Assembly: GCA_013823365.1 (NCBI GenBank)
Contig: PNMC01000001.1
Location: 1 to 64,000 of the forward strand
DNA length: 64,000 nucleotides
DNA from: Parvibaculum sp.
Lineage (GTDB): Bacteria; Pseudomonadota; Alphaproteobacteria; Parvibaculales; Parvibaculaceae
Direction of reading: 5' to 3'
This document shows, one piece after another, positions 1 to 64,000 of this stretch. Position 1 is the stretch's first letter; each line of letters opens with the position of its first letter. Below the pieces are notes generated by a model, which searched no databases, was not told the origin of the DNA, and worked only from the letters and a program-made list of their open reading frames with translations. The translations under genes were made by a program, and so were the position numbers.

Positions 1-2
1 TT

Positions 3-169
3 CTGACGGCGCCTATACGGAGCAGTGGATCGGCGCAGCCGGCTACCGCATCGCGGGCGGCACGGATGAAATCCTCCGCAACATCGTCGCCGAACGCGTG
101 CTCGGCCTTCCGGGCGATGTCCGCGTGGACAAGGACCTGCCGTTCAATCAGGCGCCCAAGGGAAAATAA
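3..169 (+). CDS. acyl-CoA dehydrogenase, C-terminal fragment (gene starts before window)
   Basis: Open frame from window start reads SDGAYTEQWIGAAGYRIAGGTDEILRNIVAERVLGLPGDVRVDKDLPFNQAPKGK*, typical acyl-CoA dehydrogenase C-terminus (GGTDEILRNIVAERVLGLP). Confidence 0.85.
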   Translation, partial: DGAYTEQWIGAAGYRIAGGTDEILRNIVAERVLGLPGDVRVDKDLPFNQAPKGK

Positions 170-208
170 AGAAGGGGAAGTAAGACTTTCCTGCGAACGA
201 AAAGCGAA

Positions 209-238
209 AGGCCGGATCATCCGATCCGGCCTTTTCAT
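209..238 (+). terminator. intrinsic terminator after acyl-CoA dehydrogenase
   Basis: AGGCCGGAT-CATCCG-ATCCGGCCT stem followed by TTTTCATTTT. Confidence 0.75.
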
Positions 239-255
239 TTTGCGCTGAAGATTTC

Positions 256-906
256 TCACTCCGCCGCGTCGGCATTCGCGTAGAGCGCGAGGTGGTCGCG
301 CATCGCCTTCTGGAAGGCGGGCCGCGCTTCGCCGCGCGCGCGATAGGCACGCAGGGTCGGGAACTGGGCGAGCACATCTTCCTGCCGTACTTCGCGGAGA
401 ACGGTGGTCATCATCAGATCGCCCGCCGTGAACCGGTCTTCGAGCCATTCGCGGTCACCGAGCCAGCCGGCAAGCTGCCGGAGCCGCAGCTGCAGGAATT
501 CCACCGCACTCGGGCGGCGGAGCTTCGCCCATTCCTCGTCCTTGTAGAAGAGGTCGATATGCGTCACCGCCGAAACGGCGGGCTCCACCGAATTGAGCGC
601 TGCGAAGACCCAGCTCATCGTCCGCGCGCGGCCCTGCGCATCGCGCGGCATCAGCGCTTCCGATTGTTCTGCGATGCGGAGCAAGATCGCACCGGACTCG
701 AACATGGACACCTCGCCATCTTCATAGCAAGGCACCTGCGCAAAGGGCTGTTTCTTCAGATAGGCAGGGGAGACCTTGTCGTCCATGGAGAGACACATCT
801 CCTCGTAACGCAGGCCTGCTTCCTCCAGCGCCCAGCGCACGCGAAACTCCTTCACATAGCCGCGCGCGAAATCCGGAACCCATTCGAACGAACTGAACTT
901 TATCAT
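256..906 (-). CDS. glutathione S-transferase family protein
   Basis: MIKFSSFEWVPDFARGYVKEFRVRWALEEAGLRYEE...; GST N-terminal thioredoxin-like and C-terminal helical pattern; internal ATG chosen. Confidence 0.8.
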   Translation of the reverse strand: MIKFSSFEWVPDFARGYVKEFRVRWALEEAGLRYEEMCLSMDDKVSPAYLKKQPFAQVPCYEDGEVSMFESGAILLRIAEQSEALMPRDAQGRARTMSWVFAALNSVEPAVSAVTHIDLFYKDEEWAKLRRPSAVEFLQLRLRQLAGWLGDREWLEDRFTAGDLMMTTVLREVRQEDVLAQFPTLRAYRARGEARPAFQKAMRDHLALYANADAAE

Positions 907-931
907 TACGCCGATCCTCTTGTTTGAATGT

Positions 932-1741
932 TCAAGCCTTGTGCGCCGCGCAGCCGCAGGCACTCGCGTGATAGCGCCCGTCGGCACTCACAGTGCCACC
1001 CTGACCGTAGAGATTGTTGGGTCGCGCCCAGTCTGCGAGCGTTCCATGCACCGGCTCGATGCGTCCTTTCGGCATTGAGTCGATATATTGATAGATGCCG
1101 AGGAAACGTTCACCGCCGCGTCCGGACACGGAATAGGTGTGGAAGATGCGGCCTGTATCGTCCTTGTAGAAAACGTCGTTGCCGGACGAATCTTCCATAC
1201 CCAGCGGCACCTGACCGCCACTGCGGAACCGCGCGCGGCCCGCTGCCACATCTTCTGGGCGGAAGGAGACGCCGAAGTCGTAGCCGAAATCGGTGCCGTA
1301 GGACGACACCCAGCGGAACTTCCAGTTCATCCGCTGACGGACGGCCTCGATTTCATCGAGCGGCGCCCTTGCCACCACCACATATGAAATGTCGTTCGCC
1401 GCGAAATGCTCCAGAAGTCCGGCGATGTGATCGACCTCGAGCGAACAACCGACGCATTGCGTGGTCTGGCCGGGGCTCAGCATGAAATGCTTGATGAAAA
1501 GCTGGCTTTTGCCGGCGAAGAGGTCGGAAAGCGTTACCTCGCCTTCGGGTGCCTTGAAGCGATAGTCCTTCGTCACTTCCATCCAGGGGAGGCGGCGGCG
1601 CTCGGCGGCGATCTCGTCCTGAAGCCGCATCAGCTCCTTTTCCTTCTGGAGCAGCGCCGCCCGCGCTTTGTCGCGGTCGGCCAGGGAAGGAACAGGTGGC
1701 GCGACAGGCTTGTTTTCCGCAGAAAGGCTCATGGGGGGCAC
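932..1741 (-). CDS. DUF899 family thioredoxin-like protein
   Basis: MPPMSLSAENKPVAPP...LPWMEVTKDYRFKAPEGEVTLSDLFAGKSQLFIKHFMLSPGQTTQCVGCS, characteristic DUF899. Confidence 0.85.
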   Translation of the reverse strand: MPPMSLSAENKPVAPPVPSLADRDKARAALLQKEKELMRLQDEIAAERRRLPWMEVTKDYRFKAPEGEVTLSDLFAGKSQLFIKHFMLSPGQTTQCVGCSLEVDHIAGLLEHFAANDISYVVVARAPLDEIEAVRQRMNWKFRWVSSYGTDFGYDFGVSFRPEDVAAGRARFRSGGQVPLGMEDSSGNDVFYKDDTGRIFHTYSVSGRGGERFLGIYQYIDSMPKGRIEPVHGTLADWARPNNLYGQGGTVSADGRYHASACGCAAHKA

Positions 1742-1796
1742 TCCTCTTCGGAAGGTCTTGCGCGGGCCGCGACACTGCGACGCTTGCGGATATGTT

Positions 1797-1831
1797 TTGA
1801 TATCAATATAATATTATAAGTTTGATATCAA
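1797..1831. promoter_or_regulatory. paired TTGATATCAA palindromes, probable MarR operators
   Basis: Two identical perfect 10-bp palindromes at 1797-1806 and 1822-1831 in the divergent DUF899/MarR intergenic region, flanking TATAATATTATA. Confidence 0.65.
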
Positions 1832-1855
1832 CAGAAAATACTCCGCGAGGCGGAC

Positions 1856-2311
1856 ATGGCGAAAAATCAACCGAAACTCGAAGCGGATCTCGCCGATGCG
1901 ACGATCCATATTCGCGATCATTGCCTTTGCCTGCATGCGCAGCGCGCCGCTCGCGCGCTTGCTCGCCGCTTTGACGATGCGCTGCGCCCCCATGGGATTA
2001 CCAGCGGGCAATTTTCGCTGCTCAACGTACTGAACCGGCGCGAGCCGGTGGCGATGGGACCGGTGGCGAAGTTCCTCGCCATGGATCGCTCGACGCTGAC
2101 GGCAAATCTGAAGCCGCTGGAGCGGCAGGGCCTCGTATCGATCGAAGTCGATCCAGAGGACAGGCGGAGCCGCAAACTGCTGATCACCACGGAGGGGCGC
2201 AAGGTGCTGCGCGCCGCTGTCGGTGTATGGAAGCATGAGCATGCCGCGCTCGAAAGCGAGATCGGCGTCGATCCGGAGCCGCTGCGCGCAGGACTTCGCG
2301 CGATCGCCTGA
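1856..2311 (+). CDS. MarR family winged-helix transcriptional regulator
   Basis: LLNVLNRREPVAMGPVAKFLAMDRSTLTANLKPLERQGLVSIEVDPEDRRSRKLLITTEGRKVL, MarR wHTH signature. Confidence 0.9.
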   Translation: MAKNQPKLEADLADATIHIRDHCLCLHAQRAARALARRFDDALRPHGITSGQFSLLNVLNRREPVAMGPVAKFLAMDRSTLTANLKPLERQGLVSIEVDPEDRRSRKLLITTEGRKVLRAAVGVWKHEHAALESEIGVDPEPLRAGLRAIA

Positions 2312-2322
2312 GGCTGCGAACC

Positions 2323-2715
2323 TCAGGCACCAAGCCAGGCGGCGGCGATCATCGCAGCGCCTGCAATTTCCACCACCGTGAAGATGAGCGGCATGCGTCC
2401 GATTTCGCCGTCAATGACGGCGGAGAGGAGGCGCCCTGTCGCCATGCCAGCCAGCGAAAGCGCGCCTGCCGCGGCGACACCCGGCAGCATTTCCGGCCAG
2501 GCAAGAGGCAGGACAAGCGCCGCTCCGATGAAAAGCGGGAAGCCGCCGTACACCGCGCGGATTTCATTCCGCGAGAGAGCGCTCTTTGCAGGCAGGTCGA
2601 ATCCGGCAAGAAGGTCTTGCGGCCGTGCTGCCGCGCGGAGCCCCAACAGGATAAAGAAAAGGGAGGGAGGAAGGAGAAGGAAAATCATGCTGCGCGCTCC
2701 GCTCGTGGGGCCCAC
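2323..2715 (-). CDS. small membrane protein, DUF4345-like
   Basis: About 4 hydrophobic segments; RAVYGGFPLFIGAALVLPLAWPEMLPGVAAAGALSLAGMATGRLLSAVIDGE pattern. Confidence 0.55.
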   Translation of the reverse strand: MGPTSGARSMIFLLLPPSLFFILLGLRAAARPQDLLAGFDLPAKSALSRNEIRAVYGGFPLFIGAALVLPLAWPEMLPGVAAAGALSLAGMATGRLLSAVIDGEIGRMPLIFTVVEIAGAAMIAAAWLGA

Positions 2716-2833
2716 GATGCGGGCCCGCTGCCCGCACGCAGCGGCAATAGTGAGACGCTGCGCTCACGGCACGCCAGAGCTAAACGCGGTGGTTCCTTGC
2801 GAATTTCGGATGCGGCTCCCTCGGGGAAGTCTC

Positions 2834-3535
2834 TCACGCATAGGCGATCCAGCCGCGCCAGGTGAAACCCTGGTAGAATTGCGTGACATTGGAAAAGCCT
2901 GCGGCCTCAAGGATTGCGGGGTCGGTGTCCGCAGGCAGCATTCCCGACAACTTGTCCACTGCATCGCGCGCCTTCCCGGTATATTCAGGGTCCGCACCCG
3001 ACGCGACGGCGAATGCCATGTAGCGCGTGAGCCAGAGGTCCCGTTCCGCGCGCTCCTTCGGCAAAGAGGAATGCGCGATCACGAAGGGAGCGCCGCGCTT
3101 CAGCCGCCGGTGAATTTCCCTCACGGTTGAAAGCCTTTCATCGGCATCGAGAAAATGCAGCGTCAGCAGGCAGACCGCCGCATCGAACGGACCTTCGCTT
3201 GCGTCCTCAATGTAGCCCTCGCGCAAGGTGGCGCGGTGGGCATCGGGGCCCATCGTTCGCGCCGCCAGCTTCAGCATCTCTGCAGCCGGATCCACGCCCT
3301 CGAAAGTCCAGCCGGCCTGGGCCTGCGCGAGCGCGGTCAGTTCAAGCCCGCCGCCCGCGCCGAGTACCAGTACATGCGCATCCGCCGGCGCATGTTCGGC
3401 GAGCAGAATGCCGGCCATGCGGTGAAGATCGGCAAGGCCCGGCACGAAGCGGCGCGGCCCGTCCGTATAGCGCGCCACCGCTTCGGGGTCCGAGAATGCC
3501 TGCTGGAACATGTCGCTGCGTGTCCTATCCCTCAT
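2834..3535 (-). CDS. class I SAM-dependent methyltransferase
   Basis: HVLVLGAGGGLELTALAQAQAGWTFEGVDPAAEML motif I/II. Confidence 0.85.
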   Translation of the reverse strand: MRDRTRSDMFQQAFSDPEAVARYTDGPRRFVPGLADLHRMAGILLAEHAPADAHVLVLGAGGGLELTALAQAQAGWTFEGVDPAAEMLKLAARTMGPDAHRATLREGYIEDASEGPFDAAVCLLTLHFLDADERLSTVREIHRRLKRGAPFVIAHSSLPKERAERDLWLTRYMAFAVASGADPEYTGKARDAVDKLSGMLPADTDPAILEAAGFSNVTQFYQGFTWRGWIAYA

Positions 3536-3989
3536 GCGCCTTCTCCAGTTGATGAATGCCGCCGCGGGCGGCCAAGCGGCTGTGAAAGTCGGCGCTGAGT
3601 TGCGCGAGCGTCACGTCGCCGAGGCGCTCAAGGAGAAGCGCCTCGGCGTCATGAAAAGCGGTGTCGAGCGCCGCATTGACGGCCTGTTCGACGAGGCAGC
3701 CGGGCGCCTCCGTCCTGTTGCCGATGGCCAGCAGGGAAGGGCCGCCCAGCGCTTCATGAACATCGCGCAGCGTGACCTTGGAGAGATCGCAGGCGAGCGA
3801 CCAGCCGCCGCCGTGGCCCTTTTCCGACCGGACATAGCCGCGTTCGCGCAAGCCCGCCATCACGCGGCGCACAACCACAGGATTGGTCATCATGGCTCTC
3901 GCGAGAGCCTCGGACGTCACCGGGCCATCATGCTCCGCCATATGCAGAAGCACATGGAGAACGCCGGACAACTGGCTGTTTCGTTTCAT
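3525..3989 (-). CDS. Rrf2 family transcriptional regulator
   Basis: MKRNSQLSGVLHVLLHMAEHDGPVTSEALARAMMTNPVVVRRVMAGLRERGYVRSEKGHGGGWSLACDLSKVTLRDVHEAL. Confidence 0.9.
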   Translation of the reverse strand: MKRNSQLSGVLHVLLHMAEHDGPVTSEALARAMMTNPVVVRRVMAGLRERGYVRSEKGHGGGWSLACDLSKVTLRDVHEALGGPSLLAIGNRTEAPGCLVEQAVNAALDTAFHDAEALLLERLGDVTLAQLSADFHSRLAARGGIHQLEKAHEG

Positions 3990-4007
3990 GTAACATTAAA
4001 TGTTACA
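3989..4007. promoter_or_regulatory. TGTAACATT-A-AATGTTACA palindrome abutting the Rrf2 start codon
   Basis: Perfect 9-bp inverted repeat with 1-nt spacer. Confidence 0.6.
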
Positions 4008-4021
4008 AAAACGGCCTGATG

Positions 4022-4453
4022 TCAAGCTGCGGCCTGTTCGGAAGCGTTTTCAACGTGGCGCTTGAAACTGTCGAGGATTGCCTGCCATCCATCGCGTTGC
4101 TGCTCGAGCGGATATTCGGTTTCAGGGTCGAACGTCACGCCGACACGGACGCCGGTCTCGCCCGGTGAGAACTCGACTTTGGCGCGACGCCCACCGAATT
4201 CATATTCGATCAGGCTGTGGGATTCGATTTTCGTATAGATGCCTTCGAAGTCGAAACTCATGCTGCCGTCCCTGGCCTCCATGCGCGAACGGAACAGGCC
4301 CCCTTCGCGAAGGTCGACAGTCGCGCTCGGCGTGTGCCAGTCGTCGGACGCGGAATTCCACTGCATGATGTCGTCCGGAGTCGTGTACGCGTTCCAGACA
4401 CGCTCCACGGGCGCATTCACGGTCGTTTCCACGGTGATGGTTTGCGCAGTCAT
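4022..4453 (-). CDS. SRPBCC / AHSA1-like domain protein
   Basis: [52 protein letters not shown]. Confidence 0.85.
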
Positions 4454-4944
4454 CTGCTTGCTCCTGTTGACAGGGCCGCTGCCTCGATAGCGGCGATATC
4501 GATTTTCGTCATCGTCATCATTGCGTCGAAGGCGCGCTGAGCCTCGGCGCGGTCGGCACTCGTTGTCAGGTCGAGTAGCCTCCTCGGAGTGATCTGCCAT
4601 GAGAAACCCCAGCGGTCCTTGCACCAGCCACAGGCGCTCTCTGCGCCGCCGTTGGAGACGATGGCGTCCCAATAGCGATCGGTTTCTTCCTGATTTTCTG
4701 TGACAACCATGAAGCTCACGGCCTCGTTCGGCGTGAAAACCGGGCCCCCGTTGAGGCCGAGGAAACGACGCCCAAGAAGCGTGAATTCCACGGTGAGCTC
4801 GCTGCCTTTCTGGCCGCCGGGAAAATTACCGGGAGCGATATTCACGCGCTCGACATGGCTGTTGGGAAAGGTCGTGGCATAGAATTCGGCCGCTTTGCGG
4901 GCTTCGCCGTGATCGAACCACAGGCAGGTAACGATATCGGTCAT
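4450..4944 (-). CDS. VOC family protein (PhnB-like)
   Basis: [67 protein letters not shown]. Confidence 0.85.
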
Positions 4945-4981
4945 CTTCGGACTTCCTCTCGGTCGGTTCAGAGGCGGGAGC

Positions 4982-5596
4982 TCAGTTTTTTGCTGCGCCG
5001 AACAGCAATTCCAGATAGCGGATGAGGTGGTCGATGCTGTCGGCGGCGGCGTCCGCGCTGCCTTTCGCCTTTGCGAGGATGAAGGCACCCTGCAGAACCG
5101 CTTGTGTGTGGAGGGCGAGCGATTTCGCGGTCCAGTCCGGCGACATTCCCCGGGCATGCATTGCCGCTTCGATGTCCGCTTCAAGCGTCCTGGCATGTTC
5201 GCTGATACTGCGGTCGCATGCCTCGCGAATGGCGGGCACGCTCTCATAGGCTTCCTGCACCATGGTGCCGGCGAAACATGTGAAGTCAGGCACCCCGCCA
5301 GTGAGCAGCGATTTGCGGAAGGCGGCATAGCCGAGGACGCGATCAAGCGGATCGGCATGATCGTGATACGGAGCATTCGCAAATACGGTGCCCGTCATTT
5401 CCGACCAGTGTTCGACCGCAGCGACACCGAGCGCATCCTTGCTCTTGAAATGGTGGAAGAAGGCGCCCTTGGTAACGCCCGCCGCCGCGCAGAGCTCCTC
5501 GACGGTGGTGGCGGAATACCCCTTGGTCCGGATCACCGACATTGCAGCATCCAGTAGTTTCGACCTGGCGTCCGGTCTCGTGGTTAGTCGTGGCAT
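4982..5596 (-). CDS. TetR/AcrR family transcriptional regulator
   Basis: [64 protein letters not shown]. Confidence 0.92.
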
Positions 5597-5617
5597 GGGA
5601 CCCTCCTGACAAAAGAC

Positions 5618-5639
5618 ACATACCAACCAGTCGGTATGT
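5618..5639. promoter_or_regulatory. putative TetR operator
   Basis: ACATACC-AACCAGTC-GGTATGT inverted repeat immediately upstream of the TetR gene. Confidence 0.65.
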
Positions 5640-5709
5640 TTGTCAATGCCAGTCGGTCGGTTCGCGCCTTCATGTGTGATCCTGTGCTAGCCTCTCTTCC
5701 CTGTGCAGG

Positions 5710-7173
5710 GTGAATTCGGCGGGCTGCTTGCGAAATTTCCAAGCTATCTCAGTAGCTTCCAGGGAACGCCTCAAAAGGGCGCTGGCCCGGCTGGCACCTC
5801 ACTGGCGGCGAAGCCGCATTCCGTGGATTGCACCTGTCCTGCTCGCTTTATTCGGCCTCAATCACTTCCTCTACGTCTATGTCTATGTCCCGCCGGTGCC
5901 GCAGGGGCTCGAGCATATCCGTGAGACAGGGCGTCTTGTCGTGCTCACACGCGAAGCGCCGACGACCTATTACGAGGGCATTGAGGGCCGCACCGGCTTC
6001 GAATACGAGGCAATGCAGCGGTTGGCAAAATCGCTTGGCGTCGAAACAGAATTCCGCATCTACGAAACGGAACGGGCGTTGATGAAAGCCCTTGCCGCCC
6101 GCAAGGGCCATGTCGCCGCCGCAGGCCTTGCGGTGACGCAGGCGCGCCGGGATGCCTTCGCTCTCGGAGGCGAATACGAAGCCGTCCGCCAGCTTGTGGC
6201 CTGCCGCCGTGGCTTGCCCCTGCCGAAGTCGCCCGCCGAACTGAGCGGCCTTGCCGTCGCCGCCTCTCGGGGCACACCGGCCGCCGATGCTCTCGCCGCA
6301 GCGCTTGCCGGTGTGGAAGGCGTAAATTTCAGGCAGGAAAACCGGCCGGTGGAGGATTTGCTCGCTCGCCTCGCAGAAGACGCTCTCGACTGCGTCGCTC
6401 TCGACTCTCTCGTGCTGCGCGTGACGAATCCCTATCACCCGGAAATCGCGGAAGCCTTCAAACTGCCGGGGGAGACGCCCTATGGCTGGTTTCTGGCACC
6501 GGGATCGGAAGACCTGGCCGAGCCCATGCGTCTGTGGCTCGCAGGCATGAAGAAAACAGGGGCACTTACCGCGTTGGAGCGGCGCTTTCACGGCTTTCTG
6601 CCCCTCTTCGACTATGTCGATATCCGTGCCTTCAAGCGCGCGATAAAGGATCGCCTGCCAGACTATGAAAAGGCGATCCGCCGCGCTGCGCGCAATCACG
6701 ATCTGCCCTGGCAGTTGCTTGCTGCCATGGCCTATCAGGAATCGCACTGGAATCCGGAGGCGCGGAGCTCGACCGGCGTGCGCGGCTTCATGATGCTGAC
6801 GCAGCAAACGGCGAAGCAATTGGGAGTGGAGGATCGCCTCAATCCGAACGAGAGTATCGAAGCTGCGGCCCGCTATCTCGCCGAACTCAAGACCCGCATC
6901 CCGGAAAGCGTCGAGGAGCCGGACCGCACCTGGTTCGCCCTTGCGGCGTATAATCTCGGGATCGGCCATGTCTACGATGCCCGCGCGCTCGCGACGCAGC
7001 TTGGCCGCGACCGCGACAGCTGGACGGATATGCGCCGTGTGCTGCCATTGCTCAACAATGCAGCCTATACGGACGGTCTCCGCCACGGGCGGGCGAGGGG
7101 CGGGCAGGCGGTGCATTTCGTCCAGCAAGTCCGCACCTATATGCACATACTTGACGGTGCTACTGGGACATAA
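5710..7173 (+). CDS. MltF-like membrane-bound lytic murein transglycosylase (SBP_bac_3 + SLT domains)
   Basis: GRLVVLTREAPTTYYEGIEGRTGFEYEAMQRLAKSLGVE followed by LPWQLLAAMAYQESHWNPEARSSTGVRGFMMLT...AAYNLGIGHVYDAR. Confidence 0.9.
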   Translation: MNSAGCLRNFQAISVASRERLKRALARLAPHWRRSRIPWIAPVLLALFGLNHFLYVYVYVPPVPQGLEHIRETGRLVVLTREAPTTYYEGIEGRTGFEYEAMQRLAKSLGVETEFRIYETERALMKALAARKGHVAAAGLAVTQARRDAFALGGEYEAVRQLVACRRGLPLPKSPAELSGLAVAASRGTPAADALAAALAGVEGVNFRQENRPVEDLLARLAEDALDCVALDSLVLRVTNPYHPEIAEAFKLPGETPYGWFLAPGSEDLAEPMRLWLAGMKKTGALTALERRFHGFLPLFDYVDIRAFKRAIKDRLPDYEKAIRRAARNHDLPWQLLAAMAYQESHWNPEARSSTGVRGFMMLTQQTAKQLGVEDRLNPNESIEAAARYLAELKTRIPESVEEPDRTWFALAAYNLGIGHVYDARALATQLGRDRDSWTDMRRVLPLLNNAAYTDGLRHGRARGGQAVHFVQQVRTYMHILDGATGT

Positions 7174-7307
7174 GCCCCTCTAAATACTGCGACATTTCGC
7201 GCGCGGCCTGCGACCGAATGACCACTCTCAAATTATGGATATTAGGCGGAAGCTGTTCCGGTATGGCGCCGCCGACGGGGCTCGGCGCATCCAACCGGAG
7301 AAGAGAA

Positions 7308-7937
7308 ATGAGACTGAACAGGAAATTGGGTGCAGGCATTGCAATGGCCGCCGCGGTGATGACGGCGGCGCCCGCCCATGCGGATTTCACGGGCAAGTCG
7401 GCCGGCGACATCATGGTCCGCGCCCGCGCGCTCTGGGTGGTGCCGGACGAGGACGCGACCGTGAGCGCGATTGGCGGCAATGTGAACGTCTCAAATGACG
7501 TCATCCCGGAAATCGACTTCACCTATTTCGTCACCGACAACATCGCCCTCGAACTCATCGCCGGTACGTCGCGGCACGATGTGTCGAGCACGGTCGCCGG
7601 CAGCCTCGGCAAGGTGAGCTTGCTGCCGCCCACATTGACCCTGCAGTACCATTTCATGCCGAAGGAGAAGTTGAGCCCTTATCTCGGTGCGGGCGTGAAC
7701 TACACGATCTTCTACAAGGAAGATGCGCCGGCCGGCATGACGATCGACTACGACAACAGCTTCGGCTGGGCCTTGCAGGCTGGCGTCGACTATGCCGTCG
7801 CCGACCGCTGGTACGTGAATTTCGATGTGAAGAAGATTTTCCTCTCCACCGACGTGTCGATCAATGGCGGCGCCATCACCGCAGATGTCGATCTCGATCC
7901 CTGGCTGATCGGCGTCGGTATCGGCTACCGCTTCTGA
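7308..7937 (+). CDS. OmpW family outer membrane protein
   Basis: Signal peptide MRLNRKLGAGIAMAAAVMTAAPAHA; DIMVRARALWVVPDEDATV...LIGVGIGYRF. Confidence 0.88.
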   Translation: MRLNRKLGAGIAMAAAVMTAAPAHADFTGKSAGDIMVRARALWVVPDEDATVSAIGGNVNVSNDVIPEIDFTYFVTDNIALELIAGTSRHDVSSTVAGSLGKVSLLPPTLTLQYHFMPKEKLSPYLGAGVNYTIFYKEDAPAGMTIDYDNSFGWALQAGVDYAVADRWYVNFDVKKIFLSTDVSINGGAITADVDLDPWLIGVGIGYRF

Positions 7938-7945
7938 GACCGGCA

Positions 7946-7970
7946 GGGCGGGCCGTGTACCGGCCCGCCC
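7946..7970 (+). terminator. strong GC hairpin downstream of ompW-like gene (no U-tract)
   Basis: GGGCGGGCCG-TGTAC-CGGCCCGCCC. Confidence 0.4.
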
Positions 7971-8144
7971 GCCATGCCGCAAGCGCCCTCATTCCGGAGG
8001 GGGGCTTACTCAGCGGCAAACTGGCCTTCGGGGCCCTTTGCAAGAGCAGTCTCGACTCCCCGCATTTCAGAGGCGATGATCGAACATCGCTTTTCAAATG
8101 CAACGAGAGCCGCCGAAACAGGGCGGCCAACCGGGGAAACTCCA

Positions 8145-9341
8145 ATGACTGCAGCGAATGACCGGGACTTCGTGCCCATGCGGAACGGCATCTTCATGGC
8201 GCCGTTCCATCCGACCGACCGCGACCCGACGGAAGCGCTCCAGCGCGACCTCGAACTGATCGAGCATCTCGACCGCTTCGGCTACGAGGAGGCCTGGATT
8301 GGCGAGCATCACTCGGCAGGCTTCGAAATCATTTCGAGCCCCGAACTCTTCATTGCCGCCGCCGCCGAACGCACCGGCCGCATCAAGCTCGGCACCGGCG
8401 TCGTCTCGCTGCCCTACCACAACCCGCTGATGACGGCGAACCGCATTCTTCAGCTCGACCACATGACGCGCGGCCGCGTCATGTTCGGCGTCGGCCCGGG
8501 CCTGCTGCCCTCCGACGCCATGATGCTTGGCATCGATCCGATGACGCAGCGCGACCGCATGCTCGAAGGCCTGCTCGTCATCATGCGTCTTTTCAATGGC
8601 GAGGTCGTGACCGAGAAGACCGACTGGTACAATCTCGTCAATGCGCGCGCGCATCTGACGCCCTACACGCATCCGCACCCGGAAATCTGCGTCGCGAGCG
8701 CGGTGAGCCCGTCGGGCGGGCGCGCCGCCGGCAAATATGGCCTCGGCATGCTCTGCGTCGCCGCGACCAATGCCGACGGCTTCGACGCGCTCTCGACCAA
8801 CTGGCAGATCGCCTGCGAAATCGCCGCCGAAAGCGGGCAGGTGATGGACCGGGGCAAGCTGCGCCTCGTTGGCCCGGTGCATATCGCCGAGAGCCGGGAA
8901 CAGGCCCGCAAGAATGTCGAATGGGGCCTCGACAAATGGCGCGAATATTTCGCCAATCTCAATCCGCTCGCACCGCCGCTGCCCGAAGGCATGGATCCTG
9001 TCGATGCGATGATCGCCAGCGGCCAGGCCGTAATCGGCACGCCGGACGATGCGATCGAACAGATCAAGCGGCTTCAGGCGAAGCAGGGCCAGTTCGGCGC
9101 CTTCCTCCAGCTCGCGCATAACTGGGCGCCCTGGGATGCGACGGTGAATTCCTACCGCCTTTGGGCCGAGCATGTTGCGCCGGTCTTCAAGCGCGCCAAT
9201 GAAAGCCGTCAGGCGTCTTATGAATGGGTCACGGAGAATGGCGCGAACTTCATGGGCCAGGCCATGCAGGCCGCCGGCGCCATGATCCAGAAGCACGCCG
9301 ATGAACGCGCCGCCAAGGCAAAGAAAAAGGCGGGCGAGTAG
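8145..9341 (+). CDS. LLM class flavin-dependent oxidoreductase
   Basis: MRNGIFMAPFHPTDRDPTEALQRDLELIEHLDRFGYEEAWIGEHHSAGFEIISSPELFIAAAAERTGRIKLGTGVVSLPYHNP. Confidence 0.9.
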   Translation: MTAANDRDFVPMRNGIFMAPFHPTDRDPTEALQRDLELIEHLDRFGYEEAWIGEHHSAGFEIISSPELFIAAAAERTGRIKLGTGVVSLPYHNPLMTANRILQLDHMTRGRVMFGVGPGLLPSDAMMLGIDPMTQRDRMLEGLLVIMRLFNGEVVTEKTDWYNLVNARAHLTPYTHPHPEICVASAVSPSGGRAAGKYGLGMLCVAATNADGFDALSTNWQIACEIAAESGQVMDRGKLRLVGPVHIAESREQARKNVEWGLDKWREYFANLNPLAPPLPEGMDPVDAMIASGQAVIGTPDDAIEQIKRLQAKQGQFGAFLQLAHNWAPWDATVNSYRLWAEHVAPVFKRANESRQASYEWVTENGANFMGQAMQAAGAMIQKHADERAAKAKKKAGE

Positions 9342-9361
9342 TCGCCATCAATCTGGCAGGT

Positions 9362-9393
9362 CTTGCGGCTGCGCATCCTCGCGCAGCCGCAAG
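9362..9393. terminator. 13-bp inverted repeat between convergent genes
   Basis: CTTGCGGCTGCGC-ATCCTC-GCGCAGCCGCAAG. Confidence 0.45.
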
Positions 9394-9400
9394 CACATTC

Positions 9401-10606
9401 CTACGCTGACAAGGCGACCTTGACCCATCCGGCCTGACGGCGGTCGAAGGACTTGTAGGCCTCGAGCACATCGATCAGCGGTTCGCGATGCGTCAGCACC
9501 TCTTGCGGATCGACGGCGCCTTCCCGCACCCATTCCACGATGCGCGGGACATATTTCCGGTGATTGCAGTTGCCCATATTGACCGTGACGTTCCGGTTCA
9601 TCGCCTTGCCGATGGGGAAGGAGTGGACGTTCGGCGGATAGACGCCGATGATGCCGAGCGTACCCGCCTTGGCCAGAGCGTCGATCGCCCAGTCGAGAAC
9701 GAGTGTCGGGGCGTTGCCGGGCACCCAGAGGTCGCCATCGGGATTCCGCTCGGGTGCTGCCTGCCGGGATTCCCTTTCATGGCGCTCGCGGTCGAGATCT
9801 TCCGTACCCGGGCCGCTCTCAGGCATGACCGCGTCGACCCCCACGGCATCGATCGCCCGGTCCGTGCCGATGCCGCCCGTGAGCTCCCTTATCGCCGCGA
9901 CCGGATTTTCCCTTGAGAAGTCGACGATCTCCGCTCCCTGCTGCGCCGCCATCTCGAGCCTGTCGGGCAGGCAATCTACGGCAATGACGCGGGATGCACC
10001 CATTAGCTTGGCGGCGAGAATGGCGAACTGGCCCACGGGCCCGCACCCCCAGACCGTCACCGTGTCGCCATCCGACACCTCCGCGCCGAAATAGCCGGTT
10101 GGAAAGATATCGGAAATCATGATCGCCTGATCGTCGCTGACTTCCTCCGGCAATTTGACGAGGCCGACATTGGCGAAGGGGATGCGTCCATATTCCGCTT
10201 GCAGCCCGTTGAAAGAGCCGGTGGCTTCCGGCCCGCCGAAAAAGGATGTTCCGCCCTGGTGTCCGTTGGGATTGGCCGTGTCGCACTGCGCGTAATATCC
10301 GGTGCGGCAATAAGAACAGGAGCCGCAAGCGATGGTGGATGGCACGACCACGCGGTCGCCGCGCTTGAGGTTGCGCACATTCGAGCCCGTTTCCTCGACG
10401 ATTCCGACCGCTTCATGCCCGAGGACGAGACCGGGCTTCATGCCGGGTATGGTGCCGCGGATCATGTGAAGGTCCGTTCCGCAGATGGCGCTGGACGTGA
10501 TCCGGATGATGGCATCGGTTGGCTCCTGGATCTCCGGCTCGGCCACGTCATCGAGCCTCACATCGCCGATATCGTGAAATACCACCGCTTTCATTTTCAT
10601 CTCCAC
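9401..10606 (-). CDS. zinc-dependent alcohol dehydrogenase (MDR superfamily)
   Basis: MKAVVFHDIGDVRLDDVAEPEIQEPTDAIIRITSSAICGTDLHMIRGTIPGMKPGLVLGHEAVGIVEETG...CGSCSYCRTGYYAQCD. Confidence 0.92.
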   Translation of the reverse strand: MEMKMKAVVFHDIGDVRLDDVAEPEIQEPTDAIIRITSSAICGTDLHMIRGTIPGMKPGLVLGHEAVGIVEETGSNVRNLKRGDRVVVPSTIACGSCSYCRTGYYAQCDTANPNGHQGGTSFFGGPEATGSFNGLQAEYGRIPFANVGLVKLPEEVSDDQAIMISDIFPTGYFGAEVSDGDTVTVWGCGPVGQFAILAAKLMGASRVIAVDCLPDRLEMAAQQGAEIVDFSRENPVAAIRELTGGIGTDRAIDAVGVDAVMPESGPGTEDLDRERHERESRQAAPERNPDGDLWVPGNAPTLVLDWAIDALAKAGTLGIIGVYPPNVHSFPIGKAMNRNVTVNMGNCNHRKYVPRIVEWVREGAVDPQEVLTHREPLIDVLEAYKSFDRRQAGWVKVALSA

Positions 10607-10669
10607 TTCAGGATGTCAGAGCTTACACCGCTTCACACAGCCGTATTCGTGACCGCTCGTTACGACGGC

Positions 10670-10694
10670 AACAGAAACCGCGTGCTTATGTTCC
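10670..10694 (-). promoter_or_regulatory. putative EcfG-type general stress promoter upstream of the alcohol dehydrogenase
   Basis: Minus strand GGAAC-ATAAGCACGCGGTTTCT(17)-GTT. Confidence 0.65.
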
Positions 10695-10707
10695 GTTCGA
10701 AGGCGCA

Positions 10708-10732
10708 GGAACAATTGTTGTCGCCTCCGGTT
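10708..10732 (+). promoter_or_regulatory. putative EcfG-type general stress promoter for a small RNA
   Basis: GGAAC-AATTGTTGTCGCCTCCG(17)-GTT, followed by hairpins and a terminator with no ORF. Confidence 0.65.
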
Positions 10733-10738
10733 TGATGC

Positions 10739-10825
10739 GCACGGCGTCTGACGCCGTGATGCGGTCCCGGACCGCATCTCCCCCTCCCTGACTTGCCCCG
10801 CCTCTCGGAGGCGGGGCCTTTTCAT
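10739..10825 (+). ncRNA. candidate stress-induced small RNA (about 85 nt)
   Basis: Stem-loops CACGGCGT-CTG-ACGCCGTG (10740-10758) and GATGCGGT-CCCGG-ACCGCATC (10758-10778), single-stranded TCCCCCTCCCTGACTT linker, terminator GCCCCGCCTC-TCG-GAGGCGGGGC + CTTTTCATTTCTT. Confidence 0.6.
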
Positions 10826-10830
10826 TTCTT
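10795..10830 (+). terminator. intrinsic terminator of the candidate sRNA
   Basis: 10-bp GC stem with T-rich tail only in the + direction. Confidence 0.75.
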
Positions 10831-11010
10831 GCTCTTCTTCTGCGGCTTGTCCTTGCGCTTGGTCGAGGCCATTTTCTCGAGTTCCTTCTTGCTCATGGAC
10901 TCGGCCATCGATTTCGACGCGCCTTTGAGCTCGCTTTTCTTCTTGTCGCCGCGTTTTGCGGCCAGCGCCGCGCCGGCCGCCATTTGTTGGGACTTGGATT
11001 TCGCGGGCAT
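10822..11010 (-). CDS. small lysine-rich protein, DUF3008-like
   Basis: MPAKSKSQQMAAGAALAAKRGDKKKSELKGASKSMAESMSKKELEKMASTKRKDKPQKKSKK. Confidence 0.8.
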   Translation of the reverse strand: MPAKSKSQQMAAGAALAAKRGDKKKSELKGASKSMAESMSKKELEKMASTKRKDKPQKKSKK

Positions 11011-11181
11011 GGGTTCCTTCCTTTCTTCAAGAGGCAGAAACACAACGCCCGGACCCGGTGGCCGGTTCGGGCCGTCCGCCCGAAACCGGAGAAAACAGGC
11101 GATTCTCTTTCCCCATTGGAACAATTTCCACGTCAGCAGCTTGTGTCCAACGCAACATGGATCGAGAAGCGGGAGACCGGA

Positions 11182-11787
11182 ATGAAAGCCATCGCCCTCA
11201 ATGCCACGCTGAAGACGAGCGACGGAGACCCTTCCTCGACTGAAAAGATGCTCGAGCTCCTCCTGAGCGAACTGGAGAAGGAAGGCGTCGACGGGGAGAT
11301 CGTTCGACTTGCCGATCTGAATATCAAGCCGGGCGTCAAATCCGATGAAGGCGAGGACGATGACTGGCCGGAAGTTCGCTCCCGTGTTCTCGCCGCCGAC
11401 ATTCTGGTGCTCGGAACGCCGGTATGGCTCGGCCAGCCATCGAGCGTCGCGAAACGCGCACTCGAGCGCATGAATGCCTTTCTCTCCGAGAAGGACGATG
11501 GCGGGAGAATGGTCTCCTACAACCGTGTGGCTGCCGTCGCCGTTGTCGGCAATGAAGATGGCGCACACCATATTTCGGCCGAGCTTTATCAGGCGCTGAA
11601 CGATGTGGGGTTCACGCTGGCGCCCAACGCCGTCTGCTACTGGGTTGGCGAGGCGATGGGCGGAACGGACTTCAAGGAGCTCGACAAGACACCGGACCCG
11701 GTGTCCTCCGCTGCGACGATGCTTGCGCGGAACACGGTGCATCTCGCCCGGCTTCTCAAGGCAAATGTCTATCCGCCTGTCTCTTGA
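11182..11787 (+). CDS. flavodoxin family protein / NADPH-dependent FMN reductase
   Basis: MKAIALNATLKTSDGDPSSTEKMLELLLSELEKEGVDGEIVRLADLNIKPG...ADILVLGTPVWLGQPSSVAKRALERM. Confidence 0.85.
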   Translation: MKAIALNATLKTSDGDPSSTEKMLELLLSELEKEGVDGEIVRLADLNIKPGVKSDEGEDDDWPEVRSRVLAADILVLGTPVWLGQPSSVAKRALERMNAFLSEKDDGGRMVSYNRVAAVAVVGNEDGAHHISAELYQALNDVGFTLAPNAVCYWVGEAMGGTDFKELDKTPDPVSSAATMLARNTVHLARLLKANVYPPVS

Positions 11788-11827
11788 GCCCGGCGAGGCA
11801 AACTCATGCATAATCAGGAGAAAGGAC

Positions 11828-12691
11828 ATGACGAGAGCGAAGGAAGCACCGGTGGCGCAGCACCAGGACCGCCAGCCCGGCAGCGAAGCCGAGATGGACC
11901 CGCCGCCGGACTATGAACCGCGCTATCCGGGCGCCGGGCGTCTTGCGGGAAAAGTCGCGATCATTACCGGTGGCGACTCCGGCATCGGTCGCGCCACTGC
12001 CATTCTTTTTGCGCGTGAAGGAGCGCACCTTGGCATCCTCTACAAGAACATGGATGAGGAAAAAGATGCCAGAAAGACGGCAGAACTTGTCGAGCGGGAA
12101 GGCGGGGAGTGCTTTCTTCTCGCCGGTGACGTCGGCAAGGAGGATGTGGCCCGTTCCTTCGTGGACGAGGCGGTGCGGAAGTTCGGCGGGCTCGACATCG
12201 TCATCTGCGGCGCAGCGGAACAGCATTTCGAAACCGGGTTCGAGAATATCCCGGAAGAGCAGATCGAGAGAACGTTCCGGACCAATGTGTTCGGGCAATT
12301 TTTCGTGATCCAGGCAGCACTGCCGCATCTGAAGGAAGGCGCTTCGATCATCTGCATCACATCCGTCACAGCCTATCGGGGGCAGCCGACCCTTCTCGAC
12401 TACTCATCCACCAAGGGCGCCATCCTCTCGCTCGTACGCGCGCTGTCTTCGAATCTCGCATCGAAGAGCATCAGGGTGAATGGCGTGGCGCCGGGCCCGA
12501 TCTGGACGCCGCTCATTCCCGCTTCCTTCCCGGCGGGCAAGGTGGCCGAGTTCGGCAAGAGCGCGCCGCTCGGCCGGCCGGGGCAGCCGAACGAAGTGGC
12601 GCCATCGCTTCTCTTCCTCGCCTGCGAAGACAGCTCATACATGAGCGGACAGGTGTTGCATCCGAACGGCGGCGACCTGATCGGGGGATGA
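11828..12691 (+). CDS. SDR family oxidoreductase (YhdF/YdaD-like)
   Basis: PGAGRLAGKVAIITGGDSGIGRATAILFAREGAHLGILYKNMDEEKDARKTAELVEREGG...YSSTKGAI. Confidence 0.92.
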   Translation: MTRAKEAPVAQHQDRQPGSEAEMDPPPDYEPRYPGAGRLAGKVAIITGGDSGIGRATAILFAREGAHLGILYKNMDEEKDARKTAELVEREGGECFLLAGDVGKEDVARSFVDEAVRKFGGLDIVICGAAEQHFETGFENIPEEQIERTFRTNVFGQFFVIQAALPHLKEGASIICITSVTAYRGQPTLLDYSSTKGAILSLVRALSSNLASKSIRVNGVAPGPIWTPLIPASFPAGKVAEFGKSAPLGRPGQPNEVAPSLLFLACEDSSYMSGQVLHPNGGDLIGG

Positions 12692-12809
12692 CGAACGCGG
12701 CCGGCTCGTGCGCCGCAACTTTGCCCGAAAGATAAAGATGATGAACCATATAGACGGGGAGCGCGTAGATGGAAGTGCAGATACTGCGGCCACCGCCTTG
12801 GGAGAAATT

Positions 12810-13010
12810 ATGAAAAGTCAGAACAAAGCCAATCATCCGATAAAACCCCGGCCTGCGGGGCCGCTCGACAAGGCCGTGAAAGCGGCGATCGCCGGGGAGG
12901 CTCCCTATGTCCCCTCTGATCGGGTGGAGCACCTCTCGCGGGAACTCGCAAAGAAGCTTGCCGGGGCCGAAGCCGCCGGCAAGCCTGAGGATGGTCTCCC
13001 GGAAGATTGA
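12810..13010 (+). CDS. small hypothetical protein, possible diverged NepR-like anti-sigma factor (weak)
   Basis: 66-aa frame MKSQNKANHPIKPRPAGPLDKAVKAAIAGEAPYVPSDRVEHLSRELAKKLAGAEAAGKPEDGLPED; converges on the EcfG-like sigma gene; longer ATG (12738) and GTG (12708) starts possible. Confidence 0.45.
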   Translation: MKSQNKANHPIKPRPAGPLDKAVKAAIAGEAPYVPSDRVEHLSRELAKKLAGAEAAGKPEDGLPED

Positions 13011-13015
13011 ACTTC

Positions 13016-13600
13016 TCAGTCGCGCGGAAGAGGCCGCGATTTCCGGTCGAGAATTTTCTGAAGGCCTGTGCGCCCTCGATTGACGCGGCTCTTGATCGTA
13101 CCGAGCGGGCACTCGCAGATCGAGGCCGCTTCCTCATAGCTCAGCCCGATCCCTCCCACGAGCACCACGGCGTCCCGCTGGTCGCAGGGAAGGGCGGCGA
13201 GAGCCCCCTTCACATCGTCGAGCTCCACCGACCATTCCTGTGCGCCATCGCTGCCGATGATGTCGCTCGGATCGGCCTCGCTCGGCATTTCGCGCTTGCG
13301 CCGCCGGTACTCGGAATAGAATGTGTTGCGCTCAATCGTGAACAGCCACGCACGCAGATTCGTCCCGCGCTGGAAGCGATGCACATTCGCCAGCGCCTTG
13401 AGCAGCGTTTCCTGGACGAGATCGTCGGCATCGGCGGGAGACTTGGTGAGGCTAAGGCCATAGGCCCTGAGGGCGGGAAGAAGATCGAGTATCTCTTCTT
13501 CCAGCGCTTCTGCTGTCGCCGCGGTCGAGGTGGAAGTGCGAGGCTCGTCTTCTTCGTTTGATCGGATATGACGTTGGGCTGCAGCATTGTGTGCGGCCAT
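13016..13600 (-). CDS. EcfG-like (ECF15-type) RNA polymerase sigma factor
   Basis: EILDLLPALRAYGLSLTKSPADADDLVQETLLKALANVHRFQRGTNLRAWLFTIERNTFYSEYRRRKREMP...ALAALPCDQRDAVVLVGGIGLSYEEAASICECPLGTIKSRVNRGR; start chosen downstream of GGAAC-N17-GTT. Confidence 0.88.
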   Translation of the reverse strand: MAAHNAAAQRHIRSNEEDEPRTSTSTAATAEALEEEILDLLPALRAYGLSLTKSPADADDLVQETLLKALANVHRFQRGTNLRAWLFTIERNTFYSEYRRRKREMPSEADPSDIIGSDGAQEWSVELDDVKGALAALPCDQRDAVVLVGGIGLSYEEAASICECPLGTIKSRVNRGRTGLQKILDRKSRPLPRD

Positions 13601-13649
13601 GGCCTCACTCCCTTTGTTCGAAGTTCGAATTTGCAGCCCCGATGATGAG

Positions 13650-13674
13650 AACGGGTCACCGATAATTACGTTCC
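13650..13674 (-). promoter_or_regulatory. putative EcfG-type promoter upstream of the sigma factor (autoregulation)
   Basis: Minus strand GGAAC-GTAATTATCGGTGACCC(17)-GTT, 50 nt from ATG at 13600. Confidence 0.7.
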
Positions 13675-13817
13675 GCAAGTGCGCCGGATTTCCGTTCACC
13701 GGGCAGGACGTATCCCTTTTAATGGGCGTCACGACGGGTTCTTCTCGATATAGGACGCACACAAAGCGGGCGCCGCCTGAGCGGAGCGGCTAAGCCACTC
13801 CGCTCCGCATAAACGCG

Positions 13818-14354
13818 TCAGCGGCCGAGATCGTCGCGCAATGACTCAAGCGTGTCGCGGTGCGACTCGACGGTGGAGGCAGCATCGGAAGCGATCTCCT
13901 GCAGCGGTTCGAGTTCTCCGTTCTCGGCATAATTGCGATGAAGCTGCAGCGCTTCATCATGTGCTTCGATTTGCAGCTGGATATAGAGCCGGTCGAACTC
14001 ACCTGCTTCGGCGTCTTCAAGTTGTCCGATCTTCTCCTGCTGGGCATCGTCGGGTTCGGTGGGCAGGGTCACAGGAAGCCGCGCATCCGCTACCGCAACC
14101 TTCAGATTGGAACTCGACTCCGTGTGATCCTCGATCATCGTCTGCGCGAATTCGCGAACGTCGTCGTTGCGGGACCTCTGAAGCGCAATTTCGCTCGACC
14201 GGATTTCGAAGAGATCGCCAGCCGCAGCCTGGGTCACATATTCTTCCGTGGATGCGAGGCCCGGTGCAGGTTCTTCCGCGTGAGCCATGGTGAAGCCGAG
14301 CGCGAGAAAGGCTGTCGCGGCGCCGAGAAGTGCCTTCTGGATTGTCTGTCTCAT
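13818..14354 (-). CDS. DUF4142 domain protein, secreted
   Basis: Signal peptide MRQTIQKALLGAATAFLALGFTMAHA; STEEYVTQAAAGDLFEIRSSEIALQRSRNDDVREFAQTMIEDHTESS. Confidence 0.88.
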   Translation of the reverse strand: MRQTIQKALLGAATAFLALGFTMAHAEEPAPGLASTEEYVTQAAAGDLFEIRSSEIALQRSRNDDVREFAQTMIEDHTESSSNLKVAVADARLPVTLPTEPDDAQQEKIGQLEDAEAGEFDRLYIQLQIEAHDEALQLHRNYAENGELEPLQEIASDAASTVESHRDTLESLRDDLGR

Positions 14355-14386
14355 GTCTGTCTCCGGTGTCGTCGCCCCCGGGCTGA

Positions 14387-14411
14387 AACAGCCGCCGCCC
14401 GGACTTGTTCC
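14387..14411 (-). promoter_or_regulatory. putative EcfG-type promoter for DUF4142 gene
   Basis: On + strand AAC(14387-14389)-N17-GTTCC(14407-14411), i.e. GGAAC-N17-GTT on minus. Confidence 0.65.
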
Positions 14412-14415
14412 CTCA

Positions 14416-14441
14416 GGAACATTCCAAGCGAACGGACCGTT
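14416..14441 (+). promoter_or_regulatory. putative EcfG-type promoter for CinA-like gene
   Basis: GGAAC-ATTCCAAGCGAACGGAC(17)-CGTT. Confidence 0.65.
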
Positions 14442-14488
14442 GAACGTCGTGATCTGCTTCAAGTTCACCATCACTGCGGACGGTGGCG

Positions 14489-15010
14489 ATGCCGACGGAC
14501 GACAAGGAAATTCTCGAATACGCAGACAAGGTGATGCACGCTCTGACAGAAGCGGGACTCTCGCTGGTTACCGCGGAGTCCTGCAGCGGCGGGCTCATCT
14601 GCGCGCTCCTGTCCGGGGCCGAAGGTGCAGGGAACGCACTGCATGGCGGTTTTGCCGTCTATACGAAGAAACAGAAATCCGCCGCACTTGGCATTCCACT
14701 GGCTCTGTTGCGTCAAGTCGGCAGCGTCGAACCGGAAATCGCGCGACGCATGCTCGAGGGAGCATTCGCGCATTCCGAGGCCACCGTTGCTCTTGCACTG
14801 ACAGGCGTTCTCGGCCCGGCGGAGGACGAGGATGGAAACCCTGTCGGCCGTGTCATCTTTGCTTGCGGCCTGCGCGGCGGGCAACCCGAAGTGGAGGAGC
14901 GCCGCTTCGGCACCATGCCGCCGGACGAATTACGCCACCTTGTTGTGTTGCATGCGCTGGGCTTGATCGAAAAGACAATTGCGCGGCATAGAGAAGGCGT
15001 CGGCAGATGA
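14489..15010 (+). CDS. CinA family protein (nicotinamide-nucleotide amidohydrolase domain)
   Basis: VMHALTEAGLSLVTAESCSGGLICALLSGAEGAGNALHGGFAVYTKKQKSAALGIP; GTG at 14483 is an alternative start. Confidence 0.88.
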   Translation: MPTDDKEILEYADKVMHALTEAGLSLVTAESCSGGLICALLSGAEGAGNALHGGFAVYTKKQKSAALGIPLALLRQVGSVEPEIARRMLEGAFAHSEATVALALTGVLGPAEDEDGNPVGRVIFACGLRGGQPEVEERRFGTMPPDELRHLVVLHALGLIEKTIARHREGVGR

Positions 15011-15048
15011 TGAATCGCCCAACAGCGGTCGAAATTTCGGACAATGCA

Positions 15049-15073
15049 GGAACAAGGCTGTTGGCCAGCCGTT
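15049..15073 (+). promoter_or_regulatory. putative EcfG-type promoter for DUF892 gene
   Basis: GGAAC-AAGGCTGTTGGCCAGCC(17)-GTT, 37 nt upstream of ATG 15110. Confidence 0.65.
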
Positions 15074-15109
15074 GAAGCCGGACACCCCCGTAGTGCAAGG
15101 AGTCCGGAG

Positions 15110-15628
15110 ATGACAATTTCAAGAGATGTGGCCCGCGACCTTTTTGTGACCGGCCTGAAGAACGCACACGCTACCGCTTCGCAGGGCAAGACGATGGTGC
15201 AGGCGCAACTGAACCGCATCGAGAATTATCCGGATGTCGAGGTGAAGTTGAACTCCCATCTTGCCGAGAAGGAAGCGCAGCTCCAGCGCCTGGAAACGAT
15301 CCTCGACGATCTGGGCGAAAGCCCGTCGGCGTTCAAGGACGCCACGATGTCGACCCTGGGTTTCATCGGTAGCCTCGGCGATGCCATGGCGGGCGACGAG
15401 ATCATCAAGAACAGTTTTGCGACCTTTGCTCTGGCAAACTATGAAGCCGCAGCTTACGCGACCTTGATCGTGATGGGTGAGGCCGCAGGCGAGACGGATG
15501 CCATCGGCGCGCTGGAAGCATCGTTGAACGAGGAGAAGGCCATGGCGGCCTTTATCGCCGAACACCTTCCGGCGGTCGGCATGCGCTTCATGCAGTTGCG
15601 CAGTCAGGGTCTGCAAGCAAGCCACTAA
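15110..15628 (+). CDS. DUF892 / YciE-type ferritin-like stress protein
   Basis: ARDLFVTGLKNAHATASQGKTMVQAQLNRIENYPDVEVKLNSHLAEKEAQLQRLETILDDLGESPSAFKD. Confidence 0.85.
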   Translation: MTISRDVARDLFVTGLKNAHATASQGKTMVQAQLNRIENYPDVEVKLNSHLAEKEAQLQRLETILDDLGESPSAFKDATMSTLGFIGSLGDAMAGDEIIKNSFATFALANYEAAAYATLIVMGEAAGETDAIGALEASLNEEKAMAAFIAEHLPAVGMRFMQLRSQGLQASH

Positions 15629-15735
15629 CCTCCAGAGGGGGGCGGTTGCCTCCTTCCGATTTCCGGGCTTGCACTTCCTCTTCCCGGAAACTAAAGGCTA
15701 GACCTCGTGAGCTTCCGATTGGACGCGAGGTTGAG

Positions 15736-16338
15736 ATGGACGCATGTGGCGTCATCATTGCAGGCGGCAGCGCCTCGCGGATGGGCGGCCGTGAAAAGCC
15801 GCTGCTGCACCTCCGCGGGCGACCGCTCATAGAGCATGTGGCGGATACTGCCCGTCCGCAGGTCGGTTCCCTGGCCTTGAATGCGAAACCCGAAGCCGGG
15901 GCGCTGTACCTTGAGACGGCAGTGCGGGATCTGCCGCTTCTTGCCGACAGTTTCGGCGGAGAAGCCGGGCCCCTCGGAGGCGTGCTGGCGGGCCTCGCTT
16001 GGGTGGAGGCGAACGGCGCGCGCTGGCTTGCGACCTTCCCTGCCGACACGCCCTTCCTGCCCCACGATCTGGTGGCGCGGCTTTCCGCCGGTGCCGGGGA
16101 AGAAGTTCCCGCCGTTGCCGTTACGGAAGACCGTGTGCAGGCGCTCTGCGCCTTGTGGCCGGTGAGCGCTCGCGCCCGTCTCGCCGAGGGCATTGCCGCG
16201 GGCCGCTATCGCAGCCTCTGGTGGACGCTGGAAGAATTCGGCGCGGCACGTTGCCTTTTCGACGATGAGGCCGCCTTCTTCAACGTGAACACGGAGGAAG
16301 ATCTGGCACTCGCCGAGCGCATGGCGGCTCGCCGATGA
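15736..16338 (+). CDS. mobA: molybdenum cofactor guanylyltransferase MobA
   Basis: MDACGVIIAGGSASRMGGREKPLLHLRGRPLIEHVADTARPQV...WLATFPADTPFLPHDLVARL. Confidence 0.9.
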   Translation: MDACGVIIAGGSASRMGGREKPLLHLRGRPLIEHVADTARPQVGSLALNAKPEAGALYLETAVRDLPLLADSFGGEAGPLGGVLAGLAWVEANGARWLATFPADTPFLPHDLVARLSAGAGEEVPAVAVTEDRVQALCALWPVSARARLAEGIAAGRYRSLWWTLEEFGAARCLFDDEAAFFNVNTEEDLALAERMAARR

Positions 16339-16835
16339 ATGTCGTCGGCATCGCCGGGTGGAAGAACAGCGGCAAGACGACGCTTGTCGAAGCTCTTGTC
16401 GCAATCTTCAGCGCCCGCGGCCTCGCCGTCTCTACCGTGAAGCATGCGCATCACGAATTCGATATCGACCGCCCCGGCAAGGACAGTCACAGGCACCGGC
16501 AAGCCGGCGCATGAGAGGTGATCGTCGCCTCGCAGAAGCGTTGGGCCCTGATGCATGAGTTGCGCGTCGAGGCGGAGCCCTCGCTCGATGAGCTGCTTGC
16601 CCGTCTCAGTCCTGCCGATCTCGTCCTCGTCGAGGGATTCAGGCACGGCCTCCACCCAAGGCTCGAAATCCACCGCCGGGGGATCGAAGGCCCGCCGCTC
16701 GCCAAGGACGGCAATGGCGTGATCGCAATCGTCACCGATATACCGGAGCTCGCCTCCGCACTTCCGGTTCTCCCTTTGAACCAACCCGAGGAAGTTGCAC
16801 GCTTCATCGCCGGCTATTTCGGGTTTTCCTTCTAG
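16335..16835 (+). pseudogene. mobB: mobB, interrupted by in-frame TGA at 16512-16514
   Basis: MNVVGIAGWKNSGKTTLVEALVAIFSARGLAVSTVKHAHHEFDIDRPGKDSHRHRQAGA*EVIVASQKRWALMHELRVEAEPSLDELLARLSPADLVLVEGFRHGLHPRLEIHR; same frame continues to 16835; start overlaps the mobA stop (ATGA). Confidence 0.85.
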
Positions 16836-16932
16836 GGCGTATATGGGCTGGAACGGAACTTGCTGTCTTCGGGCAAGATGGCGGCAGAATCCGCTTCCTC
16901 ATCGCGTGGCATTTCGGGACGATAGTGCGGCA

Positions 16933-17526
16933 GTGAACAGCGCAAAGCCCCTCAGGATCCTCATCATCGACAGCAACGACGACCGCGCCGCCGTGGTCGA
17001 GGCGGGGCTTGCCGGCTACGGCGATGCGCAGATTCTCCGCATGGGCCTCTCGACCGATCTCATCCGCAAGATCGGGGAAATCGAGCCCGATGTGATCTTC
17101 GTGGATGTGGATTCGCCCGACCGCGACACGCTGGAGAACATGCGCAATGTCTCTGCCGTCATGCCGCGTCCCATCGTGATGTTCGTCGAAGAAAGCGAGG
17201 AATCTCTTGCGGAAGAGGCGCTGCGCGCGGGCGTCAGCGCCTATATCGTCGACGGGCTCAGTGCAAAGCGCGTGAAGCCGATCCTCGACGTCGCAATCCT
17301 GCGTTTCAAGGTCTTCCAGAAGATGCGAGAGGAGCTCGACAAGGCGAAGTCGGATCTCGCCAGCCGCAAGGTTGTGGAGCGCGCCAAGGGCCTGCTGATG
17401 GAGCAGCGTAAACTCTCCGAGGAAGAGGCCTACAAGCTGCTGCGCAACACCGCCATGAAAGAGGGCAAGTCGATTCTCGACATCGCCGACAGCCTCATTT
17501 CGATCTCCCGTTTGCTCAAGGGCTAG
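16933..17526 (+). CDS. nasT: ANTAR domain response regulator, NasT-like
   Basis: GTG start inferred; KPLRILIIDSNDDRAAVVEAGLAGYGDAQILRM...VVERAKGLLMEQRKLSEEEAYKLLRNTAMKEGKSILDIADSLISI (ANTAR). Confidence 0.9.
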   Translation: MNSAKPLRILIIDSNDDRAAVVEAGLAGYGDAQILRMGLSTDLIRKIGEIEPDVIFVDVDSPDRDTLENMRNVSAVMPRPIVMFVEESEESLAEEALRAGVSAYIVDGLSAKRVKPILDVAILRFKVFQKMREELDKAKSDLASRKVVERAKGLLMEQRKLSEEEAYKLLRNTAMKEGKSILDIADSLISISRLLKG

Positions 17527-17684
17527 GCAAAGCCTGTTCGCTTCTTGGTCATCCGGTTGAAATTTTGTGCAATGCAAACAAAATTTATCCTTTAAAATCA
17601 ATTCACTATTGCGCGCTCCCTCCAATTGAATAATCCTCAGTGTCAGGCAGGCGCGCGGGATGAACCGCGAGCCGCCACCGCACC

Positions 17685-17785
17685 GGGCCAATGGCGGCCC
17701 ATCGCGGACATACCGGGTCAATGACGGCCCGCCTCGGACAATGGCGTCTGTTTCGACGAGCGATCGTCGGCAGGCGCCTTTTTTT
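17685..17785 (+). promoter_or_regulatory. ANTAR-responsive antitermination leader of the nitrate operon
   Basis: Three hexaloop hairpins with A1/G4 loops: GGGCC-AATGGC-GGCCC (17685-17700), CGGGTC-AATGAC-GGCCCG (17714-17731), CGGAC-AATGGC-GTCTG (17735-17750); the third shares GGCGTCTG with the terminator 5' arm. Confidence 0.85.
17743..17785 (+). terminator. intrinsic terminator in nitrate operon leader
   Basis: GGCGTCTG-TTT-CGACGA-GCGA-TCGTCG-G-CAGGCGCC + TTTTTTT. Confidence 0.85.
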
Positions 17786-17828
17786 GTTTTCGCGCGGCGG
17801 GGCTGCGCAACCAAGGGGTGGCACGCGA

Positions 17829-19058
17829 ATGAACTCGAAGAGAATGAGATATCTGATCCCGTGCGCCTTGCTGGCGCTTGCCTTTCTGCCGGGCACGGCC
17901 CTCGCCGAAGAAGATTTCGGCGAGGCGCTGCTCGGGGGCAAGCCGATCGTCGATCTGCGCCTGCGCTATGAGCGTGTCGAACAGGACGGTTTTGCGAATA
18001 ACGCCCATGCCTGGACAGGCCGCGCCCGCCTCGGCTACGAGACGGGAAGCTTCCACGGCTTCTCCGCGCTCGCCGACTTCGACTTCATCGGCCATGTCGG
18101 CCCCGAAGACTACAACGACACGATCAATGGCCGCACGGCCTATCCCGTTGTGCCGGACCCCGACGCCGCAGAACTCAACCGGCTCCAGATTTCCTACGCG
18201 GGTCTCCCGGGCACCACCGTCACGCTCGGCCGCCAACGCATCGTGCTTGGCAATGCGCGCTTCGTCGGCAATGTCGGCTGGCGGCAGAATGAACAGACAT
18301 TCGATGCCCTGCGTGTCGTCAATAACAGCATCGAAGGTCTTACGCTCGGCTACGCCTATGTGAACCGCGTGAACCGCGTCTTCAGCGATCGCAGCCCCGC
18401 AGGCCGGTTCCGGGGCGACAATCATCTGATCAATGCGGATTACACCGGGCTCGCGAACCTGACCATCGGCGCATATGCCTATCTGCTCGACCTCAATGAA
18501 GCACAGGCTCTTTCCACGGCGACCTATGGCCTGCGCATCGCCGCGCCCTTCGACCTCGCGGACAAGGCAAAGCTGACACTGACAGGCGAATACGCCCGTC
18601 AATCGGACCGCGCCGGCAATCCGCTTTCGTTCGACCTCGACTATTACCTCGCCGAAGCCTCCCTCGCGCTCGCGCCTTTCGGCTTCACGGCAGGCTACGA
18701 AGTGCTCGAAGGCGACGGCACTGCCGGCTTCTCCACGCCGCTGGCGACGCTTCATGCTTTCAACGGCTGGGCCGACACCTTCCTCACAACGCCGGTGAAC
18801 GGCCTTGAGGATATTTATCTCGGCGCGTCCTGGACCGTGGGCGGCATCCCGGCCATCGAAAAGCTCGTGCTCGGCGTCACCTGGCACGACTTCTCCGCGG
18901 AGCGTGGGGGCGCGGATTTCGGCAGCGAGCTCGATCTCGTGGCGAACTTCGTCGTCACGAAGAACATCTCCGTCAATCTCAAATATGCGAGCTACGACGG
19001 CGATGGCGGCTTCGCCAGCCGCGACAAGGCCTGGGTCTCGCTCACCTACACCTACTGA
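17829..19058 (+). CDS. alginate-export-family outer membrane porin
   Basis: Signal peptide MNSKRMRYLIPCALLALAFLPGTALA; KPIVDLRLRYERVEQDGFANNAHAWTGRARLGYETGSFHGFSALADFDFIGHV...VSLTYTY. Confidence 0.82.
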   Translation: MNSKRMRYLIPCALLALAFLPGTALAEEDFGEALLGGKPIVDLRLRYERVEQDGFANNAHAWTGRARLGYETGSFHGFSALADFDFIGHVGPEDYNDTINGRTAYPVVPDPDAAELNRLQISYAGLPGTTVTLGRQRIVLGNARFVGNVGWRQNEQTFDALRVVNNSIEGLTLGYAYVNRVNRVFSDRSPAGRFRGDNHLINADYTGLANLTIGAYAYLLDLNEAQALSTATYGLRIAAPFDLADKAKLTLTGEYARQSDRAGNPLSFDLDYYLAEASLALAPFGFTAGYEVLEGDGTAGFSTPLATLHAFNGWADTFLTTPVNGLEDIYLGASWTVGGIPAIEKLVLGVTWHDFSAERGGADFGSELDLVANFVVTKNISVNLKYASYDGDGGFASRDKAWVSLTYTY

Positions 19059-19093
19059 AACCGGATCAACGGATTTTCCGCAAGGAGCACGCC

Positions 19094-20512
19094 ATGACGA
19101 AGGACAAGACGCCACTGGACGGAAAAGCGGTCGACCGCCGCAGCGTCCTCAAGACGGGCGGGAAACTGCTCGGCGCCGCCGCCCTGTTCAAGGCCGCCGG
19201 CGCGGTCGTACCCGGCGGCGCTTGGGCCGCGGGCGGTGAGGGGCTGGAGAAGACCGATCTCACCCTCGGCATCATTCCGCTCACCGATTGTGCGCCGCTC
19301 GTCGTCGCGCATGAAAAAGGCTACTTCGCGAAGCATGGCATCAAGAGCCAGATTTCCAAGGAAGCATCCTGGGCGAATATCCGCGACAAGGTGTCGATCG
19401 GCGCGCTCGATGCAGCCCATATGCTCGCCGGCATGCCGATTGCCGCCTCGCTCGGCATCGGTGCCATCAGAAAACCTACCATCACGTCCTATTCGATGGA
19501 CCTGAATGGCAATGCGATCACGGTCTCGAACGAGCTTTACGACCGCATGATCGAGGCCGATCCCGAGGCGATGGCAGAGCGTCCGATTTCGGCCCGCGCA
19601 CTGAAAAAGGTGATCGACGCCGGCAAGGCCGTGGGCGAGGCGCCCATGACCTTCGCTGTCGTGTTCCCTGTCTCGACCCACAATTACGAGCTGCGCTACT
19701 GGATGGCCGATGCCGGCATCGACCCGGACAACGACATCCGCCTCATCGTCATTCCGCCGCCCCAGATGGTCGCCAATCTTCAGGCGAAGAACATCGTCGG
19801 CTATTGCGTCGGCGAGCCCTGGAACGAGCGTGCTGTCATCGCCGGTATCGGCAAGGTGCTGATCACGAACTACGAAATCTGGAACAACAACCCGGAGAAA
19901 GTGGTCGGCGTCAATCTCGACTGGGCCGAGAAAAATCCGAACACCCATATGGCGATGATCCGCGCATTGGTCGAGGCGGCGCAATGGATGGACAAGCCGG
20001 AGAACCGCCTTGAGGTCGTCGAGATCATCTCGCAGAGATCCTATGTGAATGCGCCGGTCGACGTCGTGAAAATGTCGATGACTGGCACCTTCCGCTATTC
20101 GATGGACGAAGAGCCGCGCCCTCTCCCCGATTTCAATGTCTTCTATCGCTACGGCGCCACCTTCCCCTGGAAGAGTCATGCCGCCTGGTTCATCTCGCAG
20201 ATGATCTGTTGGGGACAGATCGACAAGCCGGTCGACGTACTGAAAACGGCAGGCGAGGTCTACCGCCCGGACATCTACCGCGACGCCGTGAAGGGCATGG
20301 GCATTCCCGTTCCCTCGGTCGACTGGAAGACGGAGGGCACAAACGACGGTCCCTGGATGCTGACAGACGCCACCGCGCCGCTGGAAATGGGCCCCGATCG
20401 CTTCTTCAACGGCGATGTCTTCGACCCGGCTGAAGTTCTTTCCTACATCGACGGTTTCAAGGTGAAGAACCTTGCCCTGTCGATGGAAGAACTTTCCAAG
20501 CTCAACACATGA
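19094..20512 (+). CDS. nrtA: nitrate ABC transporter substrate-binding protein, Tat-type signal
   Basis: VDRRSVLKTGGKLLGAAALF Tat motif; LTLGIIPLTDCAPLVVAHEKGYFAKHGI...NYELRYWMADAGIDPDNDIRLIVIPPPQMVANL. Confidence 0.92.
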   Translation: MTKDKTPLDGKAVDRRSVLKTGGKLLGAAALFKAAGAVVPGGAWAAGGEGLEKTDLTLGIIPLTDCAPLVVAHEKGYFAKHGIKSQISKEASWANIRDKVSIGALDAAHMLAGMPIAASLGIGAIRKPTITSYSMDLNGNAITVSNELYDRMIEADPEAMAERPISARALKKVIDAGKAVGEAPMTFAVVFPVSTHNYELRYWMADAGIDPDNDIRLIVIPPPQMVANLQAKNIVGYCVGEPWNERAVIAGIGKVLITNYEIWNNNPEKVVGVNLDWAEKNPNTHMAMIRALVEAAQWMDKPENRLEVVEIISQRSYVNAPVDVVKMSMTGTFRYSMDEEPRPLPDFNVFYRYGATFPWKSHAAWFISQMICWGQIDKPVDVLKTAGEVYRPDIYRDAVKGMGIPVPSVDWKTEGTNDGPWMLTDATAPLEMGPDRFFNGDVFDPAEVLSYIDGFKVKNLALSMEELSKLNT

Positions 20513-21423
20513 CGGGGGCTGCGATGAAAACCGCCGCGCTGAGCATTGTTGCAAAGGAGGAACCGCAGGAAGTGGGTGCTGCCCCGGCGGTGCCCGCCGC
20601 CCGCATCGAAGAGGTAAGCCGCATGGACACTCGCAGCACGCGGATCGAGGCGTTTCTTCGCCCTGTGATCCTGCCGGCCATCACCTTCGGCGTGATTCTC
20701 ATGGTCTGGACGGTGGCGCAGGCAGCTTTCCTGCCCACCTTCCCGAGCGTGCCCGAAGTCTGGGCGAAGGCGGTCGAGACTTTCGCGAGCCCCTTTTATG
20801 TAGGCGGTCCGAACGATATGGGCATCGCCTGGCAGGTGATGTATTCGCTCGCCCGCGTTCTCTCGGGTTTCTTCCTCGCGCTCGCTGTCGGCATTCCGGT
20901 CGGATTCCTCATCGGCTCGAACAAGACGTTCGAGCAGGCCTGGATGCCGCTCATCGCCATCCTGCGCCCGGTGAGCCCGCTTGCCTGGTTGCCGATCGGC
21001 CTGCTGATTTTCCGTGCGGTCGATCCCTCGGCGATCTTCGTCATCTTCATCACCAGCATCTGGCCCGTCATTCTGAACACGGCCGCCGGCGTGAAGGCGA
21101 TCCCCCAGGACTATCTGAATGTCGCCCGCGTGCTGAATTTCAACCGTCGCGAAATGGTGACGAAAATCTATGTGCCTGCCACGTTGCCCTACATGCTCAC
21201 CGGCATGCAGCTCTCTCTCGGCACGGCATGGATGGTGATCGTCGCCGCCGAAATGCTCACCGGCGGCATCGGTATCGGCTTCTACATCTGGGACGAATGG
21301 AACAACCTTTCCGTCCCTTCGATCATCGTCGCCATCGTCGTCATCGGCTGCGTCGGCATCCTGCTCGAAGCGAGCATGAATCTCATCCGCCGTCGCTACG
21401 ACTATTCGGGAAAGAAGGAGTAG
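20509..21423 (+). CDS. nrtB: nitrate ABC transporter permease
   Basis: NrtB/SsuC-type permease: PVSPLAWLPIGLLIFRAVDPSAIFVIFITSIWPVILNTAAGVKAIPQDYLNVARVLNFN. Confidence 0.92.
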   Translation: MTGAAMKTAALSIVAKEEPQEVGAAPAVPAARIEEVSRMDTRSTRIEAFLRPVILPAITFGVILMVWTVAQAAFLPTFPSVPEVWAKAVETFASPFYVGGPNDMGIAWQVMYSLARVLSGFFLALAVGIPVGFLIGSNKTFEQAWMPLIAILRPVSPLAWLPIGLLIFRAVDPSAIFVIFITSIWPVILNTAAGVKAIPQDYLNVARVLNFNRREMVTKIYVPATLPYMLTGMQLSLGTAWMVIVAAEMLTGGIGIGFYIWDEWNNLSVPSIIVAIVVIGCVGILLEASMNLIRRRYDYSGKKE

Positions 21424-21427
21424 ACCG

Positions 21428-22225
21428 ATGGAACGCAACGCAATCCTGCAGATCAGCAAGATCGGCAAAACCTTCGATACGCGCTCCGGCTCCTTCGAGG
21501 CGCTGCGCGATGTCGATCTCTCCATCGCCGAAGGCGAGTTCGTCTCGATCATCGGCCATTCCGGCTGTGGCAAATCCACCTTGCTCAATCTCGTGGCCGG
21601 CCTCGAAGCCCCCACGCTTGGCGGCATCTTCCTCCAGGGTGCGCTGGTGGACGGGCCGGGGCCGGAGCGCGCGGTCGTCTTCCAGAACCACTCGCTTCTC
21701 CCCTGGCTCACCGTCTATGGCAATGTCCGCCTCGCCGTGGACAAGGTCTTCGGCAATCGCAAGTCGGCAGTGGAGCGCGATGAATGGACGCACGAGATGC
21801 TCGCCCTGGTCAACATGTCCCACGCCGCCGAAAAGCGCCCGTCTGAAATTTCCGGCGGCATGAAGCAGCGTGTCGGCATCGCCCGCGCGCTCGCCATGGA
21901 GCCGAAAGTCCTTTTGCTGGACGAACCCTTCGGCGCGCTCGACGCGCTCACCCGCGCCCAGCTTCAGGACAGTGTCATGGACATCCACGCGCGGCTCGGC
22001 AACACCGTTGTGATGATCACGCATGATGTCGATGAGGCTGTGCTCCTCTCCGACCGTATCGTGATGATGAACAACGGCCCCGCCGCCTGCATTGGCGAAA
22101 TCCACGAGGTCAATCTCCCGCGCCCGCGCCGCCGCCTCGAATTGTCGGAAAACGCGGCCTATATCGCGGCCCGCACGGCGGTCATGCGCTTTCTTACGCG
22201 CCACCGGATTGAAAAGGCGGCCTGA
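21428..22225 (+). CDS. nitrate ABC transporter ATP-binding protein
   Basis: Walker A GHSGCGKSTLLNLVAGLE; ISGGMKQRVGIARALAMEPKVLLLDEPFGALDALTRAQLQD. Confidence 0.92.
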   Translation: MERNAILQISKIGKTFDTRSGSFEALRDVDLSIAEGEFVSIIGHSGCGKSTLLNLVAGLEAPTLGGIFLQGALVDGPGPERAVVFQNHSLLPWLTVYGNVRLAVDKVFGNRKSAVERDEWTHEMLALVNMSHAAEKRPSEISGGMKQRVGIARALAMEPKVLLLDEPFGALDALTRAQLQDSVMDIHARLGNTVVMITHDVDEAVLLSDRIVMMNNGPAACIGEIHEVNLPRPRRRLELSENAAYIAARTAVMRFLTRHRIEKAA

Positions 22226-22227
22226 TC

Positions 22228-24684
22228 ATGACCGGGAAGCAGAAACTCATCGTGATCGGCAATGGCATGGCGGGCTGCCGCGCCGTCGAGGAATTGCTCG
22301 CGCGGACCCCCGGCCTTTATGACATAGAGATCTACGGCGCCGAGCCGGAAGTGAACTACAACCGCATCATGCTCTCACCCGTCCTTGCCGGAGAGACGAG
22401 CTTCGATGAAATCGTCATCAATGGGTACGACTGGTACGAGGAAAACGGCATCACCCTCCGAAGTGGCGAGGAAGTCGTCGGCATAGACCGCGCCGCGCGC
22501 ATGATCGCCACGGGCAAGGGGCGCCGCGTATCCTATGACAGATTGCTGATCGCGACAGGCTCTCTTCCCTTCATTCTCCCTGTGCCCGGCGCCACGCTTG
22601 ACGGCGTCATCGCCTTCCGTGACATCGCCGATGTCCGCCGCATGATCGAAACGTCGAAATCCGGCGGCCGTGCCGTGGTGATCGGCGGCGGTCTTCTCGG
22701 CCTCGAAGCGGCAAACGGTCTGCGCACCCTTGGTATGGATGTCACCGTCATCCATCTCGTCGATACGCTGATGGAGCGCCAGCTCGATGAGGCGGCAGGC
22801 TTCCTTCTCCGCCGCGAACTCGAGTCGCGCGGCATCGAGGTGATAACGGGTGCCTCGACGGAAGAAATCCTTGGTACCGAGCGCGTCGAGGCCGTCCGCC
22901 TCAAGGATGGCCGTGTCATCGCCACCGATCTCGTGGTGATGGCGGCGGGCATTCGGCCCAATGTCGCGCTCGCCCGCGATGCCGGCCTCGCCTGTAATCG
23001 CGGCATCGTCGTCGACGATCACATGCGCACCTCGGACCCGTCGATCCTTGCTGTCGGCGAATGCGTCGAGCATGCCGGTCAGGTCTATGGCCTTGTCGCG
23101 CCGATCTGGGAAATGTGCCGCGCTGTGGGCGACACGCTGGCCGAAAGGCAAGGCGAGGGCTATCGCGGTTCCGTCGTCAGCACCAAGCTCAAGGTCACGG
23201 GCGTCAATGTTTTCTCCGCCGGCGATTTCGCAACTGGCGATGACCGCGAGGACATCGTCTTCCGCGATGCCGCGCGCGGCGTATACAAGCGTCTCATCGT
23301 TGCGGGCGATCGCCTGATCGGTGCCGTTCTCTACGGCGATACGGAAGATGGCAGCTGGTACTTCAATCTGTTGCGCGAGGGCGGCAGCATCGCCGATGCC
23401 CGCGAGACTTTGATCTTCGGCCCAGCCTTCGCAGGCGGAGCCGCCGCAGACCCTAATGCCGCCGTTGCCGCGCTGCCCGACACCAGCGAAATCTGTGGCT
23501 GCAACGGCGTCTGCAAGGGCACGATCGTGAGTGCGATCGCCGATAAGAACCTCACCACGCTCGATGGCGTGCGCGCGCACACCAAGGCATCGGCCTCCTG
23601 CGGCTCCTGCACCGGTCTTGTCGAGCGCCTGCTCGTTCTCACCCTGGGCGACGGCTACAACCCCGCCGCCGTTACCCCCGTCTGCGGTTGCACCGATCTG
23701 GGGCACGATGAAGTCCGCCGCCTCATCAAGGCGAAGGAGCTGAAGTCCATTCAGGCCGTGATGCAGGAGCTCGAATGGAAAACCTCTTGCGGCTGCGCGA
23801 AATGCCGCCCGGCGCTCAACTATTATCTCGTCTGCGATTGGCCGGATGAATATGCCGACGACTATCAGTCCCGCTTCGTCAATGAGCGCGTCCACGCCAA
23901 TATCCAGAAAGACGGCACCTATTCGGTGGTACCGCGCATGTGGGGCGGCATGACCAGCGCCTCGGAACTGCGCGCCATCGCCGATGTGGTGGACAAATTC
24001 GGCATTCCCGCCGTGAAGGTCACCGGCGGCCAGCGGATCGACATGCTCGGCATCCGCAAGGAAGACTTGCCCGCCGTCTGGGCCGATCTCGGTCAGGCGG
24101 GTTTCGTCTCCGGACACGCTTATGCGAAGGGCCTCCGCACGGTGAAAACCTGCGTCGGTTCGGACTGGTGCCGCTTCGGCACGCAGGATTCGACCGGCTT
24201 CGGCATCCGCCTCGAAAAATTCATGTGGGGCTCGTGGACGCCCGCCAAGGTGAAACTCGCCGTCTCCGGCTGTCCGCGAAACTGCGCCGAAGCCACGTGC
24301 AAGGACGTCGGCGTCATCTGCGTCGACTCCGGCTACGAGATTCACTTCGCAGGCGCCGCCGGCCTCGACATCAAGGGAACGGAAAAGCTCGGCCTCGTGC
24401 ACACGGAGGATGAAGCGCTCGAACATATCGTCGCTCTCGTCCAGATGTACCGCGAGCAGGCGCGCTATCTCGAACGCATCTATAAATGGGCGAAGCGCGT
24501 CGGCTACGACGAAATCCGCCGCCAGATCATGGACGATGCGGAGCGCCGCAGATCGCTCTTTGCGCGCTTCGTCTTTTCCCAGAAATTCGCGCAGGTCGAT
24601 CCCTGGTCGGAGCGCGTCTCCGGCAAGGACAAGCATGAGTTCAGGCCGCTCGCAGAGATCGGCGTGTCGCAGGCGGCGGAGTAG
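22228..24684 (+). CDS. nirB: assimilatory nitrite reductase [NAD(P)H] large subunit
   Basis: LIVIGNGMAGCRAVEELLART...; BFD-like CGCNGVCKGTIV; siroheme/4Fe4S CVGSDWCRFGTQDS and SGCPRNCAEATCKDVG. Confidence 0.95.
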   Translation: MTGKQKLIVIGNGMAGCRAVEELLARTPGLYDIEIYGAEPEVNYNRIMLSPVLAGETSFDEIVINGYDWYEENGITLRSGEEVVGIDRAARMIATGKGRRVSYDRLLIATGSLPFILPVPGATLDGVIAFRDIADVRRMIETSKSGGRAVVIGGGLLGLEAANGLRTLGMDVTVIHLVDTLMERQLDEAAGFLLRRELESRGIEVITGASTEEILGTERVEAVRLKDGRVIATDLVVMAAGIRPNVALARDAGLACNRGIVVDDHMRTSDPSILAVGECVEHAGQVYGLVAPIWEMCRAVGDTLAERQGEGYRGSVVSTKLKVTGVNVFSAGDFATGDDREDIVFRDAARGVYKRLIVAGDRLIGAVLYGDTEDGSWYFNLLREGGSIADARETLIFGPAFAGGAAADPNAAVAALPDTSEICGCNGVCKGTIVSAIADKNLTTLDGVRAHTKASASCGSCTGLVERLLVLTLGDGYNPAAVTPVCGCTDLGHDEVRRLIKAKELKSIQAVMQELEWKTSCGCAKCRPALNYYLVCDWPDEYADDYQSRFVNERVHANIQKDGTYSVVPRMWGGMTSASELRAIADVVDKFGIPAVKVTGGQRIDMLGIRKEDLPAVWADLGQAGFVSGHAYAKGLRTVKTCVGSDWCRFGTQDSTGFGIRLEKFMWGSWTPAKVKLAVSGCPRNCAEATCKDVGVICVDSGYEIHFAGAAGLDIKGTEKLGLVHTEDEALEHIVALVQMYREQARYLERIYKWAKRVGYDEIRRQIMDDAERRRSLFARFVFSQKFAQVDPWSERVSGKDKHEFRPLAEIGVSQAAE

Positions 24685-24688
24685 GGCG

Positions 24689-25024
24689 ATGGAAAACTGG
24701 GTCGAGATCGGAAACCTGTCGGACATTCCACTGCGCGGCGCGCGCTGCGTGAAAACGCCGCTCGGCCGCATCGCGGTCTTCCGCACGGCGGCAGACGAGG
24801 TCTATGCCATCGAGGACCGCTGCCCCCATAAGGGCGGCCCCTTGAGCCAGGGCATCGTCCACGGCGCCGCCGTCACTTGCCCCTTGCATAATTGGGTGTT
24901 GTCGCTCGAAACGGGCAGGGCCCTCGGCGCGGATGAAGGCGCGGTGCGCACCTTCGTGCTGAAATGTGAAGGCGGAAAACTTTTCCTCGACATGGCGTCC
25001 GCGGCCGCCCTCGCCGCCGATTGA
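24689..25024 (+). CDS. nirD: nitrite reductase small subunit (Rieske-type)
   Basis: ENWVEIGNLSDIPLRGARCVKTPLGRIAVFRTAADEVYAIEDRCPHKGGPLSQGIVHGAAVTCPLHNWVLSLETG. Confidence 0.93.
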   Translation: MENWVEIGNLSDIPLRGARCVKTPLGRIAVFRTAADEVYAIEDRCPHKGGPLSQGIVHGAAVTCPLHNWVLSLETGRALGADEGAVRTFVLKCEGGKLFLDMASAAALAAD

Positions 25025-25043
25025 GGGGCCCGCCGGCAAAAGA

Positions 25044-27701
25044 ATGAACATGACGCAGGCACCGCTCACGAAAACCACCTGCCCCTATTGCGGCGTCGGC
25101 TGCGGCGTCGCGGTGCCCTCCGGTGCTGAGCGGAATACACCGGTCGCCGGCGATGCATCCCATCCGGTCAACAAGGGCCGTCTCTGTTCCAAGGGCTCGC
25201 TTCTCGGCGAGACGACCGGCCTCGAAAATCGCTTGCTCCATCCGATGAGGAATGGCGCCCGCATCGGCTGGGACGAGGCGCTCGATGAAGTTGCAACGAA
25301 ATTTTCCTCCATCATCGCCGAGCATGGGCCGGATGCTGTCGCCTTCTATGTCTCCGGCCAGTTGCTGACGGAAGATTATTATGTCGCGAACAAGCTGATG
25401 AAGGGCTTTATCGGCAGCGGCAATATCGACACGAACTCCCGCCTTTGCATGTCGTCTGCCGTCGCCGCGCACAAGCGCGCCTTCGGCGAGGATGTCGTGC
25501 CCGGCTGCTACGAGGATTTCGAGGAAGCAGATCTCGTCATTCTCGTCGGCTCCAACACCGCCTGGTGCCATCCGATCCTCTATCAGCGCCTCCTCGCCGC
25601 GCGCGAGCGCCGCGGCACGCGCATTATCGTCATAGACCCGCGCCGCACGGCCACCTGCGATGAAGCTGATCTCCACCTCGCGATTGCGCCGGGCGCTGAT
25701 CTCGCGCTGTTCAACGCGCTCTTCTGCGAGCTTGCCGCGTGCGGCGCATCCGATCCCGCTTTCATCACCGCGCATACCGAGGGTCTCGATGAGGCGCTTG
25801 ATGCCGCGCTTCTTGCACATCCCTCGCTCGCCGCCACGGCGGAGGCATGCGGCCTCGATCCCGACACGCTGGAAACCTTCATCCGCTGGTTTGCGGAAAC
25901 GGAGCGCGTGGTCACCGCCTTTTCGCAAGGCATCAACCAGTCGCAAAGCGGCGTCGATCAGGCCAACGCCATAATCAATTGCCACCTTCTGACGGGCCGC
26001 ATCGGACGGCCGGGTATGGGTCCATTCTCATTGACCGGCCAGCCCAATGCGATGGGCGGGCGCGAAGTCGGCGGCCTCGCAAACCAGCTTGCCGCCCATC
26101 TCGATTTCTCGGAAAGCGCCTGCGGTCTCCTCGCGCGCTTCTGGGAGAGCGACCGCATCGCTTCGTCGCCGGGTCTCAAGGCCGTCGACCTTTTCGATGC
26201 CGTCGCGGATGGCCGCATCAAGGCGCTCTGGATCATGGCGACCAACCCGGTGGTCAGTCTCCCCGATGCAGATGCGGTGAGGAAGGCGCTTCTGGATTGC
26301 GAATTCGTCGTCCTCTCCGATTGCATCGCTGGCACGGACACCGCCGCCTGCGCCGATCTTCTCCTTCCAGCCGTAGCCTGGGGCGAAAAGGATGGTACGG
26401 TCACAAATTCCGAGCGACGCATTTCCCGCCAGCGCGCCTTCATGCTGCCGGCAGGCGAGGCGCGGCCCGACTGGTGGATCATCAGCGAGGTCGCCCGCCG
26501 CATGGGCTTCGCGGATGCCTTCGCCTATGGAAGCTCAGCCGACATCTTCCGCGAACATGCCCGCCTCTCCGGCTTTGAAAATGAGGGCAGCCGCATCTTC
26601 GACATTTCGGCGCTGTCGGAAATAACCGACGCGGATTATGACGCACTCTCCTCCTTGCAATGGCCGCTGCGCGAAGGTGGTGGCACCGCGCGCCTCTTTG
26701 CCGACGGCGGTTTCCCCACACCGTCTGGTCGCGCGCGTTTTACCGCCGTTTCGCCCGTGCCCCGCGCCGCGTCTGCCCGCTTCCCCTTCACCTTAAACAG
26801 CGGCCGCCTGCGCGATCAGTGGCACACCATGACGCGCACCGGCCTTTCGCCGACGCTCGGCTCCAACGCGCAGGAACCCGAAGCAGAGATCAACGATCTC
26901 GATGCCCGCGACGTCGGCATCGAGGATGGCGGCCTCGTGCGTATCGTTACGGAATATGGCGCGGCCATCTTCCGTGCGCGCGTCACGGCGGCGCAGCGAC
27001 GGGGCTCGCTTTTTGTACCCATCCACTGGTCGTCTGAAAACAGCGCCGGCAGCGGTGCTGGCCGCCTCGCCCATCGAGCGCGCGATCCGCTCTCCGGCCA
27101 GCCCGCCTTCAAGCACACGCCCGCCCGCGCCGAAGCTGTCGCGCCCCTCTGGCGCGCCTTCTTTCTCACGCGAACGGAGATTGCAAAGCCGCAATATGGC
27201 TATTTCGCGCGCCGCCGCGTCGAAGGCGGCTTCCTTTACGAACTCGCCGGAATTGGTCCCGGAGACGGTCCGCCTGATGTCGAAAACCTCGCGCCCGCGC
27301 ATGGCGCCGTCGAGTACGTCGAAATGCGCGACAAACATGCAGGCGCGCTTCGTCAGGCCGCTCTTCTCGGTGGCCGCCTGGAGAAATGTCTGATCCTGAC
27401 GCGGCAGGGCGCGCTACCGCCGCGCGACTGGCTCATCGGCCTCCTCGCCTCGGAAAGTTTGAGCGAAGAGGATCGCCGCACATTGCTCTCCGGCCGCGGT
27501 GCAGGCGCATCGGGCGGCGAAGGCCGCATCGTCTGCGCCTGCATGGGCGTGCGCGCAGGCGCGATCCATGCCGCCATTGCGAGCGGCGCGGCAGATGTCG
27601 CCGCTATCGGCGAATGCACGGGCGCCGGTACGAATTGCGGTTCCTGCCGCCCGGAAATCCGTCTTCTCATCGCGCAACATCGAAAGGACGAAGCCGCATG
27701 A
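25044..27701 (+). CDS. nasA: assimilatory nitrate reductase catalytic subunit with C-terminal BFD-type [2Fe-2S] domain
   Basis: TTCPYCGVGCGVAVPSG...KGRLCSKGSLLGETTGLENRLLHPM...INQSQSGVDQANAIINCHLLTGRIGRPGMGPFSLTGQPNAMGGREVGGLANQL; C-term CACMGVRAGAIHAAI..CTGAGTNCGSCRPE. Confidence 0.95.
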   Translation: MNMTQAPLTKTTCPYCGVGCGVAVPSGAERNTPVAGDASHPVNKGRLCSKGSLLGETTGLENRLLHPMRNGARIGWDEALDEVATKFSSIIAEHGPDAVAFYVSGQLLTEDYYVANKLMKGFIGSGNIDTNSRLCMSSAVAAHKRAFGEDVVPGCYEDFEEADLVILVGSNTAWCHPILYQRLLAARERRGTRIIVIDPRRTATCDEADLHLAIAPGADLALFNALFCELAACGASDPAFITAHTEGLDEALDAALLAHPSLAATAEACGLDPDTLETFIRWFAETERVVTAFSQGINQSQSGVDQANAIINCHLLTGRIGRPGMGPFSLTGQPNAMGGREVGGLANQLAAHLDFSESACGLLARFWESDRIASSPGLKAVDLFDAVADGRIKALWIMATNPVVSLPDADAVRKALLDCEFVVLSDCIAGTDTAACADLLLPAVAWGEKDGTVTNSERRISRQRAFMLPAGEARPDWWIISEVARRMGFADAFAYGSSADIFREHARLSGFENEGSRIFDISALSEITDADYDALSSLQWPLREGGGTARLFADGGFPTPSGRARFTAVSPVPRAASARFPFTLNSGRLRDQWHTMTRTGLSPTLGSNAQEPEAEINDLDARDVGIEDGGLVRIVTEYGAAIFRARVTAAQRRGSLFVPIHWSSENSAGSGAGRLAHRARDPLSGQPAFKHTPARAEAVAPLWRAFFLTRTEIAKPQYGYFARRRVEGGFLYELAGIGPGDGPPDVENLAPAHGAVEYVEMRDKHAGALRQAALLGGRLEKCLILTRQGALPPRDWLIGLLASESLSEEDRRTLLSGRGAGASGGEGRIVCACMGVRAGAIHAAIASGAADVAAIGECTGAGTNCGSCRPEIRLLIAQHRKDEAA

Positions 27702-28483
27702 TCCCGGATCGAAAGACAGAGTCGCTCGTCTCCTTCGTCGGTGCCGGTCCCGGCGACCCGGAACTGTTGACGCTTCGCGCGATGCAGCGCCTGCAGCAGG
27801 CCGACGTCATCCTGCACGACGCACTCGGCACCGGCGAAATCCTCGCGCTTCTGCCGTCCTCCATCCGCCGCGTCGATGTCGGTAAGCGAGCCGGACGTCA
27901 TGCCATGCCGCAGGATGAGATCAACCGCCTGCTTGTCCGAATGGCGCGCCCCGGCCGCCGCGTCGTCCGCCTGAAGGGCGGCGACCCCTCCATCTTCGGT
28001 CGTCTCGACGAGGAAACGGATGCGCTCCGCGCCGCCGGCATTGCTTACGAAATCGTGCCCGGCATCACCGCCGCTTCGGCAGCCGCCGCCGCTACGGGCA
28101 TCTCGCTCACAAGCCGCGGCAAGGCGCGCCGCGTGCAGTTCGTCACCGGCCACACGCATGACGGTGAGGCCTTCGATCCGGTCGCTGCCGGTATCGCTGC
28201 GCCGGGTGTCACCAGCGTCGTCTATATGGCGCGGGGCGCCGCCCCGGCCATCGCGACAGGGCTCTTGTCCGCCGGCTGGCCTGCTGAAACACCGGTCGTT
28301 ATCGTTGCTGGCGCAAGTCAGCCGGAAGAACTCACGATCCATGCGAGGCTGGGGAGCCTCGCGCAGGCCGTTGCCGCTTTGCCCGCGCAGGCCCCGTTGC
28401 TGCTCATTCTGGGTGACAATGTTGCCGCCGCGCCCCTGAGAAGCGGCGCCCCGGCTTCGGCACCGGCTTCTGCAATCCAGTAA
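27698..28483 (+). CDS. cobA: uroporphyrinogen-III C-methyltransferase
   Basis: VSFVGAGPGDPELLTLRAMQRLQQADVILHDAL...RPGRRVVRLKGGDPSIFGRLDEETDALRAAGIAYEIVPGITAASAAAAATGISLTSRG. Confidence 0.93.
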   Translation: MIPDRKTESLVSFVGAGPGDPELLTLRAMQRLQQADVILHDALGTGEILALLPSSIRRVDVGKRAGRHAMPQDEINRLLVRMARPGRRVVRLKGGDPSIFGRLDEETDALRAAGIAYEIVPGITAASAAAAATGISLTSRGKARRVQFVTGHTHDGEAFDPVAAGIAAPGVTSVVYMARGAAPAIATGLLSAGWPAETPVVIVAGASQPEELTIHARLGSLAQAVAALPAQAPLLLILGDNVAAAPLRSGAPASAPASAIQ

Positions 28484-28556
28484 ACAGGCGCACCGGAACA
28501 AGACGCGAATTGCCGGGCGGGAGAACCTTGGGCCGTGCGAGGGCCGCCGGGCGGCC

Positions 28557-29075
28557 ATGCGCCCAGCAAAGGGAACATCTGTCTTGTCCTATCCGAACAC
28601 CCTGATCTTTGTCGATCTCACCTCCGACGATCCGGCCGCCTGCGCGACATTCTATGAAGAAGTCTTTGGCTGGCAGAACGATCCGCGCCCTTACGGCGTC
28701 TTCCACCGCATGGTACCGGGCGGCAATGCGCTGAACCCGGACGGCAGCGAGAGCCAGATCGGCAATTTTCATATCGGCATTCATAATGCGGCGAATGCGC
28801 GCCCGCATCCCGATCCGGACGGCGTCGAGCCGCGCGTCGTTGCCGGGCCGGGCCGCAAAGCGCGTATCTGGGTGCTCGTCAGCGCCGACGACAGCGAAGA
28901 GCGCATCCTTGCTGCCGCGCAGGAGCGCGGCGCAGAAATTCTCTGGCGCGACCATTACTGGAAGGAGTTCAACGGCCTGAACCATGCCTTCCGCGACCCC
29001 TGGGGCAACGAAATCGTGCTTTGGGTGAAGGCAGGTAGCCTGCCCGAAATTCCCGCCCACTATACGCGCGAATAG
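28557..29075 (+). CDS. VOC / glyoxalase family protein
   Basis: SYPNTLIFVDLTSDDPAACATFYEEVFGWQNDPRPYGVFHRM. Confidence 0.8.
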   Translation: MRPAKGTSVLSYPNTLIFVDLTSDDPAACATFYEEVFGWQNDPRPYGVFHRMVPGGNALNPDGSESQIGNFHIGIHNAANARPHPDPDGVEPRVVAGPGRKARIWVLVSADDSEERILAAAQERGAEILWRDHYWKEFNGLNHAFRDPWGNEIVLWVKAGSLPEIPAHYTRE

Positions 29076-29081
29076 ACCCCC

Positions 29082-30944
29082 TCAAACGGGCTCGAAACCG
29101 GAGAGCTGCCCCGGCGCCTCGCGTGTCACGCGCAGGCGCTTGAGGCGGCTCGCCGTATAGTCCTTCGAGAAGACGGTGGAGACGGCGATGTAATCGGCCT
29201 GCACGGCCTCCGCGTCCACCTCCAGCAGGATGTAGCCGCGATGCCGCGTCTCGCAATAGGCGATCTCCGGCACCTCGCGCAGCAAGGTCTCCTCGGCAAT
29301 GTCATAGACGCGCGGGTCCGCGGCCAGATAGTCGTAGCCGCCCTTGGAGCTCACGCTGCTTGTGCCGAACTCGACGCCGATGCGCCGCCCGCCCGGCGTT
29401 TCGCGCAGATCGTTCGCCCAGAATTGATGCGAGTCGCCCGACAGCACCACGAGATGCGCTTCCGCCTCGCGCACAGCCTCGTAAAGCCGCTGGCGCGAGG
29501 CCGGATAGCCGTCCCATGCGTCGGGATTGATAGGCAGCCCGAGCTTCGTGCGTTCGAGCCACTGCTGCGTATAGGGGTTGTCGCGAATGGCGGGCTCGAT
29601 CACCTCCGGCGGAAAGGCCACGGTGAAATCCGGCGCATCCATTCGCGCCATGATGACCTGATTGCCGAGTATCTGCCACGGCACACCCTTCGCGCGCGAG
29701 GCTTTCAGCTCGCCGGAAAGCCAGTTGAGCTGCTTCTCGCCCAGCAATGTCCGCGACGGATCGCCGAGAATTTCGGCGCGGAAGCGTCCCACGTCCGGCT
29801 TGTAGCCATAACCCTCGGGCAGGCCTTCATCGGCGCATTTGCGCGCCATCGCATAATCCGTCACGGGCGTGCCATCGCTTTCGCGCCACGGCGTCTTCAA
29901 CCGTTCGACCTGCGCCGCGGGCATCATCGCCGCGGCCTCCTCCGTCAGCGGCGCGGGCGTGCTGCCGGACATGTCATAGGCAGTTTCGAAGTGAAGCATG
30001 TCCTTTTCATAGCTCACCGCCTCGCTGCGCGCGGTAAGCCGCGTCTCGATGAGATGCAGCGTCGCAAGGCCGCCCATGTCATAGGTACGATGAAGGCTGT
30101 GGAAGGCCTCGCCCGGCTTCGGGTCGCGCATCGGCATCCATTCGAAATAGGCGCGCAGCGCCGCATCGCGCCGTGTCTCCCACGCACCCTGTGTATCCGG
30201 CTTGTGGTTCTTCGCGCCGCCCGCCCATGAATCATTCGCCGTTTCATGATCGTCCCAGATGGTGATGAAGGGCGCCGCCGCATGCGCGGCCTGCAGGTCG
30301 GGGTCGCTGCGATATTGCGCAAAGCGCCTGCGATAACCGTCGAGCGTCACGATGTCATGCGCCGGCTCCGGCTCGCGGCCGAGCTCCTTGGCAACATCGC
30401 CGCCATAGCCATCCGGCCCATACTCATAGATGTAGTCGCCGAGGTGGATGATGGCGTCGAGCTCCGGCTCCATCGCGAGTTCGCGATAGGCATTGTAGAA
30501 GCCGAAGCCGTAATGAGAGCAGGAGACAACGCCGAGCCGGAGCTTCGTTGCGCCTTCGCTCGCAAGCGTGCGCGTGCGCCCGGTGGGGGAGGTGGTCTTG
30601 CCCGAGAGGAAGCGATAGAAATAGGACGCTCCGGCCTCAAGCCCCCGGATATCGGCCTTCACTGTATAGTCGCTTGCTGCCGTTGCCAGCGCCTCGCCTT
30701 CGTTCGCGAGTTCGACGAAATCTGCATCTCTCGCTACCTGCCAGCGAACCCGCGTGTCGCCGGGCGCCGTCACCCGCGTCCAGATGATAACGGCGGTCGC
30801 CTCCGGGTCGCCGCTCGCAACCCCGTGCAGGAATGACGCGCCGTTGTCTTTTTCATCGGTGCAGCCACCCATCAGCGCCGCACCGCCGGTAAAGGCAAAG
30901 CCCTTGAGCGTGTCGCGTCTGGTGGGCCGGAATTTCATGGTCAT
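29082..30944 (-). CDS. PhoD family alkaline phosphatase, Tat/lipobox signal
   Basis: RRDTLKGFAFTGGAALMGGCTDEK; FLHGVASGDPEATAVIIWTRVTAPG...CSHYGFGFYNAYRELA...IHLGDYIYEYG. Confidence 0.92.
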   Translation of the reverse strand: MTMKFRPTRRDTLKGFAFTGGAALMGGCTDEKDNGASFLHGVASGDPEATAVIIWTRVTAPGDTRVRWQVARDADFVELANEGEALATAASDYTVKADIRGLEAGASYFYRFLSGKTTSPTGRTRTLASEGATKLRLGVVSCSHYGFGFYNAYRELAMEPELDAIIHLGDYIYEYGPDGYGGDVAKELGREPEPAHDIVTLDGYRRRFAQYRSDPDLQAAHAAAPFITIWDDHETANDSWAGGAKNHKPDTQGAWETRRDAALRAYFEWMPMRDPKPGEAFHSLHRTYDMGGLATLHLIETRLTARSEAVSYEKDMLHFETAYDMSGSTPAPLTEEAAAMMPAAQVERLKTPWRESDGTPVTDYAMARKCADEGLPEGYGYKPDVGRFRAEILGDPSRTLLGEKQLNWLSGELKASRAKGVPWQILGNQVIMARMDAPDFTVAFPPEVIEPAIRDNPYTQQWLERTKLGLPINPDAWDGYPASRQRLYEAVREAEAHLVVLSGDSHQFWANDLRETPGGRRIGVEFGTSSVSSKGGYDYLAADPRVYDIAEETLLREVPEIAYCETRHRGYILLEVDAEAVQADYIAVSTVFSKDYTASRLKRLRVTREAPGQLSGFEPV

Positions 30945-31128
30945 ACCCTCGGGTGAAAGAACGGTTGCGGCCTCATTCTCCGGCTTGCGGCGGATCGGTT
31001 CTGGCCTATGCGCGCACGGAAACTTGGCTTTCGCGTCCAGTACAAATTATTGAGCGGGTTTGACGCAGATTTGCGACGCAGCCCTGGCTAACATGCTGCG
31101 ATATTGCATTTTGTTGGGGAGGCGGTTC

Positions 31129-32046
31129 ATGCCGGACAAGGTTCTCTGCGTCGGGCGCAACAGCCTTGATCTTGTGTTCTCGGTCGATCTTGCGGCGATG
31201 CAGGCGGACGGCAAGCAGCGTACCGCCGATCCGGTTTTGCTCGCAGGAGGCCAATGCGTGAATGCCGCGGTGACGCTCGCCGGCCTCGGCTGCGCCGTTT
31301 CCTATGCGGGCGTCATTGGTGCTGATGCTTCTGCCGGGCGTGTTCTTGCCGCGCTGAAGGAACGTCAGGTCGATTATTCGCCGGTCGAAATGGCGAAAGG
31401 CATGGCGAACCCTTGCGCCTATATCATGGTGGATGCGGTATCCGGCGAGCGAAGCATCGTGGAGACGGCGCCGCCCGGTTTCCCGGCCTTTTCGGGCCGC
31501 ATCTCCGAAGATGTCTGGGATGGTCTCGCCGCCATCTATTTCGACGGGCACGAGCCCGAGGCCTCGATCGCAATTGCCGTGGAAGCCGCGCGCCGTTGCG
31601 TGCCGACGCTCACCGATGCCGAAGTGCTGACGGATGCAACGCGGGAGCTCCTCTCGCGCGTCGACACCGCCATCGTGCCGCGTGCGCTGGCCGCAAGCCT
31701 CGCAGGCTCGGAAGCGTCGGAAGACATGCTCCGCGCCCTTGCCGAACTCGGTGGCACCGCGCATGTCGTCACCCTGGGTGAGGGTGGCGCCGTGGGCATG
31801 GTGTCCGGCGGTACGTTGCATCATGTCCCGGCCTTCGCCTGCAATACCGTGGACACGACCGGCGCCGGCGATGCCTTCCATGCCGGATTTCTCTTCGCCG
31901 ATCTCGCTGGCATGACCTTTCCAGAAGCAATGACCTTCGGCGCTCGTGTCGCAGCGGCGGCGTGCGAAGTGCGCGGTGCCAATCTCGGTGTGGAAGTTTT
32001 GACGGGCCTCGCCGCCGCCTTCAATCGAGAAACATCGATTTCCTGA
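31129..32046 (+). CDS. PfkB family carbohydrate kinase
   Basis: VLCVGRNSLDLVFSVDLAAM...GGQCVNAAVTLAGLGCAVSYAGVIGADASAG...NTVDTTGAGDAFHAGFLFA. Confidence 0.9.
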   Translation: MPDKVLCVGRNSLDLVFSVDLAAMQADGKQRTADPVLLAGGQCVNAAVTLAGLGCAVSYAGVIGADASAGRVLAALKERQVDYSPVEMAKGMANPCAYIMVDAVSGERSIVETAPPGFPAFSGRISEDVWDGLAAIYFDGHEPEASIAIAVEAARRCVPTLTDAEVLTDATRELLSRVDTAIVPRALAASLAGSEASEDMLRALAELGGTAHVVTLGEGGAVGMVSGGTLHHVPAFACNTVDTTGAGDAFHAGFLFADLAGMTFPEAMTFGARVAAAACEVRGANLGVEVLTGLAAAFNRETSIS

Positions 32047-34411
32047 TGACGGCGTGAACGCCCCAGTTCCCGTCCACCACCTGCGTGATGCCGAAGTCGA
32101 CGGCGACGGAGATCAGCGATATCGCTTCGTCTTCTGTCAGCCCCTTCGATGTCATGAGGAAACGCCGCGTCTTGCGGAAGGCATCGCGCATTGCCTGGTC
32201 GATCGAGGCTTGCTTGTAGACTTCCGTCTGGGCGTTCTTCCCGAGTTCCTTCAGATAGTTCGGATGTGAGAAGCCGGTGATCACCCATTCATCCTCGGTC
32301 TCGATCAAGGGGTAATCGAGATCCTGTAGCTTGCCCGCCTGGTCGCGCTTCTTGTGCAGGATCACCTGGAAGACGCCGGTGAGAGAGCATTCGATCGCCG
32401 TGCCGCAAAGCTCGGAATCGCCCTGCGAGGCATGGGGGTCGCCGACCGAGAGCAGGCCGCCCGGTACCGACACGGGCAGGAATATCCGCGCGCCCGCGCC
32501 GAGGCGCCAATTGTCGATATTGCCGCCGAAATGCGCCGGCGGCACGGAATCGACCACACCCCAATGATCGGGCGCAAGCGCCACGACGCCGAAATGCGCA
32601 CGCAAGGGAATCTCGACATTCTTCAGCACGTCGAAATTCTTTTCGATGGTCGTGTGGTCCACCGGCACGCCCGGATAGTCCATCATCTCATGCACCACGC
32701 CGAACGGATCGGTCTGTGGCGTCCAGCGATAGTTGTAGACGGCGCGGGCGGTTTCGCGCCCGGCCTTCTTCTCGATCTCGTAAATGGTGACGACTTCGCG
32801 CGGCGCAGGCGGCGTCAGCAATTCATTGTAATGAAAGCCCCACCATGCCGCGGCATTGCTGCCGAAATAACGCCCCTCGAACCGCTTGCCCGCGCAAGGC
32901 CGGGGATGGATGTCGAGAATTCGCAGCTCGACAATATCGCCCGGCTTCGAATCCTCGATGGCGATGGGGCCGGTGCAGATGTGAACGCCGAAACCCTCTC
33001 CCGTGCCGCGCCCATAGGTCGAGGCATCGACAGGACCGGCCCCACGGCGATCGACATTCTTGCCGTCCTTGGTCCAGTGGAACACGCTTTCCGCGCCCGG
33101 ATCGTTCTCGATCATGCGCTCATAATCGTCATAGGCGTGCTGGGTGAGCGTTTCGATGGTGACGAAGTCGCCCGATTTCATTTCAAGAACGGGCGGCAGG
33201 AAGCGGCTGAAATAGCCCCAATGCACCGTCTTCGCGGTGACCGGCAGATAGTGATGCCGCGCGCCATCCGGCGAGAGCGGGGCGAGCATCGGCTGGACTT
33301 CCATGGGCGGCGCAAGCGCGACATCGCCGTCACCCGCAGAATCCGGATCGAGCGCATCTGCCGCCGGCTGCATTGTGCGTTCGTCGCGGCCCGCGCTGCC
33401 CGGCTCGTCTGGCCGTCCGCGATTGACGACCCAGGGGTGGCCCTGTTGCGCACCGCCGGAAGACGCCCGGCGATATTCGCGCGGCGAAACGCCATACTGG
33501 TCGCGGAAGGCACGGCTGAAATGCGCCGCGTCGTTGAAGCCCCAGCGAAAGCAGATATCCGAAATCGAAAGCTGCCCGTTGATCGGGCTCTCGAGATCGT
33601 AGCGGCAACGCTCCAGCCTGCGATAGCGCACATAACGGATGAAGCTCTGGCCGACGGACTCGAAAAGCTTCTGCACATAGCGTGGCGAAATGCCATGTGC
33701 ATCGGCGACATTGGCAAGAGAGAGGTCCGGGTCGCCGAGCTGCGTTTCGATCGTCTGGCAGATGCGGTGGAGAAGCGCCGCGCGGACGCCCGCCGCGCCG
33801 CCAAGCGCGCGCGTATCCGCCTGGCGGAAAATCCCCGCCATCAGGAACTCCGGCAAGGCCATCTCAATCGGCCGCAGCTGATCGACGCTCAGATCTTCCA
33901 GCGCTTCCGAAACCGAAGCGAGAAAGCCCGCCAGCACATGGCCAATGCCTGCCCGCCCCGACAAGTGGATGACCTTTGTCGGCAGTGGCGCCATCAGACG
34001 CGGGCGGAAAGCAGGCCGCGGAATATAGATGATGACGAGGCGGCAGATCGTTTCCAGTGTGAAGGTCGTGTGCGAGCCGACCGCGCCATAAACGATGTCA
34101 CCTGCCGTTGCGCGCAGGTCGTTGCCGCCATCGTGGAATGTCGCCCGGCCTTCGAGCAGCGATGCCACCCAGACGCCGTCCTTGCCCGCTTCCTTGTTGA
34201 GTTCGTGAATGGCGGTGATGTGCTGCGGCGTCGAGACAAGGCGCGTGAAGCTGATGCCGGATTGCGAGATCACGGCGGAGAGAAGGCCGTAGGCGCCGTC
34301 TTCCGTTTCATGCCCCGTCGGCTTCAGGGCAAGGCGCTTCAGCGCCTCTTTCCAGGCTTCGTATCTGTCTGCCTTGGGATAGGCCTCAGTTGAAAATCGC
34401 CAAGCATCCAT
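32021..34411 (-). CDS. AraC-type regulator fused to acetamidase/formamidase
   Basis: Single 796-aa frame: AraC HTH (SLANVADAHGISPRYVQKLFESVGQSFIRYVRYRRLERCRYDL..ISDICFRWGFNDAAHFSRAFRDQYGVSPREYRR) then FmdA/AmdA (HWGYFSRFLPPVLEMKSGDFVTIETLTQHAYDD...GAGARIFLPVSVPGGLLSVGDPHASQGDSELCGTAIE). Confidence 0.9.
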   Translation of the reverse strand: MDAWRFSTEAYPKADRYEAWKEALKRLALKPTGHETEDGAYGLLSAVISQSGISFTRLVSTPQHITAIHELNKEAGKDGVWVASLLEGRATFHDGGNDLRATAGDIVYGAVGSHTTFTLETICRLVIIYIPRPAFRPRLMAPLPTKVIHLSGRAGIGHVLAGFLASVSEALEDLSVDQLRPIEMALPEFLMAGIFRQADTRALGGAAGVRAALLHRICQTIETQLGDPDLSLANVADAHGISPRYVQKLFESVGQSFIRYVRYRRLERCRYDLESPINGQLSISDICFRWGFNDAAHFSRAFRDQYGVSPREYRRASSGGAQQGHPWVVNRGRPDEPGSAGRDERTMQPAADALDPDSAGDGDVALAPPMEVQPMLAPLSPDGARHHYLPVTAKTVHWGYFSRFLPPVLEMKSGDFVTIETLTQHAYDDYERMIENDPGAESVFHWTKDGKNVDRRGAGPVDASTYGRGTGEGFGVHICTGPIAIEDSKPGDIVELRILDIHPRPCAGKRFEGRYFGSNAAAWWGFHYNELLTPPAPREVVTIYEIEKKAGRETARAVYNYRWTPQTDPFGVVHEMMDYPGVPVDHTTIEKNFDVLKNVEIPLRAHFGVVALAPDHWGVVDSVPPAHFGGNIDNWRLGAGARIFLPVSVPGGLLSVGDPHASQGDSELCGTAIECSLTGVFQVILHKKRDQAGKLQDLDYPLIETEDEWVITGFSHPNYLKELGKNAQTEVYKQASIDQAMRDAFRKTRRFLMTSKGLTEDEAISLISVAVDFGITQVVDGNWGVHAVIRKSMFLD

Positions 34412-34595
34412 CCGCTTTTACACAACCCGGAACAAGGCGCACTCGACTGCCGGGAATCGGGCTTCACCTGCTACAAATTTGTGCAATGCGAATCGCGCGC
34501 TTCGCAGAAGCGCCGGAAATCCCGGAAATTTTCCGCCGGCCGCAATGCACCTTTCGCAGGGGAGCAAAAAGCATGCCTGAGGCCGGCGGCGTGGT

Positions 34596-35675
34596 TCACT
34601 TCGATTCCGGCGCGAATATGTTGCGCGGAATTTTGACATGGACGCCCTGCCGCCCGTCGACGACCTGGGTCACGGTGAAGTCCGCGGCAATGCTCATCAG
34701 CGAATAGGCGTCATCCTTGCTGAGGCCGCGGTCATCGTGAAGAAACTTTACCATGTCGAGCGAGGCATTCCGCATGGCGACATCGAGGTCTTCGTCGAAG
34801 CCATGCACGATCCAGTAGCCCGGCGTTTCGAGCAGCGGCGAGGGAAACTCGAAATCCTTGCGCAGCACGATCTGGAAGAGAACGTTGAGCGAGGCTTCGA
34901 TGGCCGTACCGCTGATTTCACCATCGCCTTGGGAAACATGCGGATCGCCGATGGAGAAAAGTGCGCCGTCCACGGCGACCGGGTAAAACATGGTCGCGCC
35001 CGCGCCGATGCGCCAATTGTCGATATTGCCGCCATGTGCGCCTGGCGGAATGGTGCTGACGCGGCCTTGCACATCCGGCGCGACGCCGGCCGTGCCCAGA
35101 TGCGGTCGCACCGGCACGCGAACGCCGTTCAGCGCGCGCTGCCTGTCGCATTCCGGACAATTGGTGATCTTGCCCGGCGTCTCGTATTTGCCGGGGAAGT
35201 CATAGGCATAATGCGCTTCGGCAATGTTCGTCGCGCGGTCGAGCCGGTAGATGGTGACGCGCTCCTTCTCGCCGAATTCCTTGTAGAGGTGACCCCAGTT
35301 CGCGGCGAGGTTCGAGCCATAGTCGAAGCGCGGCACCATGCGCAGGTAGCGGACTTCCAGCATGTCGCCGGGCTTTGCGTCCTTCACATAGATGGGCCCC
35401 GTCATCAGATGGACGCCCGGGTTGCGGTCGCTTTCGGGGATGGTGTTGAAGATGTGGCGCACCGCATCGTCCATCATGAGCTCCGGCGCGTCGCCGGCGT
35501 GATGGGTGACGGCTTCGGCCTGAATGAGATCGCCGCTATTGACGGTGAGAACGGGCGCAAGAGCCGGGTCGAAATAGCCCCAATGGCAGGTTTCAGGTGT
35601 CGCTCTCAGCAGGTGAAGGGCAGTGGGATGCGCGTATTCCGACGCTTTCGATCCCGGTAGTGACGAATGCGCCAT
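34596..35675 (-). CDS. acetamidase/formamidase family protein
   Basis: CHWGYFDPALAPVLTVNSGDLIQAEAVTHHAGD...GAGATMFYPVAVDGALFSIGDPHVSQGDGEISGTAIEASLNV. Confidence 0.92.
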   Translation of the reverse strand: MAHSSLPGSKASEYAHPTALHLLRATPETCHWGYFDPALAPVLTVNSGDLIQAEAVTHHAGDAPELMMDDAVRHIFNTIPESDRNPGVHLMTGPIYVKDAKPGDMLEVRYLRMVPRFDYGSNLAANWGHLYKEFGEKERVTIYRLDRATNIAEAHYAYDFPGKYETPGKITNCPECDRQRALNGVRVPVRPHLGTAGVAPDVQGRVSTIPPGAHGGNIDNWRIGAGATMFYPVAVDGALFSIGDPHVSQGDGEISGTAIEASLNVLFQIVLRKDFEFPSPLLETPGYWIVHGFDEDLDVAMRNASLDMVKFLHDDRGLSKDDAYSLMSIAADFTVTQVVDGRQGVHVKIPRNIFAPESK

Positions 35676-35874
35676 GAGAACTCCTTGCACTCGAACCGAC
35701 TGATGGTCGCGGACCCGCGTAAAGCGGGAATGCTTGCATTGTCTGTCTTGTGGCCCGGTGCGGTCTTGCCCGCTTGCGCAAAAGTTGTTGCCGCGTGCGG
35801 GTGTGTGGAAGGCATATGCCTCGCAAACGGGCAAGGCCTTGTGCATTTGCCTTCGCTTCGGGCGGGAGATGCGC

Positions 35875-36645
35875 TCAGGCGCCGATCACGACGGTCGTCA
35901 TGTCGAGCGAGCCATATTCGACGACCGGCGTTTCGAAGCGCACCGGCTCCCCGTCGCGCCGCGCGCCCATGACGTAGAGGATCGGCAGGTAGTGATCGGG
36001 ATGGGGAACGGAAAGGCTCGCGTCGCGGCCCTGGGCCTCATAGCCGATCAGGTCGTTCGGGCGGTCGGCGGCAATCGCCTCGCGAATATAGTCGCCGAAG
36101 CGGCTCGCCCAGTCATAGCTGCCATCGCGCATCTGCCAGTCCATTTCCGGCAGATTGTGAACGATATTGCCGCTGCCCATCAGCAGATAGCCTTCGTCCC
36201 GGAACTCGCCGAGCACACGGCCAATCTCGAAATGCTCGCGGGGCGAGAGGCGCGCATCCATGCTGATCTGCACCATCGGCACATCGGCTTGCGGAAAGAC
36301 CTTGAGCAGCACGCACCACGAACCGTGATCGAAGCCGCGCTCGTCGTCGAGTTCGACCTCGAGAGGCGCCAGCCGGTCGCGGATCGCTTCCGCAAGCGCC
36401 GGGCTCCCCGGCGCCTTGTATTGCATTTCATACATGGCGCGGGGGAAGCCGCCGAAATCATGGATCGTTGGCGGCGCCTTGCCGGACGTGACCTTGATGC
36501 CGCGCGTGTACCAGTGTGCGGAAACGCAGATGATACCTTTCGGCTTGCCGAACTCGCGGCCGATGGCCTCCCATGTCCGGGTGATGAAATTATCCTCCAT
36601 CACATTGCCCGGGCTACCGTGGCCGAAAAAGATCGCGGGTTGCAT
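35875..36645 (-). CDS. class III extradiol dioxygenase (4,5-DOPA dioxygenase / LigB-like)
   Basis: MQPAIFFGHGSPGNVMEDNFITRTWEAIGREFGKPKGIICVSAHWYTRGIKVTSGKAPPTIHDFGGFPRAMYEMQYKAPGSP. Confidence 0.92.
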   Translation of the reverse strand: MQPAIFFGHGSPGNVMEDNFITRTWEAIGREFGKPKGIICVSAHWYTRGIKVTSGKAPPTIHDFGGFPRAMYEMQYKAPGSPALAEAIRDRLAPLEVELDDERGFDHGSWCVLLKVFPQADVPMVQISMDARLSPREHFEIGRVLGEFRDEGYLLMGSGNIVHNLPEMDWQMRDGSYDWASRFGDYIREAIAADRPNDLIGYEAQGRDASLSVPHPDHYLPILYVMGARRDGEPVRFETPVVEYGSLDMTTVVIGA

Positions 36646-36690
36646 CCTGCGCTTGCCTTTCTGAATCGAGTGTTCGCTTGCTATGCAGAC

Positions 36691-37890
36691 TCAGGAGGCC
36701 GCCTGCAGGCGCTTGCCCCGCAGCCGTTTCCATGTGGCCTGATAGCGCGAAACCAGCCAGTGGTTGAGGTCGCTCTGCGCGCGCTCCTGCCACGAATAGC
36801 GCCCGCGGATTGCGAAGCGCGACTTGAGGCCGATCTGCACCAGCTTGTCTACATGGAGATCCTGCTCGGTGATTTCCATAGCCGTGCGCATGTTCATGTC
36901 CAGCCGCTCCTGGAAAAGCGGTTCCGACATGGCGCCCGGCGCCACCAGCCAGCCGATCGTCATGGAATGGCTGTTCGCGGATTCGGCATGGAGAATGAGA
37001 TAGATGACCATGTCGGAGGTAATGACGAGCGAGAGCGTCGGCGGAATATTCGCAAACATCGCCCGGTGCCGCTCTTCCGCGGTCAGCTTTGGGAAAACCG
37101 GCAGCACGGCGCGCTGCAGCGGGTTGAAGGCCGCGTCGGGATGCAGTGTACCGTTGAAGCGCAGATAACCGGCGCTTCCCTCCGGCATCTCCGGGAAACT
37201 CGCAAGCTCGCTCGGAATGAAGTCGTGAAGCGGGCCCTTGTGCAGACGGGTGGCGTGATACCCGTCATTATTGTTCTCCATCATCACTTTCCAGTTCCAG
37301 GGGTAGCTTTGCGGCGCATCCGGCATCGCTCCCTCGGCATTGGGCAGATCGTAATTGGCCAGCGCCTCGCTGATCGTCGTGAGGCGCGGCGCAAGCGGCG
37401 CCGCATCGGCATCGAAATTGACGAAGATGAAGCCTTCCCAGATTTCCGTGCGGATTTCCGGCAGGCGGATGCCTTCGCGTTCAAAGCCGCAGGTCTTGCT
37501 CATGGCCGGTGCGCCGACAAGCCGCCCGTCGAGGCCGTAGGTCCAGTGGTGATAGGGGCAGACAAAGGCCTTCGTGTTGCCATGACCTTCGGCGACAAGC
37601 ATCGCCCGGTGCTGGCAGACGGCCGACAGCGCCTTCAATTCGCCATCGCGTGTGCGCGAGATGATGAGCGGCTCGCCGATATGTGTGGCGGTGAAGTAGT
37701 CACCGGGATTTTTCACCCATTCCTCGCGGCCGACGCAAAGCCATTCGCTGTTGAAGAGGGCTTCCTTCTCGAATTCGAAGAATTCCTCGCTTGTGTAGCA
37801 CTCGGGCGGCAGGGTTTCCGCCTCGGTGACGTCGCCAAGCGATGTCTTCAATCCATCGATAAAATCGTCGGTCAGAAATGTACCGGCCAT
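36691..37890 (-). CDS. Rieske aromatic ring-hydroxylating dioxygenase, alpha subunit
   Basis: Rieske motif CQHRAMLVAEGHGNTKAFVCPYHHWTYGLDGRLVGAP. Confidence 0.9.
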   Translation of the reverse strand: MAGTFLTDDFIDGLKTSLGDVTEAETLPPECYTSEEFFEFEKEALFNSEWLCVGREEWVKNPGDYFTATHIGEPLIISRTRDGELKALSAVCQHRAMLVAEGHGNTKAFVCPYHHWTYGLDGRLVGAPAMSKTCGFEREGIRLPEIRTEIWEGFIFVNFDADAAPLAPRLTTISEALANYDLPNAEGAMPDAPQSYPWNWKVMMENNNDGYHATRLHKGPLHDFIPSELASFPEMPEGSAGYLRFNGTLHPDAAFNPLQRAVLPVFPKLTAEERHRAMFANIPPTLSLVITSDMVIYLILHAESANSHSMTIGWLVAPGAMSEPLFQERLDMNMRTAMEITEQDLHVDKLVQIGLKSRFAIRGRYSWQERAQSDLNHWLVSRYQATWKRLRGKRLQAAS

Positions 37891-38197
37891 TGCGCACTCC
37901 GCTCGAACCAAACCCTCTGGAGAAACGAAGGCAAGTTTCGGTCCTCCGCATCGTTTGGGCGATACTATGGCGATGATCGCGGCGGCTCTTGCGGTTCCGC
38001 GACCAAACTATTGCCGATGCGAATGTCCCGTACCGGACTTTGCCTAGAAATGCGGCGCGCCGCCGCCCGTAAATGCGGCAATCCACCCGCCGCACGACAA
38101 CATTAGAGCGCGCCAAGACAAGATCGGCGCGCCGCTGCAGCGTAGCGTCTTGGTTGCCGGCGACCTGCCGCCAGATAAAGTTACCGGGATATTCAGC

Positions 38198-38806
38198 ATG
38201 AAAATCAGTGTTATCGCCGGCAGTCATCGCCCTGCCTCTCAATCGAAAAAGGTGGCGGACTGGATCGCCGCGCGACTCAAGCAACGCGAGGTGATAGCGA
38301 CAGAGCCGATCCATCTCGGCGCAACCCCGCTGCCATTCTGGGATGAAACGGCCTTCACCGCGGACCCGTCACCCCTCAATCTCGCATGGCGGCCTGTTTC
38401 CGAAGAACTTGCCGCCTGCGACGGCGTGGTCGTGGTGGCGCCGGAATGGCACGGCATGGCGCCGCCCGCCCTCAAGAATCTCCTGCTTCTCTGCAAGACG
38501 GAACTTGCCCACAAGCCGGGCCTGATCGTTGGCATTTCCGGTTCGCTCGGCGGCACCTATCCGGTGGTCGAGCTCCGGCTGACGGGCTTCAAGAACAATC
38601 GCATCTGCTGGATCCCGGACCACGTGATCCTGCGCAATGTGAGCAAGATCCTCAATGAAACCGCGGCGGAAGACGAGGCTGCCGATGCCGCCGCAAAGGG
38701 CCGGCTCGATCACTCGCTCGGCATCCTTGTCGAATATGCGAAGGCATTGCGCGGCGTTCGCGCCAGCGGCGCCTTCGATGCAAAGGCTTATCCTTTCGGT
38801 ATGTAA
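38198..38806 (+). CDS. NADPH-dependent FMN reductase family protein
   Basis: MKISVIAGSHRPASQSKKVADWIAARL...DGVVVVAPEWHGMAPPALKNLL. Confidence 0.88.
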   Translation: MKISVIAGSHRPASQSKKVADWIAARLKQREVIATEPIHLGATPLPFWDETAFTADPSPLNLAWRPVSEELAACDGVVVVAPEWHGMAPPALKNLLLLCKTELAHKPGLIVGISGSLGGTYPVVELRLTGFKNNRICWIPDHVILRNVSKILNETAAEDEAADAAAKGRLDHSLGILVEYAKALRGVRASGAFDAKAYPFGM

Positions 38807-38871
38807 GGCGGCTCCCGGTCAAATGCTTGGGCGTATTCAGGCAAGCGCTTGGCACGGGTTTTGATTAGCGT

Positions 38872-38892
38872 TCAATGTGCAATCAATGTGCA
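38872..38892. repeat. tandem direct repeat TCAATGTGCA-A-TCAATGTGCA
   Basis: Two identical 10-mers with 1-nt spacer immediately upstream of a TauD-like gene. Confidence 0.8.
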
Positions 38893-38900
38893 GGGTCGGA

Positions 38901-39719
38901 ATGATGGCTTACGAAGTCTTGAAAGTGAAACCGATGACGGCGCGGATCGGCGCGGAGATCGAAGGCGTCGATCTTTCGCAGCCGCTGACGAACAAGATCG
39001 TCGATGAGCTCAATTCGGCCCTCATGGAACATCAGGTCATTTTCCTGCGCGATCAGGACCTGGACCATGACCGGCACAAGGAACTTGGCCGGGCTTTCGG
39101 TGAGCTCGCGATTCACAGCGGCGTCGCCGGCTTGCCGGACCATCCCGAAATCGTGGCCATTCATGCCGATGAGAATTCGAAATTCGTCGCGGGCGAGAAT
39201 TGGCACTCCGACCTCACCTGCAACGAGATCCCGCCCATGGGCAGCATTCTCTATCTGCCGGTCGTGCCGGAAGTGGGCGGCGATACGATGTTCGCCAGCA
39301 TGTATGCGGCCTATGACGCGCTTTCGCCCGGCATGAAGACCTATCTTGACGGGCTGCAGGCCGTGCATGACGGCGAGCATGTCTACCGGCCCATCGTGAA
39401 CGATCCGAACAAGCGCTTCCCCTGCAATACGCATCCCGTCATCCGCACGCATCCCGTGACGGGCCGCAAGGCGATTTTCGTCAATCCGTCCTACACGACG
39501 GAGATCGTCGGCCTCGGCAAGGCGGAAAGCGATGGCGTGCTGGAGATGCTCTACAAGCATTGCGCCAATCCGAACTTCCATGTGCGCTTCCGCTGGCAGC
39601 CTAAGTCCGTTGCCTTCTGGGACAATCGCTGCACCTGGCATCTCGCGGTCTGGGATTACTTTCCGCAGGTCCGTTCCGGCTATCGCGTGACCGTGGCGGA
39701 GACGCGGCGCCCGATCTGA
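38901..39719 (+). CDS. TauD/TfdA family Fe(II)/2-oxoglutarate dioxygenase
   Basis: VKPMTARIGAEIEGVDLSQPLTNKIVDELNSALMEHQVIFLRDQDL...WHSDLTCNEIPPMGSILY...WDNRCTWHLAVWDY. Confidence 0.92.
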   Translation: MMAYEVLKVKPMTARIGAEIEGVDLSQPLTNKIVDELNSALMEHQVIFLRDQDLDHDRHKELGRAFGELAIHSGVAGLPDHPEIVAIHADENSKFVAGENWHSDLTCNEIPPMGSILYLPVVPEVGGDTMFASMYAAYDALSPGMKTYLDGLQAVHDGEHVYRPIVNDPNKRFPCNTHPVIRTHPVTGRKAIFVNPSYTTEIVGLGKAESDGVLEMLYKHCANPNFHVRFRWQPKSVAFWDNRCTWHLAVWDYFPQVRSGYRVTVAETRRPI

Positions 39720-39742
39720 GCGAAGCCAGAGAACGAGAGGGG

Positions 39743-39780
39743 AGGCCGTCGCGAAAAAAATCGCGGCGGCCTATTTCTTT
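39743..39780. terminator. bidirectional terminator between convergent TauD and SDR genes
   Basis: AGGCCGTCGCGA-AAAAAA-TCGCGGCGGCCT + ATTTCTTTT. Confidence 0.75.
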
Positions 39781-40622
39781 TCGTCATAGGCGATGGAAAC
39801 GGTGACAGGCGCCCAGTCGGCAATCTCCGCCTGCATGGCGCCGAGCTTGCGGCCGACATAATGCAGCGCATCGGCGCCGAGCAGCAGGTGAAGCGGCGGC
39901 TCTTCCGCCCGCGCAACCTGGACCACGGCGCGCGCCGCCTTGGCCGGATCGCCGCCCTCGCTGCCGCCTTGGCCGGAAAGGATCGAACGGGCGAGATGCG
40001 CCGTTGGCTCGTAATCGGCTATCTCCGTGCGGCAGGTCGTGAGCGAGCGCGTGGCGAAATCCGTTCTCAGGCCCCCCGGTGCAACATTGGTCACCTTGAT
40101 GCCGAGGGGGCGCACTTCTTCGGCAAGCGTCTGCCCGATGCATTCAAGCGCATATTTCGTCGCGCCATAAATGCCCGTGCCCATCCAGGGGGCAAGCCCG
40201 CTCACCGAGGTGACATTGATGATGCGGCCCTGACGGCGCGCACGCATCGAAGGCAAGGCGGATTGGATGACGGCGATGGCGCCGAAGAGGTTGACGTCGA
40301 ATTGCGCGCGGATTTCCGCCGCGCTCGCTTCCTCGATAGCGCCAATCAATCCGTAGCCCGCATTGCTGACCAATATATCGATGGCACCGGCGCGCTCTTC
40401 GATGGCGCGCACGGTTTCGCGGATGGCGGGTTCATCGGTCACATCGAGGAGAAAGCCGAGCGCACGGCCGGGCGAGAGTGCCTCGAAGGCCAGCCTGTCT
40501 TCCTCGCGCCGCACGGTGCCGGCGACGATGTCGCCCTCGGCAAGTGCCGCCTCCGCAATCGCGCGGCCGAAGCCGCTGCTTACCCCGGTGATCCACCAGA
40601 CGGCAGGCTTCTCGTCGCTCAT
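39771..40622 (-). CDS. SDR family oxidoreductase
   Basis: VWWITGVSSGFGRAIAEAALAEGDIVAGTVRREED...NVTSVSGLAPWMGTGIYGATKYALE. Confidence 0.92.
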   Translation of the reverse strand: MSDEKPAVWWITGVSSGFGRAIAEAALAEGDIVAGTVRREEDRLAFEALSPGRALGFLLDVTDEPAIRETVRAIEERAGAIDILVSNAGYGLIGAIEEASAAEIRAQFDVNLFGAIAVIQSALPSMRARRQGRIINVTSVSGLAPWMGTGIYGATKYALECIGQTLAEEVRPLGIKVTNVAPGGLRTDFATRSLTTCRTEIADYEPTAHLARSILSGQGGSEGGDPAKAARAVVQVARAEEPPLHLLLGADALHYVGRKLGAMQAEIADWAPVTVSIAYDEKK

Positions 40623-40644
40623 TGCATACTTCCGGTTTACGGGA

Positions 40645-41499
40645 TCAGAAAGGCTTGTCGCCCTTGACCCAGAGACGATGCATCAGCCGCACATATTTCG
40701 TGTCGTCGAAAACGGTGCCCGTATGCAGCGTGCAGCGATTGTCCCACATGAGAATGTCGCCCACCTGCCATTTATGACGATGCACGAAGCGCTCCTCGGT
40801 GACGAATTCGATCAGCTCGTCGAGAAGCACCAAGGCTTCCTCGTCCGGCATGTCGACAATGCCCTTCACCGTGCCCGTGCTGACCCAGAGCGCCTTGCGG
40901 CCATCGGCCGGGTGGGTGCGGATCAGCGGGTGGAAAACATCGGGATTGGCGGCTTTCAGCTCGTCGCTGATTTCCATGCGGCCGAACTGACGGGTGGACA
41001 TCAAATGCTGATAGCTGTGGTGAAGAACAAGCTTGTCGAGCTTCGCCTTCCTGTCGTCTGGCAGCGCATCATAGGCTGCGCAAAGATCGGAGAGAAGTGT
41101 GTCGCTGCCTTCCTGCGGCACTTCCACGGCATAGAGCATGGTGCACATCACCGGCTCCGCCTTGTAGGAATAGTCGGTGTGCCAGCCCACGCCATCATTA
41201 TGCGCGCCGATCGGCTTGCCATCGACGGTCTTGTTCGAGAGGAGGAAGATTTTCGGATAGCCGGGCAGGGTGAACTGCGTCTGCGTGTGATCTTCCGCTT
41301 CGCCGAACAGGCCGATGAACGACATAAGATCGTCCGGGCTCATATCCTGGCCGCGCAGGAGAATCGCGCCATTGGCATGAAACAGGTCGACGACCTTGCG
41401 GCGATCTTGCTCCTCGGCGGTTTTCAGGTCCACATCGAAAATTTCGACGCCAAAGCCCGGCATCAATGGCCGGGTGCGCAGTTCGAGTTCGGTCGCCAT
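40645..41499 (-). CDS. TauD/TfdA family Fe(II)/2-oxoglutarate dioxygenase
   Basis: LMPGFGVEIFDVDLKTAEEQDRRKVVDLFHANGAILLRGQDM...WHTDYSYKAEPVMCTMLYAVEVP...WDNRCTLHTGTVFDD. Confidence 0.92.
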   Translation of the reverse strand: MATELELRTRPLMPGFGVEIFDVDLKTAEEQDRRKVVDLFHANGAILLRGQDMSPDDLMSFIGLFGEAEDHTQTQFTLPGYPKIFLLSNKTVDGKPIGAHNDGVGWHTDYSYKAEPVMCTMLYAVEVPQEGSDTLLSDLCAAYDALPDDRKAKLDKLVLHHSYQHLMSTRQFGRMEISDELKAANPDVFHPLIRTHPADGRKALWVSTGTVKGIVDMPDEEALVLLDELIEFVTEERFVHRHKWQVGDILMWDNRCTLHTGTVFDDTKYVRLMHRLWVKGDKPF

Positions 41500-41998
41500 C
41501 GTCACGCCATTTCTCACAACAGGAGTTACTGGCGCAGACTAGGCTTTATCCTTGATCTCATTCTTGTCCGTTCGCGCCCTATGAATTGGTCGGTCTGAAG
41601 GCGCATCAAGGCCAGACATCGATTTGATCAAGATTGCGGCAATTGCCCGGGCGGGCCTGCCCGACGTGCAAACACCATCCGCAAAGCGAGCCATTGCGCC
41701 GGATTCCGCGCTCGGCAGGGGCGGGGGCTGCTCGCCAGAAGGACCGGTTGGCGCGGGTAGTGGCGTGCGGTGACCATGGCGTCCGGCCCGAAATCGCGCT
41801 CAGCCGGGCCGCCGGACTTGTCTCTATTCGCAAAGGCGAACTGAAACTTGACCAAATTCGCCGCCCGCCCCGGGGCTGCCGAGAACATATGCATGCGCCC
41901 ATTATTTTTGCTGCGACGCGTAATGATATTTTGTCATTTTTTCGAGTGTTTCAGCACCAGATTTCCAAAAAGCCGAATAATAACAATGGGATAATCTT

Positions 41999-42015
41999 CT
42001 GGCACACGCCTTGCT
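41999..42015 (+). promoter_or_regulatory. sigma-54 (-24/-12) promoter
   Basis: CTGGCAC-ACGCC-TTGCT: matches YTGGCACG-N4-TTGCW except one non-core base; GG-N10-GC spacing exact. Confidence 0.75.
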
Positions 42016-42075
42016 CTCTATCCCGCATCTGCGAAGAAAGTTGTCTTCACTGAATTGCGACTGGGGGCGTTGAGT

Positions 42076-44526
42076 ATGAGCAAGTCACACTATCTGGGAA
42101 CCACATCGCGTCTGGCCCTCTTGGCCGTGGTCGCGTCGCTGCTGGTTACGGCAGGGGGAGCGAAGGCGCAGGAGGTGGTGGAAGACGAAGCCGTCGAAGC
42201 CGAAACCTCGACCGAGGTAAGGGAAATGACGGTCGTCTCCGAGCGCGACAGGGCCGGCCTGCTGGAGCAGCAGCCGAGCGATCTGCTGTTCGGTTTGAAA
42301 AAGCCGCTTCTCGAAACGCCGCGTTCGGCGACATTCGTGAGCGATGAAACACTCGCAGCCTATGGCATCGAGACGGTGGACGACCTGACGGCGGTTTCGC
42401 CTGGCACCTTCACTGCTTCTTATTATGGTGTGTCGGGCGCGCTCAATGTGCGCGGCCTTCTCGCCGAGACCTATTTCCACGGCTTCAAGCGCATTGAAAA
42501 TCGCGGCACTTACCAGACGCCGATCGGGGCAGCCTCACGCGTGGACATTCTGCGCGGTCCGCCCACGGCGAACTTCGGCCCGGGCAAGGTTGGCGGCATG
42601 CTGAACTTCGAGCCGAAGACGGCGAAGATCAGCGAGGAAGCCGGCTACATGACCGAGGTTTCCGGCGAGGTGAATGCCACGCTCGGTTCCTACGACAAGA
42701 AGAACGGCAGCTTCGAAGTCGGTATCCCTCTCAACTTCGGCGACACGGCGGGCGGCGTTTTCGTCTATGCCGAGATCGAGGACTCCAAGAGCTTCTACCG
42801 CGGTATCGAACCCGAGCATCAGCTCATTCAGACGACCGCGCAGTTCGAAACGCTCAATGGCTGGCGCTATGGCGGCGGCGTCATGTACTACAATTCGGAT
42901 GGATACCTGCAGACACCCGGCTGGAACCGCGTCACGCAAGACCTGATCGACAACGGCAACTATACGACCGGCACGAACTCGGGCGTCCCCGACCTTAATG
43001 GCAACGGCTATCTCGACCTTTCCGAAATCGGCGGCGGCCTCAGCTACTACCCGGCCTGGTGGGTATTTCCGACGCCCGGCACCGCGGAACTCGATACCGG
43101 TGTGGGTACGGCACCGCTAAGCCGCAGGACGGTCTACACAAGCCCTTACGATTTTAACGCCACCACGACGCTCACACTCTATGGCGACCTCATCAAATCC
43201 TTTGGTGACGGGTCCGAACTGAAGTTTCAGCTCTTCTATGACTCTCTCGATAACGAGCGCTTCGTGAGCTACGGATTCCCCGCCGCTTACGACGCTTACA
43301 CGATCGAAGGCCGCGTCAGCTACAATTTCGCCGTCAAACCGCCGGAGTCACCCGTCGGTGCGGATTTCAACTTCGGATTCAGCAACCGCTACTACAACGC
43401 GACGAAGAAGGAATCCTTCAACTATGCAGGTATCGCGCTTGATCGCCGCGATCTGACTCAAGGTGCAACACCGACAGACATTCTAGGCTCTCCTTTCATT
43501 CCCGGTTCCGGCTACACCTGGGACTACGACACGAAGTCGAAATGGAACAATCTCGGCTTCTTTGGAATGGCCGATTTCGACTTCGAGAATCTCGTCAAGC
43601 TGACCACGACCGGCCGCTATGACATGTACTGGGTGGATTCGGTCGAGCGTGGCAGTCTCTGCTACTGTGTTCCCGACCGTCAGCACGATATGGACGACAG
43701 CTTCACCTACAGCGTCATGCTGATGGTGATGGGACCTTACGGCATTCGTCCTTATGCGACCTATGCCGAAACAGCGGCACTCGAGTTCGGTCAAGCGGGC
43801 GATCTTGCCCCGGAGCGGATCGGCAGAGGCAGCTACGTTTCGGAGGGCGATCTCCTTGAGGCGGGCATCAAGCTTGAAGCCTTCGACGGCATCCTAACGG
43901 GCAGCCTCGCAGCCTATCGCCAGCACCGAACCGTTCTCGACAATGTCGGCGGCGGCGTCGACGAAACGCGAGGCGAGGGTGTCGAGCTTGAGCTGCGCTA
44001 TCTTGCCACGCCCAATCTGAGCTTCACATTTGCCGGCAATGTTCAGAAGACCGTCTTCCTCGATAGCTACGACGCCTTCTACTACTTCCGGCCTGAAAGT
44101 CTCGGTCTCAATCCGGTCGACTGGTATGGCGTGGGCATAGCAAGCCCCTTCAGCTCGCTCGCCGGTATCACCGGGAACAACTACTACGCGGGTGAAATCG
44201 AGGACCGCCGCATTCCCGAGAAGGTGTTGAGCCTCTACGGCACTTACACGACCGATCAGTATGCCTGGGGCCATGCCGGCACCACCTGGGGCGTGCGCTA
44301 CGTCTCCGAGACGGCGGGACTCGCGGCCAATCCGGTCAAATACCCCGACTACTTCCTCGTTCAGGCGTCCGCCTATGTGGACTTCCAGAGCTGGAAGCTC
44401 GCCCTCAACGTCGACAACGTCTTCGACGAGGAATACTTCACGCCGCTTCAGGATCTCTATGGCGATGTGGCCGTGCTCCCTGGCAAGGGGCGCGAGTGGC
44501 GCCTGACGGCAACCTACCGCTTCTGA
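42076..44526 (+). CDS. TonB-dependent receptor
   Basis: Signal peptide; LFGLKKPLLETPRSATFVSDETLAAYGIETVDDLTAVSPGTFTASYYGVSGALNVRGLLAETYFHGFKRIENRG..RVDILRGPPTANFGPGKVGGMLNF; C-term YRF. Confidence 0.92.
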   Translation: MSKSHYLGTTSRLALLAVVASLLVTAGGAKAQEVVEDEAVEAETSTEVREMTVVSERDRAGLLEQQPSDLLFGLKKPLLETPRSATFVSDETLAAYGIETVDDLTAVSPGTFTASYYGVSGALNVRGLLAETYFHGFKRIENRGTYQTPIGAASRVDILRGPPTANFGPGKVGGMLNFEPKTAKISEEAGYMTEVSGEVNATLGSYDKKNGSFEVGIPLNFGDTAGGVFVYAEIEDSKSFYRGIEPEHQLIQTTAQFETLNGWRYGGGVMYYNSDGYLQTPGWNRVTQDLIDNGNYTTGTNSGVPDLNGNGYLDLSEIGGGLSYYPAWWVFPTPGTAELDTGVGTAPLSRRTVYTSPYDFNATTTLTLYGDLIKSFGDGSELKFQLFYDSLDNERFVSYGFPAAYDAYTIEGRVSYNFAVKPPESPVGADFNFGFSNRYYNATKKESFNYAGIALDRRDLTQGATPTDILGSPFIPGSGYTWDYDTKSKWNNLGFFGMADFDFENLVKLTTTGRYDMYWVDSVERGSLCYCVPDRQHDMDDSFTYSVMLMVMGPYGIRPYATYAETAALEFGQAGDLAPERIGRGSYVSEGDLLEAGIKLEAFDGILTGSLAAYRQHRTVLDNVGGGVDETRGEGVELELRYLATPNLSFTFAGNVQKTVFLDSYDAFYYFRPESLGLNPVDWYGVGIASPFSSLAGITGNNYYAGEIEDRRIPEKVLSLYGTYTTDQYAWGHAGTTWGVRYVSETAGLAANPVKYPDYFLVQASAYVDFQSWKLALNVDNVFDEEYFTPLQDLYGDVAVLPGKGREWRLTATYRF

Positions 44527-44578
44527 GTATCGAAGCGTCTATCGAGTAACGCGCGCAAAAGAAGACTGGAGGCGGCAG

Positions 44579-45916
44579 ATGACTGACACGAAAGAAGTTA
44601 TGTATCCGTGGTTCGTGCTGCTGTCCTTCAGTCTTCTGTTCTTTCTGGTAACGGCCGGCACGTTCACCTCGCTCGGGGTGGTTCTCCCCGACATGGTGGG
44701 CGAGCTTGGCTGGGACTGGACGGCGGCGGGGCTGGGCTTCACGCTGCTCGGTGTCTCCTGCGGCCTGTCGAGCTATCCGCCCGCCTTCATGATCCGCAAG
44801 ATTGGTGTCCGGGCGACCGTTCTCTTCGGTACCGCCATTCTCGTGGCCGGCTTTCTTCTCCTTTATGTTGTGGAGGACGTGCCGACATATTTCCTCGCCA
44901 TGCTCCTCGCAGGCACAGGTTTCTCCTTCGTCGCCACCGTGCCGGGCACCTACATGATCGCCCGCTGCTTCAAGCGGCAGTCGATGGCATTTGGCATTTA
45001 CTTCACGATCGGCGGCGTCGGTGGCATAGCCGGACCTTTGATCTACTTTGCGGCAGTCGGCTTCTGGGATGAATGGCGCATGCACTGGATGATCGTCGCG
45101 GTGCTGATGGGCGCTGCGGGGCTTCTCACGGCGGCGCTGCTTCGCGAGGGCGAAGCGGAAGATCGGCGCGCCGAAGAAGTGGCCGCTGCCGCTGTTCAGG
45201 AAGCATCTTCCGGCGTCTATGTGACAAGTGAGAAATGGACCGCAAAACAGGCCCTGCGCACACCGCAATTCTATATCATCGCGGCGGGCTATGTATCCTT
45301 TCTGCTCTGCGGCATCACCGTGAACAGCCTCTCTGTCGGCCATCTCACCGAGATCGGGGTCGTCATGGCGGTCGCTGCGGGTCTTCTGAGCTTCGAATCC
45401 TTTCTCAATGCGGCGTCACGCGCCGTCAGCGGCTTCATCGGCGAGTATATCGACCCGAAGAACCTGCTCATCGGCTCGCTCGCCCTTCTCGTACTGGGCA
45501 TGATCGCGCTTGGCATCGGAACGAACTGGTTCGCGCTGGCCATCTACGCCATCGGCATCGGGATCGGTTACGGCACGACCTTTCTCGCGACAAGCGTTCT
45601 GCTGATGAACTATTACGGCCGCAGCGCCTATCTTGAGCTGTTCTCCTTCATGAATGTCGCCGCGACCCTCGCGTCATTCGGGCCTTTCCTGGGGGGTTAT
45701 CTGCGCGATGTGACCGGCACATTCGTCTGGGCCTTCTTTCTATATGCTCTGGTACCGCTTGTCGTGATGGCTGCCGTCTTCTTCATGCGGCCGCCGGTCC
45801 ATGCGCGCCCTGCAGAAGAGGAAGAAGAGGAAACGGCGCTCGTTACAGCGATCCTCGTCCAGGCTGGCGACATGGAGCATGCGGAGGAGGCGAAGCCCGC
45901 CGAAATCTGCGCATAG
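44579..45916 (+). CDS. MFS transporter
   Basis: 12-TM pattern; WFVLLSFSLLFFLVTAGTFTSLGVVLPDMVGELGWDWTAAGLGFTLLGVSCGLSSYPPAF. Confidence 0.88.
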   Translation: MTDTKEVMYPWFVLLSFSLLFFLVTAGTFTSLGVVLPDMVGELGWDWTAAGLGFTLLGVSCGLSSYPPAFMIRKIGVRATVLFGTAILVAGFLLLYVVEDVPTYFLAMLLAGTGFSFVATVPGTYMIARCFKRQSMAFGIYFTIGGVGGIAGPLIYFAAVGFWDEWRMHWMIVAVLMGAAGLLTAALLREGEAEDRRAEEVAAAAVQEASSGVYVTSEKWTAKQALRTPQFYIIAAGYVSFLLCGITVNSLSVGHLTEIGVVMAVAAGLLSFESFLNAASRAVSGFIGEYIDPKNLLIGSLALLVLGMIALGIGTNWFALAIYAIGIGIGYGTTFLATSVLLMNYYGRSAYLELFSFMNVAATLASFGPFLGGYLRDVTGTFVWAFFLYALVPLVVMAAVFFMRPPVHARPAEEEEEETALVTAILVQAGDMEHAEEAKPAEICA

Positions 45917-45960
45917 GTTGAAATCCGATTTTTGTTCTCGCGTACCCAAAGGGAAGTGAA

Positions 45961-47028
45961 ATGTCTGCCTCGGCCAAAAAAATCGAATTCGGTGTCTTTC
46001 TCCCAATCGCCAATGGTGGGTGGATCATCTCCAAGAATACGCCGCCCCTCGATGCGTCCTACAAGCAGAACCGCGAAGCGGCGATGATTGCGGATGAGAT
46101 CGGACTCGATTTCATCATGTCGATGATGAAATGGCGCGGCTTTGGCGGTGAGACGGAACATTGGGGCACCTCGCTCGAATCCGTCACCATGATGGCCGGA
46201 ATCGCCGAGGCGACGAAGAATGCGCGCATCATCGCCACCGTTCACACACTGCTGCAGAACCCGGCGGTCGTCGCGAAGATGATCACGACGCTTGATCACA
46301 TCTCGGGCGGACGGGCGGGTCTCAACATCGTCTCGGGCTCCTTCAAGGACGAGTTCGACCAGATGGGGGCATGGCCGGCGAACCTCGATCACGATGGTCG
46401 CTACCGCTACGCCGAGGAATGGACGAAGCTCGTCCGCACCATCTGGGCGCAGGATCATGTCGACTATGACGGCGAGTTCTTCAAGTTCAAGGATTGTGTG
46501 TCCGAACCGAAGCCAATGTCGAGCCCGCGGCCCTATCTCATCTGTGCCGGTCAGTCCGAGCGCGGGTTGAGCTTCACCGTTCAGAACTGCGATGCCTGTT
46601 TCATCGGCGGCAAGACGGCCGAAGACACGCTGCGCATCAGCCGCCTCGCGCGCCGCGTCGCCGCCGATCACGGCACCACCATCCGCGTCTTCGCAATGAG
46701 CACCATCGTTTTCGGCGAGACGGACGACGAAGCAGCCGAAACGGTCGCTCATTACAAGGCCGGTCTCGACTGGGGTGCCGTGCAGGGAATGATGCGCAGC
46801 TACGGTATGGAAGCCGATGGCAGTTCCAGTGTCATGGGCGAGAAGGCGAAGGAAACCTTCATGACGCATACGGTTGCAGGCACTCCCAAGACCTGTATCG
46901 AGAAGATCAAGGAGCAGATCGAGGGCTGCGAACTCGACGGCATCATGACGATCTATCCGGACTACGTGAAGGGCCTCACCACGTTCGGCAAGGAAGTGCT
47001 TCCCGAGCTCAAGGCACATTTCGCATGA
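45961..47028 (+). CDS. LLM class flavin monooxygenase, RutA (pyrimidine oxygenase)-like
   Basis: IEFGVFLPIANGGWIISKNTPPLDASYKQNREAAMIADEIGLDFIMSMMKWRGFGGETEHWGTSLESVTMMAGIAEATKNARIIATVHTLLQNPAVVAKMITTLDHISGGRAGLNIVSG, resembles RutA as recalled. Confidence 0.85.
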   Translation: MSASAKKIEFGVFLPIANGGWIISKNTPPLDASYKQNREAAMIADEIGLDFIMSMMKWRGFGGETEHWGTSLESVTMMAGIAEATKNARIIATVHTLLQNPAVVAKMITTLDHISGGRAGLNIVSGSFKDEFDQMGAWPANLDHDGRYRYAEEWTKLVRTIWAQDHVDYDGEFFKFKDCVSEPKPMSSPRPYLICAGQSERGLSFTVQNCDACFIGGKTAEDTLRISRLARRVAADHGTTIRVFAMSTIVFGETDDEAAETVAHYKAGLDWGAVQGMMRSYGMEADGSSSVMGEKAKETFMTHTVAGTPKTCIEKIKEQIEGCELDGIMTIYPDYVKGLTTFGKEVLPELKAHFA

Positions 47029-47699
47029 ACGCTACGGATACCACGATGGAACGGACTGGTTCCTCCAGCGAATTGCGGGACTGGATCGCGCCGCCGCATA
47101 CGGCGCTCTGTGTCATCGACATCCAGGTGGATTTCGCTTCCCCCGAAGGCCTGCTCGCAGGATTCGGCGTGAATATGAGCGCTGTACCGTCCGCCATTGC
47201 AAAGTCGGAGCGCCTCATTGCGGCAGCGCGGGGCGCGGGTGTGCCTGTCGTCTTCATCGGCCTTGAAACGAGTCCCGAAACGGATTCGCCGGTTTGGGCC
47301 GAGCGCATGCGCCGGCGCGGCGGCGATCCCGAGACCGAAAGTGCGGTCTGCCGCGCGGGCACCCCCGGTGCCGCCTTCTATGGCCCGCAACCGCAGCCCG
47401 GCGACCTCGTCGTGATGAAGCCGAAATACAGCGCCTTCCATGCCACCGGCTTCGCCGACGTACTAGCCGGTATCGGCGTGGATACGCTGGTCGTCTGCGG
47501 TCTCACCACGGAATGCTGCGTCGGCAGCACGGTCGGCGACGCCTTTCATCGCGACTATCACGTGATCGTGGCCGAGGATGCCTGTGCTGCTTATGGCGGC
47601 GAGATACATCGCGCGGCGCTCACTATCATGGAAATGAACAGCGCCGTGCTCCGCAGCACAGCCGACATAGAAGCTGCATGGGGAGCGCGTCATGACTGA
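47025..47699 (+). CDS. cysteine hydrolase / isochorismatase family, RutB-like
   Basis: HTALCVIDIQVDFASPEGLLAGFGVNMSAVPSAIAKSERLIAAARGAGVPVVFI...VMKPKYSAFHATGFADVLAGIGVDTLVVCGLTTECCVGSTVGDAFHRDYHVIVAEDACAAY. Confidence 0.88.
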   Translation: MNATDTTMERTGSSSELRDWIAPPHTALCVIDIQVDFASPEGLLAGFGVNMSAVPSAIAKSERLIAAARGAGVPVVFIGLETSPETDSPVWAERMRRRGGDPETESAVCRAGTPGAAFYGPQPQPGDLVVMKPKYSAFHATGFADVLAGIGVDTLVVCGLTTECCVGSTVGDAFHRDYHVIVAEDACAAYGGEIHRAALTIMEMNSAVLRSTADIEAAWGARHD

Positions 47700-49074
47700 C
47701 CCATTGAAGATCGAGGCGAAAGCCCCCTACAAGGTGAGCGACGACGAGCGCGCCGCTATTGCCGCCGCGATCGACGAAGACGAACTCTGCAGTCTGGCGC
47801 TGGAACTCGGAAATATTCCGAGCCCGTCGCGCAGTGAAGCGGCTGCCAGCAAATATGTCTTCGATTGGATGCAGCGAGAGGGGTTTAACCCCCGCACGAC
47901 CGGCGCCACCCCGGAGCGGCAGAATGTCATCGGCGAATATGGCGGTCTTGCCGAAGGGGCGAACCTCCTCTTCACCGCGCATCTCGATACCGAGAGCCCG
48001 ACCTACGAGCCCGATCTCGACAACGCGAAATACCGGCCGGAAACCCTCGCCAACCGCGAATGGCTGGAATGCTGGCTCGAAGACGGAAAGCTGTTCGGCT
48101 ACCCGATCGCGAATGACCGCGGGCCGATGAGTTGCTTCATGATTGCAGCAAAGGCCCTCCGCAAGGCGGGCATTCCGCTCGCCGGTAAGCTCTATCTCAC
48201 CGCCTGTCCGGGCGAGATCGGCCCGGAGCCGATTGAGGACCGCAAAGGCGTCGACTATCTCGGCAAGGATATCGGCGCACATTATCTCTTCCATCACGGC
48301 GGTGTCGCGCCGGACTATGCGATCGCCGCCGAAGGCTGCGATTTCGGCCTTACCTGGGTGGGCTGCGGCTATGTCGTATTCCGCATCCGCATTTTCGGGC
48401 AGGGCGTGTTCACGCCGATCCTCGACTATCCAGGCGACCCGCAGCAACACCCCAACCCGATTTATCGTCTCGGCCCCGTAATCAAGGCGTTGCACGACTG
48501 GGGTATGACCTACCCGGAACGTCATCGTTATGAGAGCGCAGGGGGCATCTCTATTCCGAAAACACAGATTGATTCCATCAAGGCTGGCATCCCTTACTCC
48601 TTCGGTACGGGCACCGAAGTTGTCTCGATCTATCTTGAGGCGGGTCTCACGCCACGTCAGAAGGCTGCGGATGTCGAGCATGAACTCGCGGCCTTGATGC
48701 GGCAGTTCGACATTGACGGCTTTGATATTGAACCGATGGTCGTGCGGCACGGATTCGAGGCAGATGCAGCGGAGGTCGGGCCGCTCGTCGCCGCGGTTAG
48801 CGATGCGACGCGGTTCACGCTCGGCGAGCCGCTGCAGCGCGCTAATCCGGTCTATTCGAGCATGTGGCGGGATCAGAACGTCTTCAACATGCACCGCATA
48901 CCGGCTGTTACGACCGGCATGCCGAGATGGCGACCGACGCCGGGAGACATGGCGAAGAGCGCATTGATCTATGCGCTCACCGCCCTCTCGATCTGCGGCC
49001 GTGCGCCGGTTGAGGCGGGCAGGGCGGCGTACAAACCGGTCTACGGCGACAACCCCTTCGAGGCAGCGGAATAG
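47692..49074 (+). CDS. M20 family metallohydrolase
   Basis: LALELGNIPSPSRSEAAASKYVFDWMQREGFNPRT...NLLFTAHLDTESPTYEPD...LYLTACPGEIGPEP. Confidence 0.85.
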   Translation: MTDPLKIEAKAPYKVSDDERAAIAAAIDEDELCSLALELGNIPSPSRSEAAASKYVFDWMQREGFNPRTTGATPERQNVIGEYGGLAEGANLLFTAHLDTESPTYEPDLDNAKYRPETLANREWLECWLEDGKLFGYPIANDRGPMSCFMIAAKALRKAGIPLAGKLYLTACPGEIGPEPIEDRKGVDYLGKDIGAHYLFHHGGVAPDYAIAAEGCDFGLTWVGCGYVVFRIRIFGQGVFTPILDYPGDPQQHPNPIYRLGPVIKALHDWGMTYPERHRYESAGGISIPKTQIDSIKAGIPYSFGTGTEVVSIYLEAGLTPRQKAADVEHELAALMRQFDIDGFDIEPMVVRHGFEADAAEVGPLVAAVSDATRFTLGEPLQRANPVYSSMWRDQNVFNMHRIPAVTTGMPRWRPTPGDMAKSALIYALTALSICGRAPVEAGRAAYKPVYGDNPFEAAE

Positions 49075-49087
49075 CGAGACAGTGAGT

Positions 49088-49609
49088 ATGAGTCAGTCAC
49101 CGAAATACATGCCCGGTTCCGTCGACCCGGCAACCTACCGCAAGGCGCTCGGCAGTTTCGTCACAGGCGTCACCGTCGTCACGACCCTTGTAGGTGAAGC
49201 ACCGGTCGGCACGACGGTCAGCGCCTTCTCCGCGCTGTCGCTCTCGCCGCCACTCATTCTCGTGTCGCTCGCTCGCAAAAGCGAAACGCTGGCGCATATC
49301 AAGCGCACAGGATTTTTCGCCGTGAACATCCTGTCTGACCGGCAAAGTGAAATTGCGACCCGCTTCGCAACGAACGCCGGCGCGGGCAAGTTCGATGGCA
49401 TCGTCTATGAGCACGGGCAGAACGGTGCACCGGTCTTTAGCGAAGCGGGTGCAACGATCGAGTGCGATCTCGAAGACAGCTTTTCAGGCGGCGACCACGA
49501 AATCCTGATTGGCCTCGTGCGCAATGCCACTATTGAAGGCAGCCATCCGCCCCTTGTCTATTTTCGCGGCAAGTTCGAGGAAATCGCCGGCGCGCTTCCG
49601 GGAATATGA
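49088..49609 (+). CDS. flavin reductase family protein, RutF-like
   Basis: YRKALGSFVTGVTVVTTLVGEAPVGTTVSAFSALSLSPPLILVSLARKSETLAHIKRTGFFAVNILSDRQ. Confidence 0.9.
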   Translation: MSQSPKYMPGSVDPATYRKALGSFVTGVTVVTTLVGEAPVGTTVSAFSALSLSPPLILVSLARKSETLAHIKRTGFFAVNILSDRQSEIATRFATNAGAGKFDGIVYEHGQNGAPVFSEAGATIECDLEDSFSGGDHEILIGLVRNATIEGSHPPLVYFRGKFEEIAGALPGI

Positions 49610-49706
49610 AAGGGAAAATGCGGCATCTTTCATGCATAGGTTTTCGTCGTGAGCAGTAGAGAGGCCGGGCAGATGCTACGCAAGGCACGCCTGGAAGTGA
49701 CAGAGA

Positions 49707-50333
49707 ATGAGTACGCTTGATTTCCGCGAAGGTCATCCTTCATCGAGCCGCGTTGTTGGGCTTGCGATCGTTCTCGGGCTTCACCTTCTGCTCGTCTGGG
49801 CGCTGGTGAGCGGCCTTGCGAGAGATGTCGTGAAGGCGGTGCAGGAGCCGCTCCAGGTCGCGCTGATCGCGGAACTGCCGAAGGAAGTGCCGCCGGCACC
49901 GCCCCCGCCGCCAGAAGTCGTAAAGCCGCCGGAGGCTTATGTGCCGCCCCCCGTCGTGCAGAAGGCGCCGCCTGTCGTTCCGCAGAAGACAATCCAGCAG
50001 GTACAGACGGTACAGCCCGAGCCGCAGCCCGTTATCGTCGAACCGCAACCTGTCCTGCCGCGCGCCGATCCGAGTCACGGCAATACGCAGCCACCTTATC
50101 CTGCGGCCTCGCGCCGGGCGGGTGAGGAAGGCCGGGTGATCCTGATGCTCTATGTGGATGCGAATGGCCGCGTGACCGATGGCCGCGTCGACCAGTCGAG
50201 CGGCTATGACCGTCTCGACAAGGTAGCGCTGATGCATGCGCGGCGCACCTGGCGTTTCCTGCCAGCGACGAAGGACGGTGCCCCCGTGGGCCACTGGATG
50301 AAGTTTGCCGTGAATTTCAAGTTGACGGACTGA
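49707..50333 (+). CDS. energy transducer TonB
   Basis: N-terminal TM anchor; proline-rich PAPPPPPEVVKPPEAYVPPPVVQKAPPVVPQKT; C-term YPAASRRAGEEGRVILMLYVDANGRVTDGRVDQSSGYDRLDKVALMHARRTWRFLPA. Confidence 0.92.
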   Translation: MSTLDFREGHPSSSRVVGLAIVLGLHLLLVWALVSGLARDVVKAVQEPLQVALIAELPKEVPPAPPPPPEVVKPPEAYVPPPVVQKAPPVVPQKTIQQVQTVQPEPQPVIVEPQPVLPRADPSHGNTQPPYPAASRRAGEEGRVILMLYVDANGRVTDGRVDQSSGYDRLDKVALMHARRTWRFLPATKDGAPVGHWMKFAVNFKLTD

Positions 50334-50395
50334 CAGCAGCCGATGCGCCGCTTGGCGGATACAAAACAAGTTGAGTTAGTACAGAGGACCCATCG

Positions 50396-51304
50396 ATGAA
50401 GACCCGGACCAAACATATTACACGCCTCCTTGGCGCTGCCATGATTGCCTTTGCCCTGTCGGCCGGGTTCGCATCCGCGGTCGCCCCTGCGCTGGCGCAG
50501 CAGGAAGAAGTGGCCGAAGAGGCACCCGCCGCCGAAGGCGAAGAAGGCGCGGAAGCCCCGGAAGCCCCGGAAGCCCCGGAAGGTGAGACGGCGGAAGGCG
50601 AAGCGGCTGACGCCGCGCCGATGGCAAGCGAAGAGCCCGCGGTGGATCACAACCCCTATGGCCTCAAGGCGCTCTGGGACGAAGGCGACTTCGTGTCGAA
50701 GGGCACGCTTCTCGTGCTCGTCATCATGTCGATGGGTTCCTGGTACATTCTCTTCACCAAGCTTTTCGAGCAGCGGCGGATGTTCGACCAGTTCAACCGG
50801 GTCATCAAACTCTTTGCGCCTACAGACACGCTGAAGGAAGGCATCGATGCCCTGCCGGCTCGCAACTCCTACCGCGTCATCGCCGAAGACGGCAAGGAGG
50901 CCGTCGAACAGTTCAGCAAGGGGCTGAGCAGCGAAGTGACGCTGACCGAATGGTCCACGGCCGCGCTCAGCCGGTCGGTCGACGGTCTGGCTTCGAAGCT
51001 GCAGGGCGGCCTCGCCTTCCTCGCGACGGTCGGCTCCACAGCACCGTTCGTCGGCCTTTTCGGTACGGTCTGGGGCATCTATCACGCGCTCGTTGCCATC
51101 GGCGTGTCGGGCCAGGCCTCGATCGACAAGGTTGCCGGTCCGGTGGGTGAGGCGCTCATCATGACGGCGATCGGTCTTGCCGTCGCCGTCCCGGCGGTGC
51201 TCGGCTACAACCTGCTGATCCGCCGCAACAAGGCCGTGATTGAACGCGCACGCCGCTTCGCGACGGAAGTCCATCTGCGCATCTTGTCCGGCAGGACGGC
51301 GTGA
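50396..51304 (+). CDS. ExbB-like (MotA/TolQ/ExbB) proton channel with N-terminal signal and Glu/Ala/Pro-rich extension
   Basis: LVLVIMSMGSWYILFTKLFEQRR...LAFLATVGSTAPFVGLFGTVWGIYHALVAIGVSGQASIDKVAGPVGEALIMTAIGLAVAVPAVLGYN. Confidence 0.92.
   Translation: MKTRTKHITRLLGAAMIAFALSAGFASAVAPALAQQEEVAEEAPAAEGEEGAEAPEAPEAPEGETAEGEAADAAPMASEEPAVDHNPYGLKALWDEGDFVSKGTLLVLVIMSMGSWYILFTKLFEQRRMFDQFNRVIKLFAPTDTLKEGIDALPARNSYRVIAEDGKEAVEQFSKGLSSEVTLTEWSTAALSRSVDGLASKLQGGLAFLATVGSTAPFVGLFGTVWGIYHALVAIGVSGQASIDKVAGPVGEALIMTAIGLAVAVPAVLGYNLLIRRNKAVIERARRFATEVHLRILSGRTA
50552..50578 (+). repeat. three perfect 9-bp repeats GAAGCCCCG inside the exbB-like gene
   Basis: Encodes EAPEAPEAP within a longer acidic E/A/G-rich extension. 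Confidence 0.9.
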
Positions 51305-51328
51305 ACGAAACAAGGATGGGTTAGCATC

Positions 51329-51754
51329 ATGGCGATGAATATCGGAACCGGTGAGGGCGATGACGAAGTCATGTCGGCCATCAACACGACGCCGCTCGTC
51401 GACGTCATGCTGGTGCTTCTCATCATCTTCCTGATTACCATTCCGGTCGCGATCCAGACAGTGCCGGTGGAACTGCCCAAGGCGAACAACGAGATCAACC
51501 AGACACAGCCCGAAAACATCACCATCGCGGTCGATGTCGACGGCAACTACTACTGGAATGCCATGCGTATGGCGAACCGGGCGGATCTGTTCGACAAGCT
51601 GACAGAAACGGCGCAGATCGAACCGCAACCGGAGATCCAGGTGCGCGGCGACGAAGCCGTCCGGTTCGAGGCGGTGGGCCGTCTCATTTTCGATATACAG
51701 CGAGCGGGCATTCACAAGGTCGGCTTCATCACCGAACCGGTGCAGGGTAGCTAG
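51329..51754 (+). CDS. biopolymer transporter ExbD (first copy)
   Basis: INTTPLVDVMLVLLIIFLITIPVAIQTVPVELPKA. Confidence 0.93.
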   Translation: MAMNIGTGEGDDEVMSAINTTPLVDVMLVLLIIFLITIPVAIQTVPVELPKANNEINQTQPENITIAVDVDGNYYWNAMRMANRADLFDKLTETAQIEPQPEIQVRGDEAVRFEAVGRLIFDIQRAGIHKVGFITEPVQGS

Positions 51755-51765
51755 GAGGCAGAACG

Positions 51766-52194
51766 ATGGCGATGAACGTCGGAAGCGCGGGTTCGGATGA
51801 CGATCCCATGATGGAGATCAACACCACGCCTTTGATTGACGTGTTGCTGGTCCTGCTCGTCATGCTCATCATTACCATTCCGTTGCAGACCCATGCGGTC
51901 AAGCTCGACATGCCGCAAGCTGTTACCGAGGCAACGCCCCCGGAAGAATCCACCGTCGTGCAGCTCCTCGTGAATGCGGAAGGCCTTGCCTTCTGGAATG
52001 GAGAGGAACTCCCTGATACCGCCGCGCTCGAGGAGCGCTTTCTCGCGTCCGTCGGCGGCGTCGCCGATCCCGAGATCCATTTCCGCCCCGACCGGAACGT
52101 CGAATACGACCACGTGGCGAAAATCCTCTCCGCCGCCCAGAGAGCCGGTGTGGTGAAGATCGGCTTCGTGGGCAACGAACAGTATATGGAGTAA
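51766..52194 (+). CDS. biopolymer transporter ExbD (second copy)
   Basis: MMEINTTPLIDVLLVLLVMLIITIPLQTHAVKLDMPQA. Confidence 0.93.
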   Translation: MAMNVGSAGSDDDPMMEINTTPLIDVLLVLLVMLIITIPLQTHAVKLDMPQAVTEATPPEESTVVQLLVNAEGLAFWNGEELPDTAALEERFLASVGGVADPEIHFRPDRNVEYDHVAKILSAAQRAGVVKIGFVGNEQYME

Positions 52195-52261
52195 GGCGCA
52201 AGAGGCCGGTACCGAATTATCGGACTTTGCGGGAAGTCCGCCGTCCTCTAGATTCGAGGGT

Positions 52262-52882
52262 ATGAAGAATTCGGCCCTCTACACCACCCCGCTTGTGGAG
52301 CCCACGCAAAAGCGGGCGAAGGAAACCTATCGCAGCCTGCTCCGGGCAGCCCAGGAAATCATTGCCGGAGAGGGCTTTGAGGCACTGAACTCCAACGCGA
52401 TCGTGGAGCGAGCCGGCCTGACGCCGCCAGCCTTCTACCGCTATTTCGAGAACAAGCACAGCATCCTCGCCGTACTCGGCCGCCAGCTGATGGACGCGCA
52501 AAATGCCATCGTGGAAGAATTGCTCTCGCATGATGGCTGGACAGGTCGGAATGCACTGGATGAGACCAGAACCCTCCTGCGGGAAACGCTGAAAGTCACC
52601 GAGACCTTCGAGGGCGGATATGCGCTCATGGTCTCACTGCGTGCAATCCCTGCCCTGCGCGAGATACGTCTTTCATCGCACACCCATGTGGCAACGCAGA
52701 TGACCGACCGTTATCTGGAACTCAATCCCGTCGCCGACCGCGGCGAAGTCTATGACCGTTTCCGACTGACCAGCGAAATCGGTTATGCCAGCGTTGAGAT
52801 GCTTCTGGAAACCGACGAATGCGATCGGGACCGCATTATCGACCGGACGGCAATAGCGATCACCTCGGTGCTGCGGTCCTAG
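52262..52882 (+). CDS. TetR family transcriptional regulator
   Basis: YRSLLRAAQEIIAGEGFEALNSNAIVERAGLTPPAFYRYFENKHSILAVLGRQLM. Confidence 0.92.
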   Translation: MKNSALYTTPLVEPTQKRAKETYRSLLRAAQEIIAGEGFEALNSNAIVERAGLTPPAFYRYFENKHSILAVLGRQLMDAQNAIVEELLSHDGWTGRNALDETRTLLRETLKVTETFEGGYALMVSLRAIPALREIRLSSHTHVATQMTDRYLELNPVADRGEVYDRFRLTSEIGYASVEMLLETDECDRDRIIDRTAIAITSVLRS

Positions 52883-52909
52883 GTTTTGCGGTCTGAAACC
52901 GGAAAGCGC

Positions 52910-53566
52910 CTAGCTCTCCTTGCGCGGCTTCTGCCCATAGGAAAGAAACGCACCGAATACCGCTTCCATCTGTTCGCTGGAGAGAAGGGTGGGGCCGCCA
53001 ATGGCGAGCGTGCCGTAGTAGAATGACGCCTGCACCTCCACCTCGCGCGCGATCAGCAGCGCTTCGGGCAATGAGCGCCCCAGAGCAATTTGCCCATGAT
53101 TGGCCATAAGGCAGGCGCGGCGCCCTTGAAGCGTTTCAATGACGATTTCCGCAAGTTCGTCCGAACCGAAAAGCGCATAGGGCGCAACGCGAATATCGGG
53201 CCCACCGCTCACCGCCGTCATGTAATGCAGCGGTGGAATGGGTTTGTTGGCACAGGCAAGTGTCGTTGCATATTGCGAGTGGCAATGGACCACGGCGTTG
53301 ATGTCGGGCCGCCCCGCGAGCAATCCGGCATGCATCCGCCATTCACTTGTCGGGCGCACATCACCGCTATAGGCACCGGAACGGTCGATCTTCACCATGT
53401 GTTCAGGTGCCAGTTGCGGCGCCGGTATGCCGGAGGGCGTGACGAGAAAATGCTCGCCAATCCGTACGGAAGCATTGCCTGCCGTGCCGTGGTTGAGACC
53501 GGAGGTATCCATCTCCCGCATGACGGTCACAAGCCCCTGACGAAGCGCATCTTCATTCACGGTCAT
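52910..53566 (-). CDS. class II aldolase/adducin family protein
   Basis: REMDTSGLNHGTAGNASVRIGEHFLVTPSGIPAPQLAPEHMVKID...VVHCHSQYATTLACANKPIPPLHYM. Confidence 0.92.
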   Translation of the reverse strand: MTVNEDALRQGLVTVMREMDTSGLNHGTAGNASVRIGEHFLVTPSGIPAPQLAPEHMVKIDRSGAYSGDVRPTSEWRMHAGLLAGRPDINAVVHCHSQYATTLACANKPIPPLHYMTAVSGGPDIRVAPYALFGSDELAEIVIETLQGRRACLMANHGQIALGRSLPEALLIAREVEVQASFYYGTLAIGGPTLLSSEQMEAVFGAFLSYGQKPRKES

Positions 53567-53567
53567 G

Positions 53568-54467
53568 TCAGGCAACCCTTCTCTTGAGCTTGCCGAGCGT
53601 TCCAAGGCCCTGCGCCACCTCCGCCGCGGTCTCGGTCGCAACGCCCATCGCATCGCGGAATGACAGGCCCTGTGAAAGGCCACTGATGAAGCCGGCACAA
53701 TAGCTGTCGCCGCAGCTTGTTGTATCGACCGGCGTGATCGATTTTGCCGGAACCTCGAAGATTTCGCTATCGCTCCAGCCGATACTGCCCGCCCCGCCGC
53801 GCTTGATGATGCAGGAGCCGGCGCCCATGCCGGTGAAGGCCGTCAGCGCCTCTGCCGGCGCCACATCGCCGAGCAGGACGCGCACTTCCGCCTCGCTCGG
53901 CATGAAGCAATCGACATGGGGGAGCAGGCCGCGCAGCGTTTCGATGGTCTGCGGCTGCGGGGCGATGAGATCGCAGGTAACGTAGGTGCCGCCGGCACGG
54001 ACACTCTTCACCGCCGCAAAGGCCTCGGGCGACGACAGGTTCGGAAAGCCGACGCCGCCGAAATGGAAGAAGCGCGATCCACGCGCCGTCTCGATGGCGG
54101 CGGGGCTCATGGCGGTGAGTATGCTCGCGCCCAACATGTGAAACACGGGCCGCTCTCCATCCGAACGGATGGTCAGCACGCTGGTTGAGGTCGGCCGCTC
54201 GCCGAGGCGCGCGACCTGGCTGCAGTCGATGCCGGCCCGCCGCAAGAGCTGCAACACGATGTCGCCATTGACGTCCTGGCCGACCGCCGAGATTACCGCA
54301 GTGTCGAGCCCGAGCGTCGCCGCCACCATGGCCGTTCCCGAGGCGGTGCCCGCGGGAGCGAGCGCAATTTCCTCGACCAGCGTCGGCTGCTGCGCATCGG
54401 GCAGGGCGTCCACCGGCCGAACCAGAATGTCGAGCGTGGTCAGTCCCACGCATGTCAGATCGCGCAA
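53568..54467 (-). CDS. PfkB family sugar kinase
   Basis: MRDLTCVGLTTLDILVRPVDALPDAQQPTLVEEIALAPAGTASGTAMVAATLGLDTAVISAVGQDVNG...TPVDTTSCGDSYCAGFISGLSQG (GxGD-like motif is SCGD). Confidence 0.9.
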   Translation of the reverse strand: MRDLTCVGLTTLDILVRPVDALPDAQQPTLVEEIALAPAGTASGTAMVAATLGLDTAVISAVGQDVNGDIVLQLLRRAGIDCSQVARLGERPTSTSVLTIRSDGERPVFHMLGASILTAMSPAAIETARGSRFFHFGGVGFPNLSSPEAFAAVKSVRAGGTYVTCDLIAPQPQTIETLRGLLPHVDCFMPSEAEVRVLLGDVAPAEALTAFTGMGAGSCIIKRGGAGSIGWSDSEIFEVPAKSITPVDTTSCGDSYCAGFISGLSQGLSFRDAMGVATETAAEVAQGLGTLGKLKRRVA

Positions 54468-54522
54468 AATCCCCTCCGTGGAGTCGTACTAAAGAGCCCT
54501 TGCATCCGCCCCTGATCCATAC

Positions 54523-54541
54523 AATAGTAATTACTACTATT
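54523..54541. promoter_or_regulatory. AATAGTA-ATTAC-TACTATT inverted repeat between divergent kinase and aminotransferase genes
   Basis: Perfect 7-bp arms with 5-nt spacer, 19 nt upstream of the aminotransferase ATG. Confidence 0.6.
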
Positions 54542-54559
54542 TTGCAAGCGGAGGCGGCA

Positions 54560-55795
54560 ATGAGCGGTAAACTGGACGAGGCGTTGAAGGCGCGGGCTGC
54601 CAAAGTCATTCCGGGGGGCATGTATGGCCACCAGTCGGTCGCCATTTTGCCGCCGCATGCGCCGCAGTTTTTCGTGCGCGCGAAGGGGGCTTATCTCTGG
54701 GATGCGGACGGAAACCGCTACATCGATTTCATGTGCGGTTACGGTCCGAACCTTTTCGGCTACTGCCATCCCGAAGTCGATGCCGCCTATGCGAAGCAGA
54801 TGGCGGAGATTGATGCGGCAACGGGCCCGACACCTCGTATGGTGGAGCTTGCCGAAGCCTTCACCGGCATGGTGAGCCACGCCGATTGGGCCATGTTCTG
54901 CAAGAACGGTACGGACGCCTCCAGCATGGCCCTGCTCACGGCACGCGCCTACAAGGGGCGCAAGAAAGTACTGATGGCAAGCGGCGCCTATCACGGCGCT
55001 GCGCCCTGGTGCACCCCCATCCCGGCAGGCACGGTTGAGGATGATCGCGCCCACTTCATCTATTATCAGTATAATGACGTAAAGAGCCTCGAAGAGGCTG
55101 CGGACAAGGCGGGTGACGATCTCGCCGCGATATTCGCGTCGCCCTTCAAGCATGACGTGTTCGTCGATCAGGAACTGCCCGATCCCGCCTATGCGCGCCG
55201 CGCGCGCGAACTCTGCGACGAAAAGGATGCGCTTCTCCTGGTCGACGATATTCGCGCAGGCCTGCGCATCGAGCGCGATTGCAGCTGGACGCATCTTGGC
55301 GTTCAGCCCGACCTTTCCACATGGGGCAAGGCAATTGCGAATGGCCATCCCATTTCGGCGCTTCTAGGCAATGACCGGGCAAGGGAAGCCGCGTCGAAAA
55401 TCTATGTGACGGGTTCTTTCTGGTTTGCCGGCGCCGCTATGGCCGCCTCTCTCGAAACGCTCCGCCTCATTCGCGAAACGGACTATCTGGAACGCACCGT
55501 TGCCCTGGGCGACAGGCTTCGGGAGGGGCTCGCCTCCATTGCGAAATCATGCGGCCTGGATCTCAGCCAGACAGGGCCGTCGCAGATGCCGCTCATCATG
55601 ATCATGGATGGCGAGGGCCATTGCGACTTCAAGCGCAGCAGCGCCTTTGCGGACGGGATGATTGCAGGTGGCGCCTATTTCCATCCCTTCCACAACATGT
55701 TCATCGGTGCCGCGATGACCGAGGCCGATATCGACCGGACCCTCGAAATCGCCAATGACGTGAGCGCGAAACTTTCTTCGAGAGTATCGGTGTAA
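54560..55795 (+). CDS. class III PLP-dependent aminotransferase (glutamate-1-semialdehyde aminomutase-like)
   Basis: YLWDADGNRYIDFMCGYGPNLFGYCHPEVDAAY...LLLVDDIRAGLRIERDCSWTHLGVQPDLSTWGKAIANGHPISALLG. Confidence 0.9.
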   Translation: MSGKLDEALKARAAKVIPGGMYGHQSVAILPPHAPQFFVRAKGAYLWDADGNRYIDFMCGYGPNLFGYCHPEVDAAYAKQMAEIDAATGPTPRMVELAEAFTGMVSHADWAMFCKNGTDASSMALLTARAYKGRKKVLMASGAYHGAAPWCTPIPAGTVEDDRAHFIYYQYNDVKSLEEAADKAGDDLAAIFASPFKHDVFVDQELPDPAYARRARELCDEKDALLLVDDIRAGLRIERDCSWTHLGVQPDLSTWGKAIANGHPISALLGNDRAREAASKIYVTGSFWFAGAAMAASLETLRLIRETDYLERTVALGDRLREGLASIAKSCGLDLSQTGPSQMPLIMIMDGEGHCDFKRSSAFADGMIAGGAYFHPFHNMFIGAAMTEADIDRTLEIANDVSAKLSSRVSV

Positions 55796-56026
55796 GCGAC
55801 ACTGCGCAGGTTCGTTCCTTGCCGCGTCTTGCGGGAATGAAATCAGTGGCATTCCGGGGTGAGTCGTCGGCGCGTTGGCGCTAGCGGCTTTTCACGTCGG
55901 CTCGGCGCCTCGGAACGCAGGGCACATCGCTGCGGCCGTGATTGCTTTGCGCCCTCCGCTCGTAAATCGTGCGACCCACCCAAGCGGGGGGCGGCCGAGG
56001 CTTGACTCATCGTCTAAATTGAACAT

Positions 56027-56044
56027 GTTATGTTATAACGTAAC
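56027..56044. promoter_or_regulatory. Zur-box-like palindrome overlapping a promoter
   Basis: GTTA-T-GTTATAAC-G-TAAC (one mismatched pair); upstream TTGACT at 56002-56007. Confidence 0.6.
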
Positions 56045-56109
56045 GGTCTGTTCCTGCGCTTCCGTGCACGAGGGTAGGGCCGTGTTGTTTTTGCAGGCGG
56101 GGGTACTCC

Positions 56110-58080
56110 ATGTTGCGTTCGATGGTCCGGGGCGGTTTCGCCGGAAGTTTCTTTGTATTGTCCGCGTGGACGGCGTTCCCCGGGGACGCGTTGGCCGAGG
56201 TTCCGCCAACGAGTGAGGACGCGGTGGTGTTGTCGCCACTCGTGATCAGCGCCACCTCCACGGAACGCGCCCTGCGCGATGCTCCCGCCAGCGTCACGGT
56301 AATCACAGGCGAAGAACTGCGCGAACGCCCGGTACTGGATCTCACCGATGCGTTGCGGGGCACGCCGGGTGTTACCATAAACAGCATCGGCCTCGGGCGC
56401 CGCGGCATCAGCATTCGCGGCATGCCTGAAGACTACACGCTGGTTTTGGTAGATGGTAAGCGCATTGCCAACGCAGGCAGCGCCATCGCCCATGCGGATT
56501 TCGATCTTGGCTGGGTACCGGTCGAAGCGATCGAGCGGATCGAAGTCGTGCGCGGCCCCATGTCCTCGCTCTACGGTTCGGAAGCGCTTGGCGGTGTCGT
56601 CAATATCATAACGCGCAGCGCGACAGACGAATGGCGGGGTAGCGCGACCATGCGTGGCGGGCTCCAGCAAGGCACAGGTGGTGACGAATATCAGATGGGT
56701 GTCTATCTGGGTGGTCCCATCGTTCCGGGAAAGCTTGGCATAAATTTCTACGGAGAGATGCAAGGGCAGGACGAGACGCCGGACGCCAATAACCCGCTGC
56801 TTTCGGAGCGCGAGAAGCGCGAAGGGAAGAGCGGTAACCTGACGCTCACCTTCAAGCCTGACGACGCCCAGCGCATCGATCTTGGCTATGGCTACAGCGA
56901 GGAAACGCGCAGCCGCAACACACAGACATCGGGCGGCGCGCCGGTGCTCTATACCTCGACCGATGACGTATGGCGCCAGCACCTCTCGCTCTCCCATACC
57001 GGCAAATGGTCATGGGGTGAAACGCGCCTGCGTGCTTATCGCTCGCAACTCGACCGGGACAACAAGCGTACCTTCGGCACGCCGACAGGCTCGGCGAAGA
57101 TCAGGGACGATGTTCTCGACGGGCATGTAACGGCTCCGGTCTTCGGTAGCCATGTGGTGAGTGCGGGCGGCGAATGGCGCCGTGAGAGTCTGGAGGATCC
57201 CACGGTCAATACGCAGGGTGAGGATGAGGCGAAGCGCTACGCCCTGTTCTTGCAGGATGAGTGGCAGCTCGCGCCGAACCTCTCCTTCGTATTCGGCAAT
57301 CGCGCCGATCATCACGAGCAATATGGCTGGGAGAACAGCCCGCGAGCCTATCTCGTCTATCATCCCACAGAACCCTGGACGCTGCGCGGCGGCGTGGGGC
57401 AGGGCTTCAAGGCGCCGACGCTCAAGGAGCTTTCGCCGGGATATCAGGCAGTGGCGGCAGGTGGGCGTTTCGTCATTGTCGGCAACCCGGACCTTGAGCC
57501 CGAGACGAGCACGACCTACGAATTCGGCGTTGAGTATGATGCGGGTAGCTGGAAGCTGGGTGGGACGGTGTTCCAGAACGACCTGGAAAATCTCATCCAG
57601 ACGCGATGCATCCTCTCATGCGGTATTTTCGGAGCGGAGCGTCGCACATACGAAAATGTGGACAAGGCGCGGATCCGCGGCGTCGAAGTCGGCGGCGGCG
57701 TGAACCTGCCATGGAATCTGCGGCTCGATGCGAACTATACCCACCTCGACACGGAGGACCGCACCACGGGTCTTGAACTCACCGAGCGTCCGCGCCATGC
57801 CGCCAATCTCACGCTGGCCTGGTTTCCGCTCGATGATCTCATGGCGCAGATTCGCAGCGAATATGTTGGCCGTCAGGTCGTTGTCTCCGGTGTAAACAGG
57901 TTGGATCTCAAAGCCTATTCGATCTGGTCCACGGACATATCCTATGAACTGACCGGCAGCACCACGCTGCGCGGTGGTATCGAGAATATCTTCGATGAAC
58001 GCCTTGTGGAGACTTCGCTCAACTATCCCTATGCCGAGCGTCGCCGCATGGTGTGGGTCGGACTTGGGTACAGTTTCTGA
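56110..58080 (+). CDS. TonB-dependent receptor (BtuB/CirA/ZnuD-type)
   Basis: DAVVLSPLVISATSTERALRDAPASVTVITGEELRERPVLDLTDALRGTPGVTINSIGLGRRGISIRGMPEDYTLVLVDGKRI...IEVVRGPMSSLYGSEALGGVVNIITR; ends YSF. Confidence 0.93.
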   Translation: MLRSMVRGGFAGSFFVLSAWTAFPGDALAEVPPTSEDAVVLSPLVISATSTERALRDAPASVTVITGEELRERPVLDLTDALRGTPGVTINSIGLGRRGISIRGMPEDYTLVLVDGKRIANAGSAIAHADFDLGWVPVEAIERIEVVRGPMSSLYGSEALGGVVNIITRSATDEWRGSATMRGGLQQGTGGDEYQMGVYLGGPIVPGKLGINFYGEMQGQDETPDANNPLLSEREKREGKSGNLTLTFKPDDAQRIDLGYGYSEETRSRNTQTSGGAPVLYTSTDDVWRQHLSLSHTGKWSWGETRLRAYRSQLDRDNKRTFGTPTGSAKIRDDVLDGHVTAPVFGSHVVSAGGEWRRESLEDPTVNTQGEDEAKRYALFLQDEWQLAPNLSFVFGNRADHHEQYGWENSPRAYLVYHPTEPWTLRGGVGQGFKAPTLKELSPGYQAVAAGGRFVIVGNPDLEPETSTTYEFGVEYDAGSWKLGGTVFQNDLENLIQTRCILSCGIFGAERRTYENVDKARIRGVEVGGGVNLPWNLRLDANYTHLDTEDRTTGLELTERPRHAANLTLAWFPLDDLMAQIRSEYVGRQVVVSGVNRLDLKAYSIWSTDISYELTGSTTLRGGIENIFDERLVETSLNYPYAERRRMVWVGLGYSF

Positions 58081-61000
58081 TGTTGCGTTTCGTTCTGTTC
58101 CTCGCGGCGCTGTTCGCGGTGGCGGCTCCTGCCGCCGCCGCGGATATGCGCGTTCGTGTCCTGACCAATGATTTTGTCCTGCCCGGCAAGTTCGCGAAGC
58201 TTGCCGACCTTGCCCGCGCGGAGGACATCGTTCTCGACGCTGTTAATGTGAGCCGGGCGGGCGGCGCGCCGGCCGATTGGCTTGCCGGCGCCGATCTTCT
58301 GATCATCGATGCGCCCCGCCCGAATGACCGCGCTGAAGTCCTGGAGCGCCTTGCCGGGTCGCACGAGGCCGAGGGCGCGGTCCCTTGGGTTCTGATCGGC
58401 GGGGGTCCGCCCGCCTTTGGCGGAATCGATCCTCGTCAGGCAAGAACATTCGTTGCCTACTACAGCAATGGTGGCGACGCGAATATGCGTCACCTGTTTG
58501 CTCACATTCGTGCCTGGCGCGATGGCGGGGACACGGCGTCGATCCCGCCGCCCCTGGTCCTGCCGAAACAGGGTATCTATCACCCCGATGCGCCGGAAAT
58601 CTTCACGGCGCCGGAAGAATATCTTGCCTGGGGCAAGGATCGCTGGAAGCCGGATGCAGCGAAACTAGCCCTGTCCATCCATGATGGCTACCTGTCGAGC
58701 ATGCAGACCGGGCCGATCGACGACATCATTCGCGGTGCGGAGAAACGCGGCCTGATTCCGCTCGCCTTCTGGTTCGACGCGCGCGACGCGGTGGGCCTGC
58801 GTTCGGTATTGGAGCCCGCCGGCGCGGACATGCTGCTCAACCTCACCCATATGCAGAATGGCCCGGCGCGGCAGGAAGAATTCCTCGCTCTCGGTATTCC
58901 CGTTCTGCAGGGCTTGTCGCATCGGATGGGCACGCGCGATGCGTGGCGCGGCGCTTCAAGCGGTGTACCGATGCATATGGTGGCGCCCTTCCTGTCGGTA
59001 ACGGAAACCTGGGGCATGAGCGACCCGCTCGTGCTCGATGCGGTGGAGGACGGTGAGCCCGTATCCATCGAGGAACAGGTGGACCTGCTTCTCGGCAAGG
59101 CGGTCGCGCTTGGCGCATTGCGGAAAACGCCAGACCCGGAGAAGCGTCTCGCGCTGATGTTCTGGAACTACCCGCCGGGTGAGCGGAACTTCTCGGCATC
59201 GAACCTTAATGTGCCGCGCAGTCTCGAACAATTGACGGCGGCGCTTGCCGAGGCGGGATATGATGTACCCGCAGCGGACGAAGAAGCCTTGATCGCCGCC
59301 GGGCAGAAGATGCTCGCCGGTTTCTATCGGCCGGAAACGCTGCCGGCGCTTTATGAAGAGGGGCTCGCGGCTGCATTCCCCGTCGAGGCATATGAGAAGT
59401 GGCTTGCAGACCTCCCCGCCTTTATTCGCGACCAAATGGAATCCCGTTACGGCGCGGCGGCGGCAAGCCCGCATCTTCACGATGTCGGCGGCAGACAGCA
59501 TTTTCTGATCCCGCGTCTTGCGCTCGGCAAGCTTCTCATCATGCCGCAGCCGCCGCGCTCCGGCGAGACGGGTGCTTCCTATCATGATGGCAAGGAGCCG
59601 CCATCGCACGCCTACCTTGCGACCTATCTCTATTTGCGTGAGGCATTCGGCGCGCATGCGCTCATCCATTTCGGAACGCATGGCACACAAGAATGGACGC
59701 CGGGCAAGGATCGCGGGCTGTGGGCCTATGACTATCCCTACCTTGCACTTGGCGATCTGCCGGTCTTCTATCCCTATATCCAGGACAATATTGCCGAGGC
59801 CATACAGGCGAAGCGGCGCGGGCGCGCGGTTATCGTCAGCCATCAGACGCCGCCCTTCGCGCCTGCCGGTCTTTATGACGAACTGCGCGACCTGCACGAC
59901 CTGATCCATGAATATGAACAGCTCATGGAAGGCGCCGTGCGCGAGGAGACGGCTTCACGCATCGCCGCACTTGCCCTTTCAAGCGGACTTGCCGCAGACA
60001 TGGAGTGGGATGAGGCGCGCATCGATGCGGATTTCGACGGCTTCATGAGGGACATGCACGATCAACTGCACGTCGTGGCGGGGGCTGCGATGCCGCTCGG
60101 TCTGCATACATTCGGCAAGGCCGCTGCGCCAGAGCATCGGTTGACGACCGTCATTCAGCAGCTGGGCCGGGACTTCTATGCCAGGCTCATCGACGATCCG
60201 GACGAAATGTTCGCGGACGAAAGCGACAAGGTCGAAGAGTCTCCGGCCTGGACGTTTCTTGCGCGCTACCTCCGCGAGGGCGGTGCGACCGAAGAGATAG
60301 ACGATCCCGACCTCCGGGCCATGGTTGAGCGCGGTATCGGCCTCGACAGACATCTCGCCGATGTTCGCGAGATCGATGCATTGCTGGCGGGCCTTGCCGG
60401 CGGCTTCGTCGTGCCGGGCTCCGGCGGCGACCCGATCCGCAACCCGGACGTACCGAACGGACGAAATCTCTATGCCTTCGAAGCAAACAAGATCCCGACG
60501 CGCGCAGCCTATGAGTCAGGCGGAGAAGCCTTTACAGCGCTTGTGGACGCCTTCCGCGAGGAACATGGCCGCATGCCGGAGAAGCTCGCCTTCTCGCTCT
60601 GGTCGTCCGAGGCCTTGCGCCATCTCGGCGTGCTCGAGGCACAGGTGCTGCACGCGCTGGGGCTCCGCCCCGTCTGGGACGAGGGCGGCAGGGTCGTGGC
60701 GCTCGACATCATTCCATCGGTTGAGCTCGGCCGGCCCCGCGTCGACGCAGTGTTGCAGGTGACAAGCGTCTATCGCGACCAGTTCGATCACTTCATGAGG
60801 CTGCTCGCCGATGCAGTCGAGAGAATTGCGGCGCTGGAGGAAGAAGAGGGCAATGCGGTCGCGCAGAATGCCGCCCGTATCGCCGCCGCACTGGAGGCGG
60901 AAGGCATCGCGCCGGATGAGGCGAGGGGACTCGCGGCCTTGCGCATTTTCTCGAATGAGCCCGGCGACTACGGAACCGGACTGCCTGACGCGACGCTCGC

Positions 61001-61916
61001 TTCCACCGAATGGGAGGATGACGCGCCTCTCGCCGAGAATTTCCTTGCGCGCATGCGCTATGCTTACGGAAGTTCCCATTGGGGTGAGACACCCGCCGGA
61101 GCGAATCTTCTCGCCGAACAGCTCCGCGGGACGGACGCGGCCATCCTGTCGCGGTCTTCCAATCTGCATGGTGTTCTCTCGACGGATCATCCCTTCGAAT
61201 ATCTCGGCGGCCTCGCGCTGGCCGTGCGTCACCTCGATGGCAAGAGCCCCTCACTCTATATATCCGACCTCCGGGACCGCGAACCGCGCCTCACGACAGC
61301 GGCACGCTTTCTCGCCAGCGAATTGCGCAGCCGCTACCTCAACCCAGCCTGGATCGAGGGTATGAAGGAAGAGGGGTATGCGGGCACGCTGGAGATGTTG
61401 AACGCGGTCAACAATCTCTGGGGCTGGCAGGTCACGGCGCCGGAAACGGTGCGTGCCGATCAATGGCAGGCCGTGCACGACACCTATGTGGCAGACAAGC
61501 GCGGCCTTGATCTCCAGGAATGGTTCGAAGCGCATAACGCGGCGGCGCAGGCGCAACTCATCGAGCGCCTGCTCGAGGCGATTCGCAAGGGCTACTGGGA
61601 CGCTTCGGAAGAGACGCGCCGGGAGATTGCCGAACGCTGGCAGGAATTGCAGCAACAGGACGTGCCGCCCGTGGCCGAGGTAACGAGAGAATTTGCTGCA
61701 CAGATGGCGGCGGGATTCGGCCTTTCCGCTGCGGCGCCCACGGTGCAAGGCGGCGAGAGCGCGGCTTCGGTATCCGTCCAGGGGCAGGTGATGGAGCCCG
61801 TTGCACCGCCTCAAGGCTCGGCGCCGCAACACTGGCGCTATTGGATCGGCCTTTCCCTGCTAGCGATTTTCTTCATGCTCGGTGCGCTGCGCCAGCTTCG
61901 TACCGCTCGACACTGA
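58080..61916 (+). CDS. CobN/BchH-family chelatase-like protein with N-terminal signal peptide and C-terminal TM anchor
   Basis: MLRFVLFLAALFAVAAPAAAADMRVRVL; LIHFGTHGTQEWTPGKDRGLWAYDYPYLALGDLPVFYPYIQDNIAEAIQAKRRGRAVIVSHQTPPF; C-term WRYWIGLSLLAIFFMLGALRQLRTARH; start overlaps the receptor stop. Confidence 0.9.
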   Translation: MLRFVLFLAALFAVAAPAAAADMRVRVLTNDFVLPGKFAKLADLARAEDIVLDAVNVSRAGGAPADWLAGADLLIIDAPRPNDRAEVLERLAGSHEAEGAVPWVLIGGGPPAFGGIDPRQARTFVAYYSNGGDANMRHLFAHIRAWRDGGDTASIPPPLVLPKQGIYHPDAPEIFTAPEEYLAWGKDRWKPDAAKLALSIHDGYLSSMQTGPIDDIIRGAEKRGLIPLAFWFDARDAVGLRSVLEPAGADMLLNLTHMQNGPARQEEFLALGIPVLQGLSHRMGTRDAWRGASSGVPMHMVAPFLSVTETWGMSDPLVLDAVEDGEPVSIEEQVDLLLGKAVALGALRKTPDPEKRLALMFWNYPPGERNFSASNLNVPRSLEQLTAALAEAGYDVPAADEEALIAAGQKMLAGFYRPETLPALYEEGLAAAFPVEAYEKWLADLPAFIRDQMESRYGAAAASPHLHDVGGRQHFLIPRLALGKLLIMPQPPRSGETGASYHDGKEPPSHAYLATYLYLREAFGAHALIHFGTHGTQEWTPGKDRGLWAYDYPYLALGDLPVFYPYIQDNIAEAIQAKRRGRAVIVSHQTPPFAPAGLYDELRDLHDLIHEYEQLMEGAVREETASRIAALALSSGLAADMEWDEARIDADFDGFMRDMHDQLHVVAGAAMPLGLHTFGKAAAPEHRLTTVIQQLGRDFYARLIDDPDEMFADESDKVEESPAWTFLARYLREGGATEEIDDPDLRAMVERGIGLDRHLADVREIDALLAGLAGGFVVPGSGGDPIRNPDVPNGRNLYAFEANKIPTRAAYESGGEAFTALVDAFREEHGRMPEKLAFSLWSSEALRHLGVLEAQVLHALGLRPVWDEGGRVVALDIIPSVELGRPRVDAVLQVTSVYRDQFDHFMRLLADAVERIAALEEEEGNAVAQNAARIAAALEAEGIAPDEARGLAALRIFSNEPGDYGTGLPDATLASTEWEDDAPLAENFLARMRYAYGSSHWGETPAGANLLAEQLRGTDAAILSRSSNLHGVLSTDHPFEYLGGLALAVRHLDGKSPSLYISDLRDREPRLTTAARFLASELRSRYLNPAWIEGMKEEGYAGTLEMLNAVNNLWGWQVTAPETVRADQWQAVHDTYVADKRGLDLQEWFEAHNAAAQAQLIERLLEAIRKGYWDASEETRREIAERWQELQQQDVPPVAEVTREFAAQMAAGFGLSAAAPTVQGGESAASVSVQGQVMEPVAPPQGSAPQHWRYWIGLSLLAIFFMLGALRQLRTARH

Positions 61917-61931
61917 TGACCGGAGATTTGT

Positions 61932-62420
61932 ATGAGTGCCCTTGAAGGCAGTCTCTACGAGATTGCACAGATATTTCTTGCCCCCGTTCTTCTGCTTATT
62001 CTCGCATCGCTCGCCTACAGCTTCCTGCTGCTGGGCAGCTTTGCGGTTGAGGTTTGGCAGCGCCGTAATCCATCCTTCCGGTCTGTCTTCCTTGATGAGG
62101 CGAGCAGGAGCGGCGCTTCGAGCGACGATCTTGAGCTCCGTATTCTGAAGCAGCTCGAATGGCCGCGGATCGTTTCCCGCAGCACGCCGATGCTGGGCCT
62201 GGTGGCGACCATGATCCCCATGGGTCCGGCGCTCCTCGCCCTCGCCGAAAACGACACCGCGAACGTCGGACGCAATCTCGTCGTCGCCTTCTCGGCCGTC
62301 ATTCTTGCGCTGATCTCGGCGAGCATCTGTTTTTTCGTCATGACGGTTCGCCGCCGCTGGCTGTTGCAGGAACTGCGCCTCGTTGAGAAGGCGAGGGAGG
62401 CACGTCATGCGGTTTCTTGA
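61932..62420 (+). CDS. MotA/TolQ/ExbB-like proton channel family protein
   Basis: LAPVLLLILASLAYSFLLLGSFAVEVWQRR...RIVSRSTPMLGLVATMIPMGPALLALAENDTANVGRNLVVAFSAVILALISASICFFV. Confidence 0.85.
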   Translation: MSALEGSLYEIAQIFLAPVLLLILASLAYSFLLLGSFAVEVWQRRNPSFRSVFLDEASRSGASSDDLELRILKQLEWPRIVSRSTPMLGLVATMIPMGPALLALAENDTANVGRNLVVAFSAVILALISASICFFVMTVRRRWLLQELRLVEKAREARHAVS

Positions 62421-62727
62421 TCGCGAGGACGATGACGATCCGCTTCTTTCGATCGTCAACCTGGTCGATCTCTTTCTCGTCATCATCGGCGTCCTGATGG
62501 TGGTGATCGTCACCAATCCGCTCAATCCCTTTTCAAGCGCGAATGTCACCGTCATCGAAAATCCCGGCGAAGCCGATATGCGGATCGTGGTGAAGCGCGG
62601 TGAGGAACTGACGCGCTATGAGTCGACCGGCGAGATCGGCGAGGGCGAGGGCATCAGGGCGGGCATCACCTACCGCCTGCCGGATGGCCGCCTGGTTTAT
62701 GTGCCGGAAGGTGAGGGCGCAGAGTAG
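62407..62727 (+). CDS. DUF2149 domain protein (ExbD-like N-terminal TM)
   Basis: MRFLDREDDDDPLLSIVNLVDLFLVIIGVLMVVIVTNPLNPFSSANVTVIENPGEADMRIVVKRGEELTRYESTGEIGEGEGIRAGITYRLPDGRLVYVPEGEGAE. Confidence 0.85.
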   Translation: MRFLDREDDDDPLLSIVNLVDLFLVIIGVLMVVIVTNPLNPFSSANVTVIENPGEADMRIVVKRGEELTRYESTGEIGEGEGIRAGITYRLPDGRLVYVPEGEGAE

Positions 62728-62804
62728 AGAACCTTCGGCCGGCCCGGCATGCCGGGCAAGGAGCCTGCGGGCCGGCAGGGCTGAAAATTCTCACGATAAG
62801 CCGC

Positions 62805-62835
62805 TTGACAAAAATGTAATGTATATTACATTACA
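62805..62835 (+). promoter_or_regulatory. promoter plus operator for RND efflux gene
   Basis: TTGACA (62805-62810), N16, TACATT; perfect inverted repeat TGTAATGTA-TAT-TACATTACA at 62815-62835 covers the spacer and -10. Confidence 0.7.
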
Positions 62836-62939
62836 ACTCCAGGCCGTTCCGGCTGCGGCGTCCCTCTGCCGCTTGGCGCACCTCCCCCCTCCTCTGCGCA
62901 CCGGGACGGCCTCCTTCGTTGTTACCGACAGGAGTCGAG

Positions 62940-64000
62940 ATGCGTGGCGGTGTGTTTGTGGGGCTCGCGGCTTTCCTCATGGCAGCGGCGGTCCTGAGCG
63001 GATGTGACAACAGCGAAGAGCAGGGCGGGCCACCGCCGCCGGAAGTGGGGGTCGTGACGGTCAAGCCCGAGCGGCTCGAAGTCACGACCGAACTTTCCGG
63101 GCGAACCTCCGCTTACCGCGTGGCCGAGATCCGTCCCCAAGTGACAGGCATCGTGCAGAAGCGCCTTTTCGAGGAGGGCGCCAGGGTCGAGGAGGGCCAG
63201 CAGCTCTACCAGATCGACCCGGCGCTCTATCAGGCGAATTTCGATGCAGCGAAAGCGGCGCTCGCAAAGGCCGTGGCAAATGAAAGGGCCGCTGGGACGC
63301 GCGCCGCGCGCTATAGGGAGCTGGTCGAGGTCAATGCGGTGAGCAAGCAGGACTATGACGACGTCATGGCTACGCTCGCCCAGAATTCCGCGGATGTCGC
63401 CTCCGCCAAGGCGAACCTCGATACGGCCGAGACAAATCTGGCCTATACCAAGGTTTTTGCGCCGATCTCTGGGATCATTGGACGATCCACGGTAACGGAA
63501 GGCGCGCTGGTGACGGCGAACCAGGCAACCGAGCTTGCCACCGTGACGCAGCTAGACCCCATCTATGTCGATCTCACGCAATCGGCGTCGGAAATGCTGC
63601 GAATGCAGCGCGCAATGGTCGAGGGCCGCATTCAGGGTGCGGCGGACGGTAAGGCGCCTGTGACACTGAAGCTCGAAGGCGGCGAAGAGCAATATGGCGG
63701 CACCGGCGAATTGCAGTTCTCCGGCGTCACGGTGGCGCCGGACACGAGCATGGTCCAGCTGCGCGCGATCTTCCCCAATCCCAATGCTGAGCTTCTGCCC
63801 GGCCTCTTTGTCAGGGCGGTCGTGAAGCAGGGCGCTCTCGAAAGCGCGATCCTCGTTCCGCAGCAGGGCGTCTCGCGGAGTCCGGATGGGCAGGCGCAGG
63901 TCTGGCTTGTCGGCGAGGACGGGACGGCAATGCAGAAATCGGTCACCGCGTCGCGCGCCATCGGCGACAAATGGCTCATCACTGAGGGGCTCGAAGCGGG
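62940..64000 (+). CDS. RND efflux periplasmic adaptor (AcrA/MexA family), truncated by window end
   Basis: MRGGVFVGLAAFLMAAAVLSGCDNSEEQGGPPPPEVGVVTVKPERLEVTTELSGRTSAYRVAEIRPQVTGIVQKRLFEEGARVEEGQQLYQIDPALYQANFDAAKAAL. Confidence 0.93.
   Translation, partial: MRGGVFVGLAAFLMAAAVLSGCDNSEEQGGPPPPEVGVVTVKPERLEVTTELSGRTSAYRVAEIRPQVTGIVQKRLFEEGARVEEGQQLYQIDPALYQANFDAAKAALAKAVANERAAGTRAARYRELVEVNAVSKQDYDDVMATLAQNSADVASAKANLDTAETNLAYTKVFAPISGIIGRSTVTEGALVTANQATELATVTQLDPIYVDLTQSASEMLRMQRAMVEGRIQGAADGKAPVTLKLEGGEEQYGGTGELQFSGVTVAPDTSMVQLRAIFPNPNAELLPGLFVRAVVKQGALESAILVPQQGVSRSPDGQAQVWLVGEDGTAMQKSVTASRAIGDKWLITEGLEA

Follow-up and report, generated by a model that had tools for sequence, protein, structure and literature searches.

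The small RNAs that most resemble the one described here belong to the alpha-r8 family (MmgR, SisA–D; Rfam suhB/mmgR, RF00519), an anti-Shine-Dalgarno (anti-SD) family whose links so far are to nutrient storage and carbon starvation. In these RNAs a single-stranded UUUCCUCCCU stands between a hairpin and the terminator, and their single or main copy lies beside an N-formylglutamate amidohydrolase gene, with extra copies located anywhere; SisA, which has the same core, pairs close to the start codon of mRNAs and so represses them (PMC12559287). MmgR of Sinorhizobium meliloti is given RpoD/RpoN promoters (PMC7143759). GsrN is the sRNA that has been studied in the alphaproteobacterial stress response, and its recognizable sequence relatives (BLASTn) are limited to Caulobacteraceae. 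Features that further mark GsrN are processing to a stable 5' isoform and pairing with the katG leader. Its six-C element lies in a loop near the 5' end, its 5' half (first 58 nt) suffices for function, and homologs outside Caulobacteraceae have been assigned chiefly by promoter, position and expression (PMC5869019), with closeness to the core sigT/ecfG-nepR-phyR locus as one criterion. Direct control by sigma-EcfG is also described for ReC64, a ncRNA encoded at the phyR-ecfG1 locus (PMC3892343). We propose that positions 10708–10827 (+ strand) of the 64,000-nucleotide Parvibaculum sequence analyzed here (the window) are probably an independent sRNA gene belonging to the general stress regulon, induced by EcfG and specifying a trans-acting, anti-SD RNA with an alpha-r8-type seed. 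This reading is based on the anatomy and fold of the locus, on the conservation of its promoter, hairpins and linker, and on motif kinship.

The predicted sRNA of about 85 nt (10738–10822, +; conserved in L003 and L004) would start 6–8 nt past the GTT of an EcfG-type promoter (10708–10732, +), which consists of GGAAC (10708–10712), a 17-nt spacer and GTT (10730–10732) preceded by a G, in agreement with the sigma-EcfG consensus GGAAC-N16/17-(C/G)GTT (PMC3892343, PMC4814048). The preliminary description had noticed this promoter, two perfect stem-loops shortly after it and an unpaired linker complementary to Shine-Dalgarno sequences, and all three were borne out. Hairpin 1 (10740–10758, +; CACGGCGT-CTG-ACGCCGTG) starts 7 nt after the promoter and hairpin 2 (10759–10777, +; ATGCGGTC-CCG-GACCGCAT) lies directly 3' of it, each with 8 bp and a triloop, and the C-rich linker with the anti-SD element (10778–10794, +; CTCCCCCTCCCTGACTT) is unpaired in the fold. 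An intrinsic terminator follows (10795–10827, +), composed of a hairpin with a 10-bp stem (10795–10817, GCCCCGCCTC-TCG-GAGGCGGGGC) and then CUUUUCAUUU; it is the strongest among 10 detected in 6 kb (5.4 expected). Its U tract (UUUUCAUUU) is only moderate to short. The fold of 10737–10822 has an energy of −47.7 kcal/mol, compared with −31.8 ± 2.9 for shuffled sequences (z −5.5; 0/200 shuffles match). The locus had also been said to contain no ORF; an ATG frame of 18 codons (10735–10791) does exist, its first codon coinciding with or slightly preceding the point where the transcript is expected to begin. Conservation was seen for no reading frame, this one being lost in two relatives (start lost, 1-nt indel), and a coding role was therefore rejected.

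The C-rich 13-nt stretch before the terminator, CCUCCCUGACUUG, is the core sequence of the alpha-r8 RNAs (MmgR, SisA–D). This alpha-r8-like core, CCTCCCTGACTTG (10783–10795, +), the likely target-binding seed, has its sole copy in the window here and recurs identically in alpha-r8 copies elsewhere (e.g., L220 and L221). It matches the alpha-r8 copies of the same genus, CCTCCCT(A/G/T)nACTTG (e.g., L179, TTTCCTCCCTGAACTTGCCCCGCCTCC); when the cores are set side by side, the sRNA reads CCCCCUCCCUGACUUG, L179, an alpha-r8-type copy from the same genus, TTTCCTCCCTGAACTTGCCCCGCC, and L221, from another genome, TTTCCTCCCTGACTTGCCCG. The pattern CCTCCCTN(1-4)ACTTG matched 61 times in 27 genomes and its reversed control 49 times, that is, about 1.8 chance matches per genome, and the probability of finding the motif in a random 15-position linker is thus about 4e-6. 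The 10-mer CCCCCUCCCU, unpaired in the fold, is identical to the alpha-r8 UUUCCUCCCU at 7 of 10 positions; it starts with CCC rather than UUU, and the ACUU(G)-terminator arrangement of alpha-r8 is present as GACUUG followed by the 10-bp terminator, with hairpin 2, of other sequence, upstream.

The general plan is likewise that of alpha-r8: about 80 nt, one or more hairpins, a single-stranded CCUCCCU-nACUUG anti-SD core with an intrinsic terminator right after it, and several siblings per genome with different promoters. The predicted sRNA differs in having two strong 8-bp hairpins in place of the weak GCCC-GGGC hairpin, a short U tract where the canonical copy has a 7-U tail, and an EcfG promoter, unlike MmgR. 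No N-formylglutamate amidohydrolase gene was found among the genes typed around it, and the genome has its canonical alpha-r8 at a separate locus (G000:C46:17034-17107, 78 bits). An Rfam search, suggested beforehand as a check, gave no match in the window at the gathering cut-off and no match to a GsrN-named family; the best family below the cut-off (41 bits) was suhB/mmgR (28.8 bits, E 1.7e-4), the sRNA being its second-best place among the matches listed for the genome. Several plain terminators without the core score approximately 29–31 bits for this family. The covariance score is therefore not discriminating by itself, and we relied on the linker sequence. Rfam matches to anti-hemB, Atu_C7 and toxic-sRNA were weak and terminator-driven, and these identities were rejected. 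Judged by its sequence, the predicted sRNA is alpha-r8-like with a replaced 5' half, and not a family member by the Rfam criterion.

In most Parvibaculum genomes the exact alpha-r8 core CCTCCCTAAACTTGGGC is also found in a second element located between genes (L149, L150, L152, L155–L157, L159, L160, L162, L163, L165, L169, L171–L173, L175 and L178; e.g., G014:C1:3425897-3425910, −). This element lies downstream of a terminator-like hairpin (AAGCAAGG...CCTTGCTT), adjoins GTGTTCCCTC / GGGACTATAGCCA motifs and has a weak terminator and no EcfG box; in G014 it is situated between a permease gene and a DUF1467-like/glyoxalase-family pair (names by reading of the translations alone). No EcfG box was found before the canonical or the second alpha-r8 copies of Parvibaculum.

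The sRNA had initially been described as a possible GsrN analog within a general stress response gene cluster. The surroundings do form a stress-regulon cluster (7–16 kb), with genes for a luciferase-like monooxygenase, a zinc-dependent alcohol dehydrogenase (9401–10606, −; Pfam ADH_N, ADH_zinc_N), a DUF3008 protein, an FMN reductase, an SDR oxidoreductase, an EcfG-type sigma factor, DUF4142, CinA and DUF892 proteins. All eight strict boxes (GGAAC-N16/17-GTT) of the window fall inside it (0.35 expected there), a number attained in 0/500 resamplings, with one palindromic site counted twice. One of them (10670–10694, −; strict-box scan) is the likely promoter of the alcohol dehydrogenase gene, which is divergent from the sRNA. 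The sigma factor gene (13016–13600, −; Sigma70_r2/r4 and PhyR_sigma2), 2.2 kb from the sRNA, has its own box (13674–13650), and its product shares 45% identity with the core-locus EcfG. That core locus (nepR, phyR, ecfG and a PhyK-like kinase gene), by contrast, is on contig C52 of the same assembly and not in the window. At the core locus, a strict EcfG box (L110:7314-7338) points from the phyR side to the PhyK-like kinase gene about 350 nt away and is a positional candidate for a leader or sRNA. The palindromic strict box of the window (8182–8208) falls in the 5' part of the region that codes for the luciferase-like monooxygenase and is unchanged in both relatives that carry the sRNA, possibly owing to coding constraint or as an internal bidirectional promoter. 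In these relatives, the box upstream of the second ecfG is also palindromic, GGAAC-N17-GTTCC (L111:10543-10569 and L112:15620-15646), and could, from its sequence, fire both ways; its + direction enters a GC-rich intergenic stretch with possible hairpins.

As regards GsrN itself, the Caulobacter RNA shares with the predicted sRNA an EcfG/SigT promoter, a size of about 100 nt or less, a C-rich target-binding stretch and a stress regulon, here a cluster with an ecfG paralog. A true GsrN ortholog or functional equivalent would depend on EcfG and use its C-rich stretch to activate stress mRNAs, katG for instance; in favor of this identity, homologs beyond Caulobacteraceae were likewise assigned largely by promoter, position and expression (PMC5869019). 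However, the C-rich stretch of the predicted sRNA is in the 3' linker, past both 5' hairpins (loops CTG and CCG), rather than in a 5' loop, phyR, nepR and ecfG of the core locus lie elsewhere, and the linker sequence matches alpha-r8. We consider this identity unlikely. The analogy first drawn thus stands for promoter, size, stress cluster and C-rich anti-SD element, but not for kinship or architecture; the predicted RNA may still be a functional analog, as a stress-sigma-dependent C-rich sRNA. ReC64 and the RpoE2-predicted rhizobial sRNAs are comparable in their direct sigma-EcfG control, but the accessible parts of the reports mention an alpha-r8 core for none of them.

A DNA homolog search of 27 genus genomes found the sRNA locus in three, that is, in 2/26 congeners (G002 and G012) and in no others, which counts against our preferred reading; the source assembly is 89% complete (482 contigs), and the comparisons that follow rest on three orthologs. 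GGAAC and GTT are kept at exactly N17 in the three species, whereas only 5/17 and 7/17 spacer positions of the two relatives are identical to the window. The linker (UCCCCCUCCCUGACUUG), whose conservation had been suggested as a check, is identical in all three, including UCCCCCUCCCUGACUU. Hairpin conservation in close relatives had been set beforehand as a test on which the reading could fail: in the two carrier relatives the hairpins are kept together with the linker and promoter boxes. Sequence differences are confined to loops, U-A to U-G changes and the basal pair of hairpin 1 (C-G, A-U and one mismatch), and 98.7% of pair cells are retained, leaving all three hairpins intact, with covariation uninformative at n=3. 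In both relatives (L111 and L112), the alcohol dehydrogenase gene is absent at the locus and the luciferase gene lies immediately upstream; the promoter is thus conserved despite a rearranged upstream neighbor, which we count in favor of our reading. The conserved EcfG-type promoter, the right size, the anti-SD element and the stress cluster support the interpretation as a putative sRNA gene.

The DUF3008 gene (10822–11010, −; Pfam PF11450, 100 bits), encoding a small basic protein, is convergent with the sRNA and has a stop codon that overlaps the U tract of the latter. The two could form a cis-antisense pair, in which the convergent mRNA would extend through the sRNA gene and thereby include the perfect complement GGGAGGGGGA, one transcript controlling or sponging the other. 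Past the shared hairpin, the minus strand is AAGUCAGGGAGGGGGA, with no U tract, and the sRNA was found only beside DUF3008, in three of the 5/41 family genomes with this gene and in none without it. However, DUF3008 has no adjoining sRNA in G007 and G014 and no EcfG box upstream, and the pairing leaves the alpha-r8 core unexplained, making this an improbable account of the locus. Convergence, in which an unrelated lineage-specific EcfG sRNA has acquired an anti-SD C-rich linker and resembles alpha-r8 functionally rather than by homology, would fit the lack of alpha-r8 similarity in the 5' half, the Rfam score below the cut-off and the narrow distribution; the shared part nevertheless extends past the anti-SD core, taking in (G)ACUUG and the beginning of the terminator, a stretch not required for pairing with Shine-Dalgarno sequences, and we infer descent from alpha-r8, convergence being just as improbable as the antisense pair. 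Least probable is that nothing is transcribed from this promoter, the hairpins being intergenic terminators or attenuators and the box a chance match, for although GC-rich DNA yields strong hairpins and strict boxes are expected about 2.4 times per 64 kb, the boxes are conserved over a diverged spacer, eight cluster in 9 kb, and no upstream + strand gene in the window needs a terminator here, since the neighboring gene is divergent.

A scan of GTDB genomes for an EcfG box with an alpha-r8 core gave 21 matches. Those with alpha-r8-type terminators came from Parvibaculum (two), Methylobacterium (five), Lichenibacterium (one), a Hyphomicrobiales metagenome-assembled genome (MAG) and an alphaproteobacterial MAG, the records carrying orthologs being Parvibaculum/Parvibaculaceae MAGs. 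Matches in Paenibacillus, Streptomyces, archaea and other distant groups lacked such a terminator and were discarded as apparently due to chance. The Methylobacterium and Lichenibacterium genomes have 6–22 alpha-r8 matches each (E <= 1e-4; L204–L311), a large family expansion. Because alpha-r8 is multi-copy and tens of chance box-plus-core matches were estimated collection-wide, we used an enrichment test rather than counting single matches: ascertaining loci were removed from the alpha-r8 loci of these genomes, and strict boxes were counted in the 105 nt upstream. A box was present at 5/47 loci, whereas 89 permuted motifs averaged 0.18 and never exceeded 2; the rate is not to be extrapolated, the genomes having been selected for one box-plus-core locus. 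Sigma-EcfG-type promoters before some alpha-r8 siblings of Methylobacterium and Lichenibacterium (L189, L196, L203, L194, L270, L292, L232 and L186) therefore look real at the sequence level. At these loci GGAAC-N17-GTT lies about 40–55 nt ahead of the alpha-r8 core, followed by a terminator, and some have two 5' hairpins; they differ from the Parvibaculum sRNA in their canonical or near-canonical seed UUUCCUCCCU with its hairpin and in their high copy number. In a genome of another family, L182 (G345:C1:2209712-2209791, +) combines GGAAC-N17-GTT with a hairpin, ATCCTCCCTGAACTTG and a strong terminator, and may be an alpha-r8 sibling driven by EcfG in a lineage other than Parvibaculum and Methylobacterium. 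In the literature searched, we found no report of EcfG-promoter-driven alpha-r8 RNAs.

For the Parvibaculum sRNA, we envisage that stress frees sigma-EcfG through the core PhyR-NepR switch on the other contig, with the local EcfG paralog possibly also acting on the promoter, and that transcription of the RNA would begin at about 10738. Two rigid 5' hairpins would expose the unpaired 3' linker UCCCCCUCCCUGACUU ahead of the terminator, and the linker, as an alpha-r8-type seed, would pair with the G-rich ribosome-binding sites of selected mRNAs, mostly lowering their translation under stress, as SisA does. Hfq probably takes part in this pairing, but its binding may be weak because the U tract is short, unlike the canonical 7-U tail. 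A target prediction, proposed as a further check, was run on the cluster genes of the window and none stood out, the best p value (0.09, DUF892) not being significant.

More broadly, the general stress sigma factor may have repeatedly recruited alpha-r8 siblings, in Parvibaculum, Methylobacterium, Lichenibacterium and perhaps others, a proposal that we hold with slightly more doubt than confidence. The result would be a post-transcriptional stress arm with the same seed as the carbon/nitrogen-storage sRNAs, and therefore with a common target pool and common sponges, and GsrN would be one of several solutions. The enrichment in Methylobacterium allows the question to be tested in a genus that is genetically tractable and for which ecfG mutants are known. 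If true, having a stress-sigma promoter ahead of an alpha-r8-type seed would tie the general stress response to an anti-SD RNA family that is class-wide.
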